Of a DNA stretch of 53,038 bases, positions 1 to 53,038 are shown one piece after another. The position numbers and the translations under genes were made by a program. Positions within the stretch are counted from its first letter, which is position 1, and every line of letters begins with the position of its first letter. The notes below the pieces were generated by a model. The model did not search any database and was not told where the DNA came from. It saw only the letters and a list, made by a program, of their open reading frames with translations. Origin of the DNA: Actinomycetota bacterium (GTDB lineage: Bacteria > Actinomycetota > Thermoleophilia > Solirubrobacterales > 70-9); contig JAFDWB010000085.1 of assembly GCA_018268675.1 (NCBI GenBank), forward strand, positions 1-53,038, written 5' to 3'.

Positions 1-261
1 GGCGGCCGCCGCCGCCGAGGAGGCGGCCGAGCGCGCCGCCGCGTGGCTCGCCGCCGCCGCGTTTTCGGCCAGCGCCGCCGCCTGCCGCGCCTGCTCGGCC
101 GCCTCGAGCGACGCCGCCCCGATCTCGAGCGCCGCCTCTTCCGCCGCCCGGGCGACGTCGATCGCCGAATCGATCCGCCCTTCCAGCTCGTGCACGGTCG
201 GCGGCCGCCGCGCCGGCTCCACCAGCCACTCCGCCGTGCTGTCCCGCTCTTCCGCAGCCAT
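1..261 (-). CDS. Ala/Glu-rich coiled-coil protein, start only (cut by window edge)
   Basis: An open frame runs leftward from an ATG at 261-259 to the window edge without a stop, giving the first 87 residues of a longer protein. It begins [19 protein letters not shown]. After about residue 22 it becomes strongly Ala/Glu-rich with heptad-like spacing (for example [10 protein letters not shown] and [13 protein letters not shown]), which predicts a long alpha-helical coiled coil. There is no signal peptide or membrane segment in the visible part. It is divergent from the CitE-like gene that starts at 423. The N-terminal layout loosely resembles DivIVA-like or other cytoskeletal helical proteins, but the composition alone cannot establish a family. 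Confidence 0.55.
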
Positions 262-422
262 CGCCCGTGGAATGTAGGGCCCGCACCGGTCGATTCGGCA
301 GATGGGCCGACCACGGGAGGCGGACCGGCCGGCGCCAGCCAAGGCGCGACAGCCGCCGCCGGGCGCCGGTCGGCACCCGTGGATTAGATTCCCAGCCTCC
401 GTCCAACGGCAGGAGGACCAGC

Positions 423-1475
423 TTGAGACATCCCAGAGACTTCTTTCACCCCCTGGCGATCGGCGCGCCGGAGCCGCTGCGCGAGATCCCGGTCACGCCC
501 TCGCGGATGATCCACTTCCTCGACTTCTCGAACCCGAAGATGGTCGCCAAGGCGGGCGACATCGCCAGGCAGACCGACATCCTGCTCGGCAACCTCGAGG
601 ACGCCGTCCCGGTCGACCGCAAGGAGGCCGCGCGGCAGGGGCTGATCCAGGCGGCCAAGGAGACCGACTTCGGCGCCACCTCGCTCTGGACCCGGGTCAA
701 CTCGCTGGAGAGCCCCTGGGTCCTCGACGACCTCGAGCAGCTGGTCGGCGAGATCGGCGACAAGCTCGACGTGATCATGGTGCCGAAGGTCGAGGGAGCC
801 TTCGACATCCACTACGTCGACCGTCTGCTCGCCCAGCTCGAGGCGAAGGCCGGCCTCAGCCGCCCGATCCTCGTCCACGCGCTGCTGGAGACGCCGCAGG
901 GCGTCGTCAACGTCGAGGAGATCGCCTTCGCCTCGCCCCGGATGCAGGGGATGAGCTTCGGCCCCGCCGACCTCGCCGCGGCGCGCCGGATGAAGACCAC
1001 CCGGGTCGGCGGCGGCCACCCCGGCTACCTCGTCCTCAACGACCCGCCCGACCCCGAGAGCCCCGAGGACGGCCGCGTCGCCGCCCAGCAGGACCTCTGG
1101 CACTACTCGATCGCCCGCATGGTCGACGCCTGCACCTCGGCCGGCATCCTCCCCTTCTACGGGCCCTTCGGCGACATCAAGGACACGGCGGGCTGTGAGG
1201 CGCAGTTCCGCGCCGCGTTCCTGATGGGCTGCGTCGGCGCCTGGTCCCTGCACCCGGTGCAGATCGGGATCGCCAAGAAGGTGTTCAGCCCGCCGCCGGA
1301 CGAGGTCGCCTTCGCGAAGAAGGTGCTGGAGGCGATCCCCGACGGCCGCGGCGTCCACATGATCGACGGCAAGATGCAGGACGACGCGACCTGGAAGCAA
1401 TGCAAGGTGATGGTCGAGCTGGCCGAGATGCTGGCGGCAAAGGACCCGGAGCTGAAAGCGGCCTACGGGTTTTAG
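423..1475 (+). CDS. HpcH/HpaI aldolase / CitE-family CoA-ester lyase (malyl-CoA lyase-like)
   Basis: A 350-residue protein of the CitE/malyl-CoA lyase family, whose members cleave or form (3S)-malyl-CoA, beta-methylmalyl-CoA or citramalyl-CoA using Mg2+. Family hallmarks are visible: [11 protein letters not shown] near the N-terminus, MVPKVEG on a core strand, HALLETPQG carrying the metal-binding Glu, and MSFGPADLA carrying the metal-binding Asp. The TTG at 423 was chosen because a perfect AGGAGG lies at 411-416 and the family similarity begins soon after it; the frame stays open upstream only through unrelated Arg-rich sequence. Single gene, followed by a terminator-like hairpin. The substrate cannot be fixed from sequence; malyl-CoA-type activity is the best guess from the length and C-terminal extension. 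Confidence 0.85.
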
Positions 1476-1489
1476 AAGTGCGGTAAGCG

Positions 1490-1516
1490 CGGCCGCCCGA
1501 CGGGAGGGCGGTCGCG
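1490..1516 (+). terminator. Hairpin after the CitE-like gene
   Basis: GCGGCCGCCC (1490-1499) pairs with GGGCGGTCGC (1507-1516) across a 7-base loop, with one mismatch. It lies 14 bases after the stop codon. No T-run follows, which is common in high-GC actinobacteria, so termination is inferred from position and stem strength. Confidence 0.45.
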
Positions 1517-1569
1517 TCGGCTGGTCGGCAGGTGGGAATTCCGTCAAAACTCAACTTTGAGGACCACCG

Positions 1570-3291
1570 TTGCCGATAGGGCCATCGGAAACCAAAAAAG
1601 ATTCTCTTAGCTCGAGCTCGGCGACAGCCGAGCTCTCCCCCCGTGAAACCGTTCAGAATGATCTGATGCAGCCGCCGCCATTCGAGATCCCCGTCGAGAA
1701 CCATGTGCCGGCTGTCCCGCACGAAACGCTGGTCCAGGACCGGCCGACGATCAACTCGATGCCCCTGGCTCGGCGCGGGGTCGGCTGGTGGCTGCTGCCG
1801 ATCATCGACTTCGTCTGCTCCTCGCTGGCGCTGCTCGCGGTCACCCTGATCGCCCGCGTCGAAGTCTTCCCCGCCGTCCCCGTCGCCCCCGCCCTGCTGG
1901 TGCTCGTCTACGGCCTGCTCGGCGTCTACGGCTCGCGCCCCGAACGCGGCGCCGTCGGCGAGGAAAACGGCGCGGCCTGGCCCCTGATCCGGCTGCTCGT
2001 CGGTGCCCTCTTCGCCTGGTCGGCCTCGCTCCTCGCGCCGATCGACGGGGTCGAACAGCTGGCCCTCTTCGTCGCCTTCGCGATCCTCGACTTCGGCGTC
2101 CGCGCCGTCGTCGCCCCCCAGCTGCAGAGCCTCGAGCCGGCCGAGCGCTGGGTCCTGGTCGGCGAGCCCGACGTCGCCGAACGGCTGCGCGCCTACGCCC
2201 CGCTCCGCAAGCACGCCACGCTCGTCGCCAACGTGCCACCGCTCGAGCCCGACGACTCGGCGGGCCGCGCCAGGGCGCTGGAGCTGGTCGAGCAGCACGA
2301 CGCCGACCGCGTCGTCATCTCCACCCAGCACGCCGACGACGAGGGCCTCCTCGGCCTGGTCCGCGCCTTCAAGGCGATCGGCGTCCCGGTCAGCATGCTG
2401 CCGCGCCCGCTCGACCTGCTCGAGGCGCCCGCGGCCCGGCCCGCCCGCGTCGGCGGCGTGCCGCTGATCGAGGTCGAATCGCTGGCCGCCCGCGACTCCG
2501 TGCCCTACAAAGGCCCCGACCGCCGCGCCACCGAGCGCAAGACCAAGGTCAGCGTCGTCGTCCCGGCGATGAACGAGGAGGGCAACATCGCCCAGGTCCT
2601 CGCCGGCCTGCCCGCGGGCCTCCACGAGGTGATCCTGGTCGACGGCCGATCGAGCGACGATACGGTCGAGGTCGCCCGCCGCGCCTACCCGTCGATCCGC
2701 GTCACCACGCAGAGCGGCAAGGGCAAGGGCGACGCGCTGCGCACCGGCTTCGCCGCCGTCACCGGCAACCTCGTGGTGATGCTTGACGCCGACGGCTCAG
2801 CCGACCCGGCCGAGATCTCGAGCTTCGTCGAGGCGCTCGAGGCGGGCGCCGACTTCGCCAAGGGCTCGCGCTTCCTCGAGGGCGGCGGCTCCGACGACAT
2901 CACCCTGCTGCGCCGCTTCGGCAACGCCTGTCTCAGCGGCACCGCGAACCTCCTCCACGGCACCCACTTCACCGACCTCTGCTACGGCTACAACGCCTTC
3001 TGGGTGCGCTGCCTGCCGTTCATCTCCCTCGACGTCCCCGGCTTCGAGGTCGAGACGCTGATCAACCTGCGGATCGCGGGCGCCGGGATGAAGATCGCCG
3101 AGGTCCCCAGCTACGAGAAAGAGCGCATCTCCGGCACCAGCAACCTGAACACCTTCCGCGACGGGCTGCGCGTCCTCAGCACGATCATCAGCGAGGCGCG
3201 GCGGCGACGGAGCGTCCACCGCGAGCACCCGGTCGCCGGGGCGGGCGCGATCGAGCAGGCCCGTGCCGCAGGCGCCGTTGCCAAGCGCTGA
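1570..3291 (+). CDS. Fusion: polytopic membrane/Rossmann N-domain (PHPT-like) + GT2 glycosyltransferase
   Basis: 573 residues in two parts. Residues about 70-180 hold four hydrophobic segments, followed by a Rossmann-like stretch (193-300, WVLVGEPDVAERL, then DADRVVIST and GGVPLIEVE). This copies the N-terminal half of polyprenyl-phosphate hexose-1-P transferases (WbaP/CpsE type). The catalytic sugar-transferase domain of that family is absent. Instead residues about 325-540 are a DPM1-like GT2: SVVVPAMNEEGN, VILVDGRSSDDT and the metal site DADG (D406/D408). A likely role is transfer of a sugar from a nucleotide to a membrane lipid or glycan at the inner face of the membrane. The TTG start is supported by GAGGA at 1559-1563. 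The 3' end overlaps the next GT2, so they are co-transcribed. Confidence 0.82.
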   Translation: MPIGPSETKKDSLSSSSATAELSPRETVQNDLMQPPPFEIPVENHVPAVPHETLVQDRPTINSMPLARRGVGWWLLPIIDFVCSSLALLAVTLIARVEVFPAVPVAPALLVLVYGLLGVYGSRPERGAVGEENGAAWPLIRLLVGALFAWSASLLAPIDGVEQLALFVAFAILDFGVRAVVAPQLQSLEPAERWVLVGEPDVAERLRAYAPLRKHATLVANVPPLEPDDSAGRARALELVEQHDADRVVISTQHADDEGLLGLVRAFKAIGVPVSMLPRPLDLLEAPAARPARVGGVPLIEVESLAARDSVPYKGPDRRATERKTKVSVVVPAMNEEGNIAQVLAGLPAGLHEVILVDGRSSDDTVEVARRAYPSIRVTTQSGKGKGDALRTGFAAVTGNLVVMLDADGSADPAEISSFVEALEAGADFAKGSRFLEGGGSDDITLLRRFGNACLSGTANLLHGTHFTDLCYGYNAFWVRCLPFISLDVPGFEVETLINLRIAGAGMKIAEVPSYEKERISGTSNLNTFRDGLRVLSTIISEARRRRSVHREHPVAGAGAIEQARAAGAVAKR

Positions 3292-4288
3292 GCCCGCCGG
3301 GGCCGCGGGCGCCAACGCCGACTTCTCGGTCGTCGTCGCCGCCTGGAGCACCGACGCGCGGTCCGACCTCGAGGCCTGCGCCGCGGCGCTTCGCGCCCAG
3401 ACCCTGCCCGCCCGCGAGGTCCTCGTCGTGATCGACCACAACGCCGAGCTGGCGGCCTGGGCGCGCGAGCATCTCGCCGGCGTCACCGTGCTCGAGAACA
3501 GCGGCCCGAAGGGCATCGTCGGCGCCCGCAACACCGGCCTCGCGGCGGCGCGCGGGAGCATCGTCGCCTTCACCGACGACGACGCCGCGCCGGAGCCCGG
3601 CTGGCTCGCCGGGATGGCGGCGGCGTTCGCCGACGAGGCGACGATCGGCGCCGGCGGCGCCCTCGACCCGGACTGGGTCGGTGCCGAGCCACGCTGGCTG
3701 CCGACCGAGTTCTATTGGGTCTTCGGCTGCTCCTACCGCGGCCTGCCGACCGGGCTCGCGCCGATCCGCAACCCGATCGGCGCCAACATGGCGGTGCGGC
3801 GGGAGGCGCTCGAGGCAGTCGGCGGCTTCGCCGACGGCGTCGCCCCGCGCGAGCTGCGGCTCGGCGGCAAGGTCCTCTCCGGCGGCCACGCGCTCGACGA
3901 CACCAGCCTCGGCATCCGGGTCAGCGCCGCGTTCCCCGGCAGGCGCTGGATCTACCAGCCGGCCGCGCGCGTCCGCCACAAGGTTGCCCCCGGCCGCACC
4001 ACCCTGCGCTACTTCCTCGTCCGCAGCTTCGAGGAGGGCGAGGGCAAGGCGGCCCTGGCGGGTGCCGTGGGGGCCGAGTCGGGGCTCGAATCGGAGCGCC
4101 GGCACCTGTTCGTGACCACGCCGCTGGGCTTCCTGCGCGGCTTCGCCGAGCTCCTGCGCGGCGACCCCTACGGGCCGTTGCGCTCGCTCGCCCTGATAGC
4201 CGGGACCGGCGCCGCGGCGGCCGGCTACGCGCTCGCCGAGCTGCGCTCGGGCCGGGAGCGCCGCAATACGTCCTCACCTCCGACTTAG
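3263..4288 (+). CDS. GT2 glycosyltransferase
   Basis: 341 residues with a GT-A fold beginning FSVVVAAWSTD. The nucleotide/metal motif is FTDDDAAPEPGW, and NPIGANMAVRREAL with GGHALDDTSLG follows as the usual acceptor-side region. The C-terminal third is more hydrophobic, with a possible membrane-associating helix around residues 305-325. The GTG start at 3263 overlaps the preceding gene by 29 bases, so translational coupling is likely. Probably adds one sugar to a surface polysaccharide repeat unit; the donor sugar is not predictable. Gene context (2-epimerase and other glycosyltransferases downstream) agrees. Confidence 0.85.
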   Translation: MPQAPLPSAEPAGAAGANADFSVVVAAWSTDARSDLEACAAALRAQTLPAREVLVVIDHNAELAAWAREHLAGVTVLENSGPKGIVGARNTGLAAARGSIVAFTDDDAAPEPGWLAGMAAAFADEATIGAGGALDPDWVGAEPRWLPTEFYWVFGCSYRGLPTGLAPIRNPIGANMAVRREALEAVGGFADGVAPRELRLGGKVLSGGHALDDTSLGIRVSAAFPGRRWIYQPAARVRHKVAPGRTTLRYFLVRSFEEGEGKAALAGAVGAESGLESERRHLFVTTPLGFLRGFAELLRGDPYGPLRSLALIAGTGAAAAGYALAELRSGRERRNTSSPPT

Positions 4289-4297
4289 GATCGCGAC

Positions 4298-6082
4298 GTG
4301 GACGGGGCCCGGACCACGCGGTTCGCCGTAAGCCTGCTCGTCGCCGCGGCGGGCGTCTTCCTCTGCTCGCTGGCCAACGCGCTCGCGCGCGCGGGCGAGG
4401 AACCGGCGATGACGCTCTACATCCTCGGCCTGCTCATCATCGGGCTGCCGATCTTCTTCCGCCTGCTCGGCCGCGGCGCGAGCGCGGGCGAGCGCCTCGC
4501 CCTGGTCTGCCTGCTCGGCGTCGCCCTCTACCTGGTCAAGGTCGTCCACGACGCCCCGTCCTTCACCTTCACCGACGAGCTCATCCACGCGTTCAACGTG
4601 GAACGGATCGGCGAAACGGCGCACCTCTTCCACCACAACCCGGTGCTCAAGGTGACGCCGTACTACCCCGGCCTCGAGGGCGCCACCTCGGCGCTGGCGA
4701 AGATCTGCGGCCTCTCCACCTACACCGCCGGACTGGTCCTCGTCGGCGTCGCCCGCCTCACCCTGATCGCCGCCCTCTTCCTGCTCTTCGAGCGGGTCGG
4801 CGGGTCGGCCCGCACCGCCGGGCTCGCCGCGGCGATCTACACGACTAACTTCAACTTCCTCTTCTGGGGCGCCCAGTTCGCCTACGAGTCGTTGGCGCTG
4901 CCGCTCCTGGTGATCGTGCTGCTGATGCTGGTCGAGCGCGAAACGACCGCGCGGCAGGCGATCCGCGAGTGGGCCGCGCCGCTCACCGTGGCGATCGCCG
5001 CGATCGTCGTCACCCACCACCTGACCTCCTATGCACTGGCCGCGATCCTGGTCGCCCTCGCGGGGCTCCTGTGGTACTTCGCCCGCGACTGGAAGCCGCC
5101 GAACCCCTGGCCCTACGCGCTCCTCACCGTCTTCCTGGTCGCCTGCTGGCTGGCCGTGGTCGCCGGGGAGACCTTCTCCTACCTCTCCAACCCGCTCTCG
5201 GAAGCCCTCGAAGCGCTGGCGAACACGATCTCCGGCGAGTCGGCGCCGCGCGGGCTCTTCCAGAGCTCCGGCGCCGCCGGCCCGACCCCGCTCGGCGCCC
5301 GCCTCGTCGCCCTGCTCGGCGTCGCCCTGCTCGGCGCCGGCTGGGTCCTCGGCATCCGCGCGAACTGGCGCCGCTGGCGCGAGCGCCCCTGGCCACTCCT
5401 CTTCATGGTCGCCTCGCTCGGCTTCTTCCTCGCCCTCGGCCTGCGGTTGGCGCCGGCGGCCTGGGAGACCGGCAACCGGGCGAGCGAGTTCTTCTTCATC
5501 GGCCTCGCCTTCGTCGTCGCCGGCGCCGGGCTGACAGAGCTGCGCCGGCCCTCCCCGCGGATCGCGGCGCCGGCCCTCACCGCCGCCTTCGGCATCGTCC
5601 TCGTCGGCGGCGTGATCTCCGGCTGGCCCTGGGACGCGCAGCTGGCGAAGCCGCTCCACGTGTCGGCGGAAGGGAAGACGATCTCCTCGCCGCCGCTGGC
5701 GCTGGCCGAATGGGCGCGGGCGGAAGGGCCGGAAGGCAAATGGGCCGCCGCCACCGCCGACGCCAACCTGCTGCTGGTGCCGGGAAACCGCGACGTCGTC
5801 ACCGGCTCGAACCCCGACGTCGAAGACCTGCTCACCTCGCCGACGCTCGAAGCCTGGGAGCTACCGATGCTGCGCCAAAACGGGCTCGAATATGTGGTCG
5901 CCGACCAGCGCGAAATCTCCAGTGACGGCCTGCAGGGGTACTTCTTCCCCTTGCTCGGGGCGGGCGCCTACGACAACCTCCTGCCCGCGAGCGCGGTGAC
6001 CAAGTTCGGCGCGATCCCCGGGGCGGCGCGGATCTACGACAACGGCACGATCGCCGTCTACGACCTGCGGGGGAAGCCGTGA
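4298..6082 (+). CDS. Polytopic membrane protein, probable GT-C-type glycosyltransferase
   Basis: 594 residues with roughly eleven hydrophobic segments spread from residue 8 to about 450, followed by a soluble C-terminal domain of about 130 residues. Between the early membrane segments lies an acidic loop, FTFTDELIHAFN, in the place where GT-C (polyprenol-phosphate-sugar-dependent) enzymes carry their catalytic Asp. I therefore suggest a lipid-linked-sugar transferase or a related polymer-assembly protein acting at the outer face of the membrane, but no family-defining motif is certain. GTG start with AGGA about 8 bases upstream. The end overlaps the next gene by four bases (GTGA), indicating one operon. 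Confidence 0.7.
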   Translation: MDGARTTRFAVSLLVAAAGVFLCSLANALARAGEEPAMTLYILGLLIIGLPIFFRLLGRGASAGERLALVCLLGVALYLVKVVHDAPSFTFTDELIHAFNVERIGETAHLFHHNPVLKVTPYYPGLEGATSALAKICGLSTYTAGLVLVGVARLTLIAALFLLFERVGGSARTAGLAAAIYTTNFNFLFWGAQFAYESLALPLLVIVLLMLVERETTARQAIREWAAPLTVAIAAIVVTHHLTSYALAAILVALAGLLWYFARDWKPPNPWPYALLTVFLVACWLAVVAGETFSYLSNPLSEALEALANTISGESAPRGLFQSSGAAGPTPLGARLVALLGVALLGAGWVLGIRANWRRWRERPWPLLFMVASLGFFLALGLRLAPAAWETGNRASEFFFIGLAFVVAGAGLTELRRPSPRIAAPALTAAFGIVLVGGVISGWPWDAQLAKPLHVSAEGKTISSPPLALAEWARAEGPEGKWAAATADANLLLVPGNRDVVTGSNPDVEDLLTSPTLEAWELPMLRQNGLEYVVADQREISSDGLQGYFFPLLGAGAYDNLLPASAVTKFGAIPGAARIYDNGTIAVYDLRGKP

Positions 6083-6849
6083 GGGGGCACCGTGACCTCC
6101 TCGCGGTGCTCGTCGCGGCGGCCGCCTGCGCGGCGGCCGCGCTGCTGGTGCCGGTCGGCTGGCTCAGCCTCCTCCTGCTCGCGCCGCTCGCCTTCTTCCT
6201 CACCGGGTACGCGATCGCCGCCGCCTCCTTCGTCGCCGCCCCACAGCCGTGGCCGCGGGCGCTGTGGATCAGCGTCGGCCTCAGCCTCGCCGTGCTGGCG
6301 CTGCTGCCGCTGCCGCTGAACTACCTCGGCGGGCTGCGGGCGGGGACCTGGGCGCTCGCGCTGGTGCTCGTCGTGCTCGTCGCCTGCGCGGTCGCCGCGC
6401 GGCGCCGACCGGCGGACTGGAGCCCCCTCGCGTTCAGGCGCCCGCCGCGGCCGCCGGCGCTCGCGCTGCTCGTCGGCCTCGGCGCCCTGGCCCTGGTCGC
6501 GGCGGCGGTCGTCCTCGCCCACACGACGCTCTCCAACAGCAAGGCCCTGGGCTTCACCGAGCTCTGGATGAAGCCGGCCGCGGGCGGCGACCGGGTGCGG
6601 GTCGGGGTCGGCAACGAGGAACAGCACTGGACCACCTTCGTCGTCCAGGCCCGCTTCGCCGGCGGCACGGTCGAGAAGCACATCCTCTCCCTCTACCCGG
6701 GCGCGAAGACCACCTTCGACTTCGTCGTCCTGCCGCGGCCGCGGCCAGGCCGGCCGACCTTCGTCTCGATCGTCCTCTCCCGCCAGGCCGAAGAATCCGA
6801 CCACCCCTACCGGCGGGTCTACGGGTGGATCCCCGCCGGGGCGGAATGA
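6079..6849 (+). CDS. Membrane protein, DUF1616-like
   Basis: 256 residues. Four hydrophobic helices lie at about 8-60, 70-125 and 130-152. They are followed by an extracytoplasmic beta-rich domain (residues about 155-250) with pattern FTELWMKPA, VGVGNEEQHWTTFVV and the end GWIPAGAE. This arrangement resembles DUF1616 proteins that accompany polysaccharide genes in actinobacteria and archaea; no enzymatic motif is visible. GTG start within the GTGA stop overlap of the upstream gene, and its own stop overlaps the next ATG (ATGA), so it is translationally coupled on both sides. Probably an accessory to glycan polymerisation or export, by context only. Confidence 0.65.
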   Translation: MRGHRDLLAVLVAAAACAAAALLVPVGWLSLLLLAPLAFFLTGYAIAAASFVAAPQPWPRALWISVGLSLAVLALLPLPLNYLGGLRAGTWALALVLVVLVACAVAARRRPADWSPLAFRRPPRPPALALLVGLGALALVAAAVVLAHTTLSNSKALGFTELWMKPAAGGDRVRVGVGNEEQHWTTFVVQARFAGGTVEKHILSLYPGAKTTFDFVVLPRPRPGRPTFVSIVLSRQAEESDHPYRRVYGWIPAGAE

Positions 6850-7910
6850 GCGCCGCCGCCCCGCTCCCGGCGGTCGACGTCGTCGTCAACAACCACGACT
6901 ACGGTCGCTACCTCGCCGCCGCGCTCGACAGCGCGCTCGCCCAGACCCACCCGCGGACGCGGGTGATCGCGGTCGACGACGGCTCGACCGACGACTCGCG
7001 CGAGATCCTGCGAGCTTTCGCGGGCCGGGTCGAGCTCGTCTTCCAGGAGAACGGCGGCCAGGCCGCGGCCCTGAACGCCGGCCTGGCGCGCTGCCGCGGC
7101 GAGCTGGTGATGTTCCTCGACGCCGACGACGTCCTCCATCCCGAGGCTGCCGCCCGCGCCGCCACCGCCCTCGCCGCCGATCCGGGCGCGGTCAAGGTCC
7201 ACCTGCGGATGGAGGTGATCGACGCCGCCGGCCGCCCGACCGGGGAGCTGAAGCCGCCCCCCCACCAGCCGCTGCCGAGCGGCGACCTGCGCGCCGCCGA
7301 GCTCGCCTACCCGTTTGACATCCCGTGGCTGCCGACCAGCGCCTACACCTTCCGCCGCGCCGCCCTGGCGCCGATCCTGCCGATCCCCGAGGCCGAGCGG
7401 ATCGGCGCCGACTGGCACCTCGTCCACCTCTCGACCCTGCTCGGCCGGGTCGCGGCGGTCCCCGAGGTCAGCTGCGCCTACCGCGTCCACGGCGCCAACA
7501 ACTACGAGCCCGCCGCCGCCGAGGTCGACCTCGACCGCGTGCGCGCGGCGGTCTCCTTCGGGCACCGCACCTCGATCGACCTGCTCGCCCTCGCCGCCGA
7601 GCTCCACCTCCCCCACCCGGCGCGGATCCTCTCGGTCGCCGACCTCGCCCGCCGGATGATCTCCCTGCGCCTCGCGCCGGACCGCCACCCGCTCCCCGAC
7701 GACACCCGCCGCGGCCTCCTGCGCGACTCGGTCGGCGCGGTGCGCCGCCGCGCCCACGCCTCCGCGGCGATGCGGGCCGCCTTCCTCGGCTGGTTCGCGG
7801 CGATGGCGGTCGCGCCCCGCCCGATCGCCCGCCGGCTCGCAACCTGGTTCCTATTCCCCGAGCGAAATGCCCTCGCGAGCCGACTTTCGGGCAGAATGGG
7901 ACACCAGTAA
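6846..7910 (+). CDS. GT2 glycosyltransferase
   Basis: 354 residues, classic GT-A N-terminus: VDVVVNNHDYGRYLAAAL, VIAVDDGSTDDS, QENGGQAAALNAGL and the metal motif FLDADDVLHPEA. The C-terminal half is helical, with WHLVHLSTLLGRV and a conserved-looking YRVHGANN. The ATG overlaps the previous stop (ATGA), so it is the fourth member of a coupled set of overlapping genes starting at 3263. Its likely job is one transfer step in building the surface glycan. Donor and acceptor are unknown. Confidence 0.87.
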   Translation: MSAAAPLPAVDVVVNNHDYGRYLAAALDSALAQTHPRTRVIAVDDGSTDDSREILRAFAGRVELVFQENGGQAAALNAGLARCRGELVMFLDADDVLHPEAAARAATALAADPGAVKVHLRMEVIDAAGRPTGELKPPPHQPLPSGDLRAAELAYPFDIPWLPTSAYTFRRAALAPILPIPEAERIGADWHLVHLSTLLGRVAAVPEVSCAYRVHGANNYEPAAAEVDLDRVRAAVSFGHRTSIDLLALAAELHLPHPARILSVADLARRMISLRLAPDRHPLPDDTRRGLLRDSVGAVRRRAHASAAMRAAFLGWFAAMAVAPRPIARRLATWFLFPERNALASRLSGRMGHQ

Positions 7911-7998
7911 GTACCTGACTCGTCCAAGTCGGCCCGCAACTCGGGTCTTGCCGTACTTCAGTTTCGTCCACAGTTGCCGAGATACCAGTAGATGGGGA

Positions 7999-9132
7999 AT
8001 GCTGAACGCTGAACTGATCACCGAGGTCTCGGGGCTCGCGCCGGTCGAAGAGCGGTGGCGGGAGCTTGCCGTGCGGCGCTCGAACGCCTTCGTCACCCCC
8101 GAGTGGTTCCACAGCTGGTGGGACAACCAGGGCCAGGAATCGTCGGTGCCGCTGGTCTCCGTGGTCCGCCGCGGGGACACGATCGCCGGGGTGATGCCGC
8201 TCGTCCTCGACCGCTCGAGCCGGCCGTGGGCGATCCGCTTCGCCGGCGCCTCGATCGGCGACCGGTTCCACCCCGCCGCGACCGTCGCCGAGGAGCCCGC
8301 GGTCGCCGAGGCCACCGTGGAGGCGATCGAAGCGACCGGCTACAGCCGCAGCATGCTGCTCTTCGAGCGGGCCGACTCGCGCGCCGACTGGTGGCGGGCG
8401 CCGCAGGAGGCCGACCTTTCCCGGCGCACCCTGGTCGAGCAGCAACAGACCGAGGTCCCCTACATCGACCTCCGCGGCCTCGACTGGGACGGCTACATGG
8501 CGAGCCGCAGCCAGAAGTTCCGCAAGCGGGTCCGCCGCGCCGACCGGCAGCTGATGCTGGAGCGCAAGATGGAGCTGCGGACGGCCGACCGCGCCACCGT
8601 CACCGCCGACCTCGCCGAACTCTTCCGCCTCCACGACCTGCGCCGCCGCGACCTCGGCGGGTCCTCGCTCAACCCCGCCTCGCGGCGCGCCCTGCACGAC
8701 TTCGCCGTCGCCGCCTCCGAGCGCGGCTGGCTGCGCCTGATGGCGCTCGAGTTCGACGGGCGCCAGGTCGCCTCGTTCCTCGGCTGGCGGGTCGGCGAGG
8801 TCTTCGCCTCCTACCAGGGCGGCTTCGACCCGGCCTGGGCGAAGTACGGCCTCGGCTTCGCGCTCGAGGCGATGACGGTCCGCGAGGCGATCGCCGAGGG
8901 TGCCGCCGAGTACGACTTCCTGCTCGGCTCCGAGGACTGGAAGCGGCGCTTCACCGACGAGGCGCGCCCGAGCCAGACGATGATCCTGGTCGGCGTCCAC
9001 AACCCGGTCCGCCTTCTGGTCGCCGCCGAGAGCGGCCTGCGGCGCCTCGGCGCCGGCCTTTCCCACCGCCCCGCCGTCGGCCGCGCGGTGCGCGCCCTGC
9101 ACGGGGTGATCCCGACGGTGAGGAGGGCCTAG
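7999..9132 (+). CDS. CelD/BcsL-family GNAT transferase (Acetyltransf_6, Fem-like fold)
   Basis: 377 residues matching the CelD/BcsL type: WRELAVRRSNAFVTPEWFHSWW at the N-terminus, a basic block SRSQKFRKRVRRADR in the middle, then DFLLGSEDWKRRFTDEARPSQ, typical of the second GNAT-like half. The family has duplicated GNAT folds akin to FemABX aminoacyltransferases; members sit in exopolysaccharide loci and acylate sugars or acceptor amines. The start is uncertain. The frame is open back to 7867, but the extra 44 residues look non-homologous; the ATG at 7999 has only GGGGA immediately before it. It is separated by 88 bases from the preceding GT2 and followed after 2 bases by the epimerase. Confidence 0.8.
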   Translation: MLNAELITEVSGLAPVEERWRELAVRRSNAFVTPEWFHSWWDNQGQESSVPLVSVVRRGDTIAGVMPLVLDRSSRPWAIRFAGASIGDRFHPAATVAEEPAVAEATVEAIEATGYSRSMLLFERADSRADWWRAPQEADLSRRTLVEQQQTEVPYIDLRGLDWDGYMASRSQKFRKRVRRADRQLMLERKMELRTADRATVTADLAELFRLHDLRRRDLGGSSLNPASRRALHDFAVAASERGWLRLMALEFDGRQVASFLGWRVGEVFASYQGGFDPAWAKYGLGFALEAMTVREAIAEGAAEYDFLLGSEDWKRRFTDEARPSQTMILVGVHNPVRLLVAAESGLRRLGAGLSHRPAVGRAVRALHGVIPTVRRA

Positions 9133-9134
9133 CC

Positions 9135-10250
9135 ATGCGCGTCGTCTACGTGATCGGCACGCGGCCGAACTTCGTCAAGACGGCGCCGGTGATCGCGGCG
9201 ATGCGCGACCGCCACCCGGAGGGCCGCCACGTGATCGTCCACACCGGCCAGCACTACGACCGGGCGATGTCGGAGGTGTTCTTCGAGGAGCTCGGGGTGC
9301 CGACGCCCGACCACATGCTCGAGGTCGGCTCCGGCACCCACGCGGTGCAGACGGCGCGGACGATGGAGCGGCTCGAGCCGGTGCTGCTGGCCGAGGAGCC
9401 CGACCTCCTGGTCGTCCCCGGCGACGTCAACTCGACCCTGGCGGCGGTGCTCGTCGCCACCAAGCTGCAGCTGCCGGTCGCCCACGTCGAGTCGGGCCTG
9501 CGCTCCTTCGACATGACGATGCCCGAGGAGGTGAACCGGATCGTCGCCGACCGCTTCTCCGAGTACCTCTTCATGCACAGCGAGGAGGCGGTCGGGAACC
9601 TGCGCGCCGAAGGCATCCCCGACGAGCGCATGCACATGGTCGGCAACACGATGATCGACACCCTGGTGGCGCTGCGCGAGCGGATCGACGCCGCCGGGTC
9701 GCCGGCCCGGCTCGGGGTCGAGGAAGACGCCTACGCGCTCGTCACCCTGCATCGCCCGGCGCTCGTCGACGGGCCGCTGCTCGGCGCGACCGTGGCGCAG
9801 CTGGCGGCGCTCTCGGAGCAGCTGCCGGTCGTCTTCCCGGTCCACCCGCGCACCCGCAAGATGATGGAGGCCGCGGGCGCCGGCGCCGACGCCCCGGGCC
9901 TGCTGCTGAGCGAGCCGCTCGGGTACCTCGACTTCCTCTCGCTGGTGGCGGGCGCCCGCGCGGTGCTGACCGACTCGGGCGGCATCCAGGAGGAGACCAC
10001 CTACCTCGGCATCCCCTGCTTCACCTTGCGCGACAACACCGAGCGGCCGGTGACGGTCGAGCTCGGGACCAACCGTCTGCTCGGCCTCGACCCGGGCGCG
10101 ATCGCCTCGATCCCCGGAGCGCTGGCCGAACGCTCGGACGCGCCCGCCGAGCCGCCGCCGCTGTGGGACGGTCACGCCGCCGAGCGGATCGCCGACGTCC
10201 TGCTGGCCGCTTACCCGGCCGCCGACCTCGCCGCGACGACGTCGGCGTAG
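9135..10250 (+). CDS. wecB: UDP-N-acetylglucosamine 2-epimerase (non-hydrolysing)
   Basis: 371 residues, full-length for the family that interconverts UDP-GlcNAc and UDP-ManNAc in the cytoplasm. Visible landmarks: VIGTRPNFVKTAPVI, HTGQHYD, the acidic residues in VPGDVNSTLA, HVESGLRSFD and MPEEVNR, VTLHRP near the catalytic His, HPRTRKMM, and SGGIQEETTYLGIP for nucleotide binding. The usual HRxEN is HRPAL here. Strong AGGAGGG at 9121-9127, overlapping the end of the upstream GNAT gene. It suggests that the glycan made here contains ManNAc or a derivative. Its 3' end overlaps the convergent GT4 by 40 bases. Confidence 0.92.
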   Translation: MRVVYVIGTRPNFVKTAPVIAAMRDRHPEGRHVIVHTGQHYDRAMSEVFFEELGVPTPDHMLEVGSGTHAVQTARTMERLEPVLLAEEPDLLVVPGDVNSTLAAVLVATKLQLPVAHVESGLRSFDMTMPEEVNRIVADRFSEYLFMHSEEAVGNLRAEGIPDERMHMVGNTMIDTLVALRERIDAAGSPARLGVEEDAYALVTLHRPALVDGPLLGATVAQLAALSEQLPVVFPVHPRTRKMMEAAGAGADAPGLLLSEPLGYLDFLSLVAGARAVLTDSGGIQEETTYLGIPCFTLRDNTERPVTVELGTNRLLGLDPGAIASIPGALAERSDAPAEPPPLWDGHAAERIADVLLAAYPAADLAATTSA

Positions 10251-11446
10251 GCCCGCTCGAAGCGGGGGACGACCGCGGCGGGGGCGAAGACCTCGCTCAC
10301 CCGACGCGCCGCCGCGGCGCCGAGCCGCTCGCGCAGCTCCCGGTCGGCGAAGAGCTCGGCCATCGCCGCGCGCAGGGCGGGGACGTCGCCGCCGGGCACG
10401 AGGCGGCCGGTCTCGCCGTCGAGGACCACGTCGCGCAGGCCGCCGGACGCCGAGGCGACCACCGCCTTGCCCGCCGCCCCGGCCTCGAGCGCGACGATCC
10501 CGAACGGCTCGGCCCAGATCGAGGGCGCGACGGTGAAGGCGCTCCGCCGCACCGCCTCGATCGTCAGCGCGTGGGGCAGCGGCCCCGGGGCGATCACGTC
10601 GGGGGCCCGGTCGAGGCCCTCGATGCCCTGGCGGCCGATCATCACCAGCGGCGGCGCGGCGTCGATCCCCGCGTGGGCCTCGACCAGCGCCCGCGCCCCC
10701 TTGTCCTCGCCGATGTCGCCGAAGTAGAGCGCGAAGTCGCCCGCCGGGAGGAAGGCGAGGCGCTCGTCGGCGTCGGCCGGCGCGGGCGGGAGCGGCGGGG
10801 TGAAGTTGGGGATCACGCGGTGGCGCGCGCCGGTCACCCGGCAGAGCTCGGCGACCGCGGAGCTGACCGGGACGAAGAGGTCGACGCGGCGCCGCACCCA
10901 CGGGTCGGCGAGCGCGACCCCGCCCGCGATCAGCGTCCCCTTGCCGGCGCCGTAGAAATCGGTCGCGTGGCGCAGGCAGCGCGCCGCCGCCGGCCCCGGG
11001 CACACGGCGCCGTCGAGGAAGAGGCGCTTGGTCGGGCAGAGGAGACCGTAGTCGTGGAGCGAGAGGACCAGCGGGGCGGCCGCCCGACGGGCCAGCGGCA
11101 GGTAGGAGTTGACCAGCCAGTTGTGGGCGTGGACGACGTCGGGGCGCTCCTCGCGCAGCACGGTCCGCAGCGCCGCGGTGGTGACCGGGTCGGGCAGCGG
11201 CGCCGCGTAGTTGGCCCGCGCCTGGGTCTCGACCCCGGGGGTGCGGTGGACACTCGTGTCGAGCAGCCGCACCCGCACCCCGGCCGGCTGCGGCGGCACC
11301 TCACCGGCCGGCTGGCGCAGGGTGGCGACCACGACCTCGTGGCCGCGGCGCGCCAGCTCGCCGCTCAGGTCCTCGACGTGGCGCTCCTCGCCGCCGTGCA
11401 CGGGGGCGTAGGTCTGGGCGAGCATGAGCACCTTCACGGCCAGCAT
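10211..11446 (-). CDS. GT4 glycosyltransferase (GT-B fold)
   Basis: 411 residues. N-terminal domain begins MLAVKVLMLAQTYAPVHGGEERHVEDL with the glycine-rich loop of GT4 enzymes, DVVHAHNWLV follows, and the C-terminal nucleotide-sugar-binding domain contains the EX7E motif in AEPFGIVALEAG. The ATG at 11446 is preferred because the longer open frame upstream crosses into the divergent gene and has no family similarity; a GTG nine bases further in is an alternative. No strong ribosome-binding site. Divergent from the next GT4 with 34 bases between starts, and convergent with wecB with a 40-base overlap of coding ends. Confidence 0.85.
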   Translation of the reverse strand: MLAVKVLMLAQTYAPVHGGEERHVEDLSGELARRGHEVVVATLRQPAGEVPPQPAGVRVRLLDTSVHRTPGVETQARANYAAPLPDPVTTAALRTVLREERPDVVHAHNWLVNSYLPLARRAAAPLVLSLHDYGLLCPTKRLFLDGAVCPGPAAARCLRHATDFYGAGKGTLIAGGVALADPWVRRRVDLFVPVSSAVAELCRVTGARHRVIPNFTPPLPPAPADADERLAFLPAGDFALYFGDIGEDKGARALVEAHAGIDAAPPLVMIGRQGIEGLDRAPDVIAPGPLPHALTIEAVRRSAFTVAPSIWAEPFGIVALEAGAAGKAVVASASGGLRDVVLDGETGRLVPGGDVPALRAAMAELFADRELRERLGAAAARRVSEVFAPAAVVPRFERAYADVVAARSAAG

Positions 11447-11480
11447 CGTAGGCCGGGCCGCGCCGCATAAGCTGCGAAGC

Positions 11481-12590
11481 GTGCGGATCCTGATCGTCAC
11501 CCCGCGTGATCCGCGCCGGCAGGGCGGCGTCGAGCGCCACGTCGCCGAGGTCGCCCGGCGCCACGCCGCGGCCGGGCACGAGGTCACGGTCCTCTGCGGC
11601 GACGCCGAGGGCGGGGCGCCGCGCGCGGAGGCCTACGACGGGTACGAGATCCGCGCGCTCCCGGCCCACCCGCGCGGGCGCGACTGGTTCCTCGTCCCGG
11701 CGCTGTGGGGGGAGATGGGGCGCGCCGCGCCCGAGATCGTCCACGTCCAGAGCTACCACACCCTGGTGCCGCCCCTGGCGATGCTGCGGGCCCTGTCGCT
11801 GCGGGTCCCCTACCTGCTGACCTTTCACGGCGGCGGCCACAGCTCGGGCCTGCGCAACGGCGCCCGCCGCGCGCAGCGCCTGCTCCTGCGCCCGCTGCTC
11901 GCCCGGGCGGCGAGGCTGGTCGCGGTCGCCCGCTTCGAGATCGAGGAGTACGGCCGCGAGCTCCGCCTCGGCCCCGAGCGCTTCGCCCTGATCCCGAACG
12001 GGACCGACCTCACCTTCGCCGCCGGCGAGCCTGACCGCTCCGGCCCGCCGACGATCGCCAGCGTCGGCCGCCTGGAGCGCTACAAGGGCCACCAGCGGGT
12101 GATCAAGGCGTTCCCGACCGTGCTCGAGCGGCGGCCCGAGGCGCGCCTGCAGATCGTCGGCGTCGGCCCTTACGAGGGGGAGCTGCGGCGCCTGGTCGAG
12201 CGCCTCGGGCTCGGCGACCGGGTCGAGCTGACCAGCGTCCCCGCCGACCGGCCCGAGGAGATGGCGGCGCTGCTGCGCCGGGTCTCGGTCTTCGCCCTCC
12301 TGAGCGAGTTCGAGACCCACCCGATCGCCGCGGTCGAGGCCGCCGCGGCGGGCTGCCGCCTCGTCGTCGCCGCGGGCGGCGGGACGGGCGAGCTGGCCGC
12401 GGCGGGCTTCGCCCGGGCGGTGGCGCTCGACGCCCCCCCGGCCGCGGTCGGCGCGGTCCTCGCCGAGGAGCTCGCCGGGCCGCCGCTGACCGATCGACCG
12501 CCCACGATCAGCTGGGACGAGTGCGCGGCGCTCCTGCTCGATCTCTACCGCGAGGTGCTCGCGGACGTAGATCGCAAGCGATCTGACTAG
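11481..12590 (+). CDS. GT4 glycosyltransferase (GT-B fold)
   Basis: 369 residues starting VRILIVTPRDPRRQGGVERHV from a GTG. The features are those of GT4 retaining transferases: VHVQSYHTLVPP, LTFHGGGH, the linker VGRLERYKGHQRVI, and the EX7E site ETHPIAAVE. Probably adds a hexose or deoxyhexose from a nucleotide donor to the surface glycan. The two back-to-back GT4s share a very short divergent promoter region (11447-11480). There is no Shine-Dalgarno close to the GTG, so leaderless translation, common in actinobacteria, is plausible. Confidence 0.87.
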   Translation: MRILIVTPRDPRRQGGVERHVAEVARRHAAAGHEVTVLCGDAEGGAPRAEAYDGYEIRALPAHPRGRDWFLVPALWGEMGRAAPEIVHVQSYHTLVPPLAMLRALSLRVPYLLTFHGGGHSSGLRNGARRAQRLLLRPLLARAARLVAVARFEIEEYGRELRLGPERFALIPNGTDLTFAAGEPDRSGPPTIASVGRLERYKGHQRVIKAFPTVLERRPEARLQIVGVGPYEGELRRLVERLGLGDRVELTSVPADRPEEMAALLRRVSVFALLSEFETHPIAAVEAAAAGCRLVVAAGGGTGELAAAGFARAVALDAPPAAVGAVLAEELAGPPLTDRPPTISWDECAALLLDLYREVLADVDRKRSD

Positions 12591-12652
12591 AACAAACGTC
12601 CATATGCGGGCGCCGACCCTGCAGGACGACGCTCCCGGGCCGATGGCTTTGC

Positions 12653-13933
12653 GTGGCTTCCAACCGCCCCGCAAAACAGCTTGCAAAGCCAGATCTGCGC
12701 CTCGTGACGATTGTCACCGGTGCCCTTCTCCTGGCCCTCTCGATCGCCCTCGTTCTGCGTCCGGGCGGCGCCGACGCGGCGCCCGGCGGACAGCGCTCGG
12801 CGATCGCCAACCAGCGGGCGCTGGGTGGCGCCCACCGGGTCGCGGGCCCGAGCAACGCGTCCTGCACCCAGCTGCTGAAGCGCGGCAAGGACTACCGCTG
12901 GGGGACGCGCCGGCTCTACCGCGCGAAGATCGCCCACGGGTCCTCCGCCTGCGTCGGCGCCTCCCCGCAGGCGAGCGTCGCGCCGACCTCCCTCTACTGG
13001 GGCGCCTGGATCGGCAGCCAGCTGACCGGGACCGAAGCGCCCTGGGACATGGGCGCGGTCTCCCGCTTCGAAAGCCAGACCGGCAAGCCGGTGTCGCTGA
13101 TCCACTTCGCCTCGCCGTTCGCGAACTGCTCCGGCGGCACCTGCACGAACTACTCCTTCCCCACCACGCCGATGCAGAAGATCCGCGAATACGGCGCGAT
13201 CCCGTTCTTCAGCTGGAGCTCGCAGTCGACCCCGTCGAGCTTGAACGAGCCCGAATACCAGCTGTCCGACGTGATCTCCGGCCGCTACGACTCCTACATC
13301 CGCAGCTTCGCCGAAGAAGCGAAGGCCTGGGGCCACCCCTTCTTCCTCCGCTTTGACTGGGAGATGAACGGCAACTGGTTCCCCTGGGCCGAGGGCGTCA
13401 ACGGCAACAACCCGGGCGAATACGTCGCCGCCTGGCGCCACGTCCACGACATCTTCACCGAAGTCGGCGCCACCAACGCGACCTGGACCTGGTGCCCGAA
13501 CGTCGACCCGAAGCACGAACACACCGACGTGGCCGCGTACTACCCCGGCAGCCAGTACGTCGACTGGACCTGCCTCGACGGCTACAACTGGGGCGGCAGC
13601 CGCTGGATGAGCTTCGACGAAACCTTCAGCTCCACGTACCACCATATCGTCGAACAGGTCGCCCCCGGCAAGCCGATGGTGATCGGCGAGGTCGGCTCGG
13701 CCGAGAACGGCGGCTCCAAGTCGGCCTGGATCGCCGAAATGCTCCAGGCGCTCCCCACCCGCTACCAGGCGGTCCACGGCGTGATCTGGTTCGACAAGCC
13801 CGAAGAAGGCAACTGGCCGATCGAATCCTCCCCCGCCGCCCAGAGCTCGTTCGCCGCCGGCATCTCCTCGTCTTCCTACCGGCCGAACGAATTCAGCCAG
13901 CTGGGCCCGGGCACGATCCCGGTCCCGGGCTGA
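12653..13933 (+). CDS. Exported GH26 family glycoside hydrolase (mannanase-like), paralog 1
   Basis: 426 residues. A basic N-terminus and hydrophobic segment (about 17-36) form a signal or anchor. A low-complexity stretch follows, then the GH26 TIM barrel from residue 114 (LYWGAWIGSQLTG). The acid/base is E237 in RFDWEMNGNWFPW; the nucleophile is E346 in MVIGEVGSAE. Additional family positions: VDWTCLDGYNWG and GVIWFDK. GH26 enzymes cut beta-mannans and some mixed beta-glucans outside the cell. GTG start. First of three tandem paralogs; a stem-loop repeat separates it from the next. A conserved ending (NEFSQLGPGTIPVPG) recurs in the paralogs. Confidence 0.88.
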   Translation: MASNRPAKQLAKPDLRLVTIVTGALLLALSIALVLRPGGADAAPGGQRSAIANQRALGGAHRVAGPSNASCTQLLKRGKDYRWGTRRLYRAKIAHGSSACVGASPQASVAPTSLYWGAWIGSQLTGTEAPWDMGAVSRFESQTGKPVSLIHFASPFANCSGGTCTNYSFPTTPMQKIREYGAIPFFSWSSQSTPSSLNEPEYQLSDVISGRYDSYIRSFAEEAKAWGHPFFLRFDWEMNGNWFPWAEGVNGNNPGEYVAAWRHVHDIFTEVGATNATWTWCPNVDPKHEHTDVAAYYPGSQYVDWTCLDGYNWGGSRWMSFDETFSSTYHHIVEQVAPGKPMVIGEVGSAENGGSKSAWIAEMLQALPTRYQAVHGVIWFDKPEEGNWPIESSPAAQSSFAAGISSSSYRPNEFSQLGPGTIPVPG

Positions 13934-13946
13934 GCCGGCTGCCGCG

Positions 13947-14077
13947 CCTGTACCTATCCGGTGACGGACAGGGCACAGGGCCCGCGATGCGTTCGCACTT
14001 ATCTACAACTGTTGTGGCCAACTGCGAACGCACCGGCCTGGCGCAGGCCAAGGCGCGGCCGGGCGGCAGCCGGCCGC
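13947..14077. repeat. Composite stem-loop repeat, copy 1 (short)
   Basis: Intergenic element between GH26 paralogs 1 and 2. It has a short hairpin CCTGT/ACAGG (13947-13951 with 13968-13972), then the conserved unit with arms TGCGTTCGCA (13988-13997) and TGCGAACGCA (14023-14032). Their loop contains the small palindrome ACAACTGTTGT. It ends with the hairpin GCGGCCGG/CCGGCCGC (14055-14062 with 14070-14077). The same central unit recurs at about 32.1 and 46.75 kb. Confidence 0.8.
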
Positions 14078-14126
14078 GTCCCACGCCCCGCCCGAGCGCT
14101 TCGCTACCCTCCGACACCCTGCGCCG

Positions 14127-15203
14127 ATGCGGAGACTCCTACGCGACACAGCCCTGGCCGCCGCTCTATTCGCCTGCCTGACGGTCCTCGCCGTCGGCTC
14201 GGCGAGCGCGGCGAGACCCGCTCATGCGCCGATGTACTGGGGCGCCTGGTTCGGCCCCCAGATGACCGGCGAAGAACCGCCGTGGAACATGAGCCCGGTG
14301 ACGAGCCTCGAACAGAAGGTCGGCAAGGGCCTCTCGCTACTCGAGTTCTCGGCGCCGCTGGCCGAATGCACCGAACCGAACGAACTGGCGAGCTGCCGCT
14401 TCCCCGGCTTCCCCACGCAGGCGATGCAGACGGTGCGCGAATACGGCGCGATCCCGTTCTTCAGCTGGACCACCACGGCGACGCCGGAAGCGGTGGAAGA
14501 GCCGGAATTCCAGCTCTCCGACATCCTCAGCCACCGCTACGACCGCTACATCAAGGCCTTCGCCAAGGAGGCCGCCGCCTGGGGCCACCCCTTCTTCCTG
14601 CGCTTCAACTGGGAGATGAACGGCAACTGGTTCCCCTGGGCCGGGGCCGCCAACGGCAACAGCCCGGCCGAATTCGTCGCCGCCTGGCGCCGCGTGCACG
14701 ACATCTTCACCGCGGCGGGGGCGACCAACGCCACCTGGGTGTGGTGCCCGTACGCCGAGCCCAACGGCAGGACGGGGAGCCTGGCGCGCTATTACCCGGG
14801 GAACCGGTACGTCGACTGGACCTGCATCGACGCCTACAACTTCGGCGCCAACACGGTCAACCCGCGGCCCTGGCGAAGCTTCGACACGCTGCTGCGGCCG
14901 ACCTACAGGGCGCTCACCACGCGGATCGCGCCGGGCAAGCCGGTGGTCCTCGGCGAGCTCGCCTCGAACGGCCCGGCGGCGCGCAAGGCGCGCTGGATCC
15001 GCCAGATGTTCAGCTCGATCGGCCGCGCCTACCCGGCGGTCCGCGGCCTCGTCTGGTTCGACCGCTTCGACCGGGGGCTGAGTTGGCCGCTCGAATCCAG
15101 CCGCGGCTCGACCGGAGCGTTCCGGTCCGGGCTGCGCGCGATCCCCTTCCTCGGCAACCAGTTCTCCCAACTGGACGCAAGTCCGATCCCGGCGCCGCGC
15201 TGA
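14127..15203 (+). CDS. Exported GH26 family glycoside hydrolase, paralog 2
   Basis: 358 residues. Signal peptide of about 29 residues ending SASAA, with likely Ala-x-Ala cleavage. The barrel starts MYWGAWFGPQMTG. Acid/base E163 (RFNWEMNGNWFPW) and nucleophile E277 (VVLGELAS) are both present, as is DWTCIDAYNFG. It is the shortest of the four paralogs, with no linker. ATG start; there is no obvious Shine-Dalgarno. It ends QFSQLDASPIPAPR, matching the ending of paralog 1. Likely secreted and active on the same beta-linked glycan, either to trim the cell's own polymer or to use mannan. Confidence 0.88.
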   Translation: MRRLLRDTALAAALFACLTVLAVGSASAARPAHAPMYWGAWFGPQMTGEEPPWNMSPVTSLEQKVGKGLSLLEFSAPLAECTEPNELASCRFPGFPTQAMQTVREYGAIPFFSWTTTATPEAVEEPEFQLSDILSHRYDRYIKAFAKEAAAWGHPFFLRFNWEMNGNWFPWAGAANGNSPAEFVAAWRRVHDIFTAAGATNATWVWCPYAEPNGRTGSLARYYPGNRYVDWTCIDAYNFGANTVNPRPWRSFDTLLRPTYRALTTRIAPGKPVVLGELASNGPAARKARWIRQMFSSIGRAYPAVRGLVWFDRFDRGLSWPLESSRGSTGAFRSGLRAIPFLGNQFSQLDASPIPAPR

Positions 15204-15243
15204 TCCGGCGCCCGGCGTGTTCCGTAACCAGAATGCGGACGTG

Positions 15244-16371
15244 ATGCGGTCGGCGCGCGACATACGGTGGCTCCCTGTGGGCCTGGCGGGGGTCGTGGCG
15301 GCGCTGGCCGTCTGCCTGGCGCTCCTGGCGCGGCCAGGGGCGGCACCGGCCGCCTCCGCGGCCAAGCCGCTCTTCTGGGGCGCCCAGATCGGCCGCCAGT
15401 TCACCGGCGAGCAGCCGCCCTGGGACATGAACGCCCTCGGCGCCTTCCAGCGGCGGACCAAGAAGGGGCTCTCGCTGCTCGCCTTCTACGAGCCGTTCGC
15501 GAACTGCGCCACGGCCTCGAAGTGCGAAATGAACGGCTTCCCGGCGGTGCCGATGCAGGCGGTGCGGGAATACGGCGCGATCCCGTTCCTCAGCTGGAGC
15601 TCCGCCTCCAACCAGGAAGGCACGAACCAGCCGCGCTTCAGCCTCGCGAAGATCATCCACGGCACCTACGACAAGTACATCCGCGAGTGGGCCGAAGCCG
15701 CGCGCGAATGGGGGCACCCGTACTTCCTCCGCTTCGACTGGGAGATGAACGGCTTCTGGTTCCCCTGGAACGAGGGCGTCAACGGCAACAAGCCGGGCGA
15801 ATTCGTCGCCGCCTGGCGCCATGTGCACGACATCTTCACCGAAGTCGGCGCGACCAACGCGAACTGGGTCTGGTGCCCGAACATCGCCCTGATCAAGCGC
15901 CTCAAAAACTTCGGCAGCCTCTACCCGGGCAACCAGTACGTCGACTGGACCTGCCTCGACGGCTTCAACTGGGGCGAAAGCTCGAACTCGGCGGGCTGGC
16001 AGAGCTTCACCCACGTCTTCCGCACCACCTACAAGGAAGTCATGCGGATCGCGCCGAGCAAGCCGATGGTGATCGGCGAGACCGCCTCCGCCGAAAGCGG
16101 CGGCTCGAAGGCGAACTGGATCCGCAACGCCTTCTCGACCATCCCCAAGACCTTCCCCAAGGTCCGCGGCCTGATCTGGTTCGACGAAAAGTCCCAAGGC
16201 ATGAACTGGCCGATCGAGAGCTCCCGCTCCTCCGAACAGGCGTTCCAGCGGGCGATCGGCCCGAAGCTCTACCGGCCGAACATCTACAAGCGCCTGGCCG
16301 GCCCGAAGATCGCCCCACCGACCTACGCCCCACCCCCGAGCGAACCCCCCGGGCCGAGCCCCGCAGCCTAG
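15244..16371 (+). CDS. Exported GH26 family glycoside hydrolase, paralog 3
   Basis: 375 residues from the ATG at 15244; a GTG directly before it, or one at 15217, are alternative starts. Signal segment at about 9-35, then LFWGAQIGRQFTG, acid/base E167 (RFDWEMNGFWFPW) and nucleophile E279 (MVIGETASAE). YVDWTCLDGFNWG and GLIWFDE match the siblings. The C-terminus carries a proline-rich tail instead of stopping at the common motif. It lies only 40 bases after paralog 2, so the pair is probably one transcript. Confidence 0.87.
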   Translation: MRSARDIRWLPVGLAGVVAALAVCLALLARPGAAPAASAAKPLFWGAQIGRQFTGEQPPWDMNALGAFQRRTKKGLSLLAFYEPFANCATASKCEMNGFPAVPMQAVREYGAIPFLSWSSASNQEGTNQPRFSLAKIIHGTYDKYIREWAEAAREWGHPYFLRFDWEMNGFWFPWNEGVNGNKPGEFVAAWRHVHDIFTEVGATNANWVWCPNIALIKRLKNFGSLYPGNQYVDWTCLDGFNWGESSNSAGWQSFTHVFRTTYKEVMRIAPSKPMVIGETASAESGGSKANWIRNAFSTIPKTFPKVRGLIWFDEKSQGMNWPIESSRSSEQAFQRAIGPKLYRPNIYKRLAGPKIAPPTYAPPPSEPPGPSPAA

Positions 16372-16373
16372 CA

Positions 16374-16402
16374 GCGCCCTCCCGCCGGGACGGTGCGGGC
16401 GC
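16374..16402. terminator. Hairpin between convergent genes
   Basis: GCGCCC (16374-16379) pairs with GGGCGC (16397-16402), with a further CCCG/CGGG-type pairing inside. It occupies the 39-base gap between the GH26 gene and the oppositely oriented hydrolase, so it may end transcripts from both sides. Confidence 0.4.
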
Positions 16403-16410
16403 CCCTCCCG

Positions 16411-18195
16411 TCAGCTCGGGGTCTTCGAGGCGGTCGAGACCAGGCGGGTCAGCTCGGCGTCGAGCAGGTCGGCGGCGGCGCGTTGGGCGGAGAAGGGGCG
16501 CAGGGTGTGGTCGTTGCCGGGGAGGGAGGCGAAGTGGACGTTGGGCCAGGTGGCGGCGCGCTCGGCGAGGTGGTCACGGGCGATTTCTTCGCCCAGCGGC
16601 TCGTCGTCGGAGAGAGCGAGGAGGACGCGGGTGCCGCGGTCGCGGAGGAGATCGAGGTCGGCTTCGATTTCCTTGCGCAGCGACTCCTCGCCGCGGCCGA
16701 GGAGGCGGGCCACCGAGCGGCGGGTGGCGGCGAGGGCGCTGACCCAAACCGAGCGCAGGAGGCGGCCGATCCGCTCCGGCTCGATCTCGCCGCGCAGGAG
16801 CTTCCGCCACCAGCGGCGTTCGAGCGCCCGCGAGGTCCGGTACGCGTCGCGCCGCTGCGGCAGGTCGGCGACCCAGCGCAAGGCGCCCGCGTTCAGCTGC
16901 AGGACGGCGACGACGCGAGGGTCGGCGACGGCCGAGCGGAACGCCCAGTAGCCGCCCGCGCAGAGGCCGACGAGGACGAAGCGCCGCCCGATCTCCCGCC
17001 GTTCCAGCTCGTCGAGCAGGGCGAGCACCTGGGGCCCGTAGCGGGGCGCGTAGAAGTCGCCCAGCTGCAGCCGCCCCGCAGGCGCCCCGTCCGCCTCGCC
17101 GATCCCCTGCAGGTCGACCCGCAGCGACGGCACCCCGGACGCCGCCCAGCGCCGCGCCGTCTCCGTCCACATCCGGTTCGGCCCCACCGAGCGCACCGCG
17201 CCGGCGTTGAGGAAGACCGCGCAGAGCCCCTCGTCGGACCCCGCCGCGGGCTCGGCGAGGACGCCGATCGTCGCCCCCCAGGACTCCTCCAGCGACAGCG
17301 CGGTCTCGCGCACGCCGCGGCCGTCGACCTCCAGCTCCAGGGATTCCGCGCTCCGTGGCGCCGGGACGCGGGCGACCTGCGCGACCGGCTCGGCCGCCAG
17401 CCACCGCTCGAGCTCCGCCGCCGTGCGCTCCGGGACGACCGCCAGCTCCGGGTGCGAGGTGAAGTCCGCCCAGCCCGACCCGGCGGCCCGCTCGACGGCG
17501 ATGTCGGCGGCGCTCAGCGCCTCGACCAGTTCCGCGCCCGGTTCGATCCCGTCGCGGTCGAGGAGCAGGGCGCGCGCGAGCCCGGTGCCCTCCGGCAGCG
17601 CCGCGCTCATCGCTTTCAGCTCCGCCAGGGTCTCCGGGCCGAGCCCGAACCCGCCCGCCTCGAGCCAGCCGTCCGGCACCCCGGCGTCGAACCCCGCGGC
17701 GGAGGAGTCCCCGCCGAGCCACGGCTGCATCCGCGAGAACGCCTGCGTCTCGCGCACGAAGCGTTTCCCCCGTCCCGGGACCCCCCAGAGCGCCAGCGCC
17801 GCGATCGGCGCCCCGGCCGCGATCGCCGCCAACGCCAGCAGCCCGCCGATGCCGAGCCCGAGCGCCGCGATCCCGCCCCCGGCCCCGTCGGCGTCGGCCA
17901 GCCAGCTCGCCGCCGCCAGCGTCGCCGCCACCCAGCCGGCCGGGATCCGGTCGTCGGTCACCGCGCCGGCGCTGTTGCCGGTCGCCGGGAGGTCGAAGCG
18001 CAGGGTCGGGAAGCCCGCCGCCGCCAGCCGCGCCGCCCAGTCGCGCCGCGCCCGGTAGGAGGCGACGCCGGTCCAGCCCCACGGCGGGCAGATCAGGACC
18101 GGGGGCCTCCCGCGGCCGCCCTGCGCGCCCTCGGCCGGGTGGTAGACGGCGAAGGCGGCGGTGTCGCCGCTGCCGATATAGAAGGGACGTCTCAT
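16411..18195 (-). CDS. Tandem alpha/beta-hydrolase (exopolysaccharide/exosortase-associated type)
   Basis: 594 residues made of two alpha/beta-hydrolase halves. The first (about 1-270) begins MRRPFYIGSGDTAAFAVYHP, with PPVLICPPWGW as the oxyanion region, but its nucleophile elbow reads GLGIGG, with Gly where Ser should be. The second (about 300-590) has the elbow GLCAGG with Cys as candidate nucleophile, an Asp in LALSDDEPL and a His in GNDHTLRP, so only this half looks catalytic. Such hydrolases accompany polysaccharide gene sets in which acyl groups or thioesters are handled. The ATG at 18195 was chosen because upstream codons overlap no known similarity. It is the last gene of a minus-strand operon, 31 bases after the GH2 gene. 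Confidence 0.75.
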   Translation of the reverse strand: MRRPFYIGSGDTAAFAVYHPAEGAQGGRGRPPVLICPPWGWTGVASYRARRDWAARLAAAGFPTLRFDLPATGNSAGAVTDDRIPAGWVAATLAAASWLADADGAGGGIAALGLGIGGLLALAAIAAGAPIAALALWGVPGRGKRFVRETQAFSRMQPWLGGDSSAAGFDAGVPDGWLEAGGFGLGPETLAELKAMSAALPEGTGLARALLLDRDGIEPGAELVEALSAADIAVERAAGSGWADFTSHPELAVVPERTAAELERWLAAEPVAQVARVPAPRSAESLELEVDGRGVRETALSLEESWGATIGVLAEPAAGSDEGLCAVFLNAGAVRSVGPNRMWTETARRWAASGVPSLRVDLQGIGEADGAPAGRLQLGDFYAPRYGPQVLALLDELERREIGRRFVLVGLCAGGYWAFRSAVADPRVVAVLQLNAGALRWVADLPQRRDAYRTSRALERRWWRKLLRGEIEPERIGRLLRSVWVSALAATRRSVARLLGRGEESLRKEIEADLDLLRDRGTRVLLALSDDEPLGEEIARDHLAERAATWPNVHFASLPGNDHTLRPFSAQRAAADLLDAELTRLVSTASKTPS

Positions 18196-18226
18196 CGGGT
18201 CGAGCGCGAATATTCGCGCAGAAGGC

Positions 18227-20827
18227 TCATAAAATGGCGACCGCCATCCTACCCCGCAAGTTGAGCGCCCGGACCGATACCTGGCCGCGCGGCTCGACAC
18301 CCGGCTCCAGCGGCAGGCGCAGGGAGCGCTCGCGCCCCGGCTCGACCACCAGCAGCGGCTCCTCGCCGGCGGACCCCGGGCAGGCGACGCGCAGACCCCA
18401 GACGAGCCGGCGCGAGCGCAGCGTGAGGAGCACCGAGCGGCCGTCCTCCCCCGCCCGCGCCTCGCCCTCGAGGCCGAGGCGCTCGGCCGATTCCGCCGCG
18501 CTCGGCCGCCCGGCCGGGAAGTGCACCGCTTCGCCGCGGGGAGCGCCGCCGCCTCCCGGCGCCTCCAGGACCGCGACGATCGCGTCCTGGGCGGGCGGCC
18601 CGAAGCGGTAGGCCCAGGAGGAGTCGACGAACCTCCCCAGCAGCTCCTCGAGGTCGCGCGAGAGCGCCCCGTGGGCGGGCAGCTCGACCTCCTCCACGGC
18701 CTCGCCCACGTCCTGGGACATGTCGCCGTAGAGGGAGGCCCGGAGGCGGGCGCGCAGCGGCGCCGGGCCGTCGTTGGCGAGGTGGACGGCGATCCCGGCG
18801 AGCCCCTCGTCGGTCATCCACACGGCGGTCGGGGCGAGCGCCGCGCGCAGCCGCAGCAGCGCCCACTTCGGCACCCCGCGCGAGTCGACCAGCCCCCAGC
18901 CGGCGCCGGGCAGCAGGTCCCGCAACCACAGCACCAGGCCGCCGCCGCTCGGCGAGCCGGCCCGCCGCCACTCGCCGAAGACCGCCGCCATCGCCTCACC
19001 GGAGACCGCCCGGGAGAGCTCCAGGTAACGCTCATGGTCGTAGCGGCGCAGCTCGCCCGCGTCGACGCCGAAGAGCTCGGCCAGATAATGGTCGCGGACG
19101 TCGTCGAAGTCCCAACCGGCGCCCGCGTCCCGCGGCACCCCCGCCTTCCAGCGCGGGTGGTGGAGGACGACCTCGCCGGGCGCCGTGGGCAGCACCGCCT
19201 CCACCCCGGCCTCGTCGGGCACGTTGGCGAAGGCGAGGCACTCGCCGGCGAACTTGACCTCGGCCAGGCGGGCGTCGCTCAGCGGCCGCCGGTAACCGCC
19301 CACGCCGTAGTAGTTGGCGATCCCGCGGTCGGGCAGGAACGGCCGGGCGCCGCCGCTCGGCGAGGAGGGGACGTAGATCGCGTCGGCGCCGCTGCGGGCC
19401 AGCGCGCCGGGGAGCAGCTCGCCGAAGAGCTCCCCCCGCCCCAGCGCCGGATCCAGCCCGAGCATCGCCACCTGCTGCTCGACCTCGCTGTTGCCGCAGA
19501 CGACGGCAAGACTCGGGCGCCCGGCGATCACCGCCAGCTGCTCCGCCGCCTCGGCCTCGACGCTCGCCCGGAAGTCCTCGTCGGCGAGCGGATAGTCGAG
19601 GTTGGCGAACATGAAGTCCTGCCAGACGAGGATGCCGAGCTGGTCGCAGAGGTCGTGGAACTCGGTCGACTCGTAGGCCGCGGTGCCGGGGATCCGCACC
19701 ATGTTCATCCCCGCGGCGCGAACCTGCTCCAGCGCCTCGCGCAGCCGCGCGCGGTCGGGCGCCATGCCGACGAAATCGGCCGGGGTCCAGACCGCGCCGC
19801 GGGCGAAGACGCGCACGCCGTTCATGTGGAGGTCGATGCCGTCGGCGAGCACGTCGTGGTCGGCGCCGGGCCCGGCGGCGAGGCGACGGAAGCCGACCGG
19901 CCCCGCCTCGACCTCGACCGATGCCCCGGCCCCCGCGAGGCGCAGTCGCACCGCGTGGAGCGCGGGCTCCCCGTGGGTGTGCGGCCACCAGGGCTCGACG
20001 CCCGGCACCCGGACCTCGCCGCGGAGCTCGACGGCGCCGTCGTCCCCCGGCGTCACCTCCAGCGCCTGCGCGGCGGGCGCCTCCCCGATCGACACCTCCG
20101 CCCCCGAGACCGCGAACCCGCCGAGCCCCCGCACCGTCGCGGCGACCCCGAGCACCCCGTCCTCGCCCTCCAGCCGCGGGCGCAGCTCCAGCCGATCGAT
20201 CGCGACCAGCCGCCGCCGTTCGAGGACCACCGGCCGCCACGGCCCGACCGCGGCGGGCCCCGGAGCGAACCCCGGCGCCCGCCCGAGCAGCATCGTGCGG
20301 AAGAAGCGCAGCCGGCCGTCGACCAGCTTGGTCCGCCAGCGGGCACGCGGCTTGCGGCGCCCGCCGAGCAGCGGCCCGAGCGCCCGGCAGCGGATCGCCA
20401 GCTCGTTGCCGCCCTCCCGCAGCGCCGCCCCGACCTCGACCTCCGCGGCGGCGAACATCGAGTCCCCGGCGTGGATCAGCTCGCCGTCGAGGAAGACCTC
20501 GTGCACGGTGGCGACGCCGCCGAGGCGCAGCACCACCTCCTCGCCGGCCGCGGCCGGCGCCGCCTCGAAGGTCGTGCGAAACCACCAGTCCTCGGCGTCG
20601 AGGTCGCGCTCCGTGCCGTAGTCCCAGTCCCCGAGCGCCCGCAGCGCCCCGGCCGCGGTCCCCGGCACGCTCGCGCCGATCCACTTCAGCGTCTCAGCCT
20701 CCTCGGGCGACGACACCGCGTCGGGCGCGCAGCTCGCCGCCTCCCAGCCCGAGTCGAGCTCGAGCCGCTCGTGCGCGTCTACGCGGATGCGGCCGGCCGG
20801 GGACGGCGGGCGCTCATCGGAGCGCAT
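18227..20827 (-). CDS. GH2 beta-mannosidase-like glycoside hydrolase
   Basis: 866 residues with the GH2 layout: jelly-roll sugar-binding domain (WWFRTTFEAAP, VATVHEVFLDGELI), Ig-like domain, then a TIM barrel with HMNGVRVFARGAVWTP, NMVRIPGTAAYES and the acid/base motif VVCGNSEVEQQ. A candidate nucleophile Glu is in EVKFAGECLAF. No signal peptide, so it is probably cytoplasmic and would act on imported or unfinished oligosaccharides, releasing mannose or another beta-linked sugar. The start overlaps the DUF1839 gene by 14 bases. It shares an operon with the carrier-protein cassette and sits opposite the exported GH26 enzymes, a natural endo/exo pair for beta-mannan-like chains. Confidence 0.85.
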   Translation of the reverse strand: MRSDERPPSPAGRIRVDAHERLELDSGWEAASCAPDAVSSPEEAETLKWIGASVPGTAAGALRALGDWDYGTERDLDAEDWWFRTTFEAAPAAAGEEVVLRLGGVATVHEVFLDGELIHAGDSMFAAAEVEVGAALREGGNELAIRCRALGPLLGGRRKPRARWRTKLVDGRLRFFRTMLLGRAPGFAPGPAAVGPWRPVVLERRRLVAIDRLELRPRLEGEDGVLGVAATVRGLGGFAVSGAEVSIGEAPAAQALEVTPGDDGAVELRGEVRVPGVEPWWPHTHGEPALHAVRLRLAGAGASVEVEAGPVGFRRLAAGPGADHDVLADGIDLHMNGVRVFARGAVWTPADFVGMAPDRARLREALEQVRAAGMNMVRIPGTAAYESTEFHDLCDQLGILVWQDFMFANLDYPLADEDFRASVEAEAAEQLAVIAGRPSLAVVCGNSEVEQQVAMLGLDPALGRGELFGELLPGALARSGADAIYVPSSPSGGARPFLPDRGIANYYGVGGYRRPLSDARLAEVKFAGECLAFANVPDEAGVEAVLPTAPGEVVLHHPRWKAGVPRDAGAGWDFDDVRDHYLAELFGVDAGELRRYDHERYLELSRAVSGEAMAAVFGEWRRAGSPSGGGLVLWLRDLLPGAGWGLVDSRGVPKWALLRLRAALAPTAVWMTDEGLAGIAVHLANDGPAPLRARLRASLYGDMSQDVGEAVEEVELPAHGALSRDLEELLGRFVDSSWAYRFGPPAQDAIVAVLEAPGGGGAPRGEAVHFPAGRPSAAESAERLGLEGEARAGEDGRSVLLTLRSRRLVWGLRVACPGSAGEEPLLVVEPGRERSLRLPLEPGVEPRGQVSVRALNLRGRMAVAIL

Positions 20828-21788
20828 CTTCCAGCTCCGCGAAGGCGCCGCTCCAAGCGCTCGCCAGCGCCTCGACCGCGGGCGCCGGGTCGAACTCGCG
20901 CCGGCGCGCGAGCTTGAAGGAGAGCGTCTTCGACCCGCCGACGACCTCGCGCATCAGCGCCGCCGCCGGGGCGCCCGCGTCGCCGAGCACCCACTCGACG
21001 TGGTCGGCGCCGACCTCGAAGGCCGAGCCGACCATCCGCACGGTGGCGAAGGCGTAGTCGTGGTAGCGCTGCGCGTCGCCTGCCAGGAGGCCCGGCAGGT
21101 CGTCGGCGAGGCCGGCGGCGAAGCGCTCGAACGGGTTCTCGGCCGGGCGCCGCGCCACCTGTTCGGCCAGCATCCGGCGGGCCGCCTCGCGCAGCTCCTC
21201 GCCCTCCAGCCGCGGCCCCGCGTCGAGCCGCAGCAGCTCCGTATAGGGCGGCAGCACGTCGGCCGAGTACTCGCGGCCGAGCCGGAAGATCCCCCGGTAG
21301 TCATCGCCCGCGAGCTCGAAGTACCCGTCGCCGTGGAAGTAGCGCAGGGTCTCGGCCTCGCGGTCGATCCCCTCGGCGATCACCGAGCTCTTCACGTGCG
21401 CCTGGCCGTAGCTGGTCGCCGCCGTGTCGGGGAGGTGGAAGGAGTCGAGCTCGACCACCAGCGTCCGCCCCAGCTCGATCTGCTCGGCGATCTGGTCGGG
21501 CAGCGGCCGATAGGGCTGCATCTCGTGGATGTCGATCCCGTAGAGCGCTTCGACGTCCTCCGGGCGGGGCTTGAAGAACGTCCACTGGTCGCCCTCGTAG
21601 TCGATCGGCAGCGCGCAGCCCATCATCGCCAGAGGCTCGGAACCGATCGCGTGGACGAACTCGATCAGGATGTCCGTGTAGCAGTTGGTTTCCGCGTAGT
21701 CGCGGTCGGGACTGTGCAGGAAGCTCGGCTCGTAGCGCGCCGGATCGAGCCCGAGCAGGCTTCGCGCGCCGTCCCGCGCCACCGCCAT
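20814..21788 (-). CDS. DUF1839 family protein of the amino acid:carrier-protein cassette
   Basis: 324 residues, starting MAVARDGARSLLGLDPARYEPSFLHSP with NCYTDILIEFVHAIGSEP and FFKPRPEDVEALYGIDI. This N-terminal half, followed by ELDSFHLPDTAATSYGQAHVKS, fits the DUF1839 family, which is known mainly as a neighbour of class-II-synthetase-like amino acid:carrier-protein ligases. Its biochemical role is unknown; a transferase or accessory that receives the aminoacyl group is a reasonable guess. The start overlaps the ligase stop by one base (TGATG), so it is translationally coupled. The same frame stays open upstream through the antisense of the ligase and dehydrogenase genes, but that part is not real. 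Confidence 0.82.
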   Translation of the reverse strand: MAVARDGARSLLGLDPARYEPSFLHSPDRDYAETNCYTDILIEFVHAIGSEPLAMMGCALPIDYEGDQWTFFKPRPEDVEALYGIDIHEMQPYRPLPDQIAEQIELGRTLVVELDSFHLPDTAATSYGQAHVKSSVIAEGIDREAETLRYFHGDGYFELAGDDYRGIFRLGREYSADVLPPYTELLRLDAGPRLEGEELREAARRMLAEQVARRPAENPFERFAAGLADDLPGLLAGDAQRYHDYAFATVRMVGSAFEVGADHVEWVLGDAGAPAAALMREVVGGSKTLSFKLARRREFDPAPAVEALASAWSGAFAELEDALR

Positions 21789-22729
21789 CAGATCCCCAGC
21801 TCGGCGAGGACCGCGGCGGGCCAGCCCTCCTGGTCGAGGCCGTGGGTGCGCACCAGCGCCAGCGTGATCCGCTCGAGCCCGAAACCGAGGCAGGCGGTGT
21901 GGGCGGTCGTGTCGCCGCCGTCGTCGGCCGCCATCTCGAGCCCGTAGACGGCGCTGAAGTGGTCCTGGTGGTAGTTGAAGGAGGCGACCGCGGTCGGCTC
22001 CGGTCCGGCGATCTGGACCAGCACCTCGAACTTCAGCTCCTGGGCCCGCTGGGAGCGCGCCAGCAGGCGCCCGGAGCGGCCGAAGAACGGGTCGCTGGCG
22101 ACGTCGGGGACGGCGTCGAGGCCGACCGAGCGCAGCAGCTCCAGCGAGCGGTCGCGCCACCGGTTGCGCCACTCGACCACCGTCTCGGGCTCGCCGATCC
22201 GCACGATCTCGCGCTGGTGGAAGGCCTGCAGGCGGGCCGGGTCGCCGGAGGGCTCGTGGCGGAAGACGTAGGTGCCGCCCGCGTCGACCAGCACCCCGCC
22301 GGGGGCGAGCGGGCCGCGCGCGGCGATCGCCGGGTACACCGGGTAGCAGGCGGCCGGCTTCAGCACCAGGTCGGTCATTTCCTGGAAGTCCGACCAGTCC
22401 TCGTGGGCGGCGGCGCGGTGCTCCTGCTCGGCCGCCTGCTCCTCGTCGCCGTCGAAGGAGAAGACCGTGCAGGCGAGGTGGGGGAAGGACTGGAGGTAGC
22501 CGACGTCCTCCATCTGGCGGCGCGGGAGCAGCGGCGGGAAGACCATGTGCTCGGGCGATTCCTCCTCGCTCGCCGCGGTCACCTTGGCGTCGAAGCCGAG
22601 CCGCACGCGCTCGAACGCCTCGCCGCGCCCGTACACGCCCGGCACCCCGGACTCGATCAGGTAGCCGGCGCCGAGGAGCTCGCGCAGGAACTCCTCCTGG
22701 TCCGGCGTGCCGGGACGGAAGTCGGCCAC
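21788..22729 (-). CDS. Amino acid:[carrier protein] ligase (class II aaRS homolog)
   Basis: 313 residues resembling the catalytic core of atypical seryl-tRNA synthetases without a tRNA-binding arm. Class II motif 2 is seen as YVFRHEP (R157) with FHQREIV, and motif 3 as GFGLERITL (R287). The three zinc ligands expected in these enzymes are in place: C128 (AACYP), E174 (HQRE) and C280 (TACLG). Known relatives activate Gly or Ala with ATP and load it on the phosphopantetheine of a partner carrier protein; that partner is encoded two genes upstream. GTG start with GAGG upstream; 9 bases after the dehydrogenase gene. The identity of the amino acid cannot be read reliably from the sequence. Confidence 0.9.
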   Translation of the reverse strand: MADFRPGTPDQEEFLRELLGAGYLIESGVPGVYGRGEAFERVRLGFDAKVTAASEEESPEHMVFPPLLPRRQMEDVGYLQSFPHLACTVFSFDGDEEQAAEQEHRAAAHEDWSDFQEMTDLVLKPAACYPVYPAIAARGPLAPGGVLVDAGGTYVFRHEPSGDPARLQAFHQREIVRIGEPETVVEWRNRWRDRSLELLRSVGLDAVPDVASDPFFGRSGRLLARSQRAQELKFEVLVQIAGPEPTAVASFNYHQDHFSAVYGLEMAADDGGDTTAHTACLGFGLERITLALVRTHGLDQEGWPAAVLAELGI

Positions 22730-22738
22730 CGCGGCGCC

Positions 22739-23914
22739 TCAGACTTCCTTGGCGATCAGCAGCAGGCTGGCGTCGGTCGCGTGGATGCGCTCGTTGGCGA
22801 CCATCAGGCGCGCCGACATCGAGTCGCGCAGGTGGCGGCCGACGCTGAACGGGGTGTCGTTCTTGTAGCCGACGATCCCGCAGACGCCGAGCGCCTCCTG
22901 GCAGACCGTGGGCGCCTGTTCGGAGGCGGCGATCTTCAGGTTGTTGAAGCGCAGGATCGTCGCCATCTCCGAGAGCCGGGCGCGGTCGTTCGCGTGCAGC
23001 TCGCAGTATTCGCGCAACGCCAGGCCGACCTCGGCGCGCAGCAGCGAGAGCTGGCTCATCAGCTCGGAGAGCCGGATCGCGGCCGGGAGAGGCTCCCCAG
23101 GTTTGCGTTTCGCCGCCGCCTTGACGAAGGCGCGGGCGCGGTCGAAGGCGTCGGTGGCGATCCCCAGCCAGACCTGCGACCAGAGCACGTGGGAGACCGG
23201 CGTCATGGTCTCGGCGGAGATCGTCGAGAACCGCTCCGGCACGATCTGCTCGACCGGGAAGGTGGCCTTGGCGACGAAGCCCGGCGAGCAGGTCCCCCGC
23301 ATCCCGAGCGGGTCCCAGGTGCCCTGCTGGTCCATCTCCATCTGCTCGCGCCGGGTGAGGACGGCGACCTGGTCCCCTGGCTCGGCGTCGGGGGCACGGC
23401 GGACGGTGGTCAGGAAGGCGTCGGCGTGGGGGCCGTAGGAGACGGTGGGCGCCTGCTTCTCGAAGCTCGCGGTGCCCGCGGCGTCGGGCTCGGAGACGGC
23501 GGCGATCGACTTGCCCATGTCGCCGCCGGTGCCGACCTCGGAGGTGATCGAGGCGATCAGCCGCTGCTCGGCGACCACCTCGCGCAGATAGTCGTCGAAC
23601 CAGGAGCCCTCGCCGCGGTGGTTGACCATGCAGGCGACCTGGATCTGGTGCATCGCGAAGACCATGCCGGAGGCGCCGCAGCGGCGCCCCAGCTCGAAGC
23701 AGGCCCCGGCGACGGCGTCCAGCGACGCCCCGGCGCCGCCGAGCTCGACCGGCACCAGGGCCGAGAGGGCGCGCTCCTCGCGCAGCGCCGCCACCGCCTC
23801 GGCGGGGAAGCGAGCCTCCCGGTCGACCTCCTCGGCGACCGGCGCCGCCACCTCGTCGGCGATCCGGCGGGCCGACCCGACCACCGCCGCGTCGACCTCC
23901 GCCGTGATGGTCAT
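22739..23914 (-). CDS. Acyl-CoA dehydrogenase-like flavoprotein of the carrier-protein cassette
   Basis: 391 residues with the acyl-CoA dehydrogenase architecture: helical N-domain (LVPVELGGAGASLDAVAG), a beta-domain region (IASITSEVGTGGDMGKS, TWDPLGMRGTCSPGF) and C-terminal helices (ALGVCGIVGYKNDTPFSVGRHLRDSMSARLM). This form regularly accompanies amino acid:carrier-protein ligases. It may oxidise the aminoacyl group on the carrier, but a non-redox role is equally possible. The catalytic Glu of standard enzymes is not at its usual EGT motif. ATGA overlap with the carrier-protein stop shows coupling. Confidence 0.85.
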   Translation of the reverse strand: MTITAEVDAAVVGSARRIADEVAAPVAEEVDREARFPAEAVAALREERALSALVPVELGGAGASLDAVAGACFELGRRCGASGMVFAMHQIQVACMVNHRGEGSWFDDYLREVVAEQRLIASITSEVGTGGDMGKSIAAVSEPDAAGTASFEKQAPTVSYGPHADAFLTTVRRAPDAEPGDQVAVLTRREQMEMDQQGTWDPLGMRGTCSPGFVAKATFPVEQIVPERFSTISAETMTPVSHVLWSQVWLGIATDAFDRARAFVKAAAKRKPGEPLPAAIRLSELMSQLSLLRAEVGLALREYCELHANDRARLSEMATILRFNNLKIAASEQAPTVCQEALGVCGIVGYKNDTPFSVGRHLRDSMSARLMVANERIHATDASLLLIAKEV

Positions 23915-24153
23915 GCCGGCACCCCGACCTCGGTGAGCGCCGCGGCGATCGAGTCGACGCTCTCAAACACGCTGCGCTTCAGCATCGAATCGAGGAACTC
24001 GATGTCGAAGCTGTCCTCCAAGGCGATCATCACGTTGACGCTGGCGTGGGAGGTCATCCCGGCCTGGTAGAGGTCCGCGTCGTCGGCGAGCGTGTCGACA
24101 TCGACGGCGAGGCGCCCGTGCTCCCTGATGACCTCTCGAATCTGTTCTTTCAT
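23911..24153 (-). CDS. Acyl-carrier-type protein (aminoacyl carrier protein)
   Basis: 80 residues, four-helix carrier-protein size. The attachment Ser is S35 in DLYQAGMTSHASVNVM, the form typical of carrier proteins served by aaRS-like ligases rather than the DSL of fatty-acid ACP. The ATG at 24153 is set by AAGGA six bases upstream (in AAAAGGAACGAG). First gene of the minus-strand operon, divergent from the methyltransferase across 67 bases. It needs phosphopantetheinylation; an AcpS gene lies 1 kb away. It is expected to carry an activated amino acid as a thioester. Confidence 0.9.
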   Translation of the reverse strand: MKEQIREVIREHGRLAVDVDTLADDADLYQAGMTSHASVNVMIALEDSFDIEFLDSMLKRSVFESVDSIAAALTEVGVPA

Positions 24154-24220
24154 CTCGTTCCTTTTCGCCGGCGGACGGTCAAACCTTAAGCGATGCCAGG
24201 ATCGGTTCGTAGGAACCTCC

Positions 24221-25042
24221 ATGCCTGGACTGGACGTGGGGGCGCGCTTGGATCAGACTCCTTTCGTGGAGTCGAACCAGCAGGTCTTCGACGATGTCGC
24301 GGCCTCCTTCACGGAGATGTCGCTGATGCCCGCCGAGCGCTCGGTGCTGCGGCGCCTGGCCCCGCACATCGCCGATCTCGACATGCTCGACCTCGGCATC
24401 GGCACCGGGCGCACCACCTGGACCTACGCGCCCCTGGTCCACCGCTACGTCGGCATCGACTACTCGCCGAAGATGCTCGCCGCGGCACGGCGGCGGCTCG
24501 GGCACGAGCCGGGCATCGAGCTGCAGCTCGGCGATGCCCGCGACCTGTCCGCGATCGAGGGCGATTTCGACTTCATCCTCTTCAGCTTCAACGCGATCGA
24601 CGCGGTCCCGCCCGACGGCCGCCTCCAGATCCTCGACGAGGTGCGCTCGAAGCTGCGGCCCGGAGGCCTCTTCCAGTTCTCGGCCCACTCGCTGGGGACG
24701 CTGCCGTTCGACACCCACCGCCCGTACTCGGCGCGCCTCGCCGACGTGCCCGGGTACCGCCTCTACGCGACGGTGGCGGGGGTCCGCTACGCGCGCCGCA
24801 TCCGCCGGATCAACCGCGGCCTCGACCTCTCGGCCGCCCGCCGCCGCGGCTGGGACGTGATTCCCTCGATGGCCCACAACTTCCGCATCCGCGACTACTA
24901 CGTCGATCCCGAGTTCCAGGTCCGCCAGCTCCGCGAGCACCGCCTCGAGGTCACCGCGGTCTTCGACACCGAGGGCCGCGAGGTGACGCTCCCCCACCCC
25001 AGCCGCGACCCCTGGCTCGACTACCTCTGCACGCCGATCTAG
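24221..25042 (+). CDS. SAM-dependent methyltransferase (class I)
   Basis: 273 residues. SAM-binding motif I is LDLGIGTGRTT, with the acidic residue of motif II in YVGIDYSPKML and motif III-like LQLGDARDLS. The C-terminal part (NFRIRDYYVDPEFQVRQLRE) is typical of small-molecule or lipid methyltransferases. The ATG is supported by AGGA (24211-24214) with a six-base spacer. Divergently transcribed from the aminoacyl carrier operon, so it may belong to the same pathway, for instance methylating the product; the substrate is unknown. Confidence 0.85.
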   Translation: MPGLDVGARLDQTPFVESNQQVFDDVAASFTEMSLMPAERSVLRRLAPHIADLDMLDLGIGTGRTTWTYAPLVHRYVGIDYSPKMLAAARRRLGHEPGIELQLGDARDLSAIEGDFDFILFSFNAIDAVPPDGRLQILDEVRSKLRPGGLFQFSAHSLGTLPFDTHRPYSARLADVPGYRLYATVAGVRYARRIRRINRGLDLSAARRRGWDVIPSMAHNFRIRDYYVDPEFQVRQLREHRLEVTAVFDTEGREVTLPHPSRDPWLDYLCTPI

Positions 25043-25150
25043 CGGCGGGGAGTCCACGAGGCGAAGCCGGCTGTGACGATCAGGGCACAGGTCCCCCGCG
25101 CCGGCGCGGACCAAGGCGCCGGCCGACCCACCCTCGAAGAACCAGCCGCC

Positions 25151-25531
25151 CTACGTCATCGCCACGACGGCGGCGGCGAAGCCGCCCTCGTGGGTGAGGC
25201 TGATCGCGATCTCGCTCGCGCCCGACTCGGCGAACAGCTCGGCGGCCCGTCCGGACAGTGCCAAGGACACGTTCCCCGACTCGTCCCGCAGAGTCTCGAT
25301 CTGGGTGAGGCGAACTTCCTCGCCCGCGCCGGGAAGCGCCTTGATCGCCGCCTCCTTGACCGCGAACCGCGCCGCGAGTCGCTCCGGCTCCACCCGGCCC
25401 GACGGCCCGCTGCAGTCCTCGACCTCCCCCGGCGTGTAGATCCGCTCGAGGTAGTGGGCCCGGTGCGGGCCGCTCAGGCTCTCCGCCACCGTCGCCACGG
25501 AAACAAGATCGATCCCGACTCGCAGTGCCAC
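25151..25531 (-). CDS. acpS: Holo-[acyl-carrier-protein] synthase
   Basis: 126 residues, correct size for AcpS, which transfers 4'-phosphopantetheine from CoA to the Ser of carrier proteins. Motifs: VGIDLVSVATV with the Mg-binding Asp, and RFAVKEAAIKAL with the Glu/Lys signature, then SLTHEGGFAAAVVA at the C-terminus. GTG start at 25531; the ribosome-binding site is weak. Probably the housekeeping enzyme for fatty-acid ACP, but its location next to the aminoacyl carrier gene makes it the natural activator for that protein too. Convergent with the methyltransferase. Confidence 0.92.
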   Translation of the reverse strand: MALRVGIDLVSVATVAESLSGPHRAHYLERIYTPGEVEDCSGPSGRVEPERLAARFAVKEAAIKALPGAGEEVRLTQIETLRDESGNVSLALSGRAAELFAESGASEIAISLTHEGGFAAAVVAMT

Positions 25532-25554
25532 GCCCGCATCGTATCCCCGTGTGG

Positions 25555-27090
25555 CTACGGCGGCGGGATCGGGCTCTGGCTGAGGCCCCCGAACGAGTTG
25601 GCGCGGTAGCGGGTATCGGCGATGCCGGCCGCGAACGCCGAGGTGGCGGCCTTCGAGGTCTCGAGCGGCCAGTCCATGCCGCCTTCGTATTTGTCGAACC
25701 AGATCAGGCCCTGGATGCGGGGGAATTCGGCCGGCAGCGCGGCGAAGGCCTTGGCGATCCATTCGGCCTTCGAGCCGCCCTGCTCCGAGGATGCGAACTC
25801 GCCCACCAGCAGCGGCTTGGTCGGCGCGATCGTTTCGGTCACTTCGCGGTAGCTCGGACCGAAGAGCGAGGAGAAGCTTCGCCACCTCCGCGGCGGGTGT
25901 TCGCCCCAGTTGTAGCCGTCAAGGCAGGTCCAGTCGACGTATTCGCCGCCCGGGTAGAGGCTCGCCATCGCGGCCAGGGTCGCGCCGGGATCGACGTATG
26001 GGCACCAGACCCAGGTCGCGTTGGTCGCCCCCGCCGCGACGAACAGCTGGTGGACGTGGCGCCACGCGGCGACGTAGTCGGCGGGCGTGTTGCCGTTCAC
26101 CCCCGCGCCCCACGGGAACCAGTTGCCGTTCATCTCCCAGTCGAAGCGCAGGAAGAACGGATGCCCCCAGGCGGCCGCGGCGGCGGCGAATTCGCGGATA
26201 TAGGCATCGTGGCGCCCCGCGGCGACTTCGGCGAGGCTGTATTCGGGCTCTTCGACCTGCGCCGGCACCGACTGCGAGGACCAGCTGAGGAACGGGATCG
26301 CGCCGCGCTTGCGGATGTCTTCGAACGGGGTCAGCGGGAACGGGTAGGACGAGCACGGGTTGCTCGAGCAGTCCGCGAACGGCGAGCCGAACTCGATCAG
26401 CGAGGGCGCCTTGCCGACCTCCGCTTCGAACGCGTCGATCGCGCGCGCGTCCCACGGCGCTTCCTTGCCGGTCAGCTGGCTGCCGATCCACGCACCCCAG
26501 TAGGCCTGGGTCGGGGGCGGAGGTTCGTTGGCCGGTGGTTCACCGGAGGGCGGCGGTTCGCCTTCGTCCGGCGGCCGACCCGAGGACGGCGATTCGGTCG
26601 CGGGCGCCGCTCCGCCGTCGAGGGGCGGGCTTGCGGCCGGCGCCGGGCCCGCGGTCGCCGCCCCGGCCGTTGGGGCAGCCGAGGCGACCGGCGCCGCCCC
26701 GGCGCTCACGCGGGCGGTCGGGGACACGGCGACCGCCCGGCGCCGCGCCAGCAGCACGGCGCGGACTTCGAGGTCGCCGCCCGCCGGCATCACGAACGAG
26801 AGCGCCCACCGTCCCCGCCCGGCGGTGCCGTGGCTGAGACCCCGCCAGCGCCCGGCCCGCCGCCCTTGCAACTGGACCCGCATGCCCGCCGAGGCGCCGA
26901 CGACTCGCCCCCGGGCGACGACGCGCCCACCCGGCGGGGCTTCGCCCCGCACCACCAAGGAGATCTGCGGCGCTCCCGGCCCCGGCGTCCCGGAGGAGGC
27001 CAAGGCGATCGCCCCGGCCGCGCCCGCAAGCATGCAGGCGAGCACCACCAGCCCGATGCCCAGACGATGCCTGCGAGAGAAGGCGGCCAC
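25555..27090 (-). CDS. Exported GH26 family glycoside hydrolase with linker, paralog 4
   Basis: 511 residues. Signal or anchor segment at about 9-32, then a beta-sandwich-like domain (about 40-130, ISLVVRGEAPPGGRV), an Ala/Pro/Glu-rich linker (130-195) and the GH26 barrel from 197 (YWGAWIGSQLTG). Acid/base E319 in RFDWEMNGNWFPW and nucleophile E431 in LLVGEFASSE are intact. It ends SFGGLSQSPIPPP, like paralogs 1 and 2. GTG start. The extra N-terminal domain and linker suggest attachment at the cell surface with the catalytic domain held away from the membrane. It is 9 kb from the tandem trio, on the other strand. Confidence 0.88.
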   Translation of the reverse strand: MAAFSRRHRLGIGLVVLACMLAGAAGAIALASSGTPGPGAPQISLVVRGEAPPGGRVVARGRVVGASAGMRVQLQGRRAGRWRGLSHGTAGRGRWALSFVMPAGGDLEVRAVLLARRRAVAVSPTARVSAGAAPVASAAPTAGAATAGPAPAASPPLDGGAAPATESPSSGRPPDEGEPPPSGEPPANEPPPPTQAYWGAWIGSQLTGKEAPWDARAIDAFEAEVGKAPSLIEFGSPFADCSSNPCSSYPFPLTPFEDIRKRGAIPFLSWSSQSVPAQVEEPEYSLAEVAAGRHDAYIREFAAAAAAWGHPFFLRFDWEMNGNWFPWGAGVNGNTPADYVAAWRHVHQLFVAAGATNATWVWCPYVDPGATLAAMASLYPGGEYVDWTCLDGYNWGEHPPRRWRSFSSLFGPSYREVTETIAPTKPLLVGEFASSEQGGSKAEWIAKAFAALPAEFPRIQGLIWFDKYEGGMDWPLETSKAATSAFAAGIADTRYRANSFGGLSQSPIPPP

Positions 27091-27129
27091 TCCAAGGAGA
27101 GTAGGCCGCCCGCCCCCGTGGAGCCGCCG

Positions 27130-28941
27130 CTACCCCAGGCGCGCTTCGAGCGCCTCGAGCTGGGCGCCCACCTCGGCCGGGAGGCTGTCGCCGAACTTGG
27201 CGAGGTGCTCCTTGACCTGGGGGAGCTGCTCGCGGTAGAGCTGCTCGTCGACGGTGAGGAGCTCCTCCATCGCCGCGGCGGAGATGTCGAGACCCTCGGT
27301 GTCGATGTCGCCGACCCCCGGCAGGTTGCCGATCGCGGTCTCGACCGCACCGCCCTTGCCCTCGCAGCGGCGGAAGACCCAGGCCAGCACGCGGCTGTTC
27401 TCGCCGAAGCCGGGCCAGAGGAACTTGCCCTCGTCGTCTTTGCGGAACCAGTTGACGTAGAACACGCGCGGCAGCTTGATCCCGTCGGTGCGGCCGATCT
27501 TCAGCCAGTGGCCGAAGTAGTCGGCCATGTTGTAGCCGCAGAAGGGCAGCATCGCCATCGGGTCGAAGCGCAGTTCGCCGACGTTGCCGGCCGCCGCCGC
27601 CGTCTTCTCCGAGGACATCGTCGCCCCCATGAACACCGCGTGCTCCCAGTCGAACGCTTCGCTCACCAGCGGCACCGCGGTGGCGCGGCGACCGCCGAAG
27701 AGGAAGGCGTCGATCGGCACCCCGGCCGGGTCCTCCCACTCCGCCGCGATCGACGGGCACTGCCCGGCGGGCGTCGTGAAGCGGGCGTTCGGGTGGGCGG
27801 CGGGCGCCTCGGAGTCGGGCGTCCAGTCGTTGCCGTGCCAGTCGATCGCGTGCGCGGGCGGCTCGCCGGTCATCCCCTCCCACCAGATGTCGCCGTCGTC
27901 GGTCTTCGCGCAGTTGGTGAAGATCGTGTTCCGCTCGATCGTCTCCATCGCGTTCGGGTTCGTCTTGTGCCCGGTCCCCGGGGCGACGCCGAAGAAGCCC
28001 GCCTCCGGGTTGACCGCGTAGAGGCGGCCGTCGGCGCCGATCTTCATCCAGGCGATGTCGTCGCCGACCGTCTCGACCTTCCAGTCGGGCAGGGTCGGGA
28101 TCAGCATCGCCAGGTTGGTCTTGCCGCAGGCCGACGGGAAGGCGCCGGTCACGTACTTCACCTCACCCTCGGGGGAGGTGAGCTTGAGGATCAGCATGTG
28201 CTCGGCCATCCAGCCTTCGTCGCGCGCCATCACCGAGGCGATCCGCAGCGCGAAGCACTTCTTCCCCAGCAGCGCGTTGCCGCCGTAGCCCGAGCCGAAC
28301 GACCAGATTTCGCGCGTCTCCGGGTAGTGGACGATGTACTTCTCGTCCTCGTTGCAGGGCCAGGAGACATCCTCGACCCCCTCGTCGAGCGGCATCCCGA
28401 CCGAGTGGACGCAGGGCACCCACTCGCCGTCGCCGAGCTGATCGAGGGCGGCCTTGCCCATCCGGGTCATGATCCGCATCGAGACCGCGACGTAGGCGGA
28501 GTCGGTCAGCTGCACGCCGATTTCGGAGATCTCGGAGCCGAGCGGCCCCATCGAGAACGGCACCACGTACATCGTGCGGCCCTTCATCGCGCCCTTGAAG
28601 AGCTCGCCCAGCGTCGCCCGCATCTCGTCCGGCGCGCGCCAGTTGTTGGTCGGCCCCGCGTCCTCCTCCTTGGCGGAGCAGATGAAGGTCCGGTCCTCGA
28701 CCCGGGCCACGTCACCGGGGTCGGAGAGAGCCAGGTAGCTGTTCGGCCGCTTCGCGTCGGAGAGGCGCTCGAAGGTCCCCGCGTCGATCAGGACCTTGGC
28801 GAGGCGGTCGTACTCCTCGGCGGAGCCGTCGCACCAGTGGACGGCGTCGGGCTGGGTCAGGGCGACGATCTCCTCCACCCAACTCAGCAGTTTCTGATTC
28901 GTCGTCAACTCCGTTGGCGCGGCAGTGGTCGAGTCGCTCAT
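27130..28941 (-). CDS. pckG: Phosphoenolpyruvate carboxykinase (GTP)
   Basis: 603 residues, full length for the GTP-dependent enzyme that converts oxaloacetate + GTP to PEP + CO2 + GDP in gluconeogenesis. Signature sequences: [12 protein letters not shown] with the reactive Cys and P-loop, [37 protein letters not shown] and the guanine-binding region near [26 protein letters not shown] at 28941 with GAGAGG upstream. Monocistronic. The upstream gap (28942-29163) contains one inverted repeat that might be an operator. Confidence 0.97.
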
Positions 28942-29134
28942 TCGCCTCTCTCTATTTCGTCGCTTTGCGGCCGACGTGGATGGCGTCGGCGCCCTTCTGC
29001 AGGATCTTCAGCGCTGTGGATCGCATGTAATCCCCGGCAGGGTCCGGGTTCGGCCCGGCCTAGCACTCCGCGAGAGCGGAGGTGTTAAGCAGCCGGGTGA
29101 CCAATCATGCCACGAACAGAAGCGATCGGTTCTT

Positions 29135-29153
29135 GTGTGTCATATGCACACAC
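29135..29153. promoter_or_regulatory. Inverted repeat between lipoprotein gene and pckG
   Basis: GTGTGT (29135-29140) and ACACAC (29148-29153) flank CATATGC. Both neighbouring genes are on the minus strand; the site lies about 190 bases before the pckG start and just after the end of the lipoprotein gene. It could be a regulator site for pckG. Nothing else notable is visible in the 222-base gap. Confidence 0.25.
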
Positions 29154-29163
29154 GGCGGGGCCC

Positions 29164-29487
29164 TCAGCGCAGCATCGGGTGCGGGCTCAGCGATTCGAGG
29201 TTGAGATCGGCTTCGTCGGTGCGGACCTTCAGCAGCGCGTAGGCGACCCGCCCGTCGGGATAACGGACCGTGCATTCGAACTCGATCCCCGGTTCCACCT
29301 TGACCCCCTGCGGGCAGTTGACGTTTTCGATCGGCGTACCGAAGCCTTCGCGCTTCGATTCGAGGCTGGCGCGGACCGTTTCCGAGGCCTTCTGGTAGTC
29401 GACGTCGGTGCCGCCGCCGCACCCGGCAAGGAGCAGGGAGAGCGCCGCGGCGAGCGCGAGAGCGGTGATGGGTCGGAGATATGCCAC
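29164..29487 (-). CDS. Small lipoprotein, DUF4333-like
   Basis: 107 residues. The N-terminus has a signal peptide with lipobox LLAGC, so Cys22 or nearby is lipidated and the protein is anchored outside the membrane. The mature part holds NCPQGVKVEPGIEFECTV with two cysteines probably forming a disulfide, followed by DGRVAYALLKVRT. This is the DUF4333 pattern common in actinobacterial lipoproteins; function unknown. Divergent from the succinyl-CoA-synthetase-like operon across 44 bases. Confidence 0.8.
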   Translation of the reverse strand: MAYLRPITALALAAALSLLLAGCGGGTDVDYQKASETVRASLESKREGFGTPIENVNCPQGVKVEPGIEFECTVRYPDGRVAYALLKVRTDEADLNLESLSPHPMLR

Positions 29488-29531
29488 GTTCCTCGCATTG
29501 TTCCGGGTAGCTGTGTAGGGTGCGCCGCCGG

Positions 29532-30749
29532 ATGAGGTTCTTCGAGTTCGAGGCGCGCAAGATCGTGGAGTTGGCGGGGATTCCCGTCACCAAGTACGGC
29601 TTCTGCACGACGCCCGAGGAGGCGCGCGCGGTGGCCGCGGAGATCGGCGGCCCGGTCGTGATCAAGTCGCAGGTGCTGACCGGCGGCCGGATGAAGGCGG
29701 GCGGGGTCAAGTTCGCCGACACGCCGGAGGAGGCGGCCGAGCACGCTGCCGCGATCCTCCAGCTGGAGATCAACGGCCACATGCCGCGCGGCGTCCTCGT
29801 CGACCCGAAAGCGGAGGTCAAGCAGGAGTACTACGCCGGGGTCGTCTGGGACGGCACCGCGAAGCGCCCGCTGATGCTCTTCTCCGACATGGGCGGGATC
29901 GACATCGAGGAGGTCGCCCGCACCCACCCCGACCACGTCGGCCGCGGCCACGTGTCGAACCTCTTCCCGATCCCCGACTTCGAGGCCAAGCAGGCGATCG
30001 CCGCGACCGGCGTCAGCGGCTCGCAGCTGAACCGGGCGACGCCGATCCTCGCCCGCCTGGCGCGCCTCTTCCGCGAGAACGACATGACCCTGGCCGAGAT
30101 CAACCCGCTGGCGGAGCTGACCGACGGCAGCTTCGTCGCCCTCGACGCCCACATGGAGATGGAGAACGAGGCGGTCGGCCGGCAGAAGAGGCTGCTGCGG
30201 GGGGAGCTCGGGATCGCCGAGGACGACGACCGCGAGCCCTACGAGCACTCGAAGTTCGAAGAGGCCGTGGCGGCGATCGACGCCGCCGACCACCGCGGCG
30301 TGATCCAGGGCAAAGACCACGGCTTCACCGGCAACCTCGGCCTCGTGATCGGCGCCGGCGGCGGCTCGCTGACGCTCACCGACGCGGTCCGCAACCAGGG
30401 TGGCAAGCCCGCGAACTACTCCGAGATCGGCGGCAACCCGTCGGTCGCCAAGGCCTGCGGGCTGGCCAAGGAGGTGCTCGAAAAGGACGGCGTCGAGAAG
30501 ATCGCGGTGATGATGTCGATCGTCTCCAACACCCGCGTCGACATCGTCGCCCGCGGCGTGATCAAGGCCTGCCTCGAGCTCGGCAAGGACCCCGGCGAGA
30601 CGATCGCGATCTTCCGCATCCCCGGCGCCTGGGAGGACGAGGGCGAAAAGATCCTGGCGAAGTACGGGGTCGAGTACTGCGACCGCTCGGTCTCGATGTG
30701 GGAGGCGGCCGGGCGCGCCGTCGCCAAGATCCAGGGGGCGCCGGCGTGA
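29532..30749 (+). CDS. sucC: ATP-grasp CoA ligase beta subunit (succinyl-CoA synthetase type)
   Basis: 405 residues. ATP-grasp N-domain: MRFFEFEARKIVELAGIPV, VVIKSQVLTGGRMKAGGVKF, TLAEINPLAEL for metal and nucleotide, then the C-terminal CoA-ligase domain with LVIGAGGGSLTLTDAV and YSEIGGNPS. The SQVLTGGRM version of the nucleotide loop differs from the usual AQVHAGGRG of housekeeping SucC, so the acid could be succinate, malate or another carboxylate. ATG at 29532 preferred over the GTG at 29520, because similarity starts at MRFFEFEA. The stop overlaps the alpha subunit start (GTGA). Confidence 0.85.
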   Translation: MRFFEFEARKIVELAGIPVTKYGFCTTPEEARAVAAEIGGPVVIKSQVLTGGRMKAGGVKFADTPEEAAEHAAAILQLEINGHMPRGVLVDPKAEVKQEYYAGVVWDGTAKRPLMLFSDMGGIDIEEVARTHPDHVGRGHVSNLFPIPDFEAKQAIAATGVSGSQLNRATPILARLARLFRENDMTLAEINPLAELTDGSFVALDAHMEMENEAVGRQKRLLRGELGIAEDDDREPYEHSKFEEAVAAIDAADHRGVIQGKDHGFTGNLGLVIGAGGGSLTLTDAVRNQGGKPANYSEIGGNPSVAKACGLAKEVLEKDGVEKIAVMMSIVSNTRVDIVARGVIKACLELGKDPGETIAIFRIPGAWEDEGEKILAKYGVEYCDRSVSMWEAAGRAVAKIQGAPA

Positions 30750-31663
30750 GCATCCTCCTCACCACGGAGACGACCTTCATCGTCCAGGGGATCACCGGCC
30801 GCGAGGCGGTGAACCTGACCCGCGAGTGTCTCGACTATGGCTCCAAGGTGGTCGGCGGCGTCACGCCCGGGCGCAAGGGCCGCGAGGTGCACGGCGTGCC
30901 GGTCTTCGACACCGTCGCCCAGGCGGTCGAGCACCACGGCGGGCCGATCGACGGCTCGGTCGTCACCGTCCCCCCCGCCTTCACCAAGGACGCCGTCTTC
31001 GAGGCGATCCTCAACGGGATCAAGCTCGTCGTCGTCGTCACCGAGCGCATCCCGCGCGGCGACGTTGCCCAGATGGTGGAGCTCGCCGACCGCGAGGGTG
31101 CCCGCATCATCGGCCCCAACTGCCTCGGCCTGATCGTTCCCGGGGTCTGCAAGATGGGCGGCATCGGCGGCCCCGCCAAGGACGCGGCGAAGGCCTACGC
31201 GCCGGGGCCGGTCGGGGTGATGAGCCGCTCCGGCGGGATGACCACCGAGATCTCCTCCTCGCTGACCCAGGCCGGGCTCGGCGTCTCGACCGCCGTCTCG
31301 ATCGGCGGCGACGCGATCATCGGCTCCACCTACGCCGAGCTGATGCCGCTCTTCGAGGCCGACGAGCAGACCAAGGCGATCGTCATCTACACCGAGCCGG
31401 GCGGCCGCATGGAGGCCCAGCTCGCCGCCTGGGTCAAGGACAACGACTCGCGCCTGCCGATCGTCGCCTTCATGGCGGGCAAATTCATGGACGACGAGGA
31501 GATGAAGGGGATGAGCTTCGGCCACGCCGGCACGATCGTCGAGGGCGTCGAGGACACCGCGACCGAGAAGATCGCCCGCCTCGAAGCGGCCGGCATCCGC
31601 GTGGTCGAGCGCATCGACGAGATCCCCGCCGTGGTCAAGGAGAAGCTCGGGGTGGCCGCCTGA
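30746..31663 (+). CDS. sucD: CoA ligase alpha subunit (succinyl-CoA synthetase type)
   Basis: 305 residues. CoA-binding Rossmann domain at the N-terminus (FIVQGITGREAVNLTREC, GGVTPGRKGREVHGVPVF), then GPNCLGLIVPGVCKMGG, VGVMSRSGGMTTEISS and the phosphorylated-His loop SFGHAGTIVEG. Works with the beta subunit to form an acyl-CoA from the acid, ATP or GTP and CoA. GTG start in a four-base overlap with beta, preceded by a G-rich Shine-Dalgarno (CAGGGGGCG). Stop and next start share TGATG, coupling it to the ferredoxin. Confidence 0.9.
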   Translation: MSILLTTETTFIVQGITGREAVNLTRECLDYGSKVVGGVTPGRKGREVHGVPVFDTVAQAVEHHGGPIDGSVVTVPPAFTKDAVFEAILNGIKLVVVVTERIPRGDVAQMVELADREGARIIGPNCLGLIVPGVCKMGGIGGPAKDAAKAYAPGPVGVMSRSGGMTTEISSSLTQAGLGVSTAVSIGGDAIIGSTYAELMPLFEADEQTKAIVIYTEPGGRMEAQLAAWVKDNDSRLPIVAFMAGKFMDDEEMKGMSFGHAGTIVEGVEDTATEKIARLEAAGIRVVERIDEIPAVVKEKLGVAA

Positions 31664-31905
31664 TGGCCGACCAGCTGAACAAGGTCTTCATCGAGGTCGA
31701 GGTCGACGCCCAGGTCGCGAACGACCCCGCGATCGCCGCCAAGCTCGAAGAAGTCTGCCCCGTCGACATCTTCAAGAACGCCGGCGGCCAGGTCGAGATC
31801 GTCGACGCCAACGTCGACGAGTGCGTCCTCTGCAAGCTCTGTCTCGAAGCCGCGCCCGCGGGCGCGGTCCACGTGCGCAAGCTCTACGACGGCACCGAGC
31901 TGTAG
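31663..31905 (+). CDS. FixX-like single-cluster ferredoxin
   Basis: 80 residues. Four cysteines are arranged as EVCPVDIF, then DECVLCKLCLEAAP, i.e. a CP first and CxxCxxC second. This is the order seen in FixX/ETF-quinone-oxidoreductase-type ferredoxin domains and fits one [4Fe-4S] cluster. Acidic overall, no signal peptide. It is translationally coupled (TGATG) to the CoA-ligase alpha subunit, which is unusual because that reaction is not redox; it may serve a partner oxidoreductase encoded elsewhere. Confidence 0.75.
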   Translation: MADQLNKVFIEVEVDAQVANDPAIAAKLEEVCPVDIFKNAGGQVEIVDANVDECVLCKLCLEAAPAGAVHVRKLYDGTEL

Positions 31906-31936
31906 CCGCGAGAGCGGGGCCGGCCGCGCCTCGCGC

Positions 31937-32186
31937 GTGTCCGGTGACGAAGAGGCCACAAGCCCCGCGTCGCTTGGTGAGTTGAGGGCGTCCCGGCACA
32001 CACGACTCACCAAACGACCACGTGGGCCCGGTGAGTTCGCAGAAACCCGCGGACAGCGCGGGGAAGTGCGAACCCACCGCCGGGCACGGGTGCGTTCGCA
32101 CTTATCTACAACTGTCGTGGCCAACTGCGAACGCACCGGGCTGGCGCACGCCAACGATGGGCGCGCCGCCTGATCGGCGCCGCCCA
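31937..32186. repeat. Composite stem-loop repeat, copy 2 (full)
   Basis: The non-coding stretch 31906-32319 carries a chain of inverted repeats. TTGGTGAGT (31974-31982) pairs with ACTCACCAA (32005-32013). GTGAGTTCGCA (32031-32041) pairs with TGCGAACCCAC (32067-32077, one mismatch) around an inner CCCGCG/CGCGGG hairpin. GTGCGTTCGCA (32090-32100) pairs with TGCGAACGCAC (32126-32136). A GC-rich hairpin TGGGCGCGCCG/CGGCGCCGCCCA (32158-32186) closes it. Same order as in copy 3 near 46.6 kb. Confidence 0.8.
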
Positions 32187-32213
32187 GCTCATCTTTAGTG
32201 CGCATAGCAGATT

Positions 32214-32248
32214 TGGACGAATGTTTGTCTTCTGGTCTGGACGAACGT
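32214..32248. promoter_or_regulatory. Direct repeat before exported-protein gene
   Basis: TGGACGAATGT (32214-32224) and TGGACGAACGT (32238-32248) are repeated with a 24-base period in an unusually AT-rich patch about 75-105 bases before the start at 32320. This could be an activator or repressor site plus promoter for that gene. Confidence 0.3.
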
Positions 32249-32319
32249 GGTAATTTCGCCGCCCAGAGCGAATTTCGGGGCGAAACGGACCAAAGATGAG
32301 GATGCGGAAAGGAATCGAG

Positions 32320-32721
32320 ATGTCGGGCAAGGTGGGGAGAGGCCTGGCGGCGGCGCTGTGCGTGCTGGGGGTCGGAGGCGCGAGCATTCCTGCCTTCGCC
32401 GGTGCCCAGGGGCCGGCCGGCGCGGAGATGACGCTCGTGTTCGCGAGCGGCAAGACCCGGAGCGTCGCCGGCAGCGTCGCGGTTCCGGTCCGGTGCCTTG
32501 GGGAAGGAGACCGATTCTGCTCCGGTCAGGTCACCCTTTCGCGCAATGGGCACCACACCTCGATCCCGTTCTCGGTCCGCGGCGGCGGCGAGGAAGTCCT
32601 CTTCGTCCCCCTCCGCCTGGCCGGCGGCAAGGGGCATCCGCGGAAGGTCCACGGCGTCGCCACCACCGTCCAGCCGCTCGGCCCCGCCACGCGGACCCAG
32701 GAATTCCTCTACGCCGGTTAG
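32320..32721 (+). CDS. Small exported protein, function unknown
   Basis: 133 residues. Signal peptide of about 30 residues (GRGLAAALCVLGVGGASIPAFAGA). The mature part is beta-rich with two cysteines (VPVRCLGEGDRFCSGQVTL) probably forming a disulfide, and no catalytic motif. It resembles the short Ig-like secreted proteins frequent in this group. The ATG at 32320 was chosen for the AAAGGA six bases upstream; ATGs at 32296 and 32302 are in frame and possible. Its stop overlaps the convergent TetR stop by three bases. Confidence 0.65.
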   Translation: MSGKVGRGLAAALCVLGVGGASIPAFAGAQGPAGAEMTLVFASGKTRSVAGSVAVPVRCLGEGDRFCSGQVTLSRNGHHTSIPFSVRGGGEEVLFVPLRLAGGKGHPRKVHGVATTVQPLGPATRTQEFLYAG

Positions 32722-33362
32722 CCGAGCAGCTCTCGGCAGAGCGCGTCGCCCAGCCATTGCTCGTAGCGCTCCGGCTTCCAGCCGCGTTCGCGGACGAGCA
32801 GCAGGTAGAGATCGGGGTGGGTGAGCGTCCAGAGGAGGTCGGCCGCCGCCTTCCGGTCGACCGCGAGGACGCGATCCCGGGCTAGCGTCCGGGCCACCTC
32901 GCGCATGCCGCGCTCGTACAGCTCGCGCTGGAAGCGCTGCCAGAGGTCGGCGATCTGGGCGTCGCCGGGCGCGGCCTGACGGACGACCTCGGCCAGCGTC
33001 GCCGTCCGCCCCCGCACCAGCCTGGCGTTGTGGGCGACGAGCGCGAGGCGGCGACGGGGGTCCGGCTCGGCGAGGACCGCCCGGAACCAATCCCGCTCCG
33101 CCACCGGGACCGGCTCCTCGTCGCCGCGCACGCGCAGGTTCCAGAGCGCCCGCAGGACCTCCGCCTTCGTGCCGAAGACCGCGTAGACGGTCTTCAGCGC
33201 GACCCCGGCCGCGGCCGCGATCTCCGCGATCGAGGTGTTCGCGTAGCCGCGCTCGCCGAACAACCGCTCGGCGGCCTCGAGGATCGCCAGCCGCGTCGCC
33301 TCCGCCTGCTCGCGCCGGCGCGGCGAGTCGTAGCGGCGCCGGGGCTTGACCGTGCGGGCCAT
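32718..33362 (-). CDS. TetR family transcriptional regulator
   Basis: 214 residues. N-terminal helix-turn-helix: RLAILEAAERLFGERGYANTSIAEIAAAAGVALKTVYAVFGTKAEVL (residues about 24-70). The C-terminal ligand domain is unassigned. Divergent from the ABM-like gene; a 10-base inverted repeat in the 67-base gap is its probable operator, overlapping both promoters. It therefore likely represses itself and the neighbour. Confidence 0.92.
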   Translation of the reverse strand: MARTVKPRRRYDSPRRREQAEATRLAILEAAERLFGERGYANTSIAEIAAAAGVALKTVYAVFGTKAEVLRALWNLRVRGDEEPVPVAERDWFRAVLAEPDPRRRLALVAHNARLVRGRTATLAEVVRQAAPGDAQIADLWQRFQRELYERGMREVARTLARDRVLAVDRKAAADLLWTLTHPDLYLLLVRERGWKPERYEQWLGDALCRELLG

Positions 33363-33364
33363 CG

Positions 33365-33405
33365 GATTATCCTAGTGCTGATTTGATTTCACTCTTAGGA
33401 TAATC
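33365..33405. promoter_or_regulatory. Probable TetR operator
   Basis: Perfect inverted repeat GATTATCCTA (33365-33374) and TAGGATAATC (33396-33405), spaced 21 bases. It starts two bases before the TetR start codon and lies within the short divergent gap upstream of the AAGGAG (33417-33422) of the ABM-like gene. The left half is itself nearly palindromic (GGATTATCC). Confidence 0.75.
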
Positions 33406-33429
33406 AATATCTGAATAAGGAGTTTAAAA

Positions 33430-33708
33430 ATGGCCTTCATCCTCAGCCGTATCGACGTCGGCGACTACGAGACCTGGGAGCCGCTGTTCGACCAGGACGG
33501 ACCCGGCACCCGGCGCGACGCCCTCGGCTACCGGCTCTTCCGCGGCAGCGACGACCCGAACGAGGTCTTCATCCAGGTCGAGTTCGACTCGACCGAGAAG
33601 GCCCAGGCCGCCCGTCGACGCCTGCTCGCCTCCGGCGCCCTCGAGCGCTTCCCCGACCGGACCGGCCCGACCGTCGCCGAGGAGGTCGAGACCGTGAGGG
33701 CCGACTGA
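33430..33708 (+). CDS. ABM-like dimeric alpha/beta-barrel protein
   Basis: 92 residues, single ferredoxin-like domain: MAFILSRIDVGDYETWEPLFDQ, RRDALGYRLFRGSDDPNEVFIQVEFDS. This is the size and pattern of antibiotic-biosynthesis-monooxygenase/cyclase-type small proteins that form dimers. No cofactor motif. Strong AAGGAG upstream, divergent from and probably controlled by the TetR gene. It may detoxify or sense the same ligand. Confidence 0.7.
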   Translation: MAFILSRIDVGDYETWEPLFDQDGPGTRRDALGYRLFRGSDDPNEVFIQVEFDSTEKAQAARRRLLASGALERFPDRTGPTVAEEVETVRAD

Positions 33709-33717
33709 GACAGGTTC

Positions 33718-34269
33718 TTAAGGCGCGTAGGGGTGGACGACGCAGCGATTGCTCACGTAGACCGCGGCGGGCACCGGGCTCCTCAGCCGCGGCTTCACGG
33801 CAAGTCGCACCGGCGCGCCTGACCAGCACTGCGCTTCCGGCAGGGAGGGGCGGAAGACGTATTCGCCCGGCGCGAGCTTGATCTGGAAGTGGCCGCCGGA
33901 CACCGGCAGCGTCGCCAGGACCGTCGCCGAGCCCCGCCTGCGCACGTTCACCACCGCGCCTTCGCCGGTGTAGACGGGGTACCCGCCGCAGTTGCCCGAG
34001 GGCAGGCACACGTGCGGTGGCGCCGCCCGCAGCGGGCAGGCGATCATGCGCTGGGCGCAGACGATGGCGCCTTGCACAGGTCCCGGGCTCGGCACCGGCC
34101 CGCACGGGATCGGCGGGCATTCCGGCACACACACCGCGGCGCAAGTCGTGTCGTAGACCGTCCCTTCGACGAGCTTCTTGTTCCCCGCTGCCGCCGCTAC
34201 CGACACAAGCGCCAGCGCCAGCGCGACCAGCGCGCCGATGCCCGCGAACCCGATCCCGACTCTCCTCAT
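33718..34269 (-). CDS. Exported Cys-rich protein with beta-sandwich-like C-domain
   Basis: 183 residues. Signal peptide (VGIGFAGIGALVALALALVSVAAAAG), then a cysteine- and proline-rich section (TTCAAVCVPECPPIPC) and a C-terminal domain with GHFQIKLAPGEYVFRPSLP, reminiscent of carboxypeptidase-regulatory-like (transthyretin-type) repeats. Ten cysteines in the mature part suggest several disulfides outside the cell. Function unknown. Convergent with the ABM-like gene, 9 bases apart. Confidence 0.65.
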   Translation of the reverse strand: MRRVGIGFAGIGALVALALALVSVAAAAGNKKLVEGTVYDTTCAAVCVPECPPIPCGPVPSPGPVQGAIVCAQRMIACPLRAAPPHVCLPSGNCGGYPVYTGEGAVVNVRRRGSATVLATLPVSGGHFQIKLAPGEYVFRPSLPEAQCWSGAPVRLAVKPRLRSPVPAAVYVSNRCVVHPYAP

Positions 34270-34288
34270 CCCCCCGTTCTACCCGGCT

Positions 34289-34306
34289 ACGTGACTTCGA
34301 TCACGT
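34289..34306. promoter_or_regulatory. Palindrome in divergent gap
   Basis: ACGTGA (34289-34294) and TCACGT (34301-34306) around CTTCGA. It lies between the Cys-rich exported gene and the TetR gene, next to the larger symmetric site, and could serve the leftward promoter. Confidence 0.4.
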
Positions 34307-34336
34307 TACCGCCATATAAATTTATAGTCCAGTAAC
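34305..34336. promoter_or_regulatory. Symmetric operator over AT-rich promoter of the lipid operon
   Basis: A 32-base symmetric site: GTTAC, five bases, the palindrome TATAAATTTATA (34315-34326), five bases, GTAAC. It ends 10 bases before the TetR start codon and overlaps the only AT-rich -10-like sequence here. It is most simply the autoregulatory operator of the TetR protein controlling the downstream thiolase operon. Confidence 0.65.
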
Positions 34337-34346
34337 ATCTACACCG

Positions 34347-35012
34347 ATGGATGCAGCAGTCAGGTCACGGCTGTCCCGAAGCGACCGGATGGAGCAGACG
34401 CTCGAGGTCGCGCACGGGATGTTCGCCGCGCGCGGCTTCGCCGAGGTGACGATGGACGAGATCGCGGCGGCGGTCGGGGTGACGAAGCCGCTCCTCTACA
34501 ACTACTTCGGCAACAAGGAGCGCCTCTACATCGCCTGCCTGGAGCAGGCCGGCGACTCGCTGACGCAGACGATCGGGGAGGCGATCGGCGGGACCGACAG
34601 CCCCGGCGCCGCCCTCGGGGCCGGCGTGCGCGCCTTCTTCGCGTTCCTCGACTCCGACCGCGCCGCCTGGGCGGTCCTCTTCGACGAGACGCTGCCTGGG
34701 AGCGGCGAGGTCGCCGACCGCGTCGCCGCCTACCGCGACCAGATCGTCGCGCTCGTCTCCGGCTCGCTCCTCACCCAGCTGCCGGAATCCCGCCGCGACG
34801 CGGCGCGGGTCGAAATCGAGGCCCTCTCGGCCGCCCTCCTCGGCGCCGCCGAGGAGCTCGCCCGCTGGTGGCTGCGCACCGAGGCGATCTCCGCGGGCGA
34901 GGCCGCCGAGCTCCTCATCGCGACGGTCGAGCCCGGCATCCGCGCCCGCTCCCAGGCCGCGGCCACCCACTCCCCCACTTCGAAAACCGGGAAAGGAACC
35001 CCCACGGAATGA
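34347..35012 (+). CDS. TetR family regulator of the lipid operon
   Basis: 221 residues. Helix-turn-helix at about 17-65: TLEVAHGMFAARGFAEVTMDEIAAAVGVTKPLLYNYFGNKERLY. The C-terminal domain would bind an acyl-CoA or similar ligand, by context. First gene of the operon; its stop overlaps the thiolase ATG (ATGA). Its placement in front of the fadA2-fabG4-htdX-like set suggests local feedback control. Confidence 0.92.
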   Translation: MDAAVRSRLSRSDRMEQTLEVAHGMFAARGFAEVTMDEIAAAVGVTKPLLYNYFGNKERLYIACLEQAGDSLTQTIGEAIGGTDSPGAALGAGVRAFFAFLDSDRAAWAVLFDETLPGSGEVADRVAAYRDQIVALVSGSLLTQLPESRRDAARVEIEALSAALLGAAEELARWWLRTEAISAGEAAELLIATVEPGIRARSQAAATHSPTSKTGKGTPTE

Positions 35013-36304
35013 ACCCAGAGACCCGCCGGGTCGCCGTCCTCGGCGGCAACCGGATCCCCTTCGCGCGCTCCGACACCAAGTACGCGCACGCGACCAACCA
35101 GGACATGCTGACCGCGGCGCTCGACGGGCTGGTCGACCGCTTCGGCCTCGCGGGCGAGCGGCTCGGCGAGGTCGCCGGCGGCGCGGTGCTGAAGCACTCC
35201 CACGACCGCGACCTGACCCGCGAGAGCGTCCTCTCCACCCGCCTCGCCCCCGAGACCCCCGCCTACGACGTCCAGCAGGCCTGCGGCACCGGCCTCGAGA
35301 CGGCGATCCTGGTCGCCAACAAGATCGCCCTCGGGCAGATCGACGTCGGCATCGCCTGTGGCGCCGACACCACCTCCGACGCCCCGATCGAGCTGAACGA
35401 GGAGCTCCGCGCGACCCTCCTCGAGGCCAACCGCCAGCGCTCCACGAGCGGCAAGCTGAAGACGCTGGCGCGCTTCCGCCCCGGCCACGTGGTCCCCCGC
35501 ATCCCCCGCAACGAGGAGCCCCGCACCGGCCTCTCGATGGGCGAGCACACGGCGGTCATGGCGACCGAATGGGACCTCGGCCGCGCCGAGCAGGACGAGC
35601 TCGCGGTCGCCTCGCACAAGAACCTCACCACCGCCTACGAGCGCGGCTTCTTCACCGACCTGATCACCCCGTACCTCGGCCTGGAGCGCGACGGCAACCT
35701 GCGCCCCGACTCGAGCCTCGAGAAGCTGGCGAAGCTGAAGCCGGTCTTCGGCGGGCCAGAGGGGACGATGACGGCGGCCAACTCGACGCCGCTCTCCGAC
35801 GGCGCCTCGGCGGTCCTGCTCGCCTCGGAGGAGTGGGCCAAAGAACATGACCTGCCTGTCCTCGCCTGGTTCAGCGAGGCGCAGACGGCGGCGATCGACC
35901 ACGTCCACAAGCGCGAAGGCCTCCTGATGGCGCCCGCCTACGCGATGCCGCGGATGCTCGACCGCGCCGGCCTCACCCTGCAGGACTTCGACTACTACGA
36001 GATCCACGAGGCCTTCGCCGCCCAGGTCCTCTGCACGCTGAAGGCCTGGGAAGACGAGGCGTTCTGCAAGGAGAAGCTCGGTCGCGAGGCGCCGCTCGGG
36101 GCGATCGACCGGGCGAAGCTGAACGTGAACGGCGGCTCGCTCGCCGCCGCCCACCCGTTCGCGGCGACCGGCGGGCGGATCGTCGCCGGGCTCGCCAAAC
36201 AGCTGCACGAAGACGGGAAGGGGCGCGGTGTGATCTCGATCTGCGCCGCCGGTGGCCAGGGCGTCGTCGCGATCCTCGAGGGCCCGGAAGGAGCGACCCG
36301 ATGA
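35009..36304 (+). CDS. Acetyl-CoA C-acetyltransferase (thiolase, FadA2/FadI-like)
   Basis: 431 residues, full length. The nucleophilic Cys is in VQQACGTGLE, the catalytic His in IHEAFAAQ, the second His in NVNGGSLAAAHPFAATGGR, and the acid/base Cys in CAAGGQGV. It would cleave 3-ketoacyl-CoA or condense acetyl-CoA units in the cytoplasm. AAAGGA precedes the ATG. Order thiolase, long FabG, MaoC hydratase matches the mycobacterial fadA2-fabG4-htdX neighbourhood, so a lipid-chain-modifying function is likely. ATGA overlaps on both sides. Confidence 0.93.
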   Translation: MNPETRRVAVLGGNRIPFARSDTKYAHATNQDMLTAALDGLVDRFGLAGERLGEVAGGAVLKHSHDRDLTRESVLSTRLAPETPAYDVQQACGTGLETAILVANKIALGQIDVGIACGADTTSDAPIELNEELRATLLEANRQRSTSGKLKTLARFRPGHVVPRIPRNEEPRTGLSMGEHTAVMATEWDLGRAEQDELAVASHKNLTTAYERGFFTDLITPYLGLERDGNLRPDSSLEKLAKLKPVFGGPEGTMTAANSTPLSDGASAVLLASEEWAKEHDLPVLAWFSEAQTAAIDHVHKREGLLMAPAYAMPRMLDRAGLTLQDFDYYEIHEAFAAQVLCTLKAWEDEAFCKEKLGREAPLGAIDRAKLNVNGGSLAAAHPFAATGGRIVAGLAKQLHEDGKGRGVISICAAGGQGVVAILEGPEGATR

Positions 36305-37626
36305 CCGACCGCTACTCACAGCTCGTCAACGCGCCGGTGCTCTCGACCGTCGCCCGCCAGCTCGGGCTGCCGCAGCCGGTGGACCTCGACCGCCGGCGCC
36401 CCGGGGCCCCGGTGATCGCCGGGCCGGTGCTGAGCGGCGCCGCCCCCGGGGCCCGCCTGGAGCGCGCGCTGAAGGCGGTCCTCGACGCCATCGGCGCCGA
36501 ACGCGCGGGCGCCGGGGGCAAGGCCAAGGCGCTCGTCTTCGACGCGAGTGGGATCGCCGACTCGACCGAGCTGGTCGAGCTACAGCGCTTCTTCTACCCC
36601 GCCGTGGCGCGGCTCCAACGCAGCGGCCGCGTCGTCGTCCTCGGCACCACCCCGACACTCGCCGGCTCCGCCCGCGCCCACACCGCACAGCGGGCGCTCG
36701 AGGGCTTCAGCCGCTCGCTCGCCAAGGAGATCGGCGGCAAGGGCGCGACCGCGCAGCTCGTATATGTCGAGCCCGGCGCCGAGGACCAGCTCGCCTCGAC
36801 CCTGCGCTTCCTGCTCTCACCGCGCTCCGCCTATGTGGACGGGCAGGTGATCCGGATCGGACCGGGCGTCGCGCCGACCCCGGAGATCGACTGGGACCTC
36901 CCGCTCGCCGGCAAGACCGCGTTGGTGACCGGCGCCTCGCGCGGGATCGGCGCCGCGATCGCCGCCACGCTCGGCCGCGACGGCGCCAAGGTCGTCGGCC
37001 TCGACGTGCCGCAGGCCGCGGGCGACCTGCGCGCCGTGGTCGAGGCGCTCGGCGGGGAGGCGCTCGCGCTCGACATCACCGCGGCCGACGCCCCCGAGCA
37101 GATCGCCGCGCACTTCGCCGAGGGCCTCGACGTCGTCGTTCACAACGCCGGCGTCACCCGCGACCGCACGATCGCGAAGATGCCCGAGGACCGCTGGACC
37201 CAGCTGATCGAGATCAACCTCTCCGCCGAGGAGCGGATCGACGACGCGCTCCTCAACTCCGGGCGCCTCAACGCCAACGGCCGCCTCGTCTGCGTCTCCT
37301 CGATGTCGGGGATCGCGGGGAACTCGGGGCAGACCAACTACGCCGCCTCGAAGGCCGGCGTGATCGGGATGGTCGAATCGCTGGCGCCCGCGCTCGCGGA
37401 GCGCGAGGCGACGATCAACGCGGTCGCGCCGGGCTTCATCGAGACCCGGATGACCGCGGCGATGCCGATAGGGCCGCGCGAAGCCGGCCGCCGGCTCTCC
37501 TCGCTCTCCCAGGGCGGCCTGCCGGTCGACGTCGCCGAGACGATCGCCTGGCTCGCCTCACCGGCCAGCACCGGGGTCAACGGCAACGTGGTCCGGGTCT
37601 GCGGCCAGAGCCTGCTGGGGGCGTGA
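36301..37626 (+). CDS. fabG: Long (high-molecular-weight) 3-oxoacyl-ACP/CoA reductase, FabG4-like
   Basis: 441 residues: a degenerate N-terminal flavodoxin-like/SDR domain (about 1-195) followed by an active SDR domain. NAD(P)-binding TGASRGIG, NAG in VVHNAGVTRD, Ser in VSSMSG and YxxxK in NYAASKAG. Length and two-domain form match FabG4 of mycobacteria, which is NADH-dependent and reduces 3-ketoacyl-CoA. ATGA overlap with the thiolase. It would supply 3-hydroxyacyl-CoA to the hydratase next door, or run in the reverse direction. Confidence 0.92.
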   Translation: MTDRYSQLVNAPVLSTVARQLGLPQPVDLDRRRPGAPVIAGPVLSGAAPGARLERALKAVLDAIGAERAGAGGKAKALVFDASGIADSTELVELQRFFYPAVARLQRSGRVVVLGTTPTLAGSARAHTAQRALEGFSRSLAKEIGGKGATAQLVYVEPGAEDQLASTLRFLLSPRSAYVDGQVIRIGPGVAPTPEIDWDLPLAGKTALVTGASRGIGAAIAATLGRDGAKVVGLDVPQAAGDLRAVVEALGGEALALDITAADAPEQIAAHFAEGLDVVVHNAGVTRDRTIAKMPEDRWTQLIEINLSAEERIDDALLNSGRLNANGRLVCVSSMSGIAGNSGQTNYAASKAGVIGMVESLAPALAEREATINAVAPGFIETRMTAAMPIGPREAGRRLSSLSQGGLPVDVAETIAWLASPASTGVNGNVVRVCGQSLLGA

Positions 37627-37629
37627 GCA

Positions 37630-38538
37630 GTGCCGATTGAGACCCGGAAGCTCACGAGCGCGCCGTCGATCCTGCCGCTCTACGCGCGCGCCGCCGCGCC
37701 GCTGGTCCCGGGCGCCTCGCTGCTGCCGTTCGTCCCCGGCGGCGGTGGCGAGATCCCCGAGGTGCGCCTGGAGCTCGACGGAGTCCGCGCCGACCCCGAC
37801 GCGGTCGCCGCCTACGCCCGGGTCTGCGGCTTCGCCCTGCGCGACCACCTGCCCCCGACCTACCCCCACGTGCTCGCCTTCCCGCTGCACATGGCGCTGA
37901 TGTCGGATGGCTCGTTCCCGTTCGGCGCGGTCGGCCTCGTCCACGTCGCCAACCGGATCACCCAACATCGGCGGCTCGGCATCGGCGAGGAGCTGGCGCT
38001 CCGCGTGCAGGCGACGAAGCTCGCGCCGCACCCGAAAGGGCGGACCTTCAACGTCGTCACCGAGGTCCGGGTCGGCCGCCAGATCGCCTGGGAGAGCACC
38101 AGCACCTTCCTGCGGCGCGGCAAGGGCGACCCCAGCGCCGCCTCCGGGGAGGCGTTCCCGACCGTCCCCGAGGAGACCCCGGCGAGCGCCGAGTGGCGCC
38201 TCGGTGGCGACCTCGGCCGCCGCTACGCCTCCGTCTCCGGCGACCGTAACCCGATCCACATGCACGCGCTGACGGCGAAGCCGCTCGGCTTCCCGGCGGC
38301 GATCGCGCACGGGATGTGGACGAAGGCGCGGGCGCTGGCGGCGCTCGAGCCGCGCCTTCCCGACGCCTTCGCCGTCGACGTCCGCTTCCGCCGGCCGATC
38401 CTGCTGCCGGCGCGGGTCGAGTTCGCGAGCGCGGACGACGGCGACGAGATCGATTTCACGGTGAGGGGCCGCGGCGAGAAGCGGTCGAGCAGACATCTGG
38501 ACGGCAGGGTCAAAGCAAAGACGGGAAAGGCAAAGTGA
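37630..38538 (+). CDS. MaoC-like (R)-specific enoyl-CoA hydratase, HtdX-like
   Basis: 302 residues, double hot-dog size. The C-terminal half has the hydratase-2 motif with the catalytic Asp and His in SGDRNPIHMHALTAKPLGF and AIAHGMW. The N-terminal half (SILPLYARAAAPL, HVLAFPLHMALMSDGSFPF) is a non-catalytic hot-dog. GTG start three bases after the FabG stop; its stop overlaps the dehydrogenase GTG (GTGA). It catalyses hydration of enoyl-CoA or dehydration of 3-hydroxyacyl thioesters. Confidence 0.9.
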   Translation: MPIETRKLTSAPSILPLYARAAAPLVPGASLLPFVPGGGGEIPEVRLELDGVRADPDAVAAYARVCGFALRDHLPPTYPHVLAFPLHMALMSDGSFPFGAVGLVHVANRITQHRRLGIGEELALRVQATKLAPHPKGRTFNVVTEVRVGRQIAWESTSTFLRRGKGDPSAASGEAFPTVPEETPASAEWRLGGDLGRRYASVSGDRNPIHMHALTAKPLGFPAAIAHGMWTKARALAALEPRLPDAFAVDVRFRRPILLPARVEFASADDGDEIDFTVRGRGEKRSSRHLDGRVKAKTGKAK

Positions 38539-39875
38539 CGACGACGATCGACACCGACAGGGGTGTGGCCGAGCGCAGCATGGGCTTCGGGCTGCGGGCG
38601 CTGAACTGGCTCGCGGGCTCCGACCTGCTCGACCGGATCCGCATGCGCAAAGGGCTCGAGCGGGCCCTCTTCCAGGGGACGAAACAGGGCTTCCGCACGG
38701 CGACGGTCGCCGGGCGCACCTTCAAGGCCGCCCAACAGCTGGGCAAGCCGGCGCGGCAGCCGCGCGCCAGGTCGAAGGGCCTCTTCGACATCACCCCCGA
38801 CGACGAGCAGGCGATGTTCCAGGAGGCGGGCCGCGCGTTCGCCGAGGAGAAGGTGCGCCCGGCCGCCAAAGAAGCCGACGACGCGCGCGCGACCCCGCCG
38901 GAGATCCTCACCCAGGCGACCGAACTCGGCGTCGCGATGCTCGGCGTCCCGGCCGAGCTCGGCGGGGCGATGGAGGAGGGCGCGGCGACGACCGCGGTGC
39001 TGATCGGCGAGGCGCTCGCGCACGGCGACATGGGGATCGCCTACGCGGCGCTCGCCCCCGGCGCCGTCGCCACCGCGATCGGCCTCTGGGGATCGGCCGC
39101 GCAGGAGGCCACCTACCTGCCCGCCTTCACCGGCGAGGACGCGCCCGCGGCGGCGCTGGCGATCCTCGAGCCGCGGCCGCTCTTCGACCCGCTGAAGCTC
39201 GCGACGAAGGCGCGGCGCGAGGGCGGCGACTGGGTGCTCGACGGCACCAAGTCGCTGATCGCGCGGGCGGGCGAGTGCGAGCTCTTCCTCGTCGCCGCGG
39301 ACGCCGACGGCGTCGGCCCGGCCCTCTTCGTGGTCGAGTCGGGGACCAAAGGGCTGGCGATCGAGGACGAGCCGGCGATGGGCCTCCGCCCCGCCTCGAC
39401 CGGCAGGCTGATCCTCGAAGGCGCCCGCGTCCCCGCGACCGGGATCCTCGGCGAGGGCGCGCGGGCCGATTACGTCGAGTGCGTGAACCGGGCCCGGATC
39501 GCCTGGGCCTCGCTCTCGGTCGGCACCGCGCAGGCGGTCCTCGACTACGTCATCCCTTATGTCAACGAGCGCCAGGCGTTCGGCGAACCGATCTCCAACC
39601 GCCAGGGCGTCGCCTTCGCGGTCGCCGACATCGGCATCGAGTCGAGCGGCATGCGGCTCGCCACCTACCGGGCGGCGGCGCGCGCCGACCAGGGCGCCGA
39701 CTTCGCCCGCGAGGCCGCGATCGCCCGCCGCCTCTGCGCCCAGAAGGGGATGAAGATCGGCTCCGAAGGCGTCCAGCTGCTCGGCGGCCACGGGTTCGTC
39801 AAGGAGCACCCGGTCGAGCGCTGGTACCGAGACCTCCGCTCCGGCGGCGCCATGGAGGGCGCCCTGCTGGTCTGA
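38535..39875 (+). CDS. Acyl-CoA dehydrogenase with N-terminal extension
   Basis: 446 residues. About 80 extra residues precede the usual start (TPDDEQAMFQEAGRAFAEEKVRPAAKEAD). FAD/substrate domain features include LGVPAELGG, and the C-terminal helices have NERQAFGEPISNRQGVAFAVADI and LLGGHGFVKEHPVERWYRDLRSGG. The last segment lacks the classic EGT catalytic Glu; a Glu elsewhere must serve if it is active. GTG start overlaps the MaoC stop. It oxidises acyl-CoA to enoyl-CoA with transfer to ETF. Confidence 0.88.
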   Translation: MTTTIDTDRGVAERSMGFGLRALNWLAGSDLLDRIRMRKGLERALFQGTKQGFRTATVAGRTFKAAQQLGKPARQPRARSKGLFDITPDDEQAMFQEAGRAFAEEKVRPAAKEADDARATPPEILTQATELGVAMLGVPAELGGAMEEGAATTAVLIGEALAHGDMGIAYAALAPGAVATAIGLWGSAAQEATYLPAFTGEDAPAAALAILEPRPLFDPLKLATKARREGGDWVLDGTKSLIARAGECELFLVAADADGVGPALFVVESGTKGLAIEDEPAMGLRPASTGRLILEGARVPATGILGEGARADYVECVNRARIAWASLSVGTAQAVLDYVIPYVNERQAFGEPISNRQGVAFAVADIGIESSGMRLATYRAAARADQGADFAREAAIARRLCAQKGMKIGSEGVQLLGGHGFVKEHPVERWYRDLRSGGAMEGALLV

Positions 39876-39881
39876 GACCCC

Positions 39882-39916
39882 ACGACGCTTGTCTTCCATA
39901 CGAAGACAAGCGTCGT
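39882..39916. terminator. Perfect 15-bp hairpin between the two dehydrogenase genes
   Basis: ACGACGCTTGTCTTC (39882-39896) and GAAGACAAGCGTCGT (39902-39916) with loop CATAC. There is no following T-run. It lies between the stop of the first dehydrogenase and the AAGGAAGG of the second, so it could attenuate or stabilise the transcript rather than terminate it fully. Confidence 0.6.
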
Positions 39917-39938
39917 GACGACTGCGAAGGAAGGCACC

Positions 39939-41150
39939 ATGATCAATCTCGAGATACCGAAGAAATACAAGCCGCTGGTCAACCAGGCCAACCAGGTGGC
40001 GACCGAGGTGTTCCGGCCGATCTCGCGCAAATACGACGAGGCCGAGCACGCCTACCCGAAGGAGCTCGACCTGCTGGCGTCGCTGATCGACGGCATGAAC
40101 GAAGGCTCCGACCTCGGCGGCGCGGGCGCGACCGGCGTGCGGCGCTCCTCCAACGGCTCCGACCCGGCGCAGAACCGCAACGGCTCGAACCTCTCCACCG
40201 TGCTCGGCGTCATCGAGCTCTGCTGGGGCGACGTCGGCCTGCTGCTCTCGATGCCGCGCCAGGGGCTCGGCAACTCGGCGATCGCCTCGGTGGCGACCGA
40301 GGAGCAGCTGGAGCGCTACGGCGGCCGCTGGGCGGCGATGGCGATCACCGAGCCCGAAGCGGGCTCCGACTCGGCCGCGATCCGCACCACCGCCGAGCTC
40401 GACGGCGACGAGTATGTCCTCAACGGCGAGAAGATCTTCGTCACCTCGGGCGACCGCGCCGACCTGATCGTCGTCTGGGCCACGCTCGACCGCTCCAAGG
40501 GCCGCGCCGCGATCAAGTCCTTCATCGTCGAGCGCGACAACCCGGGCCTGAAGCTCGACCGCCTGGAGCACAAGCTCGGCATCCGCGCCTCCGATACCGC
40601 CAACTTCACCCTGCAGGACTGCCGCGTGCCGAAAGACGCGCTGCTGGGTGACCCGGAGGTGAAGGAGAAGGGCTTCGCCGGGGTGATGGAAACGTTCGAC
40701 AATACGCGGCCGCTGGTCGCCGCGATGGGCGTCGGGGTGATGCGCGCCGCCCTCGAGGAGACGCGCGCCCAGCTCGCCTCCGCGGGCGTCGAGATCGACT
40801 ACGACACCCCGGTCCTCTCCCAGCCCGCCGCCGCGGCCCGCTTCCTCGAGATGGAGTCCGACTACGAGGCCGCCTGGCTCCTCACCCTGCAGGCCGCCTG
40901 GATGGCCGACAACTCGAAGCCCAACTCCCTCCAGGCCTCGATGGCCAAGGCGAAGGCGGGCCGCACCTGCGTCGAGGTCACCCTCGGCTGCGTCGAGCTC
41001 TGCGGCGCCGTCGGCCTCGGCGAGTCCGAGCTGCTGGAGAAGTGGGCCCGCGACGCCAAGATCCTCGACATCTTCGAGGGGACCCAACAGATCCAGCTCC
41101 TGATCGTCGCGCGGCAGTTGCTCGGGAAGACGTCTAGCGAACTGCGGTAG
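39939..41150 (+). CDS. Acyl-CoA dehydrogenase
   Basis: 403 residues, standard form. MAITEPEAGSDSAAI in the FAD region, NGEKIFVTSGDRADL in the beta domain, and the C-terminal DIFEGTQQIQ with the catalytic Glu expected of straight-chain enzymes. The ATG at 39939 was preferred because of GAAGGAAGG at 39926-39934; a GTG at 39915 is in frame but falls in the hairpin. Oxidises an acyl-CoA in the same pathway as the preceding genes. Not translationally coupled to them. Confidence 0.92.
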   Translation: MINLEIPKKYKPLVNQANQVATEVFRPISRKYDEAEHAYPKELDLLASLIDGMNEGSDLGGAGATGVRRSSNGSDPAQNRNGSNLSTVLGVIELCWGDVGLLLSMPRQGLGNSAIASVATEEQLERYGGRWAAMAITEPEAGSDSAAIRTTAELDGDEYVLNGEKIFVTSGDRADLIVVWATLDRSKGRAAIKSFIVERDNPGLKLDRLEHKLGIRASDTANFTLQDCRVPKDALLGDPEVKEKGFAGVMETFDNTRPLVAAMGVGVMRAALEETRAQLASAGVEIDYDTPVLSQPAAAARFLEMESDYEAAWLLTLQAAWMADNSKPNSLQASMAKAKAGRTCVEVTLGCVELCGAVGLGESELLEKWARDAKILDIFEGTQQIQLLIVARQLLGKTSSELR

Positions 41151-41174
41151 GAGAAGGGACGGGGTTTGCGGGGG

Positions 41175-41277
41175 AGCCCTCTCGGGTCCCCTCCCCAGAA
41201 GCCGTCGCGCAGCTGGGCCTGCCTTAAGGGCTCGGTGCGGGGCACTGGAGCTTCTGGGGAGGGGACCCGAGAGGGCT
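41175..41277. repeat. Structured element B, copy 1 (27-bp perfect stem)
   Basis: Perfect inverted arms of 27 bases, 41175-41201 (starting AGCCCTCTCGGGTCC) and 41251-41277, enclose a 49-base core (41202-41250) starting CCGTCGCGCAGCTGGGC and containing CCTTAAGG. The core recurs, inverted, in copy 2 while the stem sequence there is different. No open frame. It lies in the 375-base gap between the dehydrogenase and the acyl-CoA ligase. Confidence 0.9.
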
Positions 41278-41377
41278 CTACGGACCCTTTCCTAGCTTCG
41301 AGGAGCTATCGGAGTGCCAGGCTGGGCGACGATCCTCGTGTCTCAGGCTCCGTGAGGAGCGAGGAACGATTCGTCAG

Positions 41378-41483
41378 GCCTGTCTCGGTGGCCCCTCCGG
41401 AAAAGCTCCGGTGCCCCGAACCCGAGCCCTTAAGGCAGGCCCAGCTGCGCGACGGCTTTTCCGGACGGGTCACCGAGACAGGC
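41378..41483. repeat. Structured element B, copy 2 (opposite orientation)
   Basis: 28-base arms 41378-41405 (GCCTGTCTCGGTGGCCCC...) and 41456-41483 pair with one G-T and one mismatch. The 50-base core 41406-41455 is the reverse complement of copy 1's core with about 4 differences. The outer stems of the two copies share only partial identity but each is self-complementary. The 100 bases between the copies hold weak CGAGGA/TCCTCG pairings and no gene. Confidence 0.88.
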
Positions 41484-41525
41484 CCCCAGCCCGCGTCACC
41501 CCGTTTTCCGACAGACTGCCGCCTC

Positions 41526-42968
41526 GTGAACATCATCGACGACCTCATGGAGCGCTCGCCGGCTTCGCGGTTGGGGATCGTGGCGGTCGATGCGGAGGGG
41601 CGGCGGCGGGACTGGCACTTCGGGGAACTGGTCGCCACCTCGGCGGGGCTCTCGGGGGCATTCGCGGCGCGGGGGGTCGGGCGCGGGGACGTGGTGATGA
41701 CGCTGGTCGGGAACCGGATCGAGTGGGTGCTGTCGTTGCTCGCGTGCTGGCGGATGGGGGCGGTGGCGCTGCCCTGCAACACGCAGCTGCGGCGCAAGGA
41801 CCTGGAGCTGCGGGTGGCGGCGGCGAAGCCGGTGCTCTGCGTCGGCGAGGAGCGGCTGCTCGCCGAGCTGCCCACCGGGGTGCCGACGATGACGATGGCC
41901 GAGGTCGGCTGCGTCCTCGACGAGGACCGGCCGCAGGAGACGCCCGCGTCGGTGGTCGACCTCGGGCCCGAGGACCCGGCGCTGATCGTCTTCACCTCCG
42001 GCACGACCGGCGACCCGCGCGGCGTCGTCCACGCCTACCGCTACCTGTTCGGCCAGCGGATCCAGGCCGAGCACTGGTTCGGCTCCCGCCCGGGAGAGCT
42101 CGCCTGGTGCACGACCGCCACCGGCTGGTCGAAGTCGGCCCGCAACGTCTTCCTCGCGCCCTGGCTGACCGGCGCCGCCGCGGTGATCCACGACGGGCGC
42201 TTCGACCCGGCGGAGCGCCTCGACTTCGCCGCCGCGCTCGGCGTCAACGTCCTCTGCCAGGCGCCGACCGAGTATCGGATGCTGGCCCGCCGCACGGCGC
42301 TCCGCCCCCTCCCCGCCCTGCGCCGCATGGTGTCCGCGGGCGAGCCGCTCGACCCGGAGACGATCGGCGCCTGGCGCGAGGCGACCGGCCTCGAGCCCGC
42401 CGACGGCTACGGCCAGACCGAGACCGGCCAGGTGACCGCCAACCTCGCCGGCGAGCCGCTCCGCCTCGGCTCGATGGGCAGGCCGCTGCCGGGCATGGAG
42501 GTGCGGATCGAGGACGGGGAGCTCCAACTGCGCGCCGCCTCCTCCCCCACCTTCTTCTCCCGCTACCTCGACGGCGAGCGCTTCGCGGGCGAGTGGTGGC
42601 CGACCGGTGACCTGGTCTCCGAGGACGAGGACGGCTTCCTCTTCTTCGAGGGCCGGGGCGACGACATCATCAGCTCCTCCGGCTACCGGATCGGCCCGAC
42701 CGAGGTCGAGGCCGCCCTCCTCTCCCACCCCGCCGTCGCCGACGCCGCCGCGGTCGCCGCCCCCGACCCCGAACGGGGCGCGGTCGTGCGCGCGATCGTC
42801 GTCCTCCGCGACCGCGAGCCGAGCGACGCCCTCGTCCGCGAGCTCCAGGACCACTGCCGAGAGCAGACCGCCCCCTACAAGGCGCCGCGGATCGTCGAGT
42901 TCGTCGACGCGCTGCCGAAGACCACCAGTGGCAAGGTCCGGCGCGCCCAGCTCCGCGCCGAACGCTGA
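41526..42968 (+). CDS. AMP-forming acyl-CoA synthetase (medium-chain/ACSM-like)
   Basis: 480 residues of the ANL superfamily. ATP-binding VFTSGTTGDPRG, adenylate site DGYGQTETGQ, WWPTGDL hinge region and the catalytic Lys in KTTSGKVRR at the C-terminus. Activates a carboxylic acid to acyl-AMP then acyl-CoA, feeding the neighbouring beta-oxidation-type enzymes. GTG at 41526 chosen because similarity begins at VNIIDDLMERSP; the frame remains open upstream through element B, without homology. No strong ribosome-binding site. Confidence 0.9.
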   Translation: MNIIDDLMERSPASRLGIVAVDAEGRRRDWHFGELVATSAGLSGAFAARGVGRGDVVMTLVGNRIEWVLSLLACWRMGAVALPCNTQLRRKDLELRVAAAKPVLCVGEERLLAELPTGVPTMTMAEVGCVLDEDRPQETPASVVDLGPEDPALIVFTSGTTGDPRGVVHAYRYLFGQRIQAEHWFGSRPGELAWCTTATGWSKSARNVFLAPWLTGAAAVIHDGRFDPAERLDFAAALGVNVLCQAPTEYRMLARRTALRPLPALRRMVSAGEPLDPETIGAWREATGLEPADGYGQTETGQVTANLAGEPLRLGSMGRPLPGMEVRIEDGELQLRAASSPTFFSRYLDGERFAGEWWPTGDLVSEDEDGFLFFEGRGDDIISSSGYRIGPTEVEAALLSHPAVADAAAVAAPDPERGAVVRAIVVLRDREPSDALVRELQDHCREQTAPYKAPRIVEFVDALPKTTSGKVRRAQLRAER

Positions 42969-43004
42969 TCGCGCCCGGGTGCCGGGACGCCCGCGACTGA
43001 GGGC

Positions 43005-44414
43005 CTAAGTCGTTTCGAACAGCCCTTCCTCGACCCCGACCGGCGGCCCGAGGTGGTAGCCCTGGGCCATGTCGACGCCGTATTCGCGGAGCAGTCGCGC
43101 GGTCTCCTCGTCCTCGACGAACTCGGCGATCGTCGTCTTGCCGAGGCCGCGGGCGATGCCGACGATCGCCTGAACGGTGAGGCGGTCGGCCTCGCTGGTG
43201 GCGAGATCGCGGACGAAGGCCCCGTCGATCTTGATCACGTCGAAGGGGAAGCGCTTCAGGTACTCGAAAGGGCCGAAGCCCGCCCCGTAGTCGTCGATCG
43301 CGACTTCGCAGCCGAATTCGGAGAGACGGTCGGCGAAGGAGGCGGCGGTGTCGAGGTCCTCGATCCGTGCCGTCTGGGTGATCTCGAAGGTGCAGCGGCT
43401 CGGGTCGACCCCATCTTCGTCGAGCCGCCGCTCGATGTATTCGAGCACCGAGATGTCGGTGAGCGACGCCCCCGAGAGGTTGACGTGAAGGGAGACCGGC
43501 CGCCCCTCCCGTTCGCGCTGCGCGAGCAGGTCGAACGCCTGGCCGACCACCCAGCGGTCGAGCTCCTGGATCATCCCGGAGCGCTCCGCCACCCCGATGA
43601 AGGCCGAGGCGGGCAGGATCGCACCGGCCTCGTCGCGCATCCGCAGCAGCAGCTCGAACCGTTCCACCGCCCCGTCGGCGAGGCTCGCGATCGGCTGCGT
43701 CGCCAAGCTGAGACGGTTCTGCGTGAGCGCGTTGCGGATGATCGCGCTGGTCGTGAGCCGGCGGGCGTCGAAGGTCGCTTCGACCGGCGTCTCGTAGAGG
43801 GAGATGCGGTCCCGCCCCTCCGCCTTCGCCCTGTACATCGCGTCGTCGGCGGCGGCCAGCACCGCCTCCGAGCCGCCGTCGGACTCGGCGCCGAACATCG
43901 TGATCCCGACGCTGATCGAGGCCCCCGCGAGCTCCGGGTCCTCGGCGAACGCCGCCGCCACTTCGCTGCGCAGATCCTCACCGAGCTGCAATGCCCCGGC
44001 GACGTCGCTCTGCGGCACCAGCACCGCGAACTCGTCGCCGGAGAGGCGGGCGACGATGTCGGTCGAGCGCACCCGCTCGCGCAGCGTCGCCGCCACCCGC
44101 CGGATCAGGTTGTCGCCCTGCTGGTGTCCGAGCCGGTCGTTGACCGCCTTGAGCCCGTCGACGTCGATCACCATCACCGCGCCGCGGCCGCCGTAACGCG
44201 CCGAGAAGTTCACGTAGGTGTCAAGCCGCGCACGGAAGGCGCGTCGATTCAGGAGCGCCGTCAAGGGGTCGTGGTCGGCGAGATAGCGCAGCTCGGTCTC
44301 GGTCTTCGCCGCCGCGGCGAGCGCGTCGAGGACGACCTGGCGGTCGGCAGGCTCCAACTTCGCCAGTACCGCTTGGAGGGCGGCATCGCGCTTGCCGCTG
44401 TCGTTCGCGTTCAA
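43005..44414 (-). CDS. GGDEF-EAL protein (cyclic-di-GMP turnover)
   Basis: 469 residues. A short helical N-terminus without sensor domain precedes GGDEF (about 45-205), with the signature as SGDEF (125-129), still compatible with diguanylate cyclase activity. EAL domain (about 225-460): the EAL triplet is ELL (E254), with N312, E344, D374/D375, K395, E431 and Q451 all at the expected spacing for metal and catalysis. The loop-6 Glu after E344 is Q347 (EITQ instead of EITE). TTG start at 44414 set by GGAGG just upstream; the frame is open far further, antisense to the next gene. Divergent from the DUF255 gene. Confidence 0.9.
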   Translation of the reverse strand: MNANDSGKRDAALQAVLAKLEPADRQVVLDALAAAAKTETELRYLADHDPLTALLNRRAFRARLDTYVNFSARYGGRGAVMVIDVDGLKAVNDRLGHQQGDNLIRRVAATLRERVRSTDIVARLSGDEFAVLVPQSDVAGALQLGEDLRSEVAAAFAEDPELAGASISVGITMFGAESDGGSEAVLAAADDAMYRAKAEGRDRISLYETPVEATFDARRLTTSAIIRNALTQNRLSLATQPIASLADGAVERFELLLRMRDEAGAILPASAFIGVAERSGMIQELDRWVVGQAFDLLAQREREGRPVSLHVNLSGASLTDISVLEYIERRLDEDGVDPSRCTFEITQTARIEDLDTAASFADRLSEFGCEVAIDDYGAGFGPFEYLKRFPFDVIKIDGAFVRDLATSEADRLTVQAIVGIARGLGKTTIAEFVEDEETARLLREYGVDMAQGYHLGPPVGVEEGLFETT

Positions 44415-44471
44415 TGAGCCTCCGACGGTATCCGAAGTTGCCCCGGCCGGGGATGAATTACCCTCGAACCA

Positions 44472-46484
<2,013 letters not shown>

Positions 46485-46514
46485 CGTCGAGGCCTGGGCC
46501 GGCTGCCGCCCCTC

Positions 46515-46568
46515 GGCGCGCCCGTCCCACCCTCACTACGGCGGCTATGAGGGCGGGACGGGCGCGCC
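46515..46568. terminator. 21-bp hairpin after DUF255 gene / left border of repeat copy 3
   Basis: Arms 46515-46535 (GGCGCGCCCGTCCC...) and 46548-46568 pair over 21 bases with one mismatch around a 12-base loop. It is 30 bases past the DUF255 stop. It probably terminates that transcript and at the same time forms the left edge of the composite repeat. Confidence 0.65.
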
Positions 46569-46791
46569 TCGTGCGTGTCCGGTGACGGATCCGTCGCAGC
46601 CCCCCGCGTCGTTTGGTGAGTTGAGGGCGCCCTGGCGCACACAACGCAGCAAGCGTCGCGGCGCGGTGAGTTCGCAGAAATCCGCGGGGAAGTGCGAACT
46701 CACCCGTGCCCGGCCGGCCCGGCCCGGTGCGTTCGCACTTATCGACAACTGTTGTGGCCAACTGCGAACGCACCGGCCTGGCGCGGGCCAA
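46569..46791. repeat. Composite stem-loop repeat, copy 3
   Basis: Same order as copy 2. TTTGGTGAGTTGAGGGCG appears (46612-46629) but its right arm has decayed here. GTGAGTTCGCA (46666-46676) pairs perfectly with TGCGAACTCAC (46693-46703). GTGCGTTCGCA (46727-46737) pairs with TGCGAACGCAC (46763-46773) around the ACAACTGTTGT loop. This fills most of the 390-base gap between the DUF255 and PhzF-like genes; no gene is present in it. Confidence 0.8.
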
Positions 46792-46844
46792 GGCGCGGCC
46801 ATCCCCCTCATCACCAGCCGAAGCATGAGGGGGATGGCCGCGCC
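46792..46844. terminator. Perfect 20-bp hairpin after the PhzF-like gene
   Basis: Arms 46792-46811 (GGCGCGGCCATCCCC...) and 46825-46844 are perfectly complementary over 20 bases, loop 13. It lies 30 bases past the stop of the minus-strand PhzF-like gene, so it probably ends the glnA-phzF transcript, and also closes repeat copy 3 on the right. Confidence 0.7.
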
Positions 46845-46874
46845 GCCGGGCGCCGGCCGACCGCCCGTCGACCC

Positions 46875-47549
46875 CTACAGCGCGAAATCGCGGACCGCAT
46901 CCAGCACGACGCGGCCGCCGACCTCGGCGCGGCCTTCGCCGAGACGCCGGGCAGCGAGGCGGGAGCCGCGGCCCTGGCGGATCGCGATGTCGCGGTCGAG
47001 GGCGGCGGCCAGGCAGATCGCCGCCGAGCCGGTCGCCTCGTCCTCGCCGATCCCGTCGTCGAGGGAGAAGCAGCGGGAGCGGACCGTGCCTTCGGCCTGG
47101 TCGATCCAGGCCCAGATGCAGGCGAGCTCCTCACCCTCGGGCGGGCCGTCAGCGGCCTCGACCGCCGCCGCGTCCGGCAGCTCGATCAACTTCCAGTCCG
47201 GCCCCCACTCCGGACGGGCGCTGACGAAGGTCATGCCACCGTCGACCCGCACCGCGACCTCGCCCGCGGGCGGCCGCAGGATCTCGACCGGCGCCCGCTC
47301 CTTGCCCAGGAGCCAGGCGGTGCCGACGGTCGGATGTCCGGCGAAGCCGAGCTCGTAGCCCGGTGTGAAGATCCGTATCCGCCCCGCGGCCGCGTCGTCG
47401 ACGAAGACCGTCTCCGAGAAACCGAGCTCGGTGGCGACGGCCTGGCGGCGCTGCTCCGGCACCTCCCCGCCGTCGAGGAACACCCCGAGCGGGTTACCGA
47501 ATTCCCACTCTGCGTCACAGAAGACGCGCAGAATGTGGAGCTCGGCCAT
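46875..47549 (-). CDS. PhzF-family isomerase-like protein
   Basis: 224 residues, somewhat short for the family (usually 260-300). Begins MAELHILRVFCDAEWEFGNPLGVF; GFSETVFV carries the catalytic Glu (E46), YELGFAGHPTVGTAWLL follows, and the second half has GIGEDEATGSAA. Both conserved loops are present, so the fold should be intact despite the shorter middle. Family members isomerise or epimerise small acids. ATG start; 21 bases after glnA, so likely co-transcribed with it. Confidence 0.87.
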   Translation of the reverse strand: MAELHILRVFCDAEWEFGNPLGVFLDGGEVPEQRRQAVATELGFSETVFVDDAAAGRIRIFTPGYELGFAGHPTVGTAWLLGKERAPVEILRPPAGEVAVRVDGGMTFVSARPEWGPDWKLIELPDAAAVEAADGPPEGEELACIWAWIDQAEGTVRSRCFSLDDGIGEDEATGSAAICLAAALDRDIAIRQGRGSRLAARRLGEGRAEVGGRVVLDAVRDFAL

Positions 47550-47570
47550 CAGCGCTCGCCCGTCATCTCG

Positions 47571-48923
47571 TCACAGGATCGGCAGGAAGTTCTCGATCTC
47601 GTACGGCGTGACCTGGATCCGATAGTCGTCCCATTCCTGCCGCTTGATCTCGACGAAACGGCGGAAGGTGTGCTCGCCGAGCGTGCGCAGGACCAGCTCC
47701 GACTCGGCGGCCACCTCGATCGCCTCGCCGAGCGTCTCCGGCAGCTGCTCGATCCCCTGGTGGGCGAGCTCCTCCTGGGAGAGGTGGTAGAGGTTCTGCT
47801 CCATCGGCTCCGGCAACTCGTATCCCTTCTCCACCCCTTCGAGTCCCGCCTGCAGCATCCCGGCGAAGCAGAGGTAGGGGTTCGCGGCAGGATCCGGGCA
47901 GCGGAGCTCGGCGCGCGTCGCCGCCTCCTTGCCGGGGTGGTAGAGGGGCACCCGGATCAATGCGGAGCGGTTGCGGCGCGACCACGCGAGATACACCGGC
48001 GCCTCGAAGCCGGGCACGAGCCGCTTGTAAGAGTTGACCCACTGGGCGAAGAGCGGCGAGATCTCCCGCGCGTGCTTCAGCTGGCCGGCGATGAACGACT
48101 TCGCCACCGGCGAGAGGAAGTAGGGGTCGTCGGGGTCGTAGAAGGCATTCTTACCGCCTTTGGAGAGGCTCTGGTGGACGTGCATCCCGGAGCCGTTCTC
48201 GCCGAAGAGTGGCTTCGGCATGAAAGACGCGTGGTAGCCGTACTTCATCGCGTACTCCTTCACGACGATTCGGTACGTCATGCAGTCGTCGGCCATCTCG
48301 AGCGCGTTCTTGTAACGCATGTCGACCTCGTGCTGGGACGGGCCGACCTCGTGGTGGGTGTACTCGACGTGGATGCCCATCTTCTCCAGGGCGAGGACGG
48401 TCTCGCGGCGCAGGTCGGAGCCCGCGTCGAGCGTCGTCAGGTCGAAGTAACCACCCTCGTCGAGGACCTCGGGCACCCCCGACTCCGGTTTCGCCGAGCG
48501 GAAGTAGAAGTACTCGAGCTCCGGCCCGATGTTGTAGGCGTCGAAGCCCATCTCCTCGGCCCGCTTCAGGGCCCGCTGCATGATCCAGCGGGGATCGCCC
48601 TCGTAGGGGCTGCCGCCCGGCACGCGGATGTCGCAGAACATGCGCGCGACGGTGTCCTCTTTCTCAGGCCGCCACGGCAGTAGGTCGAACGTGGTCGGGT
48701 CCGGCACCGCCAGCATGTCCGACTCCTCGATCGGGTTGAAACCGGTGATCGAGGAACCGTCGAAGCCCATCCCGCCCCCGAAGGCGTCGTCGAGCTCCGC
48801 CGCGTTCACGGAGAAGCTCTTCAGCCGGCCGAGGACGTCGGTGAACCAGAGCCGCACGAAGCGGACGTCGTGCTCCTTGACGAGCTGGATGACATCCTCG
48901 GCGGTCTGCGGGCGGTCTGCCAT
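47571..48923 (-). CDS. glnA: Glutamine synthetase type I
   Basis: 450 residues. MGFDGSSITGF, GPELEYFYF, HHEVGPSQHEVDMRY, NGSGMHVHQSL and RRNRSALIRVPLY are the metal, ammonia and ATP sites of GSI. It makes glutamine from glutamate, NH3 and ATP. It is shorter than GSI-beta (about 470) and lacks that form's extra segment, although a Tyr in QNLYHLS lies where adenylylated enzymes carry theirs; regulation by adenylylation is uncertain. The ATG at 48923 was chosen over an upstream in-frame extension because family similarity starts at MADRPQTAEDV; GGGAGG is somewhat far (about 12 bases). Confidence 0.96.
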   Translation of the reverse strand: MADRPQTAEDVIQLVKEHDVRFVRLWFTDVLGRLKSFSVNAAELDDAFGGGMGFDGSSITGFNPIEESDMLAVPDPTTFDLLPWRPEKEDTVARMFCDIRVPGGSPYEGDPRWIMQRALKRAEEMGFDAYNIGPELEYFYFRSAKPESGVPEVLDEGGYFDLTTLDAGSDLRRETVLALEKMGIHVEYTHHEVGPSQHEVDMRYKNALEMADDCMTYRIVVKEYAMKYGYHASFMPKPLFGENGSGMHVHQSLSKGGKNAFYDPDDPYFLSPVAKSFIAGQLKHAREISPLFAQWVNSYKRLVPGFEAPVYLAWSRRNRSALIRVPLYHPGKEAATRAELRCPDPAANPYLCFAGMLQAGLEGVEKGYELPEPMEQNLYHLSQEELAHQGIEQLPETLGEAIEVAAESELVLRTLGEHTFRRFVEIKRQEWDDYRIQVTPYEIENFLPIL

Positions 48924-49064
48924 GCGTGAACTTGCCTCCCTTGGGCTCTGGCGCGTTGAGCGGGCAACGATAGGCGAATGAACCGAAGCGGTGCGGATCG
49001 GCGTATTCCGGGTACCAAAACAGCCGTTCCCGGCGACTTGAAACGTCATCCAGATGTCGGTATA

Positions 49065-49081
49065 ACTTACGACACGTAAGT
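49065..49081. promoter_or_regulatory. Inverted repeat in glnA upstream region
   Basis: ACTTAC (49065-49070) and GTAAGT (49076-49081) around GACAC. It lies about 145 bases before the glnA start and next to a set of 11-base direct repeats. Possible regulator site (nitrogen or phosphate control). Confidence 0.4.
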
Positions 49082-49093
49082 AAGAGGCTCAAA

Positions 49094-49129
49094 GTAAAGT
49101 AAAGGCCACGTAAAGGCCCTGTAAAGCCG
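49094..49129. promoter_or_regulatory. 11-bp iterons between glnA and the CMD gene
   Basis: GTAAAGGCC begins at 49099 and 49110, and GTAAAGCC at 49121, exactly 11 bases apart, with a further GTAAA at 49094. One-helical-turn spacing is typical of a protein binding one face of DNA in tandem, as actinobacterial PhoP does. It lies in the 249-base divergent gap. Confidence 0.55.
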
Positions 49130-49172
49130 ATTCCTCCCCGATCCGGCCAGGCAGGCCAGAGACGAGAAGCAA

Positions 49173-49739
49173 GTGACGGTCAAAACGGCAGTAAGCAGAT
49201 TCCAGATCCACGATGAGCTGACGGCACCCGACGAGAGCGCCCCGCTCATCAAGTCCATCCAGGCGGCCGGTGGTGCGGTCACCAAGTTCGTCGGCGTGCT
49301 CGCCGGCGCCCCTGCCGTCCTCCGGGCCTACACGCGCATGCGCTCCGAGCTGCGCGGCGGCGTCCTCCCCCAGGCGACCCGCGAGCGGATCGCGCTGGCC
49401 GTCGCCGAGTACCGCGAGGACAGCTACAGCATCGCCCAGCACGCAAAGTCGGCGCGCCGCGCCGGGCTGGGCCTCGACGAGGTCTCCCGCGCCCGCTCCT
49501 TCACCTCCGCCGATCCGAAGGAGGCGGCGCTCCTGCTCTACCTCAAGGAGGCGCTCGAGGCCGACGGCTCGCCGCCCCTCCACCTCCACGAGGAGGCGCG
49601 TGAGATCGGCTGGACCGACGAGGAGATCCTCGAGGCGGTCGCCCATCTCGCCCTCAACGAGTTCCAGTCCCTGATCGCGAGCGCGGCGGCGCTCCCGCAG
49701 GACCAGGCGACGCCCCGGGTCCTCCCCTCGGCCGCCTAA
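49173..49739 (+). CDS. Carboxymuconolactone-decarboxylase/AhpD-like protein
   Basis: 188 residues, all-helical CMD fold: LRGGVLPQATRERIALAVAEYREDSYSIAQHAKSARRAGL, then LALNEFQSLIA. Active AhpD proteins have CxxC before the His; here the positions read D-S-Y-S-I-A-Q-H, so both cysteines are missing and peroxidase/disulfide activity is unlikely, although the His is kept. GTG start with GAGAAG upstream. Divergent from glnA. Possibly a non-redox member of the family. Confidence 0.85.
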   Translation: MTVKTAVSRFQIHDELTAPDESAPLIKSIQAAGGAVTKFVGVLAGAPAVLRAYTRMRSELRGGVLPQATRERIALAVAEYREDSYSIAQHAKSARRAGLGLDEVSRARSFTSADPKEAALLLYLKEALEADGSPPLHLHEEAREIGWTDEEILEAVAHLALNEFQSLIASAAALPQDQATPRVLPSAA

Positions 49740-49763
49740 GGTAGGTCCTAAGAGCATCGAGCA

Positions 49764-49805
49764 CGGGTCGGCACCTGCACGCTCCGGCGCGCGGGGGCCG
49801 ACCCG
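49764..49805. terminator. Bidirectional hairpin between convergent genes
   Basis: CGGGTCGGC (49764-49772) pairs with GCCGACCCG (49797-49805), a perfect 9-base stem with a GC-rich 24-base loop. It lies in the gap between the CMD-like gene and the oppositely oriented exported protein gene. Confidence 0.6.
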
Positions 49806-49812
49806 AACCGCT

Positions 49813-50535
49813 TCAGCCTTCCTCGACCATCGTGGCCGTGTAGAGCAGGCGAGCGGTCGAGTACTTGCAGCCGTAGGTCGCGCGCTTGCCGGGCGTTTCC
49901 TGCGCCTTGCCGTGGCGGATCTGGGTTGAATTGGTGCAGGCGCCCGGTTCGCGGCTCGCCCGCCAGACGTTGTCGCTCGGCAGCCCCTGGGCGAAGAACG
50001 GCGCCCACGTCGACACCGTGATGCCGATGATGTCGCCCTTTTCGACCTTCAGCGAGGAGCCGAACTTGACCGTCTGGCCGAGGTACGGCGAGAGCACCTT
50101 GACCGCCCCCTGCCGGCGCAGGTTGTAGCGCGGCGGGTTCGTGCCGGGGATGCGACGGAGGATCGCGAGCCGCGCCTCCGGCGGGGTGCCGAAGAAGCCG
50201 TTGAAGAAGCTGCGCTGGCTGTTGGTCGGCTGCGCGAGGGTCAGCGTCCAGGACTTCACCGTGCCGTTGGTCTGGACCAGGAACGGGTTTTGGACCTGCC
50301 CGTTCGACACCTGGAAGCCGGTGACGCTGCCGACCGCCTGGCAGGGCAGGTTCGGGCACGATGGATCGGGCGTCGAGGAGGTCTCGCCAAGCGTCACCGT
50401 CGTCTGTTCGACACCCGCGGCACCCGCCACCGCGGTGAACGCGACCAGGGCAAGGGCGGCGACGGCGAGCGCGAAGCCGAACCGGCGACCCCGACGCGCG
50501 AGCACGGTCTTGGGACGGCAAGAAATCCTCGACAT
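49813..50535 (-). CDS. Exported beta-rich protein, function unknown
   Basis: 240 residues. Basic start then a hydrophobic signal (FGFALAVAALALVAFTAVAGAAG). The mature chain is beta-rich, with SVTGFQVSNGQ, TNGTVKSWTLTLAQPTNSQRSFF and VEKGDIIGITVSTWAPFF, a jelly-roll-like pattern without catalytic motif. A Cys pair (DPSCPNLPC) near the N-terminus and another later (PGACTN/YGCKYS) suggest disulfides. ATG with GAGGAG upstream. Single gene. It looks like a cell-surface or matrix protein; I do not recognise a family. Confidence 0.7.
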   Translation of the reverse strand: MSRISCRPKTVLARRGRRFGFALAVAALALVAFTAVAGAAGVEQTTVTLGETSSTPDPSCPNLPCQAVGSVTGFQVSNGQVQNPFLVQTNGTVKSWTLTLAQPTNSQRSFFNGFFGTPPEARLAILRRIPGTNPPRYNLRRQGAVKVLSPYLGQTVKFGSSLKVEKGDIIGITVSTWAPFFAQGLPSDNVWRASREPGACTNSTQIRHGKAQETPGKRATYGCKYSTARLLYTATMVEEG

Positions 50536-50620
50536 CGCTACTGCTCCTCTCTGAACGACTGCGCTGGGCAGCGAACATTAAACCCCCATGAGGGCGAGGC
50601 GATGCGGCACGGGAGGGCGG

Positions 50621-51151
50621 CTACAGGCCCTTCGAGGCGTATTCGATCGCGACCGCGTAGCGGATCCGACCGACGCCTTCGAAGGCGAGTGCTTCGGCGG
50701 CTGCCGCGGTGAGGTCCCAGGCGCGGCCTCTGATGTAGGGGCCGCGGTCGATCACCGGGGCGACCAGGGTGTGGCCGTGCCAGATGAACTTGACCGGGGT
50801 GCCGCAGGGAAGCGTCTTGTTGGCGACCCCGATCGTGGTCGGCCGCAGGATCTGCCCGCAGGCGGTGTGGCGGCCCCACATGGTCGTGCCGCCGTACCAG
50901 CTGGCGCCGGCGATGCGGTAGGGGCTGAAGGAGAGTTCGGCTTCGTTGAAGGTGGACGCGACGGTCGTCGTTTCGGTCGGCGCCGCGGGTTCGGTCGCGA
51001 CCGCGGCCGGGGCGGCGCCGCCGGTCGCCGCCTGGGCTCCCGGGGCGACGACGAGGGCGAGTACCGCGAGCGCGGCGGCGAGAAACGCGGTGCGCAGCGA
51101 GAGCGCGGGGCGCGTGGAGAGCGCGGGCCGCCCGAGGACGGGGGCTCCCAT
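50621..51151 (-). CDS. RlpA-like double-psi beta-barrel protein
   Basis: 176 residues. Exported (LRTAFLAAALAVLALVVAPGAQAA), a short Ala/Thr linker, then an RlpA/DPBB domain: AGASWYGGTTMWGRHTACGQIL, ANKTLPCGTPVKF, VAPVIDRGPYIRGRAWDLT with the catalytic-type Asp in DRGPY, ending AVAIEYASKGL. Relatives act on peptidoglycan as lytic transglycosylases, often in cell separation or resuscitation. ATG at 51151 set by AAGGA in the correct place. Preceded by a ydaO riboswitch, so expression should follow c-di-AMP. Confidence 0.88.
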   Translation of the reverse strand: MGAPVLGRPALSTRPALSLRTAFLAAALAVLALVVAPGAQAATGGAAPAAVATEPAAPTETTTVASTFNEAELSFSPYRIAGASWYGGTTMWGRHTACGQILRPTTIGVANKTLPCGTPVKFIWHGHTLVAPVIDRGPYIRGRAWDLTAAAAEALAFEGVGRIRYAVAIEYASKGL

Positions 51152-51204
51152 GAGATTCCTTGTCCGCTCACGGCGGTGGGGGGTTTGGTTCATGTCTCTT
51201 TCCG

Positions 51205-51335
51205 GCGCTTACGGGGTTAGCTGACGGGCTCGCGCTGAAAGAGCTGCGCTACGCGGCAGAAGCCGCGACTCGCCCCAACCAATTGGGTCCCCCGCTCTTC
51301 GCGATATGTGGCGAAGATTCAGCGGAAGTTGGCGG
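51205..51335 (-). ncRNA. ydaO-type cyclic-di-AMP riboswitch upstream of RlpA-like gene
   Basis: On the minus strand the leader reads AGAGCGGGGGACCCA, then TTGGGGCGAGTC, later CGAGCCCGTCAGCTAACCCC and GTAAGC. These are the conserved blocks of the ydaO/c-di-AMP aptamer in the right order, 50-180 bases before the start codon. In actinobacteria this switch commonly precedes RlpA-like cell-wall genes and turns them off when c-di-AMP is high. Exact ends are approximate. Confidence 0.9.
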
Positions 51336-51339
51336 CAGG

Positions 51340-51399
51340 TTAGCAAATGCTAAGACGGAAAAATTGCACCCCGCCGCGGGCGACACCCGCAATTTGCGG
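51340..51399. promoter_or_regulatory. Two palindromes just upstream of the riboswitch
   Basis: TTAGCAAATGCTAA (51340-51353, arms TTAGCA/TGCTAA) and CCGCAATTTGCGG (51387-51399, arms CCGCAA/TTGCGG). On the minus strand these come right before the aptamer and may be operator and promoter elements of the RlpA-like transcript. Nothing else is evident up to the rnpB terminator at 51488. Confidence 0.35.
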
Positions 51400-51487
51400 C
51401 ATAAATCGGCTGCCGACACCGGAGGCCGAATTCCTGCAACGGGCCATGCGCCCCCGAGGCGCGCCCATGGAGCGCACCGTGGATATG

Positions 51488-51515
51488 GGAAGACCCCGCC
51501 GAGACGGGGCCTTCC
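51488..51515 (-). terminator. rnpB terminator
   Basis: GGAAG-A-CCCCG (51488-51498) pairs with CGGGG-C-CTTCC (51505-51515) around a six-base loop, directly after the 3' end of RNase P RNA. Confidence 0.7.
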
Positions 51516-51517
51516 GA

Positions 51518-51883
51518 CAGCGAGCCTGTAAGCCGGATCCTGTCGCGAGCGGACATCTATCTCGCCGGGCCGGAGCCCTGACGGGGCGCCGAGGCGCCCT
51601 GCGACCTACCTGGACCTCGCCGAGCCGGGTCGACGGTCCTGCTTGGCCTTGCACCGGGCGGGGTTTGCCTGGCCGCCGTGTCACCACGACGCCGGTGCGC
51701 TCTTACCGCACCTTTTCACCTTTGCCTGTACGCGGCTCACGTGTGGCCGCGCCATCGGCCGTGTGTTTCTGTGGCACTTTCCCGCGGCTTTCGCCGGGTG
51801 GGCGTTACCCACCGCCCTGCCCTTTGGTGTCCGGACTTTCCTCGAGGCGGATGTCTCCCCGCCCCGCGTCCGCTCGGCTCGCC
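51518..51883 (-). ncRNA. rnpB: RNase P RNA (bacterial type A)
   Basis: Minus-strand RNA of about 366 nt. The 5' part has GGGGAGACATCCGCC, GAGGAAAGTCCGGACACC and GGGCAGGGCGGTGGGTAACGC; the 3' part has GACAGGATCCGGCTTACAGG. These are the universal P4 strands and the 3' conserved block. Terminal helix P1 is CGAGCC (5') with GGCTCG (3'). A TAAAAT -10-like sequence (51890-51895 on the complement) sits six bases before the start. Processes tRNA 5' ends together with RnpA. Short reading frames across it on both strands are spurious. Confidence 0.95.
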
Positions 51884-52037
51884 CGACCGATTTTAGACCG
51901 CTTCGGGGGTCTGATCCAGCGCCCTGTGGCTTCTCGTCCAATGAGAAATCGCGACCGACCCGACGACCCGCTGAGGTGACGAGCCACGTCCGCCTTCGTC
52001 CGAGCGCCCTGATCGTCGCCGTCCCAGTCGGCCGGCT

Positions 52038-52071
52038 CCCCGCAATCCGCGTGAGTTCACGGATTGCGGGG
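52038..52071 (-). terminator. Hairpin after tRNA-Leu
   Basis: CCCCGCAATCCG (52038-52049) pairs with CGGATTGCGGGG (52060-52071), perfect 12-base stem, 10-base loop. It lies 12 bases past the tRNA 3' end on the minus strand. The rest of the 200-base gap toward rnpB shows only the rnpB promoter region. Confidence 0.65.
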
Positions 52072-52083
52072 CATCGACACCGA

Positions 52084-52169
<86 letters not shown>

Positions 52170-52218
52170 TCGTGGGACCGGGGATTCTAGGGGTTCGGCG
52201 CCCGGGTGCCCTTGCCGC

Positions 52219-52262
52219 TTGCGAGCGTCCGGGGGAAGGGATACTCTGCGAACAGGTGTTCG
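52219..52262 (+). promoter_or_regulatory. lexA promoter with SOS box
   Basis: CGAACAGGTGTTCG (52249-52262) fits the Gram-positive/actinobacterial LexA site CGAAC-N4-GTTCG exactly. A possible promoter lies just before it: TTGCGA (52219-52224), 15 bases, GATACT (52240-52245). LexA therefore represses its own gene until DNA damage. Confidence 0.85.
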
Positions 52263-52304
52263 TCTTGCTTGCAGCCCGGCAATCGGAGGAAAACGGAGCC
52301 CACG

Positions 52305-52919
52305 ATGGTTGACCTTGACCTGACCAAGCGGCAGAAGGAGATCTTCGACTTCATCCGCAAGTACGCGGCGAAGACCGGCTACCCGCCGACGGTGCGGGAG
52401 ATCGGCAAAGCGGTGGGGCTGCACTCGTCCTCGACCGTGCACGCGCACCTGGCGAACCTGGAGAAGATCGGGCTGCTCAAACGGGACCCGTCGAAGCCGC
52501 GCGCGATCGAGTTGCTCTTCGACAAGGCGGTCAACGTCGTGAGGCCGGGCGGCGGCATCCCGCTGGTCGGTTCGGTCGCCGCGGGCGCCCCGATCCTGGC
52601 CGAAGAGAACATCGAGGAATATCTCGAAGTCCCCGACGTGATCGGTGGCGAGGACGGCGACTACATCCTCCAGGTCCGCGGCGAATCGATGAAGAACGCC
52701 GGGATCCTCGAAGCCGACTACGTGATCGTCCGCCCGGCCGACGACGCCGGCGACGGCGAGATCGTCGTCGCCCTGATCGGCGAGGAGGCGACCGTGAAGC
52801 GCTACTTCCGCGAACCCGACCACATCCGGCTCCAGCCCGAGAACGACGAGATGGATCCGATCATCACCACGGAAGCCCGGGTGCTCGGCAGGGTCGTCGG
52901 CGTGTTCAGGAAGGTCTAG
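52305..52919 (+). CDS. lexA: LexA repressor
   Basis: 204 residues. Winged HTH at about 1-65 (TKRQKEIFDFIRKYAAKTGYPPTVREIG, SSSTVHAHLANLEKIGLL). The self-cleavage site is A93-G94 in SVAAGAP, with catalytic S128 in GESM and K165 in ATVKRY. RecA-stimulated autocleavage relieves repression of DNA-repair genes. ATG with GGAGG about 15 bases and GGAG about 6 bases upstream; the SOS box is 42 bases before it. The stop overlaps a transposase remnant on the other strand. Confidence 0.97.
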   Translation: MVDLDLTKRQKEIFDFIRKYAAKTGYPPTVREIGKAVGLHSSSTVHAHLANLEKIGLLKRDPSKPRAIELLFDKAVNVVRPGGGIPLVGSVAAGAPILAEENIEEYLEVPDVIGGEDGDYILQVRGESMKNAGILEADYVIVRPADDAGDGEIVVALIGEEATVKRYFREPDHIRLQPENDEMDPIITTEARVLGRVVGVFRKV

Positions 52920-53038
52920 GTGTAAGACCCGACCACGTTGTTCCGCTTCAGCTCGCCGAGGCGGGCTCCGGGCGACCTGTGGCTGAGTGAGCCGTGTGGT
53001 CTGTGCCAGTTATAGAACTCGAGCCAGCCGGATAGTGC
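52916..53038 (-). CDS. IS481/IS3-type transposase, C-terminal end (cut by window edge)
   Basis: The last 40 codons of a minus-strand gene continuing beyond the window. WLEFYNWHRPHGSL followed by ARLGELKRNNVVGSYT is the conserved end of DDE integrase-type transposases of the IS481/IS3 kind (rve domain tail, with catalytic triad upstream out of view). The stop shares bases with the lexA stop (convergent, four bases). Whether the element is intact cannot be seen; no terminal inverted repeat can be identified on this side. Confidence 0.85.
   Translation of the reverse strand, partial: ALSGWLEFYNWHRPHGSLSHRSPGARLGELKRNNVVGSYT

What the first reader, a model, noticed from the sequence alone, without database searches (positions are those of the whole stretch)
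41175..41483. Paired stem-loop element with a conserved loop and covarying stems
Two copies lie head to head in one intergenic region. Their roughly 50-base loops are about 90 percent identical when one is inverted, but their 27-28-bp stems differ at many positions while each stays self-complementary (27/27 and 26/28 paired). Simple duplication would not preserve pairing through divergence; compensating change implies selection on a folded RNA or DNA hairpin, or repeated arm-to-arm gene conversion. I do not recognise the core from known riboswitches or REP families. It could be a small structured RNA, a protein-binding hairpin or a non-autonomous hairpin transposon.
Basis: partly seen in the sequence, partly recalled or inferred. 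Interest (0 to 1): 0.78.

Follow-up and report, generated by a model that had tools for sequence, protein, structure and literature searches.

The report
Repeated hairpins at gene ends
The two hairpins belong to a previously undescribed small family of roughly 105-base DNA hairpins that sit just after the stop codons of mostly housekeeping genes in one group of uncultured soil actinobacteria, with a nearly unchanging sequence in the loop and stems that change but stay paired, so they are probably transcript-ending (terminator-like) repeats that spread and are copied within each genome.

Summary
In detail: hairpin W1 at 41174-41278 (+) has 29/29 paired arms and W2 at 41377-41484 (-) has 28/30, with loops about 92% alike. 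They are not an isolated pair. A covariance model finds 38 full copies in 9 genomes of two genera of one Solirubrobacterales family, and none in the other genomes among up to 399 sampled from the class. The stem covaries strongly (25 of 28 pairs changed on both sides, 0/500 shuffles), while an 11-base loop core (CCGT-Y-GCGCAGC) is essentially invariant across both genera. The copies lie about 25 nt after the stop codon of a gene that points the same way (28 co-oriented versus 5 anti) and often follow housekeeping genes. At the same gene ends, other species carry other hairpins, some with a similar stem but a different loop. Copies within a genome are more alike than copies at the same gene in different species, so the family spreads or is homogenised. 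G-U pairs are not favoured over A-C, which points to pairing kept at DNA level. No Y1/RAYT transposase exists in the genus and no Rfam family fits. Best reading: REP-like, terminator-type 3'-end hairpin cassettes with an unknown reader of the loop; function and mobility are inferred, not shown.

The parts
41174..41278 (+). hairpin W1: 29-bp perfect stem, 47-nt loop; begins 24 nt after the stop codon of the acyl-CoA dehydrogenase gene
   Evidence: (117 bits)
41377..41484 (-). hairpin W2, inverted partner: 28/30 bp stem, 48-nt loop; ends about 42 nt before the acyl-CoA synthetase start
   Evidence: (105.9 bits)
41203..41215 (+). invariant loop core CGTCGCGCAGCTG of W1 (family core CCGTYGCGCAGC, which begins at 41202)
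41442..41454 (-). the same core in W2
41279..41376 (.). 98-bp spacer between the hairpins; not alike in sequence to the spacers of the two other pairs found (G007, G010)
41153..41173 (+). purine-rich left flank (AAGGG..CGGGGTTTGCGGG) seen, by eye, also at several other copies of this genus
39939..41150 (+). upstream gene: acyl-CoA dehydrogenase
41526..42968 (+). downstream gene: AMP-binding (acyl-CoA synthetase type) enzyme

Best explanation
W1 and W2 belong to a family of 3'-end hairpin cassettes. Each is a roughly 105-nt palindromic unit with a 28-bp stem, a ~50-nt loop and an invariant loop core. It sits in the terminator position of a gene and, as RNA, most likely forms the 3' end of the transcript, as a U-tract-less (I-shaped) terminator and exonuclease barrier. 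The cassettes are copied or converted between sites within a genome, so that different species carry different cassette families at the same gene ends. Pairing of the arms is maintained largely at DNA level: an arm is re-copied from the other arm by template switching, and selection for a strong hairpin weeds out broken ones. The loop core is read by an unknown trans-acting factor, needed either for spreading or for 3'-end function. Shown: family, covariation, placement and orientation, invariant core, within-genome similarity. Inferred: termination, template switching, the factor. W2, inverted and in front of the next gene, is probably a second insertion of the same cassette rather than the terminator of a known gene.
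For: 38 copies in 9 genomes. Nearest stop codon within 150 nt belongs to a co-oriented gene in 28 cases against 5 (p = 7e-5); over three loop types 44:8 (p = 4e-7); median distance 25 nt. Gap types: 15 convergent, 15 tandem co-oriented, only 1 divergent. Upstream genes are often housekeeping: H+-pyrophosphatase, ilvC, clpX, sucD-type, citrate synthase, leuA, lysS-type, ATP synthase epsilon, ETF-QO. Other hairpins occupy the same gene ends in sister species: acyl-CoA dehydrogenase site, pyrophosphatase and KARI sites. Other long hairpins after stops in this window also lack a T tract. Core invariant at 11 positions in at least 37 of 38; core 88%, rest of loop 41%, stem 54% identical between the two genera. 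Within-genome identity 0.65 against 0.55 between genomes, and copies at orthologous sites only 0.47-0.60. No G-U preference (11 G-U: 17 A-C without the three recurrent mismatch columns) against 20:8 in the c-di-AMP riboswitch; generic 3'-end hairpins 19:21. Template switching as a maker and keeper of hairpin stems is described in PMC8794818; terminators without U trails in PMC8355165.
Against: No RNA-seq or Term-seq data: transcription and termination are not shown. A ~50-nt loop is long for a terminator, and no canonical terminator is called here. W2 is not at a gene 3' end on its strand. A terminator needs no invariant loop core. A C.T (or CC/TT) mismatch at fixed columns 27-28/92-93 persists in more than half of the copies, which unlimited arm correction should erase. 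At the acyl-CoA dehydrogenase site G007 has no hairpin in its ~40-nt gap, so the cassette is dispensable there. The G-U test rests on few cells, and its riboswitch control on a predicted structure.
Confidence: 0.5

Rival explanations
1. A REP/REPIN-like non-autonomous mobile hairpin: the hairpin and the loop core are the recognition site of an unidentified transposase or recombinase, insertion is tolerated (or targeted) at gene 3' ends, and there is no host function.
For: Copies at many non-orthologous sites, more alike within genomes; head-to-head pairs in three genomes; half copies at G000:C78 and C34; site without hairpin in G007; invariant core; a conserved stem mismatch, a feature I recall from hairpins bound by Y1 transposases.
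Against: No Y1 transposase (PF01797) in any of 12 genus genomes, while the control search rings in 5 of 14 known genomes; none in phage or plasmid records; few copies (at most about 10 per genome); strong orientation bias to the upstream gene, which a neutral insertion need not show; no target-site duplication could be identified.
Confidence: 0.27
2. A DNA-level binding site (cruciform or double-stranded), e.g. for a topoisomerase or nucleoid protein that relieves supercoiling behind active genes, as proposed for enterobacterial BIMEs (recalled, not tested).
For: No G-U preference; invariant core; placement behind housekeeping genes and between convergent genes.
Against: Orientation bias to the upstream gene is not expected for a torsional sink; the conserved core is outside the palindrome; no candidate protein identified.
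Confidence: 0.12
3. A structured regulatory RNA or 3'-UTR-derived small RNA whose loop core base-pairs with targets or binds an RNA-binding protein.
For: Strong covariation, invariant single-stranded core, sense orientation to genes.
Against: No G-U preference; no covarying substructure in the loop; no second near-complementary site for the 22-nt core region in the genome at up to 2 mismatches; upstream genes form no single pathway.
Confidence: 0.1

Closest known systems
REP / REPIN elements (GTAG- and CGTC-tagged palindromic repeats)
   Same: Repeated extragenic palindromes, frequent head-to-head pairs, location outside coding sequence near gene ends, within-genome similarity
   Different: About 105 nt with a 28-bp stem and ~50-nt loop instead of a 20-40 bp palindrome (CGTC families: 8-9 bp stem, 4-5 base loop; PMC3733652); conserved core lies in the loop, not as a terminal tag; few copies; no Y1 transposase in the genus
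Intrinsic terminators without U tract (I-shaped hairpins)
   Same: GC-rich hairpin shortly after the stop codon, sense orientation, no T run (PMC8355165)
   Different: Unusually long perfect stem, ~50-nt loop with an invariant core, repeated as a sequence family
Template-switch-maintained hairpins (PMC8794818)
   Same: Arms stay complementary through multi-base paired changes with few wobble intermediates
   Different: There shown for RNA genes; here inferred for a repeat family from pair statistics only
Rfam structured RNA families
   Same: Hairpin with covariation
   Different: No family reaches its gathering score; only generic long-hairpin (miRNA) scores below cut-off

Membership tests
REP/REPIN (RAYT-mobilised) | Short 20-40 bp palindrome with GTAG or CGTC tag at one end | tested here: not met
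   unit ~105 nt, 28-bp stem; CGTC/CGTT occurs at the loop start, not as a terminal tag (PMC3733652)
REP/REPIN (RAYT-mobilised) | RAYT/Y1 transposase in the genome or lineage | tested here: not met
   PF01797 absent from all 12 genus genomes; positive in 5 of 14 control genomes
REP/REPIN (RAYT-mobilised) | Inverted doublets common | tested here: inconclusive
   three full pairs and one half pair among 38 copies
Intrinsic terminator | Strong hairpin within about 80 nt after the stop, sense orientation | tested here: met
   median 25 nt; 28 co versus 5 anti
Intrinsic terminator | U tract after the stem (canonical type) | tested here: not met
   no T run; terminator scan finds none; optional in the I-shaped class
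Intrinsic terminator | Transcript 3' ends at the hairpin | not testable with these tools
   no RNA data
Structured RNA family | Covariation above chance | tested here: met
   25/28 pairs, 0/500 shuffles on the main measures
Structured RNA family | Wobble pairs tolerated over A-C in the transcribed strand | tested here: not met
   11 G-U versus 17 A-C, riboswitch control 20 versus 8, Fisher p 0.03
Known Rfam family | Score above gathering cut-off | tested here: not met

The most novel reading that the evidence does not exclude
A modular system of gene-end hairpin cassettes: one stem type, kept perfect by DNA-templated copying of its arms, carries interchangeable conserved loops (at least CCGTYGCGCAGC, AAAACGCTCCGCC and CCTGACTGG types). 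Each loop would be read by its own factor, and whole cassettes would be exchanged at the same 3' ends between species, giving a swappable terminator/regulator code.
Probability: 0.15. Interest if true: 0.8.

Novelty: new variant of a known kind. Interest (0 to 1): 0.5.

Why it matters
It offers a natural test bed for a long-standing question: how long hairpin stems change sequence without losing pairing. It also warns that strong covariation, normally taken as proof of a functional RNA, can arise at DNA level. The invariant loop core predicts an undiscovered binding factor, and the family gives uncultured Solirubrobacterales a candidate class of strong native terminators.

Tried and rejected
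Rfam match (only sub-threshold miRNA-type long-hairpin scores). REP/RAYT membership. Phage or plasmid origin (no match). A fixed ~310-bp double element: the spacers of the three pairs are similar in length but not alike in sequence. A coding reading of the core (GAGGCCGTTGCGCAG...) was dropped by reasoning, because the copies lie after stop codons and do not keep a frame. Loop substructure: no loop pair stands out in mutual information. Regulon: upstream genes are diverse housekeeping genes. A pattern scan of named genomes was mostly chance matches; only four records (AC_59 two contigs, Chersky.31_16, SZAS-15) passed the covariance model. An early count of 12 G-U against 27 A-C was corrected to 11:17 after seeing that ten A-C cells came from one fixed column. 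Laying the whole genome in the script box was not available.

Full report
OBSERVATION. W1 (41174-41278, +) has perfectly complementary 29-nt arms around a 47-nt loop. W2 (41377-41484, -) has 30-nt arms with two mismatches around a 48-nt loop. The loops are 92% alike when one is inverted. Both lie between an acyl-CoA dehydrogenase gene (39939-41150) and an AMP-binding enzyme gene (41526-42968), both on +. The region folds 12.5 s.d. below shuffles. No Rfam family reaches its cut-off here.

FAMILY. A BLAST-type search found further copies in the same genome. A covariance model of 13 copies (R1) then found matches in 9 of 12 genomes of the genus. Strong matches lie in seven of these, plus two genomes of a second genus of the family, and in none of the rest of 232 genomes of the order. 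A second model (R2) searched 399 genomes of the class and found nothing outside these genera. These large searches used strict filters that can lose weak copies. Contig lengths and coordinates identify three carriers as MAGs AC_59 (Actinobacteria), Chersky.31_16 (Solirubrobacterales) and SZAS-15 (Actinomycetota). The window's genome has 8 full copies plus fragments.

STRUCTURE. On 38 aligned copies (A3) 92.8% of stem cells pair, 25 of 28 pairs show changes on both sides, and the covariation score is 0.685 against 0.193 (s.d. 0.012) in shuffles and at most 0.17 when the partner is slid. A3 was fitted to the stem, but the first, unfitted MAFFT alignment A1 gives the same result (0.596 against 0.186). 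Mutual information finds the stem pairs and no clear loop pair. The loop core CCGT-Y-GCGCAGC is invariant at 11 positions in at least 37 of 38 copies. Between the two genera the core is 88% identical (14 columns), the rest of the loop 41% and the stem 54%. The core helped to find the copies, so its invariance is partly ascertained, but stem-only hairpins of other loop types were also picked up at lower scores. A C.T mismatch recurs at columns 27-28/92-93 in more than half of the copies.

DNA OR RNA PAIRING. If the transcribed RNA alone were selected, G-U should be tolerated more than A-C. Outside three columns with recurrent mismatches I count 11 G-U and 17 A-C cells. The c-di-AMP riboswitch of the same family of genomes gives 20 and 8 (Fisher p = 0.03). 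Other 3'-end hairpins give 19 and 21. This is moderate evidence that complementarity is kept at DNA level, for instance by template switching (PMC8794818), or that both strands matter.

PLACEMENT. With a simple codon-usage gene finder, 15 copies lie in convergent gaps, 15 in tandem gaps co-oriented with the genes, 6 in tandem gaps in the opposite orientation, 1 in a divergent gap and 2 at contig edges. The nearest stop codon within 150 nt belongs to a co-oriented gene in 28 of 33 cases. Two other loop types (G005 and G001) behave alike, 44:8 in all, with two undetermined orientations counted against. The median distance is 25 nt. Upstream genes are mostly housekeeping, with no common pathway.

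SITE HISTORY. Behind the orthologous acyl-CoA dehydrogenase gene most sister species have some hairpin, but of other sequence (G005: its own loop type; G003 and G011: a GGGCCGAAAA type), and G007 has none in a ~40-nt gap. Behind the H+-pyrophosphatase, G000 and G002 carry the W1 type, G001 and G010 carry other long loops, G004 a short-loop hairpin and G009 none. Behind KARI, G010 and G001 carry the W1 type and G005 its own type. Stem arms of the G005, G008 and some G001/G002 hairpins resemble the W1 stem profile beyond shuffles; the G010 arm and one G001 arm do not. Copies within a genome are more alike (0.65) than between genomes (0.55), and copies at orthologous sites are only 0.47-0.60 alike, so spread or conversion within genomes dominates over simple descent.

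PAIRS. Head-to-head pairs occur in G000, G007 and G010 with spacers of 98, 98 and 91 nt that are not convincingly alike in sequence. In G010 each member follows its own convergent gene. In the window and in G007 the second member faces the start of the next gene.

INTERPRETATION. The best-supported reading is a REP-like family of terminator-type 3'-end hairpin cassettes, copied within genomes, with DNA-level upkeep of pairing and an unknown reader of the loop core. Whether the core serves spreading or 3'-end function is open. RAYT-type REP membership fails on size, tag and transposase. Termination, mobility and the factor remain to be tested.

Noticed in passing
window 32026-32141 and 46665-46776: A second intergenic repeat family (GGTGAGTTCGCAGAAA..CGCGG..TGCGAAC..; CGTTCGCACTTATCGACAACTGT..) occurs twice in the window; related sequence appears beside a G003 copy and behind the G011 pyrophosphatase.
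   Followed up: no
L262-L280 (G005): G005 carries about 18 copies of another 3'-end hairpin family with loop AAAACGCTCCGCCTKCGGCTCCGCTTGAGTGTTTTC and gene-proximal flank GGATCAGGGTTTTGCG.
   Followed up: partly
L281-L285 (G001): G001 carries a third hairpin type with a ~70-nt loop (CTTGCCTGACTGGC...GGCACAAAACGTT), also co-oriented with the upstream gene.
   Followed up: partly
L220, L219, L336: A fourth hairpin type (TTGATGGGCCGAAAAC..GTTTTCGGCCC) lies behind genes in G003, G011 and G000.
   Followed up: no
window 46515-46568, 46792-46844, 39881-39917: Perfect or near-perfect 16-21 bp hairpins 6-31 nt after stop codons, without T tracts, probably ordinary terminators of this lineage.
   Followed up: partly
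window 51191-51334, 51514-51885, 52084-52169: c-di-AMP riboswitch, RNase P RNA and a tRNA side by side on the minus strand; c-di-AMP riboswitches occur in all 50 family genomes searched, 2-10 per genome.
   Followed up: no
A3 columns 27-28 / 92-93 (stem of the hairpin family): A C.T or CC/TT mismatch at a fixed place in the stem persists in more than half of the copies across several genomes, unexplained.
   Followed up: partly
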